Shown here in pieces: positions 1 through 22,301 of a DNA stretch of 22,301 nt. The notes under the pieces were generated by a model. It was not told where the DNA came from. It ran no database searches and saw only the letters and a program-made list of their open reading frames with translations. A program made the translations under genes and the position numbers. The stretch is from IMG/VR virus record IMGVR_UViG_3300025601_000138, positions 1 to 22,301 of that record; one strand, written 5' to 3'. Position 1 is the stretch's first letter. Every line of letters begins with the position of its first letter. This stretch comes from a virus.

Positions 1-738
1 AAATACGAGGGCGTGGCTGACACGTTGGGCCAAGGATATGACGCCGCAACACGACAAGAGCTTATGGGCGATCCATTTAGCATGGACACAGCGCAGCCGT
101 TTATGGACATCTACCAAGGCGCGATGGACCCTGCGGTGCGCGAAATTGAAGAGCAGACCATTCGCTCTCAAAACGATGCTAGAAGCCGTGCTGCAAGAGG
201 CGGTGGTGCCTTCGGCTCACGTCTGGGCATAATGGAAGGCACGGCGGCTGGAGAGGGCGCACAGGCCGCTGGAGACCTCAGAGCGAGGGCAGGCCGCGAA
301 GGCTTAGACTTTGCCGCTGGTCGCTTTGACACGGAACGTGCTAACAGGTTTAGCGCAGAAAACGCTATGCGAACTGGCTACGAAACTGATGAGGCGTCAC
401 GGCGCGGCCAAATGGATGCATACGGATCGGCTGGCACACTGGCGGCTGACTTGCAGGCGCAAACGGCGCAGGGTCTCATTACATCTGGCGAGGCCACACG
501 CCTGCTTGATCAACGGGCGCTTGACTTGGCCTATGCTGATTATTTGGATCAGCGGGAGTATCCAGCAGAGCAGCTCAACTTTGCTCTGGGTGCGTTGGCC
601 CAAACGCCGTACTCTAAGGCGTCAAGAGGCTATCAGACAGGCACACAGATGTCGGCTGATCCCTCGGTGTACGGCCAGACACTTAGCGGTCTGGGTAGCC
701 TGTACAGCGCGTATAAATTGATGAACCCAACAAATTAA
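1..738 (+). CDS. Phage virion-associated protein, 5'-partial
   Basis: The reading frame is open from base 1 and ends at TAA 736-738, so the start lies upstream; the GTG at 13 is only the first in-window start-like codon. The visible 245 residues are rich in Ala, Gly, Gln and Arg. They resemble, from memory, a virion or internal-protein family common in marine podoviruses and siphoviruses: a P-x-M-D-x-Y-x-G segment near the start, an A-A-R-G-G-G-A-F-G-S-R block around residues 64-74, long helical Ala/Gln-rich stretches, and a terminal Y-P-x-E-Q-L-N-F-A-L-G-A-L block. The gene is followed after 12 nt by another virion-type gene on the same strand, which supports a late structural role. No enzymatic motif is visible. 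Exact virion location is unknown. Confidence 0.7.
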   Translation, partial: KYEGVADTLGQGYDAATRQELMGDPFSMDTAQPFMDIYQGAMDPAVREIEEQTIRSQNDARSRAARGGGAFGSRLGIMEGTAAGEGAQAAGDLRARAGREGLDFAAGRFDTERANRFSAENAMRTGYETDEASRRGQMDAYGSAGTLAADLQAQTAQGLITSGEATRLLDQRALDLAYADYLDQREYPAEQLNFALGALAQTPYSKASRGYQTGTQMSADPSVYGQTLSGLGSLYSAYKLMNPTN

Positions 739-750
739 AAGGGCTAAAGC

Positions 751-2181
751 ATGGCACTGGGCGCAAGCGACACTACTGAATTTGACAAAATGATGGGTGC
801 ATTGGGAATGCTTTCTGGCAGTAAGGCTGGAGCGCAGAAAGCCTTTGACGCAGCCAGCGCCATGTATGCCCCTGTTGAGGAGGCCAATCCTTGGGAGGCT
901 TCCCTGCGATACTTTCTGGAAATGGGCAAGCAGGCATCACAGCCGGGTTCCACATTGTTTGGGTCGGCTGTTGGGGCTGGCCTTGTGCCGCTTGACTACC
1001 TGACTGCCAAAAAGAAAGAGAAGCGCGACAGAGACCAGAAAGTAGCCTCTACGGCGTTTAGCCTTGCGCCAACGCTGAAGCCGAAGGCGGCGACATACCG
1101 CGATCCGAAAGAATACATGATTGAAATTCCAGTCTTGGATGACAAAGGACAACCAACTGGAGCTTATCAGACAGCGTATCGTGACTTCTTAACAGCCAAA
1201 GGCTTTGCCGATTTGCAAAACCAAGGCGCGAGATTTAAAAGTGTTGATAAGACAACTGGAACAGGCAGCACATTCAAAGAGCGAAAGTTTTATAAAACTG
1301 GCCTTCCCGCTGCTGTTGTTAAAAATCAAACTGATGTTGATGACTTTGAGGCCGCTGGATGGACAGCAGTCCCGCCAGAAGGTTGGAGCGATGGTACTGA
1401 CGGTGGTGGCTTTGAAGCTAAATCCACTGAAATAATTACTGGTGGCATAGTTGTATTTGCTGGAAAAGATGGAACCGTAAAAGTTGTAAGATCATCAGAT
1501 GGAGTAGAATTAACAGGTGATGACGCAGCCGAAGCGATTAAAGAAGCGCAAGATCGCGGCACACAATTGCAAGGTGAAAGATCAGGTGCAAGACGTGCTG
1601 GTGTTATTGGCGTGAATACTGCTTTAAATGCGTTTGAAAAAGTCGGACAAATTAGAACAAATATTGCAAATCTTAATGAAGCAAGAAGATTGGTCGTTGA
1701 AGAAGGGGCAAATACTGGTGTTATTGAAAGTTTGTTGCCAAGTTGGAGATCGTCTACCATTGAGCTTCAAAATGTCAGAAGTAGTCTTGGCTTAGATGTT
1801 GTGGGGTCTGTAACATTTGGCGCTCTTAGCCAAGGTGAACTTAGCCTTGCTTTGAATACAGCACTACCCACAAATTTACAAGAAGAAGCATTGGCTGATT
1901 GGTTAGATCGTAAAATAGATGCACAGCAAAAATTGTCAGAATATCTTACAGGGCAAGCAGTATATTTGTCAGATGGAGATAAGACAGTAGGTGATTGGTT
2001 AAGACTTCAGAGACAAGAACAAGAAGAACGTGAACGCCAAGAAGCAGAGCTAAGGCAGTCTGGAACAAATTATGATTTCACTACTATGTTGGCTGCGGAA
2101 CTAAATGAAATTGATGTTGGTGCTTTAACGGATGATCAATTTGATGCTTGGGAAAAACGTATGGATGAATTGGGGCTTTAA
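751..2181 (+). CDS. Phage virion/internal protein, 476 aa
   Basis: Complete gene with an AAGGG Shine-Dalgarno about 7 nt before ATG 751. No enzyme motif is seen. The segment at roughly residues 305-400 (an N-L-N-E-A-R-R-L region, then G-A-N-T-G, then L-G-L-D-V-V-G-S-V-T-F-G-A-L-S, then A-L-P-T-N-L) is a pattern I recognise from internal or structural proteins of many marine phages. It is helical and ends in a charged Gln/Glu/Arg stretch near residues 420-437 that looks like a coiled coil. It lies between two other virion-type genes, with 2 nt to the next. The middle third (about 1420-2160) is visibly more AT-rich than the flanks, which may mark a different evolutionary origin for that part. 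The virion role is inferred from context and family resemblance. Confidence 0.7.
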   Translation: MALGASDTTEFDKMMGALGMLSGSKAGAQKAFDAASAMYAPVEEANPWEASLRYFLEMGKQASQPGSTLFGSAVGAGLVPLDYLTAKKKEKRDRDQKVASTAFSLAPTLKPKAATYRDPKEYMIEIPVLDDKGQPTGAYQTAYRDFLTAKGFADLQNQGARFKSVDKTTGTGSTFKERKFYKTGLPAAVVKNQTDVDDFEAAGWTAVPPEGWSDGTDGGGFEAKSTEIITGGIVVFAGKDGTVKVVRSSDGVELTGDDAAEAIKEAQDRGTQLQGERSGARRAGVIGVNTALNAFEKVGQIRTNIANLNEARRLVVEEGANTGVIESLLPSWRSSTIELQNVRSSLGLDVVGSVTFGALSQGELSLALNTALPTNLQEEALADWLDRKIDAQQKLSEYLTGQAVYLSDGDKTVGDWLRLQRQEQEERERQEAELRQSGTNYDFTTMLAAELNEIDVGALTDDQFDAWEKRMDELGL

Positions 2182-2183
2182 TT

Positions 2184-4571
2184 ATGACAAAAGAAGAAAG
2201 AATTAGAGCGGCCAGAATACGTCAAGCGCAAGCACGGCAAGCCGAAGCTAAAAAAACAGAAACCGCCACCGTACCCGTCACTGCTGACCCAATGGTTCCT
2301 GTTGCTGATGATGGCACGGCCACAGTGCAACCTAAAAGAACCCCTGTCCCACTGCGTCAGCAAATGTCCCAAGAGGGGCGTGAACTGGCTGAACAGGCAG
2401 CAACAGGTGTAAACCTATCTGGTGAGGGCGGCATTGTTGACGTACCTGATGAAGTATTGCTGTACGGCTACAGCGATGCTCAGAAGGCCAAAGACCCGTC
2501 ATTAAAAGACGGCCCCATGATTTCCATCCCCCAAGCCGTTCAATTGGCTTTAGAGCTTATTGGTGACGCAGGGCTAACCGTGGCAGGCACCGCCTCAGAG
2601 GGCGCTGGATACGTTATTGGTGGCATTGCAGACCTGTTTATGAAGGCAGGCATGAGCGAGGGAAACGCAACAAGATTTGCGCGTGATATGATGGCAATGC
2701 CAGACGCCTTCATGGGTTCTCCAAGCTCTCTAATGCGTGGTCGTAAAGTGGTTAATCCAAGCGTGGGCGGCATAACAGAGGCACAGGTGGCTAGACAGTT
2801 TACGCCTGATGAGATCACCGCAATGCGTACTGTTCAAGCCCCTGCCCCTGTTGCAGCGGCCCCCACGGCGCGGGTGGCAACACAGACCGCAGCACGGGCG
2901 GCACCTACCCTAACGCCAGATGCGTTGGGCGAATTAATTCGTGTGGCATCCACTGGTGGCAAAGGTTCACAAAGGGCAGCGGAAGCACTAGCGGCAGCGG
3001 CCAAAGTAAATCCAGACGCAGCGGCAGCGGCAGAGCGCCTTGGCATTGACGTGCCAGCAGACGTTCTGAGCGACAATACGCAGCTACGAAGCGCGGCTGG
3101 TCTAAGCCGATCAATTGCAGGATCAGAAGCCGAAGCAAATTTTAGAAATATTGTTGTTGCTGCATCTAAGCAAGCAGACGAAATGATGGCTACAATTGAC
3201 GCAACTCCAGATGTTGCATCAATTTCAGAGCGCATTCAAACAACATTAAAACAGACACAAACATCTTTGCAACAAGCTGCGAAAGGGCTGTACAATCAAG
3301 TTGATTCAGTAGTTCCAGCAAACTCACTGGTTGAACCACAAAATAGTGTAATGCTGTTAAATAAAATGCTTGAAGAACTTGGTGGCGTAAACGCGCTGAC
3401 AGGCAAAGAAAAGATGCTTTTCGATACATTGACAGACCCAAACACGCCTTTGACTTACGCCGCATTGAAAAAGTTTAGAAACGGTATTGGTAAAGCCATA
3501 AACAAGGGCGAAGGTGAATTTGCCGATATGGATACTGGCACTGCAAAACGTATATATGGAGCATTAACCGAAGATTATCTTGCAACGGCGCAGAGGGTTG
3601 GTGGAGACGAAGCTAGAGCCGCACTGCGTTTGGCAAATCAAACAACGGCAAAGCAAAAAGCTCTAGAAAAGCGCATTGTCACATTTTTTGGCAAAGATGG
3701 CGAAGGCAGTCTGGCAGGAAAACTGAGGACGGCAATAACCAGTGGAACTAAAGGTGATATAGCTGGCCTCAACAGACTATTAAAAGTCATTCCAAAAGAG
3801 CTACAGCGTGAAGCAATGGCTACAGCCATAAATGCGTTGTCAGTATCTGAAGCCGTAGGTTTCGACGGGCCGTTTGATTTTGCCAAGTTTTCAAAAACAT
3901 TTGAGGGTCTAAAGCGAAACAAGCCTGTCTATAATAAAATTATTGGCATTTTAGGCGAAGACAGTAGTCAGTTTATGTCTGACCTTAATAACGTCTCTAA
4001 ACGCATCACACAGGCCCGTGGGGCCGTCCTACAGACAGGGAAGGCTAATCAGGCTCTTGTCCAAGCATTGACGGCTGAAGGTCTTGTAAAAAGAGTATTC
4101 CAAGGAATTATGGGTAACAGGATAGTTCGCGCTGGGGTTGGTCAGGCGGCGGGAGGCCCAGCAGGGGCTATGGCCGTGGACACTATAGGTGATATGCTTT
4201 TAAATAAAGGCAGCAAAGAAAAAATTTCTGCGGCGGGTGACTTTTTAAATAGTCCTACATTTAAAAAACTTGCAGTCTCAGCGTCTGAACCAGAAATTGC
4301 TGCTGCGATTAAAACGCCTGCGTTTAAACGACTGGCAAATGCTCTCAATATTAGTGATGGTCGTGGGTTCTTGGAGGCTGCACTGTTGGCGTCTTCAACA
4401 AATGAAAGTAGCGTAGGGCCAGCAGAAGCGGCCACACCAGAGGCACAGGCTATGTATGACAGTGTGAAAGTACCGACAATGCAACTTGATGCAGACGGGG
4501 CCACAGCGGCTCTCATAAAGGCTCTCAGAGGCACTGACGCAGCGGCACAGATACGAGAGGCTGCTCAGTAG
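2184..4571 (+). CDS. Large phage internal virion-type protein, 795 aa
   Basis: Starts 2 nt after the preceding stop. The N-terminus (residues 1-30) is a highly charged Arg/Gln/Ala helix. A hydrophobic Gly/Ala-rich stretch near residues 120-155 could associate with membrane. Long Ala-rich helical regions follow (about 215-300), then a mixed helical domain. The C-terminus carries a P-A-E-A-A-T-P-E-A-Q-A-M-Y motif and an acidic tail. Length and composition suit an internal virion or DNA-ejection protein, but I see no lytic transglycosylase or peptidase motif. It is the last late gene before the strand switch; its stop is 1 nt from the stop of the convergent minus-strand gene, so there is no room between them for a separate terminator. 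Function is inferred, not demonstrated. Confidence 0.65.
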   Translation: MTKEERIRAARIRQAQARQAEAKKTETATVPVTADPMVPVADDGTATVQPKRTPVPLRQQMSQEGRELAEQAATGVNLSGEGGIVDVPDEVLLYGYSDAQKAKDPSLKDGPMISIPQAVQLALELIGDAGLTVAGTASEGAGYVIGGIADLFMKAGMSEGNATRFARDMMAMPDAFMGSPSSLMRGRKVVNPSVGGITEAQVARQFTPDEITAMRTVQAPAPVAAAPTARVATQTAARAAPTLTPDALGELIRVASTGGKGSQRAAEALAAAAKVNPDAAAAAERLGIDVPADVLSDNTQLRSAAGLSRSIAGSEAEANFRNIVVAASKQADEMMATIDATPDVASISERIQTTLKQTQTSLQQAAKGLYNQVDSVVPANSLVEPQNSVMLLNKMLEELGGVNALTGKEKMLFDTLTDPNTPLTYAALKKFRNGIGKAINKGEGEFADMDTGTAKRIYGALTEDYLATAQRVGGDEARAALRLANQTTAKQKALEKRIVTFFGKDGEGSLAGKLRTAITSGTKGDIAGLNRLLKVIPKELQREAMATAINALSVSEAVGFDGPFDFAKFSKTFEGLKRNKPVYNKIIGILGEDSSQFMSDLNNVSKRITQARGAVLQTGKANQALVQALTAEGLVKRVFQGIMGNRIVRAGVGQAAGGPAGAMAVDTIGDMLLNKGSKEKISAAGDFLNSPTFKKLAVSASEPEIAAAIKTPAFKRLANALNISDGRGFLEAALLASSTNESSVGPAEAATPEAQAMYDSVKVPTMQLDADGATAALIKALRGTDAAAQIREAAQ

Positions 4572-4572
4572 C

Positions 4573-4842
4573 TCAGAAGCCGTCCCTTAACCCATCCAAT
4601 ATCTCGTTTAGCGTGGGCCGTTTGTCTTTCTTCTCATAAACGCACTGAAAAACACGGGGGCATTCGGAAAACGACAGCGTTGGATAGTGATATCCAAGCC
4701 CCCCAAATCCCGCTGAGAAGCGATAGACGCAAATTTTCTGACCAGTATTTTTGTCAGTAATCCGTTTCCACAAACTGCACGGTACGTGGGTGGGATTTGC
4801 AACGCCAGCCAGCGTTACAGACATCAATAAAACTTTAATCAT
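4573..4842 (-). CDS. Small secreted-type phage protein, 89 aa
   Basis: Last gene of the leftward operon. The start ATG overlaps the upstream stop by 4 nt (ATGA), so translation is probably coupled. The N-terminus (M-I-K-V-L-L-M-S-V-T-L-A-G-V-A) looks like a short signal peptide; four cysteines follow in the mature part (C22, C38, C61, C67 approx.), which would suit a disulfide-bonded periplasmic protein. I recall similar small proteins beside structural genes of marine phages but cannot name a function. A lysis-related role (spanin or inhibitor) is possible but not shown. Confidence 0.6.
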   Translation of the reverse strand: MIKVLLMSVTLAGVANPTHVPCSLWKRITDKNTGQKICVYRFSAGFGGLGYHYPTLSFSECPRVFQCVYEKKDKRPTLNEILDGLRDGF

Positions 4843-5315
4843 AGCGCAAGCGCAATCAGATAAAGGCCACCGCCCAGCACGGCCACAATGCCCAAAGCCA
4901 ATCCCGTGATTGCAAGATTGTTTGCCATTTGGCGCTTGCTCTCCATTGCGGCATATACCGTGCGCTCTCGCTCTGCCCTAATTTTGCGTCTCATGCCAAG
5001 CATCTGATCATAGGTTCCTAAACCAAATCTATAGTCCAACATTACGCGAATTTCATATTCAAACTCTTTTAATTTTTTGGCGCGGATCGTGATGTCCATC
5101 GCCTCTTGCTCAATCGATGCCTCGCCGTGCTGTTTCTTTTCCAGCCACGTTGTATTTTTGCGCTGTGATTCGGCGCGAGTAATATCAGCCACTGCGCTAT
5201 ACCAAGACCCAAGCTGCTTTGAAACGTCTTCGATTTCACGGCCAGCCTGCAGCAGCATTTTAACGCCTTTATAGGCGGTTGTGGCGGCAGCGTAGGCGCT
5301 CACAGGATCGATCAT
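4839..5315 (-). CDS. Conserved phage protein with C-terminal membrane segment, 158 aa
   Basis: Helical, highly charged protein. An N-terminal Ala-rich helix starts M-I-D-P-V-S-A; a central charged region with many Lys, Glu and Arg (about 45-130) is followed by one strong hydrophobic segment at residues 133-157. That is a tail-anchored topology with most of the protein on one side of the membrane. The family is familiar from marine phages, next to virion genes, but has no assigned function that I know. The Shine-Dalgarno GGGGGTGAT is near perfect and lies partly inside a hairpin (5326-5344), so initiation may be modulated. It is a candidate for lysis or membrane-associated assembly; no holin signature beyond the single membrane segment. 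Confidence 0.65.
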   Translation of the reverse strand: MIDPVSAYAAATTAYKGVKMLLQAGREIEDVSKQLGSWYSAVADITRAESQRKNTTWLEKKQHGEASIEQEAMDITIRAKKLKEFEYEIRVMLDYRFGLGTYDQMLGMRRKIRAERERTVYAAMESKRQMANNLAITGLALGIVAVLGGGLYLIALAL

Positions 5316-5325
5316 GGGTCATCAC

Positions 5326-5344
5326 CCCCTAAATGGAATAGGGG
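5326..5344 (-). promoter_or_regulatory. Hairpin covering a Shine-Dalgarno
   Basis: Perfect 6-bp inverted repeat CCCCTA / TAGGGG with a 7-nt loop, directly upstream of the 158-aa gene. In the minus-strand mRNA the 3' arm contains the first part of the Shine-Dalgarno (AGGGGGTGAT), 9 nt from the ATG. Such a hairpin could limit ribosome access; the regulatory effect is inference. Confidence 0.4.
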
Positions 5345-5355
5345 CATTATAGCGG

Positions 5356-5487
5356 CTATTTGGGCTTGTGAACAGCAGCAAGCTGTCGCGCCTGTTCCCT
5401 GATCAATTCACGCTGCCTTTCAAGCTCTTCAAACTGCCGATCCAAATCGGACAGAGATGGAAATTCAACCACCGTTTTATCGCTCAT
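5356..5487 (-). CDS. Small charged helical protein, 43 aa
   Basis: Begins at ATG 5487 (M-S-D-K-T-V-V-E-F), chosen because a GGAGG Shine-Dalgarno lies about 9 nt upstream; an ATG two codons earlier has it only 3 nt away. The protein is almost one amphipathic helix rich in Glu, Arg and Gln (R-Q-F-E-E-L-E-R-Q-R), likely a coiled coil. Its first 11 nt overlap the end of the upstream gene. No function recognised. Confidence 0.5.
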   Translation of the reverse strand: MSDKTVVEFPSLSDLDRQFEELERQRELIREQARQLAAVHKPK

Positions 5488-5638
5488 CTTCATCCCCCTC
5501 CACTTCGCCACTGCCATCACAGTAATCGCAATCGACCCATTCTCCAACAGGCTCCAGCGTTCCACCAAAACGCTGGTGGACTTCTTTCTCGACCTTGCCG
5601 TGATAATCGGTGTGGTCGCACTCTGGACAGGGGATCAT
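5477..5638 (-). CDS. Small zinc-ribbon-like protein, 53 aa
   Basis: Start is ATG 5638 (M-I-P-C-P-E-C), preceded by AGGAGA at about 7 nt; an upstream ATG at 5671 lacks this. Two CxxC pairs are visible (C4-x-x-C7 and a later C-D-Y-C followed by G-S-G), resembling a DnaJ-type or rubredoxin-like zinc knuckle. It overlaps the upstream gene by 4 nt (ATGA) and the downstream one by 11 nt. Probably a small metal-binding protein. Function unknown. Confidence 0.55.
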   Translation of the reverse strand: MIPCPECDHTDYHGKVEKEVHQRFGGTLEPVGEWVDCDYCDGSGEVEGDEDER

Positions 5639-5883
5639 TTGCCTGTCTCCTGATCTGGGCGCTTTCGGCACTCTTCATAGGCGGTAGAGGCATCGCCCTT
5701 GATGTCTTGCATCACGTCAACCCAATCATTGCCGATCCAGTCTTGTTCAATTTGCAGACACCCTTCGGCGGCGTCTGTGTTAACTACTGCAAGGCCAATC
5801 ACAGAAAGGTGCAGGGGCAGCGGCTCATTGATCCGCTCCAGTATACCCTCCAGATCGATTTCATCTTCCCATTCGTATTTCAT
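5635..5883 (-). CDS. Small acidic hypothetical protein, 82 aa
   Basis: Start ATG 5883 (M-K-Y-E-W-E-D-E-I-D) chosen because AAGGAGAG lies about 6 nt upstream; the longer in-frame extension runs through the intergenic hairpin and is unlikely to be coding. Strongly acidic N-terminus, short hydrophobic strand near residues 25-35, acidic and Trp-containing centre. No recognised domain. Coupled by ATGA to the following zinc-ribbon gene. Confidence 0.55.
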   Translation of the reverse strand: MKYEWEDEIDLEGILERINEPLPLHLSVIGLAVVNTDAAEGCLQIEQDWIGNDWVDVMQDIKGDASTAYEECRKRPDQETGK

Positions 5884-5903
5884 ATTTTCTCTCCTTGGTT
5901 GGT

Positions 5904-5921
5904 GGGGGCGCGATGGCCCCC
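5904..5921 (-). other. GC-rich intergenic hairpin
   Basis: GGGGGC / GCCCCC with a 6-nt loop, between the TAA of the 75-aa gene and the Shine-Dalgarno of the 82-aa gene. It has no T-run, so it is not a classic intrinsic terminator. Same position and flanks (CCAAC ... CCACC) as the hairpins at 6717-6730 and 18338-18351. Possible mRNA stabiliser or processing site. Confidence 0.6.
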
Positions 5922-5927
5922 GTTGGG

Positions 5928-6155
5928 TTATGCGATGACGGCTTTGACGCGAATTGTTTCGGCTTGCCAGATCAATTTTGCGCGTTTGATAACCAACTTT
6001 ATCGCAGTTCCATATGGGTTGAAGCCCCACTCATCGCGAGAATATTGCAGAGCGGCGTAGGCGGCAGCATTCCAGCTTGCGCTTACTTCAAAATTTGTGA
6101 CGGCCTCTTCGGCTAAGATGTCGATCTGGTTTTCTGTGAGGAATGTAAATGTCAT
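5928..6155 (-). CDS. Hypothetical protein, 75 aa
   Basis: ATG 6155 preceded by GGAGAGACCCA. Helical sequence beginning M-T-F-T-F-L-T-E-N-Q-I-D-I-L-A-E-E-A, with aromatic residues (W28, Y34, Y38, W43 approx.) and a basic second helix. No membrane segment and no family recognised. It follows an intergenic region with its own promoter candidate and palindromic operator, so it may head a separately controlled transcript of the distal leftward genes. Confidence 0.55.
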   Translation of the reverse strand: MTFTFLTENQIDILAEEAVTNFEVSASWNAAAYAALQYSRDEWGFNPYGTAIKLVIKRAKLIWQAETIRVKAVIA

Positions 6156-6194
6156 TGGGTCTCTCCATTTTTGAATTTTTGATCTTACCTAATA

Positions 6195-6229
6195 CATATA
6201 GTGATACCCCAAGATATATCAAGGGGTAT
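6195..6229 (-). promoter_or_regulatory. Promoter with palindromic operator candidate
   Basis: On the minus strand, TTGATA (6217-6222) and TATATG (6195-6200) are separated by 16 nt, a plausible sigma-70 promoter for the 75-aa gene. It overlaps a near-perfect 26-bp palindrome: ATACCCC (6204-6210) and GGGGTAT (6223-6229) flank an inner palindrome GATATATC (6213-6220). The overlap with the -35 is typical of an operator. The binding protein is unknown; the winged-helix protein at 7482-7859 or the HTH protein at 15206-15385 are candidates. Confidence 0.45.
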
Positions 6230-6243
6230 TGTTAATTAATTTA

Positions 6244-6690
6244 TCAATGGGGTGCTTTTATTTCCCAAGCGTAGGCCACGCGCTTGCGGCGGTGCTTGGA
6301 TTTACGGACGCTGTGCCACTCGCCAGACTGGTTGTCGATAGTCTTGTCGCCCGACACCACAATGTAGTGGCCCGTGATGTTGACCAGATAGGTCTTCTTG
6401 CGGTCACGGGTCTTGAGCCAAGCTGCCAGCGTGGCATTGTCTCTGGCATACGAACCGATTTCGCGCTTGTAGTGAAACGTCATCTCGACGTTGTTGGCCC
6501 CCATTACAACTTTCATCAGGCTGTTGCTCATGCCCGTGATCTTGCCGCGATATGTAAATTGCAGGCAGGCGTCATAGGCGGCGTCATAGTGCTGACGCAG
6601 AAACACAGCAACGGCGTATGGGCCACACCATGTACGGAGGCTCTTGCTGGCGCGGAGCGGGGTGTGGGCTTGGGCAGTTCTTGGAAGCAT
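6244..6690 (-). CDS. Putative papain/C39-like cysteine peptidase, 148 aa
   Basis: ATG 6690 with AGGAG about 7 nt upstream. Residues 21-30 read W-C-G-P-Y-A-V-A-V-F, like the nucleophile helix of C39/NlpC/papain-fold peptidases (C22). Near the C-terminus T-G-H-Y-I-V-V-S-G-D-K-T-I-D-N-Q gives H108 and D119 in the usual order and spacing for such a catalytic triad (Cys, His, Asp/Asn). Between them is a basic middle region; the C-terminus (about 128-138) is Arg/Lys-rich. There is no signal peptide or transporter fusion, so it would act in the cytoplasm. It sits among small unknown early genes rather than with virion or lysis genes, which suggests an action on a host protein, or a transglutaminase-like or deamidase activity of the same fold. 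Activity is inferred from motif pattern only. Confidence 0.5.
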   Translation of the reverse strand: MLPRTAQAHTPLRASKSLRTWCGPYAVAVFLRQHYDAAYDACLQFTYRGKITGMSNSLMKVVMGANNVEMTFHYKREIGSYARDNATLAAWLKTRDRKKTYLVNITGHYIVVSGDKTIDNQSGEWHSVRKSKHRRKRVAYAWEIKAPH

Positions 6691-6716
6691 TGGATTCTCC
6701 TGATTGGATAGTGGGT

Positions 6717-6730
6717 GGGGCCGAAGCCCC
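6717..6730 (-). other. UUCG-tetraloop intergenic hairpin
   Basis: In minus-strand RNA this is GGGGC-UUCG-GCCCC, a C(UUCG)G loop of unusual stability. It lies between the TAA of the 195-aa gene and the AGGAG of the peptidase-like gene. No T-run follows. Confidence 0.65.
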
Positions 6731-6738
6731 CCGTTGGA

Positions 6739-7326
6739 TTATGAGTTTTCTTTTTCACGGTTCAGCGTGTCGAGCGCGGCCATGATGACTGACAGGGCTG
6801 TGAGCTTGCCTGACAGATAAAAGAAACAACGGGTGAAAGTTGTGTTGTGTTCGTTGGTCACAAGGTGAGGTGTGACAGACACTGGAAGGTTTCCAAAGAG
6901 ACGGCCAAGCTCGACTGCCTGATGGTATTGGGCGACACGACGATTGATCATGTCAACGACAGTCTCAGTGACTTGCTTTTGCTTTTCGCTGATGCGGTCA
7001 TCTTTTGGCGCAGGCTTGACCACTGTGCTTTCTTTGAACACACGGCGAAGCTCAACCAAACGAGCCAGATCAGCGCGGAGATCGTCCTTAAACAAGCGGG
7101 TGTGCTTGTCGCGGATTTGGTGAAGGTCGTAAGGGACTGCCCAGTAATCTTCATCTGTGGCGCGGGTCTCAGGCGCAAGCTGCCAAGTCTGGTTGGTATT
7201 GCGAACAGTTTCATAAGCGAGGTTCAAGTAACCCAGCGCCTCTTTCTGGTGAGCCTTGGCGGCAAAGGTGCCGTCCTCTTGAAATTGGTTCCATGCGAGG
7301 TTGATGTAATCTTGAAGCGTTTTCAT
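6739..7326 (-). CDS. Hypothetical helical protein, 195 aa
   Basis: ATG 7326 with AAGGAGAG about 6 nt upstream. The sequence is mostly predicted helix, with aromatic-rich N-terminal half (W12, W48, Y61-W62) and a charged Arg/Asp/Glu centre (residues 70-125). The C-terminal part includes F-F-Y-L-S-G-K-L-T-A-L-S-V-I-M-A-A-L, mildly hydrophobic but probably not a membrane span. No known motif. It has its own upstream promoter candidate and follows a 155-nt non-coding stretch, so it may begin a distinct transcript. Confidence 0.6.
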   Translation of the reverse strand: MKTLQDYINLAWNQFQEDGTFAAKAHQKEALGYLNLAYETVRNTNQTWQLAPETRATDEDYWAVPYDLHQIRDKHTRLFKDDLRADLARLVELRRVFKESTVVKPAPKDDRISEKQKQVTETVVDMINRRVAQYHQAVELGRLFGNLPVSVTPHLVTNEHNTTFTRCFFYLSGKLTALSVIMAALDTLNREKENS

Positions 7327-7351
7327 TGGGTCTCTCCTTGGTTGCTATACC

Positions 7352-7383
7352 ATTATACATAGCAGGTATATCGGGAGATACAA
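7352..7383 (-). promoter_or_regulatory. Promoter candidate for the 195-aa gene
   Basis: Minus-strand TATAAT (7352-7357) is a perfect -10 about 26 nt before the start codon. The best upstream -35-like hexamer, TTGTAT (7378-7383), is 20 nt away, longer than usual, so activation or an extended -10-like element may be needed. Confidence 0.4.
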
Positions 7384-7420
7384 TAGCAAAATACAAACTA
7401 AATACATTTAATTAATATAT

Positions 7421-7453
7421 AGGGGGTATATAGGGGGAAAGTAGGGGGAAGCC
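7421..7453 (+). repeat. Three tandem 11-bp G-run repeats
   Basis: AGGGGG followed by five bases is repeated three times with exact 11-bp spacing (7421, 7432, 7443), close to one helical turn. The third and part of the second unit lie in the hairpin arm and loop at 7433-7473. G-quadruplex or protein-binding potential is inference. Confidence 0.6.
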
Positions 7454-7473
7454 AAAATGGGCGACTTTCCCCC
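7433..7473 (-). terminator. Long hairpin after the winged-helix gene
   Basis: Perfect 10-bp inverted repeat GGGGGAAAGT (7433-7442) and ACTTTCCCCC (7464-7473), with a smaller GCC/GGC stem in the loop. It begins about 8 nt after the stop of the 125-aa gene on the minus strand. No T-run follows, so it may pause, stabilise or only partly terminate the leftward transcript. Confidence 0.4.
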
Positions 7474-7481
7474 GATGAAAT

Positions 7482-7859
7482 TTATGCCGCGAGATGATAC
7501 AGCCAGCAGTCCATATGGCCGTTTTTTTTATCATCTTCTTCTCTTGGGATAGAGTGAGGGGTCTGATCAACTAATCCAGCCGTCACGGCGTGGCGAACTG
7601 TGCCACAAACATTGTGTGAGTTTTGTTTCAGCAGCCGCGCCAAGTCTCTACTGGTCATTGGGCCGTGTTTTGCTAACGCCCTCAAGATCGGAGTAAACGC
7701 GCCAGTATCCGTGCGGCTTGCCCGTGGCTCTCCCATATCGCACGGCAAAGTGGGTCGCATTGGCTTGCCTATCAGAAGCTCATTCCCAGTGGTTCTAATG
7801 ATTTTTGTCTGGCTGCGCTCAAACTCCAGCATTTTCTGGCCTAGCTTATCGTCTGTCAT
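7482..7859 (-). CDS. Winged-helix DNA-binding protein, 125 aa
   Basis: ATG 7859 preceded by GGGAGAGAGCAG. The N-terminal 50 residues are polar with a G-N-E-L-L-I-G-K-P-M-R-P-T-L-P segment. Residues about 55-100 (F-T-P-I-L-R-A-L-A-K-H-G-P-M-T-S-R-D-L-A-R-L-L-K ... V-C-G-T-V-R-H-A-V-T-A-G-L-V) match the helix-turn-helix and wing layout of MarR-like or replication-initiation winged helices. The C-terminus contains an acidic-basic loop and ends W-L-Y-H-L-A-A. Likely a transcription regulator of the distal leftward genes, which begin after the next intergenic region; target not known. Confidence 0.6.
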   Translation of the reverse strand: MTDDKLGQKMLEFERSQTKIIRTTGNELLIGKPMRPTLPCDMGEPRASRTDTGAFTPILRALAKHGPMTSRDLARLLKQNSHNVCGTVRHAVTAGLVDQTPHSIPREEDDKKNGHMDCWLYHLAA

Positions 7860-7871
7860 CTGCTCTCTCCC

Positions 7872-8054
7872 TCAGATTTGGTATTCGTTCTGTCGCAATC
7901 CGCTGACAAAGTTTTTCAGTTCCTGTCTCGCCATCCAGAGATCGTTCTGTGAATTTGGCACTGGACTATTTCGATAAGCCTCTCGCTCCAGACGATCCAC
8001 TTGGCCCCTCAAATGGCGCAGTTCAGCGTCATGCGCTGGTGTTAGTTTCTTCAT
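7872..8054 (-). CDS. Small coiled-coil protein, 60 aa
   Basis: ATG 8054 with GGAGAG about 5-6 nt upstream, inside the end of the preceding gene (26-nt overlap). One long charged helix (E-L-R-H-L-R-G-Q-V-D-R-L-E-R-E-A) followed by a second Gln/Arg-rich helix. No function recognised. The gap to the winged-helix gene is 12 nt. Confidence 0.55.
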   Translation of the reverse strand: MKKLTPAHDAELRHLRGQVDRLEREAYRNSPVPNSQNDLWMARQELKNFVSGLRQNEYQI

Positions 8055-8199
8055 TTAGCCTCTCCTTCAGCAGCTTTTTTCGGTAAAATTTAATCTGTTC
8101 TCTGAGGCCAGCATTGTCAGCCTCCAAGCGTTTGTTCTGTTCGATCACCATCTGATATTCATCGCGGTGTATCAATTTATCCAGCCTCCATTTGGTCAT
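8029..8199 (-). CDS. Small coiled-coil protein, 56 aa
   Basis: Start ATG 8199, stop TGA 8029-8031; AAGGA lies 6 nt upstream. The protein starts M-T-K-W-R-L-D-K-L-I and is almost entirely an Asn/Gln/Leu/Lys-rich helix with a heptad pattern, so a coiled coil is likely. It overlaps the glycosyltransferase gene by 23 nt and the 60-aa gene by 26 nt in different frames. The good ribosome site and lack of any gap without it support its reality. Confidence 0.55.
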   Translation of the reverse strand: MTKWRLDKLIHRDEYQMVIEQNKRLEADNAGLREQIKFYRKKLLKERLNEETNTSA

Positions 8200-9064
8200 T
8201 TAGTTTCCTTTTAATTTTCATTCCGTAATTGTTCACACCGACAGGAGCTTCAAAGCCGTCAACATAGCAAAATTTATTTCGCTTGAACGGCCTGTAATTT
8301 ACTTCATGGTGCCAACGGTTAAATTTCCAAACCACTTTTGCTACGTCTGGATGCAAATCTTCAATCATTTGGCTCTTGGGCTTGGTGCCTTCGTGAGCGT
8401 AAAATTCTTCTGTGTTGCCGCCAGACAGCGTCTGTGTGGTGGCCTTCTCTTGCTGAAAGGCGTTGTACTGCACAGTGCAATGGCCGTCTTTTAAAACGCG
8501 CAGAGACAGGTCTGTGTCCTCATTGTATCGCCCCCTCCATCGATAGGAGATATCGTTCTGGATCAGCAGGCAAGAATAAATGCGCGTGTTATTGACAAAC
8601 GCTGGCAGAGGTTCTTTCGCTTTCACAAAAAAATCATAGCAAGGCCCAGACAAATACACATTTTTATATCGATCTGCAAAATCTTCCATTGCCCGAAATA
8701 TTGTTCCTGACGTGACCTTAATCAAAAGATTTCGGTTCAGCCTGTGGAAATATGCAATGTTGTCATCCATCACCCAATGTCTAGATGCTCCCAAATCAAT
8801 TGCATGATCCCAAGCAAAATTACGAGCGGCCCCCGGGCCTTTTGATCTGCTATCTCCAAGATCATCGCATGTATCATAGTCGAGCAGATATTTTTTCGGA
8901 AGCACCAGACATTTATCTGCACCAACTTCAGCAGCGTACATTTCAAGCTGGCTGGCTTCGACAATTATTTTGTAAGGCACACCCATCCAATCAAGCGCCT
9001 TGCTTGTCAGTCGGCTCTCCCAACGCCCCTTCGATACAATATAAACTGGATACTTAGGGTTCAT
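8177..9064 (-). CDS. TAGT-like glycosyltransferase, 295 aa
   Basis: GT-A-type layout: N-terminal Y-P-V-Y-I-V-S-K-G-R-W-E-S-R-L-T (5-20), then G-P-G-A-A-R-N-F-A-W (77-86), an acidic metal-binding-type V-M-D-D-N-I (98-103), and a catalytic-domain R-G-R-Y-N-E-D-T-D-L-S-L-R (177-189). This arrangement matches, from memory, the TET-associated glycosyltransferase (TAGT) family, which adds sugars to hydroxylated bases in phage DNA. The C-terminus is basic (K-I-K-R-K). It overlaps its neighbours by 11 and 23 nt. No TET/JBP dioxygenase or nucleotide hydroxymethylase is in the window, so the substrate may be made by a gene outside it. If no such gene exists, the enzyme may act on another acceptor. Family assignment fairly sure, substrate not. 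Confidence 0.72.
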   Translation of the reverse strand: MNPKYPVYIVSKGRWESRLTSKALDWMGVPYKIIVEASQLEMYAAEVGADKCLVLPKKYLLDYDTCDDLGDSRSKGPGAARNFAWDHAIDLGASRHWVMDDNIAYFHRLNRNLLIKVTSGTIFRAMEDFADRYKNVYLSGPCYDFFVKAKEPLPAFVNNTRIYSCLLIQNDISYRWRGRYNEDTDLSLRVLKDGHCTVQYNAFQQEKATTQTLSGGNTEEFYAHEGTKPKSQMIEDLHPDVAKVVWKFNRWHHEVNYRPFKRNKFCYVDGFEAPVGVNNYGMKIKRKLNDQMEAG

Positions 9065-9299
9065 CGATATATCGCTTATCAGACGTAATCCTGTGATCCA
9101 TTTTTGGATACCAACAGGCTTTCTGTTTTGGGCTTATCGCCTGACCCATCAATTCTTTAAATCGCATGAAATCTTCTTGATTTCTGAAGCGAACATTAAT
9201 TGCGTGATATGGACGTAAATCTTCCTGCACATACTCTGGCATCCCGTGCCACTCTGCTTCCCAATCTGTCTCCAAGTCTTCAAACAAACTATTTTGCAT
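9054..9299 (-). CDS. Conserved phage protein, 81 aa
   Basis: Start ATG 9299 (M-Q-N-S-L-F-E-D-L) has GGAG about 7 nt upstream and was preferred over an extension to 9350 that has no ribosome site. The pattern D-W-E-A-E-W-H-G-M-P-E-Y, R-F-R-N-Q-E-D-F, and G-Q-A-I-S-P-K-Q-K-A-C-W-Y-P resembles small proteins I recall beside TAGT-like glycosyltransferase genes in other phages. Function unknown; proximity suggests a link to DNA modification. Overlaps both neighbours by 11 nt. Confidence 0.6.
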   Translation of the reverse strand: MQNSLFEDLETDWEAEWHGMPEYVQEDLRPYHAINVRFRNQEDFMRFKELMGQAISPKQKACWYPKMDHRITSDKRYIDEP

Positions 9300-9675
9300 C
9301 CAAAAACTCCAGCACTTGCTTCGACGCATCGCCTGCGCCCTTCCCCACAATTACAGTGTGGCCCACCGATCTTAAATATTCGATCACTTTTTTCTGATCG
9401 GGGGAAAGCCTGCCACCCGTCACGCGCTTCATTTCGACCCAAAGATTGCAGGAGGGGATGTACAGGTCTGGTATCCCTCTGGTGACCCCCTCGGCCTTCA
9501 GCCGTGTCGCCACAGATATGCTACGCTTCTCACCGTTTGGGATCGCAAAAATCAGCGTGTCTGGATATTTGGCCCGAAACCAGTTCACAAAACCCACCTG
9601 TTCGCTGTGTTCAGAGTGCTTAAAACGGTATGTCTTCGACACCCCAATCAGCGTATAGCCCTTCTTGCTTTTCAA
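9289..9675 (-). CDS. VRR-NUC domain nuclease, 128 aa
   Basis: PD-(D/E)XK-fold nuclease of the VRR-NUC type. Visible are an early S-E-Q-V-x-F-V-N-W motif, G-I-P-D-L-Y-I-P with the metal-binding Asp, then L-W-V-E-M-K with catalytic Glu and Lys, then S-P-D-Q-K-K-V-I-E-Y-L and a G-H-T-V-I-V-G strand. The family resolves branched or flap DNA. The start is taken as TTG 9675 because GGAGAG lies exactly 5 nt upstream; a TTG at 9717 and GTG at 9642 are alternatives with poorer sites. Its 5' end overlaps the helicase gene by 56 nt in another frame. Likely part of the replication-recombination set. Confidence 0.8.
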   Translation of the reverse strand: MKSKKGYTLIGVSKTYRFKHSEHSEQVGFVNWFRAKYPDTLIFAIPNGEKRSISVATRLKAEGVTRGIPDLYIPSCNLWVEMKRVTGGRLSPDQKKVIEYLRSVGHTVIVGKGAGDASKQVLEFLDAK

Positions 9676-11275
9676 TTTTTCTCTCCACTTTTGTATAATC
9701 AAACTGCACAACCTCAAAATATTTTGGATTGTATGTCGAGGGTTTTATCTTGATGCGGCTGGGGCTATCCCACCATTGGCACTCATCAAGAGCCTCGCTC
9801 GTTGTGTCGGCCCCCGAAGATAGCAAAGGCTTACGCGCTTGGTATCTACTCGCGGCGTAGCCCCCGTGATCGGGGCATAGCCATTCGTTCACTGATAACA
9901 TCCCAGCGTAATACGTGACTTTGACCGAGTCAGGCTTGCCTTCTTTTTTGTGGCGATGGTAAATTACGCTATCCACATCGACCCATTCTTCCTTAACCTG
10001 ACTGGAGAGCATGGCCCCGCTGTAGCTGTTTGAATTATGGTTTAGCGTTGGTGGTGGAAACTCATGGCCGCAGACGTGGCATTGCAACGCCGCCGCAAAG
10101 CACATGGTCTGGCAAGCCTCGCACTGCTTCACTGGTGCCGTACCCTCGCCTGCCCCCGCAGATTCATCCTTGGGTTTTACCCTATCTATAAATCCGTGAC
10201 GCTGAACATTGGCTCCGAAATCAAGAACGAGGGCATCAGTCTTGCCTTCGGCTACTCTCGTACCCCTCCCGACCATTTGGATATAGAGGCCACAACTTGC
10301 GGTTGCTCTGCACAAACAGACAACGTCCACAGCAGGGTGATCAAATCCAGTGGTCAGCACGTTCACATTTATCAAGCATTTAAGTTCACCGCTCTTAAAG
10401 TCTGCAATCGTTTGCTCCCGCACGGCGCTGCTGTCGTTACCTGTCACCACGCCGACATCAATGTCGTGCGCCTCAAATTCATCCTTCAGCATGTAGGCGT
10501 GATTTACGCCGCTGCTAAACACCAGCCAGCTTTTGCGATCCGCGCTCAGTTCCACAATCTCAGCAACCGTCTTCCGCACCAGTTCGGGATCAGACGCAGC
10601 CGTTGCGAGGTCGCTCTCAATAAACTCACCGCCCCGTTTTTTTACGTTGGTCAGATCGATCTGGTTCAGACCACCTTTGCTAATGACAGGCGACAGGTAG
10701 CCCTGCTCCATCAGCATCGACACAGGGATGTCATAGGCTATGCCATCGAACAGATGGCCTGCACCTTTGTGGAGATAGCCACTGTCCAATCGATAGGGTG
10801 TGGCTGTCAGGCCCACCACTTTGATGTCAGGGTTGCACACTTTCAAATCAGCAATAAAGCGATTATATCGCGTCTCAGTATTTTTTGGCAGCATGTGCGC
10901 CTCATCGATCAGAATAAGGTCTGGCGCAGGAATGATGTCATAGGCGCGTTCCCAGACGCTCTGAATGCCAGCAAATGTGATCGGCTTGTCCAACACCTTC
11001 TGTTTCAGCCCTGCACTGTAGATGCCGAAATCAGCTTCTGGATACATTTTCAGTAGGCCATTGGCCCCCTGCTCCAAAAGCTCTTTGACGTGGGTCACAA
11101 TCATCACACGGGTGCCAGAAAATGACATGGCGTCTTTCACTATCTGAGCTATGATGGCTGTCTTGCCCGATCCAGTGGGTGCGACTATAAGTGGATTATC
11201 ACCCGCTTTACTCGCCCAATAGTTGTACAAGCCATCGACGGCCTCTTTTTGATAATCTCGTAATTCAAAGGTCAT
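9620..11275 (-). CDS. SF2 DEAH-box DNA helicase with zinc-finger tail, 551 aa
   Basis: Superfamily 2 helicase. Residues 33-39 give P-T-G-S-G-K-T (motif I), D-E-A-H 124-127 (motif II), T-A-T-P 157-160 (motif III). L-T-T-G-F-D-H-P (307-314) and Q-M-V-G-R-G-T-R (333-340) are motifs V and VI. After the two RecA-like lobes, C385, C388, C392, C399 and C402 form a zinc-finger-like cluster, then a C-terminal domain of about 150 residues. This architecture resembles RadD/YejH-like and phage recombination helicases. It could unwind DNA for recombination-dependent replication with the nearby nuclease and ssDNA-binding protein. Its start overlaps the HNH gene by 11 nt, with only a weak AAGAG site, so coupled translation is likely. 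Confidence 0.85.
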   Translation of the reverse strand: MTFELRDYQKEAVDGLYNYWASKAGDNPLIVAPTGSGKTAIIAQIVKDAMSFSGTRVMIVTHVKELLEQGANGLLKMYPEADFGIYSAGLKQKVLDKPITFAGIQSVWERAYDIIPAPDLILIDEAHMLPKNTETRYNRFIADLKVCNPDIKVVGLTATPYRLDSGYLHKGAGHLFDGIAYDIPVSMLMEQGYLSPVISKGGLNQIDLTNVKKRGGEFIESDLATAASDPELVRKTVAEIVELSADRKSWLVFSSGVNHAYMLKDEFEAHDIDVGVVTGNDSSAVREQTIADFKSGELKCLINVNVLTTGFDHPAVDVVCLCRATASCGLYIQMVGRGTRVAEGKTDALVLDFGANVQRHGFIDRVKPKDESAGAGEGTAPVKQCEACQTMCFAAALQCHVCGHEFPPPTLNHNSNSYSGAMLSSQVKEEWVDVDSVIYHRHKKEGKPDSVKVTYYAGMLSVNEWLCPDHGGYAASRYQARKPLLSSGADTTSEALDECQWWDSPSRIKIKPSTYNPKYFEVVQFDYTKVERKIEKQEGLYADWGVEDIPF

Positions 11276-11858
11276 GTGAAACTCTTTTTTCCGCTTGTAG
11301 CCGTGCAGCCACTGCCTCGTTCATTGTTAAAAACGTACCAAGATTAGTTTTTCTGCCATCAATATTCATCGACGCCCTCCACTTCCCTTTGTCTTTTAAA
11401 AAGCTAACGCCCTTGACGCCTGATGTGTTGGCCTTGCTGACGCCAGTGTTCGCAGACTGCTCACGCGCCGTGACCTCTCGCAAATTTACTATCCTGTTAT
11501 CGCAGCCATCTCTGTTAATGTGATCCACAGAGTTAGGCCAAATAGGATAGTGGCCGTGATGCAGAAAAAAGGCCACGCGATGCGCCTGCATTTTTTTGTC
11601 ATGGCCGCGATAAGAAATGCCACCGCATAAATAGTAGCACGTCGATCTCTCAGTCTTTACCCTGCGGCTCATAGCCAGCTTGCCACTGCGCTCTTTGTTA
11701 TATTTAGCCGCAGCACCCGCAGCACTGACAAACGAACTGCCCTCGCCAGTGTCGTAAAAATCTTCCTCTGATCGATCCTTTGCGTAAATCAGTCCAGCCT
11801 CTGGATCATAGAGAAACAAACGCCGCATCAATTCCAAATCTTCCCACCAGTTTTTCAT
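11265..11858 (-). CDS. HNH endonuclease with AP2 domain, 197 aa
   Basis: Homing-type nuclease. A zinc-less HNH core is visible as A-H-R-V-A ... V-D-H-I-N-R-D-G-C-D-N-R-I-V-N-L-R (H113, N121 region), followed by R-E-Q-S-A-N-T. A C-terminal AP2-type DNA-binding domain (about 147-190) has G-V-K-G-V-S-F ... W-R-A-S-M-N-I-D-G-R-K-T-N-L-G-T-F. This pair is typical of selfish phage homing endonucleases. Start is ATG 11858, 1-nt TGATG overlap with the upstream stop and AGAGG about 8 nt away; a GTG at 11861 is less likely. It sits between the Cas4/RecB-like nuclease and the helicase without breaking either, so it is a tolerated insertion in the recombination operon. Confidence 0.85.
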   Translation of the reverse strand: MKNWWEDLELMRRLFLYDPEAGLIYAKDRSEEDFYDTGEGSSFVSAAGAAAKYNKERSGKLAMSRRVKTERSTCYYLCGGISYRGHDKKMQAHRVAFFLHHGHYPIWPNSVDHINRDGCDNRIVNLREVTAREQSANTGVSKANTSGVKGVSFLKDKGKWRASMNIDGRKTNLGTFLTMNEAVAARLQAEKRVSHDL

Positions 11859-12790
11859 CACGAAAACCTCTCCCTCAATAACCTCTCCCTCAATTCTTCG
11901 CTGTTGTCTTGATTGCGGATGACGCCATGTGGGGTCTGATACTCCACGAAATCATCTCCAGCGTCTATGATCTCCCAATCGTCAGGAACCATGAAAGGAT
12001 TAAACAGGTGGCCCCCTGCGCCCTCTTTACGGCTCCAAGTGCCGTCCCGCTCTGGAGTGCTGTGGGCGTCTGTTCTGGCATTAACTTCTGGCAGTTCACC
12101 GCCGTGACAAATCGGAATATAATTACAAAACCTACAAGCAAACTTTGACGGGTCATGGCTGATTTTAGACGGTGGCTTTTCGTCAAAGATGATATTGCTG
12201 GCTTTGCTAATTAGCATCTCACCCTCTGCCCGATCCCGCTTGATCCGCTCAGAATAAATCTCATCGTTATTTTTGTTCACGGCAAAGAAATAACAACGAT
12301 CAATGTCAGCCAAGTGCATCCCGACTTGGCACTGCGCCCAGTAAACGGGCTTACTGATCCTGACGCCCTTCATTTTTGTCTGGGCAAAGCTCTTATCGTT
12401 CATCGTTTTAAATTCCAAAGTGTGCGGCTCTTTGCTCTCAGGAAAGCCAACGCCAATTCCATCTAAGCTCAATCCAAAGTGACCCCCGCAGGCCGTGTAA
12501 TTTATCTGTCGGCCAGTGTCTGGATCGACCTCCCACACCTCAACGCCAATCGATCTCAAGTTTGACACGATCCGCTCCTCCTCGCGGTCACCCGTTTCAA
12601 ACAGGCGCAGCATACGCCCCTCAAAGCTCTGTGAGCTTGCGTGTCGAAACTGATACCACAATGCCCGACTGCACGGGTTGCCTATCTGACTTCCCCCCAG
12701 ATGCGGCCTGTGGCCGTTATCGCGGCTTGCCTCGTAGTGTTCGTAAATTTTCTGCACTGTGGGCGATGGATTGTATTTATCAAGGTTCAT
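11858..12790 (-). CDS. Cas4/RecB-type PD-(D/E)XK nuclease with Fe-S cysteines, 310 aa
   Basis: Exonuclease-type fold: C40 (I-G-N-P-C-S-R-A-L-W-Y), H104, D110 (S-L-D-G-I-G), E126 and K128 (L-E-F-K-T), then Q153-type helix (Y-W-A-Q-C-Q-V-G-M-H-L). C219, C222 and C228 (F-A-C-R-F-C-N-Y-I-P-I-C) with C40 form the four-Cys set that holds a 4Fe-4S cluster in Cas4 and AddB-type nucleases. It probably resects DNA ends to give single strands for the Sak4-like recombinase. A C-terminal extension (about 230-310) has no recognised motif. GAGAGGAG lies 5 nt before ATG. No CRISPR array or Cas1 is present, so this is a phage recombination nuclease rather than a CRISPR adaptation gene. Confidence 0.82.
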   Translation of the reverse strand: MNLDKYNPSPTVQKIYEHYEASRDNGHRPHLGGSQIGNPCSRALWYQFRHASSQSFEGRMLRLFETGDREEERIVSNLRSIGVEVWEVDPDTGRQINYTACGGHFGLSLDGIGVGFPESKEPHTLEFKTMNDKSFAQTKMKGVRISKPVYWAQCQVGMHLADIDRCYFFAVNKNNDEIYSERIKRDRAEGEMLISKASNIIFDEKPPSKISHDPSKFACRFCNYIPICHGGELPEVNARTDAHSTPERDGTWSRKEGAGGHLFNPFMVPDDWEIIDAGDDFVEYQTPHGVIRNQDNSEELRERLLRERFS

Positions 12791-12813
12791 CTCGGCTCCT
12801 CTCTATTTGAGAA

Positions 12814-12837
12814 ATGGGGCAGCAAAAGCCGCCCCAT
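12814..12837 (-). other. Intergenic hairpin upstream of the nuclease gene
   Basis: ATGGGGC / GCCCCAT, 7-bp perfect arms with an inner GC-AAAA-GC stem after one mismatch. Located between the TAG of the ssDNA-binding gene and the GAGAGGAG of the nuclease gene. No T-run, so not a classic terminator; same placement as the hairpins at 5904 and 6717. Confidence 0.55.
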
Positions 12838-12848
12838 CGAAAAATAGA

Positions 12849-13313
12849 TTACTTCTTCCACGGTGGCGCTGCCGCCACCGCTGGAGCCGCCGCAGGGGCC
12901 GCTGTAACAGCGCCGTTGGTTTTTGCACCTGAGTAGCCCTTGATCTCATTGCTGGCGCTGTACTGTCCATCTGCGGCCTTAACTGCCAGCTTCACCAGCA
13001 GAGGCTTGTCGTGCAGTTCGCTGCTGTCGCGGGGCGTCATAACGCCTGTGGCGTGGCAAATCGCAGACAGAGTGCGCTGTGCTATGTCCACTGCAATCTG
13101 GTTCGGATTGTTGAGGTTCAATCGATCTATCAATTTGCGGCCAGCGTACTGGCCCTCGACAATCTCCAGACCAAGCTGAAGATACGAGCCAGTCATAGCC
13201 TTAGTCGGCTTCTCCTCGCTCTCGACAATTACTGCCGAATAGTTTCCCGCTGGTAGCGGCTCATATGTTGCGGCTGGTTCAATAGCCGCTGCGTTAAATC
13301 CGTTAAGTTCCAT
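12849..13313 (-). CDS. DUF669-type single-stranded DNA-binding protein, 154 aa
   Basis: Pattern E-P-L-P-A-G-N-Y-S-A-V-I-V-E-S-E ... S-Y-L-Q-L-G-L-E-I-V-E-G-Q-Y-A-G-R-K-L-I-D-R-L-N-L-N-N is the usual N-terminal OB-fold of the DUF669 family of phage ssDNA-binding proteins. An Ala/Pro-rich flexible linker (about 135-150) leads to a terminal P-P-W-K-K, where SSBs often carry a partner-binding tip, here basic rather than acidic. Directly downstream of the Sak4-like gene with a 15-nt gap and AAGGA site. Sak4 recombinases are known to work with their phage SSB, so the pair is likely a functional unit. Confidence 0.8.
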   Translation of the reverse strand: MELNGFNAAAIEPAATYEPLPAGNYSAVIVESEEKPTKAMTGSYLQLGLEIVEGQYAGRKLIDRLNLNNPNQIAVDIAQRTLSAICHATGVMTPRDSSELHDKPLLVKLAVKAADGQYSASNEIKGYSGAKTNGAVTAAPAAAPAVAAAPPWKK

Positions 13314-13328
13314 GTGAGTTTTCCTTTT

Positions 13329-14084
13329 CTACTCTGCTACAAAATCTGCGAATGGGTTGCGGTCAAACGTGAAGGCCAGAGGCTCACTGATGTTAAACCG
13401 ATTTTTCGTGACGCTCGACGCCTGTGGGTGGCAGATGATCTCTCGCTCCCCCGTCGAAATCGCACGTTTCTTGTCGCCGTCACCGCCACGAACAAATGTC
13501 TTCAGCCTGATCATGCCCACCATATCGACATTGTCAGTGTAATGAGGGATCGACTTCTTGTGCATCCGCACGGTGTATCGTGCGTAGCTTTCTTGATCTG
13601 GCAGGTCGAGCATCTCAGTATCGGCGTGGCCGATGAAGACTATGTTGAGTCCTTTTTCGTAGGCGAGTGATCCCGCCCATTCCCTGATCTGCCTGTGCTT
13701 CTCAGCCGCCGTGCTATAGCCAGCGCCGTAGCCACCGCCAGCTTGATTGATGCTTTTTGCCTTTGGATCAGCAGCCACAATCTCAGCCTCGACCATCGTC
13801 GCAAGCTGGGTGATCGAATCAATCACCAAGGTTTTGTGGTCGTGCTTCTGAGTTGCAAGCGCCTCAATCGCGTCCAGCACGTCCTGTGTAGATGTTGCCA
13901 ATGGAAACAGGTTGACATTATCATTGCCTGCCAGACTGGCTGTGCCGTCCTCCGTCCGGATGAACACAGGGCTGGGAAACATAGCTGCAAGCGTAGTTTT
14001 TCCCATGCCGCCTTCGCCAAACAGAGTGCAGATGATAGGCCGCTGACCGCTTGGCTTGCTCAGTGTTTTTAGGTCAATTGCCAT
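13329..14084 (-). CDS. Sak4-like AAA recombinase (AAA_24 type), 251 aa
   Basis: RecA-fold ATPase. Walker A G-E-G-G-M-G-K-T at 23-30, Walker B T-L-V-I-D-S at 85-90, and a strand-end N-I-V-F-I-G-H-A-D at 147-155. Length and arrangement match the AAA_24 group that includes Sak4 single-strand annealing/exchange proteins of phages. It would load on ssDNA made by the Cas4-like nuclease, helped by the SSB that follows. The N-terminus overlaps the 69-aa gene by 11 nt. The linker after residue 105 (Q-A-G-G-G-Y-G-A-G-Y) is typical of this group. Strand-exchange activity is inferred from family and gene order. Confidence 0.8.
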   Translation of the reverse strand: MAIDLKTLSKPSGQRPIICTLFGEGGMGKTTLAAMFPSPVFIRTEDGTASLAGNDNVNLFPLATSTQDVLDAIEALATQKHDHKTLVIDSITQLATMVEAEIVAADPKAKSINQAGGGYGAGYSTAAEKHRQIREWAGSLAYEKGLNIVFIGHADTEMLDLPDQESYARYTVRMHKKSIPHYTDNVDMVGMIRLKTFVRGGDGDKKRAISTGEREIICHPQASSVTKNRFNISEPLAFTFDRNPFADFVAE

Positions 14085-14283
14085 AATTGTTAACCTCTTC
14101 CATAATTAACTTATAATTTTCTTTGACGTACAGCTCATACCCCTTAAAAAATAATCCAGTCATCCAAATCTCTGATTCTTTGACAGACCTAAAGTGTTCA
14201 ACACGATCCATGTTTACGATCACTGATCCGTGATCTTCTCCATCATGTTGGCCCATCAATGTTAATTCAATTAAACAAGCCAT
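14074..14283 (-). CDS. Hypothetical protein, 69 aa
   Basis: ATG 14283 shares its first base with the preceding TAA (TAATG). GGAG lies about 9 nt upstream. Contains a strand-rich start (L-I-E-L-T-L-M), a V-I-V-N-M-D-R-V segment and charged C-terminal helix. Looks like a compact single-domain protein in which residues bind or read a small ligand, but no family is recognised. Confidence 0.55.
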   Translation of the reverse strand: MACLIELTLMGQHDGEDHGSVIVNMDRVEHFRSVKESEIWMTGLFFKGYELYVKENYKLIMEEVNNYGN

Positions 14284-14501
14284 TACTCAATTCTCCATGC
14301 CCGAAAGCTGCCATCGTCCTGCTGCTGGCAACGCACCAGCATTCCCATCCGTTTTCCCGTGTTTCGGATGGATGTGGCTTGCGACTGCTCATCGACAACA
14401 ACGCTGTCTCCAACGTCCATTTTACCCAGCAAGTCTTTCCACTTGCCCGATCTATCCCGCGAGGGTGCCGTCATTGGCACCCCCTTTTCGATCTTAAACA
14501 T
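14283..14501 (-). CDS. Conserved small phage protein, 72 aa
   Basis: ATG 14501 with AAGGGAGA about 7 nt upstream; a TTG six bases earlier is not preferred. The pattern M-F-K-I-E-K-G-V-P-M ... K-M-D-V-G-D-S-V-V-V ... A-W-R-I-E matches a small conserved phage family I have seen near recombination or replication genes. Short beta-rich fold, probably nucleic-acid or protein binding. Function unknown. Confidence 0.6.
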   Translation of the reverse strand: MFKIEKGVPMTAPSRDRSGKWKDLLGKMDVGDSVVVDEQSQATSIRNTGKRMGMLVRCQQQDDGSFRAWRIE

Positions 14502-14566
14502 TACCAATCTCCCTTAAATACTTTGGCGAATACCTCATCCAAAATTTCATCTATGCTGCGGTTCAT
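14501..14566 (-). CDS. Putative 21-aa microprotein
   Basis: Short reading frame starting ATG 14566, stop TAA 14501-14503. The ATG overlaps the upstream stop as ATGA, and its own stop overlaps the next start as TAATG, so it exactly fills the space between two genes. It encodes an acidic-start helix (M-N-R-S-I-D-E-I-L-D-E-V-F) ending K-G-D-W. The exact junctions argue that it is translated, but such a short frame could also be a pass-through or leader. Function unknown. Confidence 0.4.
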   Translation of the reverse strand: MNRSIDEILDEVFAKVFKGDW

Positions 14567-14715
14567 GCTGCAAACTCCAAGTCTGGGTGGTCGCGCCACC
14601 GATTTAATTTACGCTCTAACCTGATTTGGTTTGAGCTTTTGCTTTGTCCGTCCATCACAGTGACGGAGGCCAGAGAAACAATCAGCATCTCAAGCTCGAC
14701 ATCAGTCAGGCTCAT
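14563..14715 (-). CDS. Small hypothetical protein, 50 aa
   Basis: ATG 14715 shares a base with the preceding TGA (TGATG); GAGG lies about 8 nt upstream. Residues 3-20 (L-T-D-V-E-L-E-M-L-I-V-S-L-A-S-V-T-V) form a first helix and 24-45 a basic helix (R-L-E-R-K-L-N-R-W-R). Stop TGA 14563-14565 overlaps the microprotein start. No family recognised. Confidence 0.5.
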   Translation of the reverse strand: MSLTDVELEMLIVSLASVTVMDGQSKSSNQIRLERKLNRWRDHPDLEFAA

Positions 14716-15098
14716 CACACCACCTCAATCTTGACGCCGATCTTGCCAGCGCGGGTTTCAAAGGCAGGCGCGATCTTGGCCCACAACTTTGGCTCATTAG
14801 CCAACAAGTAGCGGCAACCAGCGGCATCTGCGCTGATTGTGTGTTTCACAGGGTGTAGGCTAGTTGGAATTTTACGGCTGATTTTGTCCCAAATAATAGG
14901 GTCAACTTTACGGGACACGGGCTGTGTCAGCGTAATTTTGTGGCCGTCCAATTTGTGGGAGATTGACCCCTCGTCTTTGACTTCTAGGGCCGCTGCGATC
15001 TGCTCTTCAATCGCGTGGCGCTTTGCTGTCAGCGCCTTTTCTTGAGCTTTGATATCCAACCAATCGGCGGCAAGAATATCGACATTGATATTGTCCAT
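14715..15098 (-). CDS. Conserved phage early protein, 127 aa
   Basis: First gene of the leftward arm. Start is ATG 15098 (M-D-N-I-N-V-D), because GGAGAACGAA precedes it at the same distance as in the genes at 18063 and 18376; an upstream GTG at 15122 and an in-frame ATG between lack this. N-terminal helix, then L-D-I-K-A-Q-E-K-A-L-T-A-K-R-H-A-I-E-E-Q-I (coiled helix), then G-S-I-S-H-K-L-D-G-H-K-I-T-L-T and a second half ending K-I-G-V-K-I-E-V-V. It resembles a family commonly placed beside Sak4/SSB genes in phages. Function unknown. Confidence 0.65.
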   Translation of the reverse strand: MDNINVDILAADWLDIKAQEKALTAKRHAIEEQIAAALEVKDEGSISHKLDGHKITLTQPVSRKVDPIIWDKISRKIPTSLHPVKHTISADAAGCRYLLANEPKLWAKIAPAFETRAGKIGVKIEVV

Positions 15099-15119
15099 TT
15101 CGTTCTCCATTTTTTCATT
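15088..15119 (-). repeat. Left copy of the divergent start-site duplication
   Basis: 32-bp segment including Shine-Dalgarno, ATG and the first codons (M-D-N) of the leftward gene. Reverse-complemented it matches 15185-15216 at 27 of 32 positions by my count. Confidence 0.6.
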
Positions 15120-15184
15120 CACACTTTTTCTACAAGACGATCTTTACTAAATGGTTTTGAGCATGTAAAGCTCTTTTTTGAAAT
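15120..15184. promoter_or_regulatory. Divergent early promoter region
   Basis: 65 bp between the two start-site copies. Minus strand: TTTACA (15164-15169) 17 nt from TAAAGA (15141-15146). Plus strand: TTGAGC (15157-15162) with AATAAT (15182-15187, 19 nt) or GAAATA (17 nt). The two -35 elements overlap. A weak inverted repeat GAGC/GCTC (15159-15173) lies across them and might be an operator for the adjacent HTH protein. Promoter strength is not established. Confidence 0.45.
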
Positions 15185-15216
15185 AATGCAAAATTGGAGA
15201 CCACAATGGACAATAT
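15185..15216 (+). repeat. Right copy of the divergent start-site duplication
   Basis: Contains GGAGACCACA, ATG and codons M-D-N of the rightward HTH gene. Inverted partner of 15088-15119, with five mismatches. Confidence 0.6.
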
Positions 15217-15385
15217 GATACCTCTTGAGACAATAAGAGACGCCCTGCAAGATCGACGGCTGACCGTTGTCGCACAGAAATCTGGGCTGTCGCACCCCAC
15301 AGTAAAGGCCGTGGCGACAGGCAATGAACGAATCAGTCTGAACACTTGGAGGAAATTGTCAGAATATCTCACCGTGTATAAATAA
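15206..15385 (+). CDS. Small Cro-like HTH regulator, 59 aa
   Basis: ATG 15206 with GGAG about 6 nt upstream; a TTG at 15194 is not preferred. The sequence L-E-T-I-R-D-A-L-Q-D-R-R-L-T-V-V-A-Q-K-S-G-L-S-H-P-T-V-K-A-V-A-T-G is a helix-turn-helix of the Cro/XRE type, followed by S-L-N-T-W-R-K-L-S-E-Y-L. At 59 residues it is a minimal HTH protein. Position at the divergent promoter suggests it controls one or both early arms, perhaps as an autorepressor. No CI-like partner is seen, so it need not indicate lysogeny. Confidence 0.75.
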   Translation: MDNMIPLETIRDALQDRRLTVVAQKSGLSHPTVKAVATGNERISLNTWRKLSEYLTVYK

Positions 15386-15398
15386 AAGGTCAAAAAAA

Positions 15399-17696
15399 AT
15401 GACAATAAAAGTGGAAGAGTATTGCGAGAAGCTGGGCTGGTATTTGGTTACGATACCCGCTGGCACAAAAGGCCCAACCCGCTTTGGCTGGCAGAAGCCA
15501 GAGCAGGCATTGAGCGATCCAGAAGCGGCCAGAAAATATTACGAGCAGAACCCCACCCATAATGTGGGATTGCTGCACGGGGCGTCTGGAACGTGCGCCG
15601 TAGACATAGATCATGTCGAATACACCAAGCTGATCTTCGAAGAACTGGGGATCGATTTCTCAGAGTTAATGCAGTCGGCTCCCCAAATCATTGGGCGCGA
15701 AAATCGCGGCAAGCTGATCTTTAAGGCACCGCCCGATCTGATTACCCACAAAATATCTTGGCCCGTTGAGGGCGATCCCAGAAGGACAGAGGTGGTTTTT
15801 GAGCTACGCGCTGGGGCCGTGCAGGATGTCCTGCCGCCATCGATCCACCCAGACACGGGCCGTCCCTACGAGTGGGCAGGCAGGAGTATCTTCGATGGCC
15901 TGCCAGACCTACCGCCGCAGCTTCTCACAATCTGGCGCGAGTGGGATAAATTTCGGCCACAGATGCAAGCCATATGCCCGTGGCGGCGTGAGCCAGAATA
16001 TCAGCCCCCCAGAAAGCCACGGCCAAAAAACAATGACGGCACCAGCGTCATCGACGCCTTTAATCAGGCCCATGATATGCACAGTTTATTAATCCAGTAC
16101 GGCTATAAACAAACCGCCAAGGATCGATACCTGTCGCCCAACAGCACCTCCAAGCTGGCGGGGGTCAAAGTATTTGAGGATGGTCGCGCCTTCAGCCACC
16201 ATGCCAGTGACCCGTTTGATTCGGCCCACAGCTTCGATTGCTTTGAGCTATGGACGCAGTACGAACATATGGGCAATGTCACCAAGGCGGTCAAAGACGC
16301 CGCTGCGTTCCTAAACGTCAGCAACAACCCAGATTACGAATATGATGAAGAGGCGATCAAGCATGGCGCAACGGTGGCGGCATCAATTATGTCCAAGCCT
16401 TCGGCCAAGGCCGAGCCTCTGGGCAATATCCCAGATCATCTGCTGTCGATACCGGGCGTATTGCAGGACGTGGTCAACTATTATTCGATCACCGCCATCA
16501 AGCCACAGCCGCAGTTTGCGGTGCAAGCGGCCATCGCCTTTGGCTCAACAGTAATGGGCAGGCGCTGGGTGACAAACCAGCGGAACTTCTCCAGCCTGTA
16601 TCTTTTGAACATTGGTGAGACTGGATCGGGCAAAGAACACAGCAAGACCGTGCTGGAGCGGCTGCTTGAAGAGGCTGGACTGGAAGACCTGATCGGGCCA
16701 GCAGGCTACACCAGTGGGGCGGGGGTGATGTCCACCCTGACCAAGAAGCCAGTTCACGTATCTGTGATCGATGAGATGGGCCGTATGCTCAAGTCAGCAG
16801 CGGCAGTAGGGCATCAGCATAAAGCTGACGCTTTGACATCCATTATGGAATGCTTCGGGCGTACAGACGGGGTCATGCGGCAGGCTGGCTATGCAACCAA
16901 CACAATGAAGGCCAGCGAGGCCGAAAAGCTGGAGAAGGTGGTCAGGCGTCCATCCCTGACGCTGGTCGGTATGTCCACGCCCAGCGAATTTATGAAGGCA
17001 ATTGGCGGGGGCGATGTGGCGTCTGGTCTGCTGAACCGCTTCCTGATCGTGAAAACCGATATCGGCGTCCAGCTATCGCAGGAAATCACAACGTCCACAA
17101 TTTCAGAGCGGCTGAAGTCTTGGGCCAGCGATCACGCTAACGCCGTTAACGGGACGCTAGACCCCGGCTCCACGCACGATGTGCCGCCCTCACCAATGGA
17201 GGTCAGCTTCACGCCAGAGGCCAAGGCGATCCTGAGACGCTATGAGGAGCGGCTGGTGGACGCCATCAAGAAAGAGGCCGGCACTGGGCTGGAGGCCATG
17301 TACAATCGATCCAGAGAGATTGCCATGCGACTGTCACTGATCATTGCGCGGTCAATGGGACAGGAAAGTATTGGTCTGGACGCAATGCAGTGGTCGATAG
17401 ATTACGTCGAGCATTACGCCACCGAAACCATCAAGATGTTTAAGGCCAATATGGCTGATGGCCCCTTTGATGCAGCCTGTAAGGCAGTGTTCGCCAAGAT
17501 CGAAACGGCGGGGCTGGGTGGCATAACGGAGAGCCAGATCACGCGCAGCGTGGGGGCATTCGCAAATATGGATAGGCGTAAGCGTGGAGACGTTCTGGAC
17601 GCGCTGGCAAATGATAGGGGCATAGAGTGCCGCAATCTGAACGAGGGCAAGCGGGGCCGTCCGACTATGGCTTGGTTCTCTCCTAGCATCCAATGA
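15399..17696 (+). CDS. PrimPol-DUF3987 primase-helicase, 765 aa
   Basis: Bifunctional replication protein. N-terminal archaeo-eukaryotic primase/polymerase domain (1-180): Y-L-V-T-I-P-A-G-T-K-G-P start, C-A-V-D-I-D-H with D69 and D71 as metal ligands, and V-F-E-L-R-A-G ... V-L-P-P-S-I-H-P-D-T-G-R-P-Y-E-W (134-159). A middle linker domain carries D-G-R-A-F-S-H-H-A-S-D-P (261-272). The C-terminal helicase (from about 345, DUF3987-like) has Walker A G-E-T-G-S-G-K (406-412), Walker B-like V-S-V-I-D-E (454-459) and a later L-V-G-M-S-T-P sensor-like strand. It would prime and unwind at the origin. Starts 13 nt after the HTH gene and is followed by an origin-like non-coding region. No separate DNA polymerase is visible. 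Confidence 0.85.
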   Translation: MTIKVEEYCEKLGWYLVTIPAGTKGPTRFGWQKPEQALSDPEAARKYYEQNPTHNVGLLHGASGTCAVDIDHVEYTKLIFEELGIDFSELMQSAPQIIGRENRGKLIFKAPPDLITHKISWPVEGDPRRTEVVFELRAGAVQDVLPPSIHPDTGRPYEWAGRSIFDGLPDLPPQLLTIWREWDKFRPQMQAICPWRREPEYQPPRKPRPKNNDGTSVIDAFNQAHDMHSLLIQYGYKQTAKDRYLSPNSTSKLAGVKVFEDGRAFSHHASDPFDSAHSFDCFELWTQYEHMGNVTKAVKDAAAFLNVSNNPDYEYDEEAIKHGATVAASIMSKPSAKAEPLGNIPDHLLSIPGVLQDVVNYYSITAIKPQPQFAVQAAIAFGSTVMGRRWVTNQRNFSSLYLLNIGETGSGKEHSKTVLERLLEEAGLEDLIGPAGYTSGAGVMSTLTKKPVHVSVIDEMGRMLKSAAAVGHQHKADALTSIMECFGRTDGVMRQAGYATNTMKASEAEKLEKVVRRPSLTLVGMSTPSEFMKAIGGGDVASGLLNRFLIVKTDIGVQLSQEITTSTISERLKSWASDHANAVNGTLDPGSTHDVPPSPMEVSFTPEAKAILRRYEERLVDAIKKEAGTGLEAMYNRSREIAMRLSLIIARSMGQESIGLDAMQWSIDYVEHYATETIKMFKANMADGPFDAACKAVFAKIETAGLGGITESQITRSVGAFANMDRRKRGDVLDALANDRGIECRNLNEGKRGRPTMAWFSPSIQ

Positions 17697-17781
17697 TTAA
17701 CTGCATGATTTACTGCATCACTAAATATTGGGGTATTTGTCAATGATTTCAACAAGTTCTGATTTATTGTATTTACTGCAT
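17697..17781 (+). repeat. Iteron-like TT(A/T)ACTGCAT repeats
   Basis: Copies at 17697-17706, 17709-17718 and 17772-17781, the first two 12 bp apart. Three near-identical 10-mers within 85 bp just after the primase-helicase gene. Possible initiator-protein sites. Confidence 0.5.
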
Positions 17782-17817
17782 TTATTGCGACACCTTGGGG
17801 GGTATCTATACTCCTCA

Positions 17818-17862
17818 CCCTCCACCCCCCTCATACATAGTTGGTGGGTAGGGGGTGGGGGG
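17818..17862. other. C/G-rich 13-bp imperfect hairpin
   Basis: CCCTCCACCCCCC (17818-17830) can pair with AGGGGGTGGGGGG (17850-17862) at 11 of 13 positions, with a 19-nt loop. It follows the primase-helicase stop by 121 nt. There is no T-run after it on the plus strand. The G-rich arm also has quadruplex potential. Confidence 0.55.
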
Positions 17863-17873
17863 CAGTAATACAC

Positions 17874-17905
<32 letters not shown>

Positions 17906-18004
17906 TATATATATAAATAAGGTACTTAGAGCGTTTCGATTTATTGCCTTTACGGCTCTGCAATAAATAAGCAGAAAATAAACTAAATAAATTAACGATG
18001 GCCC

Positions 18005-18037
18005 TTGATGTATCCGTAAATGTATCCTATATATAAT
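18005..18037 (+). promoter_or_regulatory. Promoter for the small-gene operon
   Basis: TTGATG (18005-18010) and TATATA (18028-18033) with 17-nt spacing; an alternative TATAAT at 18032-18037 gives 21 nt. TGTATCC occurs twice (18009-18015 and 18021-18027), 12 bp apart, between the two boxes, and may bind a regulator. Leader of about 25 nt to ATG 18063. Confidence 0.5.
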
Positions 18038-18062
18038 TGTATAGAAACAGGGAGAGAACGAA

Positions 18063-18329
18063 ATGACAACGATCACACTGAACCAAAACAAAATCAAAGT
18101 TAACGGACGCACAATCTATGACACATTGTGTGTAGAAAAAATTGAAAAAGTTTCTGGCGGTGTATGGGCTGGAGAAACAGACTGGGGCCATACGTTTCGT
18201 ATTATCGGTGGGTCTGCTTCTGGTGGTGGCCGCAACGAATGGTTTTTAGAATTTCCACTTGGATACGGTGACCAAGCAGTTCGCGCCAACAGCGCAGTCG
18301 AATGCTTCAAGCTGATGGGTCGCGTTTAA
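18063..18329 (+). CDS. Hypothetical protein, 88 aa
   Basis: ATG with GGGAGAGAACGAA directly upstream. Strand-rich, with a Gly-rich centre (G-G-S-A-S-G-G-G) and F-L-E-F-P-L-G-Y-G, one Cys near residue 23 and one near 81. First gene after the non-coding region, with its own promoter. No family recognised. Confidence 0.55.
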   Translation: MTTITLNQNKIKVNGRTIYDTLCVEKIEKVSGGVWAGETDWGHTFRIIGGSASGGGRNEWFLEFPLGYGDQAVRANSAVECFKLMGRV

Positions 18330-18337
18330 TCAACAGG

Positions 18338-18351
18338 GGGGCTACGGCCCC
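18338..18351 (+). other. UACG-tetraloop intergenic hairpin
   Basis: GGGGC-TACG-GCCCC, a UNCG-class loop closed by C-G, between the TAA of the 88-aa gene and the Shine-Dalgarno of the next gene. Same layout and CCACC flank as the minus-strand hairpins at 5904 and 6717. Confidence 0.65.
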
Positions 18352-18375
18352 ACCAACAATCTGGGAGAGAACGAA

Positions 18376-18543
18376 ATGACAAAAACTTGGGTAGTGGTCA
18401 AAATGAAAAATACAAGCGCAGTGATGGCATGGCGTTGCTACGGTGACGTGGCGTGGGGTTCGGCTTTGTATGAAGTATTGGGTTATCACACGGGTAGCCA
18501 CAAAGACGCAATTAAATCTTTTAAAAGGGAGGCAGCACAATGA
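18376..18543 (+). CDS. Small hypothetical protein, 55 aa
   Basis: ATG 18376, stop TGA 18541-18543. The 20-nt stretch GGGAGAGAACGAAATGACAA is identical to that of the 88-aa gene, so the start is firm. Begins M-T-K-T-W-V-V-V-K-M-K, ends K-S-F-K-R-E-A-A-Q; a central W-R-C-Y-G-D-V-A-W-G segment. Coupled by ATGA to the next gene. Function unknown. Confidence 0.55.
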   Translation: MTKTWVVVKMKNTSAVMAWRCYGDVAWGSALYEVLGYHTGSHKDAIKSFKREAAQ

Positions 18544-18737
18544 GTGGCGCAACAGCAGCAGAGTTTAAAAAGTGGGAAGATCACGCCAAGAGCTTGGACG
18601 TAAACGCACTGCTCCACGTCATAGAAGACTGCCGCAATGCGCGGGAGGCAATGAAAGGCTGGAACCCAGTCAAAGAAAATTACTACGCCGATCAGGGCAT
18701 GACCTATTCGGACGAACTCAGGAGGAGGATTAAATGA
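18540..18737 (+). CDS. Small conserved phage protein, 65 aa
   Basis: ATGA overlap with the upstream stop and GGGAGGCAGCACA before it. Helical; residues around 48-64 (Y-Y-A-D-Q-G-M-T-Y-S-D-E-L-R-R-R) match a pattern I recall in short phage proteins of unknown role (x-Y-Y-x-D-E-x-x-T-Y-x-D-E-L-x-R-R). Function unknown. Confidence 0.6.
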   Translation: MSGATAAEFKKWEDHAKSLDVNALLHVIEDCRNAREAMKGWNPVKENYYADQGMTYSDELRRRIK

Positions 18738-18997
18738 ACAATGATGGCGCGGTGCGCGTCAAAAATAGACAGGCCGCATCCGTCACAAATAGGACGGCAA
18801 AAGTAACAGTTCCAGATGCACCGTGGGAGAGCGAACCAATGACCGAATACAAAGAACACCTCAAAATTTTAAATGACGCAGCATATGATGCGATCAGAAA
18901 ATGCCCACACAAACACCCACACAAAGAATTGGCTGGTCTCATTCGCATTGCAAGAATTATCGATGATTTAATCGACAACATGGATACCATCAAATGA
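18734..18997 (+). CDS. Hypothetical protein, 87 aa
   Basis: AGGAGG about 5 nt before ATG, in an ATGA overlap. The N-terminal 30 residues are polar and probably disordered (R-V-K-N-R-Q-A-A-S). A helical C-terminal half has a His/Pro run (C-P-H-K-H-P-H-K), which might bind metal, and ends D-D-L-I-D-N-M-D-T-I-K. No family recognised. Confidence 0.5.
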   Translation: MNNDGAVRVKNRQAASVTNRTAKVTVPDAPWESEPMTEYKEHLKILNDAAYDAIRKCPHKHPHKELAGLIRIARIIDDLIDNMDTIK

Positions 18998-19203
18998 ACC
19001 AATACGATCTCGACAAGTTGATAGAACTGCGTCAACAAATCAAAAGAATTAATCAAGCTGCAATGCGATCCATCTTCAATTCAGAAGCCACGCAAGTTCT
19101 AGAAGATTTAATACAGAAATGGGAGAATGAAATAAACTTTACAGATAGTAAAAAATCGCTATCTGTAAGCCACCATCTAAATATCAATCAAAGGAAGAAA
19201 TAA
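18994..19203 (+). CDS. Small helical protein, 69 aa
   Basis: ATGA overlap with the upstream gene. One long helix pattern (L-D-K-L-I-E-L-R-Q-Q-I-K-R-I-N-Q-A-A-M-R) followed by a second (E-D-L-I-Q-K-W-E-N-E-I). Its last third encodes a 10-bp inverted repeat (19139-19168). Stop shares bases with the next start (TAATG). Function unknown. Confidence 0.5.
   Translation: MNQYDLDKLIELRQQIKRINQAAMRSIFNSEATQVLEDLIQKWENEINFTDSKKSLSVSHHLNINQRKK
19139..19168 (+). repeat. 10-bp inverted repeat inside a gene
   Basis: TTACAGATAG (19139-19148) and CTATCTGTAA (19159-19168) with a 10-nt A-rich spacer. It lies in the C-terminal codons of the 69-aa gene, 34 nt before the next start. Could be an mRNA hairpin that affects translation of the 190-aa gene. 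Confidence 0.55.
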
Positions 19204-19775
19204 TGGAACTTCTAAAAATTCACGGATTAATAACCAACATTACCCAGCATTATTCAGCTTTTGCTGTAGACGCCGAAGGCCAAAACACCTTCATAACCAA
19301 CAACCTCGCACGGTTCCTACAACTATCCGTGGGCGATCAGGTGCTAATGGATGTGGTGCCAAACCATCCAGACAAGGCCGAAACCATACCATACCGAGCA
19401 GTCGGCTGCGTTAAGATCAAGGAATGTGGCCCAACAGCACGTATCTCACAGGACGAGCCAGAAACAGATAATGGTGTGCTGGATCAGCTTCTGAACGAGT
19501 GGACAGAGCAAAAGCAATCGCCACAAGAAATTATGGAAACAATCAAATTTCTGCTCAAAGCCGCCGACACGTATCTCATAACTTCAGAGGTGATCGCAGC
19601 ATACCGCGAAGAGCAGCCAGACCAAAAAGATGTCAGCGATAAAGATATCAATAATGCCTGCCACCGCCTGTTCAAGCAGTCAAAAATTGCAAGGGCTGAA
19701 GTCTGGGCAAAGCCAGATCAATCCAAGTGCAGCTATAACCTGTGGGCATTCGATGCGTCACGGTTCACGCTATGA
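19203..19775 (+). CDS. Putative OB-fold plus winged-helix protein, 190 aa
   Basis: N-terminal half looks like a small beta-barrel (H-G-L-I-T-N-I-T-Q-H-Y-S-A-F-A-V-D-A-E-G-Q-N-T-F-I and L-S-V-G-D-Q-V-L-M-D-V-V), the style of a cold-shock or OB domain. Residues about 95-120 are an acidic linker. The C-terminal part (L-I-T-S-E-V-I-A-A-Y-R ... N-N-A-C-H-R-L-F-K-Q-S-K-I-A-R) resembles a winged helix. Such a pair suggests a nucleic-acid-binding regulator. It is the largest gene of this small-gene block. No clear family name. Confidence 0.5.
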   Translation: MELLKIHGLITNITQHYSAFAVDAEGQNTFITNNLARFLQLSVGDQVLMDVVPNHPDKAETIPYRAVGCVKIKECGPTARISQDEPETDNGVLDQLLNEWTEQKQSPQEIMETIKFLLKAADTYLITSEVIAAYREEQPDQKDVSDKDINNACHRLFKQSKIARAEVWAKPDQSKCSYNLWAFDASRFTL

Positions 19776-19966
19776 GCTTAGAACGCATCGAAGAGTTGGG
19801 TCAAATTCTGTCAAAACTTGACCTGACAATACAACACATGCTGTCGTGCAAAATAACGCCAGATGACTTTCCAGACCTCAATGACGCACTCAAAATGCTA
19901 GAGGAAGCCAGAAAAATGCTGAGGGAAACATATCAAAACGTCAGGACAGATTATGACCGAAATTGA
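19772..19966 (+). CDS. Small helical protein, 64 aa
   Basis: Start ATG 19772 in an ATGA overlap; a longer frame from 19742 lies inside the upstream gene and has no ribosome site. Leucine-rich helices (M-S-L-E-R-I-E-E-L-G-Q-I-L-S-K-L-D-L and A-L-K-M-L-E-E-A-R-K-M-L), likely a coiled coil. No strong Shine-Dalgarno, so coupled translation is likely. Confidence 0.5.
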   Translation: MSLERIEELGQILSKLDLTIQHMLSCKITPDDFPDLNDALKMLEEARKMLRETYQNVRTDYDRN

Positions 19967-20144
19967 CATAAAAGAAATCTTGGAAGCAATGCCAGACGAA
20001 ATGAGCAACACCCAAGTTATGGCAGTAATCGCAACAATCATACACTCATATGATCTAGATCACATGTTTCCAGAAATTATGGTCGGCGCTGGGGAGGCGC
20101 TGTTTGATATCCACAGAAATCCAGAAAAAAGGGAAATGCATTGA
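19953..20144 (+). CDS. Small acidic helical protein, 63 aa
   Basis: ATG 19953 with AGGACAG a few nt upstream, overlapping the previous gene by 14 nt. Sequence begins M-T-E-I-D-I-K-E-I-L and has a hydrophobic helix (V-M-A-V-I-A-T-I-I-H). No recognised family. Confidence 0.5.
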   Translation: MTEIDIKEILEAMPDEMSNTQVMAVIATIIHSYDLDHMFPEIMVGAGEALFDIHRNPEKREMH

Positions 20145-20347
20145 CCAGATACGCAATTAAACGAGAGCAGTTCACAGTCGATCACCTGACATTTGAACTG
20201 ACAGACACGACATACGCAGTAATTGCGGGAGAGGCCGTACACGCTAAAGATCGACGGCCACTGTTCTCAGGCACCATAACAAAAGGCATCGCCACAGAAC
20301 TGCGTAGGCTGGCTCACCATTTTGATGAACGGGAGGATAAATTATGA
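20141..20347 (+). CDS. Hypothetical protein, 68 aa, TTG start
   Basis: The first codon is TTG 20141 (TTGA overlap with the previous stop), with AAGGGA about 7 nt upstream. Beta-strand pattern (F-T-V-D-H-L-T-F-E-L-T-D-T-T-Y-A-V-I-A-G-E-A-V) then a helix (I-A-T-E-L-R-R-L-A-H-H-F-D-E-R). Unknown function. Confidence 0.5.
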   Translation: MTRYAIKREQFTVDHLTFELTDTTYAVIAGEAVHAKDRRPLFSGTITKGIATELRRLAHHFDEREDKL

Positions 20348-20574
20348 CCAATAAAAACATTCGAGGCAGTAAGCAAATGTCTCTGGAAGAGCTTAAAGAA
20401 TTATACAGAGATTTATGCGACCCATCTCTCATAATGGCAGAGGCGCTGTTGTCCAGAATACACAAGCCATACGAGGCCGCAGAATATCTGACAAAATTTG
20501 TGGAATACAAAGCAAAGATTATGCTTGAAGAATTATTAGAGGAAGCAGTCGAAAATCAGGAGGATGAATTATGA
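20344..20574 (+). CDS. Small helical protein, 76 aa
   Basis: GGGAGGATAAATT before ATG, in an ATGA overlap. Helical (M-S-L-E-E-L-K-E-L-Y-R-D-L-C and the Glu-rich tail E-E-L-L-E-E-A-V-E-N-Q-E-D-E-L). Acidic C-terminus typical of small phage inhibitors or mimics, but this is only composition. No family recognised. Confidence 0.5.
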   Translation: MTNKNIRGSKQMSLEELKELYRDLCDPSLIMAEALLSRIHKPYEAAEYLTKFVEYKAKIMLEELLEEAVENQEDEL

Positions 20575-20852
20575 TCGTTAAATCTTGGCAGTTTAGGGGC
20601 TACGAGTGGAGCCAAGATATGCCGAAATGGCTGGAGCCAGAATGCTCAAAACGTGCGGGAAGCGCACACCTGTGGATACACACGCAGGAAGGTGAGACGG
20701 GCGCAGCGTCAGGGCAGTGGATCGCAATCAATATGCGAGGCCACGTCAGCATACACAACACAAAGCCCGACGGCTGGGGCAAAGAAATTATCGCAGGCGC
20801 TGCCTTCGCAACCCTTGTCGCAGTTGTCGCAATCGCAATGATGGTGATATAA
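20571..20852 (+). CDS. Tail-anchored membrane protein, 93 aa
   Basis: ATGA overlap; AGGAGGATGAATT precedes the ATG. Residues 1-70 are soluble, Trp-rich (W6, W13, W20, W35, W50, W69) and contain one Cys (25). Residues 73-93 form a hydrophobic C-terminal membrane helix (I-I-A-G-A-A-F-A-T-L-V-A-V-V-A-I-A-M-M). A membrane-anchored early protein could act in superinfection exclusion or host-membrane change; this is inference only. Confidence 0.6.
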   Translation: MIVKSWQFRGYEWSQDMPKWLEPECSKRAGSAHLWIHTQEGETGAASGQWIAINMRGHVSIHNTKPDGWGKEIIAGAAFATLVAVVAIAMMVI

Positions 20853-21455
20853 ATGGAAGACTTTAACGTAAAAATAACCGTAAGAAATAATAGATTGCTA
20901 CAGGCAATTCGTAAGAAATATGAATCCGTGGCAGACCTGTCGCGCAAAATGGGCCGCAGTCAGGGGGCAGTTAATGCCCTCGTAACTATGAAAGTTAAAC
21001 CTATAAACGAAAAAGGCTGGACAAACCTTGCGTTTGATGTCGCCGCAATGGTCGGAAAGGAGCCAGTAGAAATATGGCCCGAAAACCTGCAAGATATCAG
21101 GCTATCAACATCAACGTCCGAATTTACTATCGATATGGATGGCGTGAAACAAATAATGTCAGACAACTCAACAGAGAAAATGATAGCCCACTCGCAAGTG
21201 TTGCAGCAACTTGATACTCGACTAACCGACAAGCAGAAAAAAGTAATAGATATGCGCTTCAAACAAAATATGAGCCTAGAAGAAACTGGAAAAGTTTTAG
21301 GCTTGAGCCGTGGGCGCGTAATGCAGATCGAATGCCAGTCGTTAAGAATGATGAAATATGATGCCAAGGTTAATGGATACCTAACGTCAGTCACAAATCA
21401 TGGTAGAGTTGTTGGACATAAAAAAACCGACAAAGGGTGCGAACTGTTTGATTGA
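20853..21455 (+). CDS. HTH and sigma-70 region-4-like regulator, 200 aa
   Basis: Two DNA-binding parts are visible. Residues about 14-80 look XRE-like (L-L-Q-A-I-R-K-K-Y-E-S-V-A-D-L-S-R-K-M-G-R-S-Q-G-A-V-N ... V-E-I-W-P). Residues about 119-168 match sigma-70 region 4: L-D-T-R-L-T-D-K-Q-K-K-V-I-D-M-R-F then L-E-E-T-G-K-V-L-G-L-S-R-G-R-V-M-Q-I-E. There is no region 2, so it is not a full sigma factor. It may contact the -35 element or the RNA polymerase flap as an anti-sigma or late activator. It is the last gene before a strong terminator and the terminase unit, which fits a role in late transcription. Similar proteins occur in other phages, I believe. Confidence 0.75.
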   Translation: MEDFNVKITVRNNRLLQAIRKKYESVADLSRKMGRSQGAVNALVTMKVKPINEKGWTNLAFDVAAMVGKEPVEIWPENLQDIRLSTSTSEFTIDMDGVKQIMSDNSTEKMIAHSQVLQQLDTRLTDKQKKVIDMRFKQNMSLEETGKVLGLSRGRVMQIECQSLRMMKYDAKVNGYLTSVTNHGRVVGHKKTDKGCELFD

Positions 21456-21458
21456 GTA

Positions 21459-21483
21459 AGCCCCGCCTCGGCGGGGATTTTTT
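21459..21483 (+). terminator. Strong intrinsic terminator
   Basis: CCCCGC-CTCG-GCGGGG (21461-21476) then A and six Ts (21478-21483), 5 nt after the stop of the sigma-4-like gene. Classic Rho-independent structure that ends the early rightward transcript before the terminase genes. Confidence 0.9.
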
Positions 21484-21522
21484 ATCATAAGAACGACAAC
21501 CCTTTTTTTTAATTTAATTTTG

Positions 21523-21528
21523 TATTAT
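21523..21528 (+). promoter_or_regulatory. Candidate late promoter -10 for terS
   Basis: TATTAT in an AT-rich stretch (21501-21535) between the terminator and AGGAGG of terS. No good -35 at 17 nt, which is what one would expect of an activator-dependent late promoter. Low confidence. Confidence 0.35.
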
Positions 21529-21553
21529 ATGAAAATAACAGGAGGGCCGTATC

Positions 21554-22057
21554 ATGGCGAAAAAAACAACCAAGAAACAACCAGCCAAAAAATCAGTCGG
21601 TAGGCCGAAGTTTAAAATTACAGAAGAAGTTCTTGCAAGCACAGAAACGCTGATGGCAAAGGGACTGACAAAAGAACAGTGCGCTGGAATGCTTGGAATT
21701 TCAGTCTCCACCTTCATGCTTCATCAGGCAGAAAATTCGGAATTTTCAGACGCCATAAAAAGGGGCGAGGCAATGGGGATCGACGCCGTGACTAACGCCC
21801 TGTTTGAAAATGCTACCGTCGAGCGCGACAACACAGCCATCATTTTCTTTCTAAAAAACCGTGCAGGCTGGAAAGATGTCAAAGACATGAACGTGAAAGA
21901 CGAAAAAATAATTACACTAGACCTCACAAGGATCGGGATCAATGAACTCAGCGCACTTGAAGCAGCTTTTGAGCAGCCTCACATTGGAGCAAGTCCGAGC
22001 CGAAAAGTACCGCAGATCATTGAGGGAGTTTACGAAAGCCGCATGGCCGACGATTGA
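21554..22057 (+). CDS. terS: Terminase small subunit, 167 aa
   Basis: AGGAGGGCCGTATC precedes ATG. Residues 1-15 are Lys-rich. HTH-type segment at about 36-58 (G-L-T-K-E-Q-C-A-G-M-L-G-I-S-V-S-T-F-M-L). A-I-K-R-G-E-A-M-G-I-D-A-V-T-N-A-L-F-E-N-A and N-T-A-I-I-F-F-L-K-N-R-A-G-W-K follow, a pattern typical of phage small terminases. It recognises the viral packaging site and feeds DNA to the large subunit. Overlaps terL by 116 nt. Confidence 0.85.
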   Translation: MAKKTTKKQPAKKSVGRPKFKITEEVLASTETLMAKGLTKEQCAGMLGISVSTFMLHQAENSEFSDAIKRGEAMGIDAVTNALFENATVERDNTAIIFFLKNRAGWKDVKDMNVKDEKIITLDLTRIGINELSALEAAFEQPHIGASPSRKVPQIIEGVYESRMADD

Positions 22058-22301
22058 ACCGGGCGTCGATTTCAAAAACAACTGGCACATCGATGCCATC
22101 AGTGATCATCTCCAAGCCGTGGCCGAAGGCGACATCAAGCGCCTAATCATCAACGTGCCGCCACGACACATGAAATCAATCAGCGTGGCCGTGGCGCTGC
22201 CTGCGTGGACTTGGGCATCGCAACCATCCAAGAAGTTCCTCTATGCGTCCTACGCCTCCTCCCTGTCGATCAGGGATAGCGTGAAGTGCCGCAGGCTGAT
22301 C
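21942..22301 (+). CDS. terL: Terminase large subunit, 3'-partial
   Basis: Start ATG 21942; the frame is open to the end of the window (120 codons). After a charged N-terminus (R-A-E-K-Y-R-R-S-L-R-E-F), the pattern A-W-P-T-I-E-P-G-V-D-F ... W-H-I-D-A-I-S-D-H-L-Q-A-V is followed by L-I-I-N-V-P-P-R-H-M-K-S, the Walker A-like ATPase motif of this terminase group, then W-T-W-A-S-Q-P-S and Y-A-S-Y-A-S-S-L-S-I-R-D-S. It powers DNA packaging; the nuclease half lies outside the window. The long overlap with terS is needed, because the family's N-terminal helix already begins inside terS. Confidence 0.9.
   Translation, partial: MNSAHLKQLLSSLTLEQVRAEKYRRSLREFTKAAWPTIEPGVDFKNNWHIDAISDHLQAVAEGDIKRLIINVPPRHMKSISVAVALPAWTWASQPSKKFLYASYASSLSIRDSVKCRRLI

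What the first reader, a model, noticed from the sequence alone, without database searches (positions are those of the whole stretch)
8177..9299. TAGT-like glycosyltransferase with a conserved 81-aa neighbour
The enzyme resembles DNA-hypermodification glycosyltransferases and is coupled to a small conserved protein. No hydroxylase or hydroxymethylase is visible, so either the base-modifying partner is elsewhere or the acceptor differs from the known one.
Basis: partly seen in the sequence, partly recalled or inferred. Interest (0 to 1): 0.6.

Follow-up and report, generated by a model that had tools for sequence, protein, structure and literature searches.

The report
Swappable phage DNA-sugar cassette
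Two overlapping phage genes, a sugar-transferring enzyme and a small partner that is found only beside it or fused to it, form a one-kilobase unit that sits in the same genomic slot where close relatives carry other DNA-modifying enzymes, so it probably decorates phage DNA with sugar to evade host defences, apparently without the base-hydroxylating enzyme such systems normally need.

Summary
Observation confirmed, and stronger than stated. Window 8177-9064(-) encodes a TET-associated glycosyltransferase (TAGT, PF20691, E=3e-44). 9054-9299(-) encodes an 81-aa partner ("S") matching no Pfam, PHROG or NCBIfam family. S is obligate: all 78 viral and 16 bacterial loci found by the S motif alone carry a TAGT beside or fused to it. 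It is fused in most cultured relatives examined; in prophages S can carry a ParB_N domain, next to terminase genes. The pair is a clean cassette: an otherwise ~99.8% identical phage contig lacks exactly window 8202-9298. In helicase relatives the same slot holds S-TAGT (15), the DNA-modifying Mom protein (16), a predicted DNA-acylating ABC-GNAT (5), GNAT (12) or nothing (19). Aeromonas phages Aeh1 and PX29 show a second TAGT/ABC-GNAT swap. No hydroxymethylase (TS family) or C5-methylase turned up in 27 long contigs carrying the pair; nor TET, though that search had no positive control. Best reading: a self-contained, exchangeable DNA-glycosylation (anti-restriction) cassette whose acceptor is not phage-made 5-hydroxymethylpyrimidine. 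Chemistry and acceptor are inferred, not shown. New variant of a known kind; interest about 0.7, because it makes the open question of 'solitary TAGTs' directly testable.

The parts
8177..9064 (-). TAGT glycosyltransferase, 295 aa; conserved DDN (100-102), NED (181-183) and RWHH (250-253) motifs
   Evidence: PF20691 E=3.4e-44; 31-sequence alignment with invariant D100 D101 N181 E182 D183 R250 H252 H253; the TAGT part of a fused homologue (L067) is predicted at pLDDT mostly >90 and matches GT-A enzymes
9054..9299 (-). S protein, 81 aa, obligate partner of TAGT (consensus W..MPEF.QE...I.VRF...D...F..LIGQ.....SIW.P)
   Evidence: beside or fused to TAGT in all 78 viral and 16 bacterial loci found by the S motif; fused in phage records
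8202..9298 (-). S-TAGT cassette, 1097 bp: the exact segment missing from the otherwise ~99.8% identical contig IMGVR_UViG_3300023501_000034
9289..9717 (-). VRR-NUC nuclease, upstream edge of the modification slot; overlaps S by 11 nt
   Evidence: PF08774 E=1.1e-5; 65% identical to CRP-902 gp21
9620..11275 (-). SF2 helicase (ResIII), used as anchor to compare slot content in relatives
   Evidence: PF04851 E=2e-22
8029..8199 (-). small ORF (56 aa, MTKWRLDKL...) starting inside the 3' end of TAGT; downstream edge of the slot, directly after VRR-NUC in the empty form
   Evidence: junction sequences; gene call
7872..8054 (-). conserved 60-aa ORF downstream of the slot, marker of the empty slot in relatives
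7482..7859 (-). winged-helix (MarR-like) protein downstream of the slot, marker of the empty slot in relatives
   Evidence: PF12802 E=1.3e-7

Best explanation
S and TAGT are a two-gene, self-contained, exchangeable cassette for modifying phage DNA. TAGT is a GT-A glycosyltransferase that takes a sugar from a host nucleotide-sugar and places it on bases of phage DNA, which blocks host restriction-like nucleases. S is its dedicated accessory subunit, most likely the part that brings it to DNA or completes the acceptor site; it is translated just before TAGT from overlapping frames or fused to it, and in prophages can be joined to a ParB_N domain. Phages swap the cassette at one slot for other stand-alone DNA modifiers (Mom, ABC-GNAT). 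Because Mom works without phage-made hydroxylated bases and no such pathway is found in these phages, the acceptor is probably an ordinary base, or one altered by the host, rather than phage-made 5-hydroxymethylpyrimidine. Shown: gene identity, obligate partnership, fusion, clean presence/absence, exchange at the slot, no detected TS-family hydroxymethylase or C5-methylase. Inferred: DNA as acceptor, role of S, sugar, protection. Rough step confidences: active GT 0.9; S and TAGT work together 0.95; DNA modification/anti-restriction 0.7; acceptor not phage-made 5hm-pyrimidine 0.65; the whole chain 0.5.
For: TAGT fold and catalytic-type motifs conserved. S never found without TAGT: 78/78 viral and 16/16 bacterial loci; in 50,697 phage records the S consensus hits only 18 records, all among the 23 that carry this TAGT. 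Fusions S-TAGT (L067, L079, L083-L089) and ParB_N-S, or ParB_N-S-TAGT in one chain in L195, with a terminase large subunit just downstream. S and TAGT diverge in step (Mantel r=0.43, 0/2000 permutations). Slot content in helicase relatives: S-TAGT 15, Mom 16, ABC-GNAT 5, GNAT 12, empty 19, other 3, cut 12, including exchanges among phages whose helicase is >=97% identical. CRP-902 has Mom there (PF25680 E=2e-41). Independent second swap: Aeh1 S-TAGT versus PX29 ABC-GNAT with flanks 73-87% identical; that ABC-GNAT family (QAX98348.1, 100% identical to PX29 gp085) is the one predicted to acylate a DNA base in PMC7824862. All three families are rare: 23, 144 and 51 of 50,697 phage records. Near-isogenic +/- contig pair. 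No TS-family or C5-methylase gene in 27 long contigs nor TS in 20 close relatives. Aeh1 and 65 lack genes 42 and 56 (PMC2993671).
Against: No biochemical evidence that any S-TAGT touches DNA. The only characterised phage TAGT known to me (T2/T6 gentiobiosyl transferase) adds sugar to a sugar on hydroxymethylcytosine, so a hydroxyl acceptor is the precedent. Most contigs are fragments; absence of a hydroxylase is suggestive, not proof. The Tet_JBP search rang nowhere, including the controls, so its negative result is weak. PTm1 does carry a putative pyrimidine hydroxymethylase, and three records have Thy1 and one a 2OG-Fe(II) oxygenase. PMC2993671 notes that some phages lacking the T4 modification network are cut by type II enzymes. 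The S fold is poorly predicted and matches nothing. GREB1 TAGT is reported to glycosylate protein (recalled, not tested here).
Confidence: 0.5

Rival explanations
1. S-TAGT glycosylates a hydroxylated base made in the conventional way, by a hydroxylase or hydroxymethylase that is host-encoded, of an unrecognised family, or in the unsequenced part of the genome.
For: T6 TAGT works on modified hydroxymethylcytosine (PMC13216743). PTm1 has a putative pyrimidine hydroxymethylase beside a true TS. The window is only 22.3 kb of a probably ~52-kb genome.
Against: By synteny with CRP-902 the missing part is the structural module. No TS-family gene in 27 cassette contigs or 20 relatives. The near-isogenic contig lacks only the cassette over 22.3 kb. 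The TS genes of phiAS5, henriette and PTm1 keep the TS-type Asn. Mom at the same slot needs no such partner.
Confidence: 0.2
2. S-TAGT is a counter-defence or takeover effector that glycosylates a host protein (for example a restriction or transcription protein), with S choosing the protein target.
For: Nearest folds in the PDB include protein glycosyltransferases (GalNAc-T2, SunS, LARGE1). GREB1 TAGT is reported to act on a protein (recalled). Anti-restriction proteins may share slots with DNA modifiers.
Against: GT-A resemblance is generic. The slot alternates with DNA-base modifiers in two unrelated phage lineages. ParB_N fusion and the DNA-replication neighbourhood point to DNA. TAGT is 48-89% identical across unrelated phages of many hosts, which fits a universal acceptor better than a host-specific protein.
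Confidence: 0.15
3. S-TAGT decorates cell-surface or tail glycans (superinfection exclusion or receptor change).
For: Many phage glycosyltransferases do this. In Vibrio phage 1.076.O the fused gene sits between portal and head genes.
Against: No membrane or glycan-pathway association was seen. Neighbourhoods are dominated by DNA replication and recombination genes, and the slot alternates with DNA-base modifiers.
Confidence: 0.08
4. The cassette is an accessory gene pair with no DNA role, and the shared slot is merely a permissive insertion site.
For: The slot is empty in 19 relatives, so it is dispensable.
Against: Slot contents are almost confined to a few rare families that are known or predicted to modify DNA bases, plus a GNAT of unknown target; only 3 of 51 filled slots hold something else. 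The Aeh1/PX29 swap is an independent repeat.
Confidence: 0.07

Closest known systems
TAGT family PF20691 (Iyer et al. 2013); Aeh1 ORF087c, listed as a putative glucosyltransferase with 'unknown base' (PMC8056088)
   Same: Same profile family. Aeh1 carries a TAGT 61% identical to the window's, with S fused.
   Different: No TET/JBP partner detected in the viruses examined (weak negative). The obligate S partner and the slot exchange with Mom and ABC-GNAT were not mentioned in the passages read here; Iyer et al. 2013 itself could not be read.
T2/T6 beta-glucosyl-HMC-alpha-glucosyltransferase (ggt, gentiobiosyl transferase)
   Same: Both match PF20691; predicted GT-A.
   Different: No detectable BLASTP similarity; T6 ggt has no room for S (261 aa); it works after gp42 hydroxymethylase and alpha-GT, which are absent or undetected here. 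The phrog_842 label 'beta-glucosyl-HMC-alpha-glucosyltransferase' should not be read as a function.
'Solitary TAGT' phages of PMC13216743 (288 of 753 genomes without alpha- or beta-GT)
   Same: The same puzzle: a TAGT with no known upstream glucosyltransferase.
   Different: That paper leaves function and acceptor open; here a partner, a cassette and a slot are added.
Mom (PF25680) and ABC-ATPase-GNAT predicted base acyltransferase
   Same: Occupy the same syntenic slot as stand-alone DNA modifiers, apparently dispensable and exchangeable.
   Different: Unrelated acyltransferases; S-TAGT would transfer a sugar.
ParB_N domain proteins of phages and prophages
   Same: In prophages a ParB_N domain is fused to S.
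   Different: The window's S has no ParB_N domain; link by homologues only.

Membership tests
TAGT (PF20691) | Significant profile match over the domain | tested here: met
   E=3.4e-44, 201 of 205 positions
TAGT (PF20691) | GT-A fold with conserved acidic (DDx) and NED motifs | tested here: met
   Motifs invariant or nearly so; AF2 model of homologue L067 and Foldseek matches to GT-A enzymes, TM-scores low (0.29-0.39); the window protein itself was not modelled
TAGT (PF20691) | Association with TET/JBP hydroxylase | tested here: inconclusive
   0 of 35 records, but no control genome rang either
TAGT (PF20691) | Glycosyl transfer to DNA | not testable with these tools
   needs biochemistry
T-even beta-glucosyl-HMC-alpha-glucosyltransferase | Direct sequence similarity to T6 ggt | tested here: not met
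   no significant BLASTP alignment
T-even beta-glucosyl-HMC-alpha-glucosyltransferase | Genome encodes dCMP hydroxymethylase (gp42, TS superfamily) | tested here: not met
   no TS-family gene in 27 cassette contigs or 20 close relatives; Aeh1 and 65 lack gene 42 (PMC2993671); the window's own genome is incomplete
T-even beta-glucosyl-HMC-alpha-glucosyltransferase | Genome encodes an alpha- or beta-GT to supply the first sugar | not tested
   not searched genome-wide; none recognised among the window ORFs examined
Stand-alone DNA modification cassette (works like Mom) | Occupies the slot used by known or predicted DNA modifiers in close relatives | tested here: met
Stand-alone DNA modification cassette (works like Mom) | Gain or loss needs no second gene | tested here: met
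   near-isogenic contig differs by the cassette alone over 22.3 kb; about 30 kb not compared
Stand-alone DNA modification cassette (works like Mom) | Modified nucleosides and resistance to restriction | not testable with these tools
   needs virion DNA
Mom family (PF25680) | Sequence homology to Mom | tested here: not met
   S and TAGT match no Mom/GNAT family

The most novel reading that the evidence does not exclude
S-TAGT is a two-subunit enzyme that glycosylates an ordinary, unhydroxylated DNA base in place (for example the exocyclic amine of adenine or cytosine): a single-step DNA glycosylation system in phages and prophages, exchangeable with Mom, that would explain many 'solitary TAGTs'.
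Probability: 0.3. Interest if true: 0.9.

Novelty: new variant of a known kind. Interest (0 to 1): 0.7.

Why it matters
Hundreds of phages carry TAGT genes without the enzymes that make their known acceptor, and a 2026 paper (PMC13216743) leaves their function open. This work gives one such subfamily an obligate partner, a ParB_N link, an exchange slot shared with Mom and ABC-GNAT in two unrelated phage lineages, and a natural near-isogenic pair of phage contigs that differ by the 1.1-kb cassette. If DNA is the acceptor, phages can glycosylate DNA with two small genes and no hydroxylated-base pathway, which would be a new chemistry of phage DNA protection and a possible tool for DNA labelling. 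It also shows that an exchange slot can be used to find further unknown modifiers, such as the GNAT at the same place. In databases the name 'beta-glucosyl-HMC-alpha-glucosyltransferase' on these genes is misleading.

Tried and rejected
TET/JBP (PF12851), TS/hydroxymethylase (PF00303), C5-methylase (PF00145), Thy1 (PF02511) and 2OG-Fe(II) oxygenase (PF13640) as partners: none consistently present. PF00145 gave one hit, in Vibrio phage 1.124.O; Thy1 was in 3 of 35 records and PF13640 in 1. AF2 of S alone: mean pLDDT 73, pTM 0.42, no PDB match; weak profile hits such as UPF3 and eIF3J at E about 0.17 ignored. Solved structures for TAGT: none by sequence. S in plasmids: none. A conserved third gene beside the pair: none; neighbours differ between phages apart from DNA replication and recombination themes. 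A class I methyltransferase gene lies between S and TAGT in L052, L064 and L081, too rare to be part of the core. Iyer et al. 2013 is not held and is cited only through other papers. Misassembly as the cause of the pair: rejected, since S-TAGT sits in the same slot in 14 other contigs.

Full report
WHAT IS THERE. The reported stretch holds two ORFs on the minus strand. ORF 8177-9064 (295 aa) matches PF20691 TAGT at E=3.4e-44 and phrog_842. ORF 9054-9299 (81 aa, called S here) matches no library family. VRR-NUC, S and TAGT overlap each other by 11 nt, which suggests coupled translation. The window is a 22,301-base virus record, taken whole. Its early genes are syntenic with Roseobacter phage CRP-902, a complete genome of 51,954 bases: PrimPol 75%, AAA_24 83%, nuclease 62%, HNH 73%, helicase 66%, VRR-NUC 65% identity. 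By that synteny the missing part is the structural module.

THE ENZYME. Thirty-one homologues (26-89% identity to the window protein) keep R81 N82, D100 D101, N181 E182 D183, R250 H252 H253 invariant and N102 nearly so. A model of the fused homologue L067 has a confident TAGT domain whose nearest solved folds are GT-A enzymes such as LARGE1, GnT-I, SunS and GalNAc-T2 (TM-scores 0.29-0.39). It is a distant cousin of T6 ggt: both hit the Pfam model but not each other by BLASTP.

THE PARTNER. In 80 viral TAGT loci S is directly upstream in nearly all, one gene away in five, and fused in L067 and L079. In cultured phages it is mostly fused, and the S consensus hits only phage records that also have this TAGT. 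Scanning by the S motif alone gave 78 viral loci (about 60 of them new contigs) and 16 bacterial loci, and every one has a TAGT next to or fused with S. The two proteins diverge in step (Mantel r=0.43, 0 of 2000 permutations, 66 thinned loci). In prophages S can carry an N-terminal ParB_N domain (L186, L187, L193 above the Pfam cut-off; L190 and L195 below it), in L195 as one ParB_N-S-TAGT chain. In L186 the order is ParB_N-S, TAGT, a small DUF5681 protein and terminase large subunit; L188 and L190 are similar. The fold of S remains unknown.

NO HYDROXYLASE PARTNER FOUND. Among 27 long IMG/VR contigs with the pair none has a thymidylate-synthase-family gene or a C5 methylase. Tet_JBP gave no hit, but no control rang, so that search is weak. 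Thy1 is in 3 of 35 records and a 2OG-Fe(II) oxygenase in 1. Six large cultured phages have TS genes; those of phiAS5, henriette and PTm1 have the TS-type Asn. PTm1 also has a putative pyrimidine hydroxymethylase. Aeh1 and 65 lack T4 genes 42 and 56 (PMC2993671). Twenty close relatives of the window, CRP-902 included, have no TS-family gene.

THE SLOT. CRP-902 has, immediately after VRR-NUC, a Mom protein (PF25680 E=2e-41, phrog_1384 E=4e-52) where the window has S-TAGT; CRP-901 has only small ORFs there. A scan with the helicase gave 80 relatives at 76-100% identity. Counting the window and CRP-902, the slot holds S-TAGT 15, Mom 16, ABC-ATPase-GNAT 5, GNAT 12, nothing 19, other 3, cut off 12. 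Phages with helicases at least 97% identical differ in slot content (one group: TAGT 7, GNAT 5, Mom 3, cut 2). Contig G028 (IMGVR_UViG_3300023501_000034, 29,255 bases) matches the window at 99.7-99.9% over all 22.3 kb except that window 8202-9298 is absent, with one base in its place, exactly between the VRR-NUC stop and the start of the next small gene.

A SECOND, INDEPENDENT SWAP. In Aeromonas phage Aeh1 the fused S-TAGT (p093) lies between p094 and p091 (with small p092); in PX29 the homologous flanks (73-87% identity) enclose gp085, an ABC-ATPase-GNAT protein 48% identical to the one found in the marine slot. Its identical copy QAX98348.1 is cited in PMC7824862 as a predicted DNA base acyltransferase, and PMC8056088 lists PX29p085 and the Aeh1 transferase as presumed DNA modifiers of unknown base. 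These families are rare among 50,697 phage records: S-TAGT type 23, ABC-GNAT 51, Mom 144, so repeated sharing of one slot is very unlikely to be chance.

READING. A glycosyltransferase with conserved catalytic motifs and an obligate partner, gained and lost as one clean 1.1-kb unit, alternates with stand-alone DNA modifiers in two unrelated lineages, is tied to ParB_N in prophages, and lies among DNA replication genes. The simplest explanation is a self-contained DNA-glycosylation cassette that protects phage DNA. That the acceptor is DNA, and an unhydroxylated base, is inference; the rivals are given with their tests. PMC13216743 reports solitary TAGTs in 288 of 753 phage genomes and leaves their role open.

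Noticed in passing
L052:1488-2258, L064:2356-3198, L081:9150-10001: A class I SAM-dependent methyltransferase gene sits between S and TAGT in three phage contigs; it could methylate the transferred sugar.
   Followed up: partly
L222:4107-4784 and L272:4428-5033 (slot after VRR-NUC): A GNAT acetyltransferase of unknown target fills the same slot in 12 relatives; by position it is a candidate new DNA modifier.
   Followed up: partly
L118:2827-5510: Two S-TAGT pairs in tandem, with diverged copies, on one phage contig.
   Followed up: no
L088:7581-10269 (Vibrio phage Kuja): Two adjacent TAGT genes in an Ackermannviridae phage; a thyA-annotated gene lies nearby.
   Followed up: no
L197:2175-2852 (Tenacibaculum phage PTm1): Putative pyrimidine hydroxymethylase beside a true TS elsewhere in the genome: the one cassette phage examined with a conventional acceptor candidate.
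   Followed up: partly
L191:7099-8076: A radical SAM/SPASM protein gene directly follows TAGT in a Desulfosporosinus MAG contig.
   Followed up: no
L198:7585-8529 (CRP-902 gp16): Annotated 'oxidoreductase', but its window homologue (11858-12790) resembles Cas4/lambda-exonuclease nucleases, weakly (E about 0.008); likely mis-annotation.
   Followed up: no
L090:7628-8894 (Vibrio phage henriette 12B8): S and TAGT are separate ORFs and unannotated in this record.
   Followed up: no
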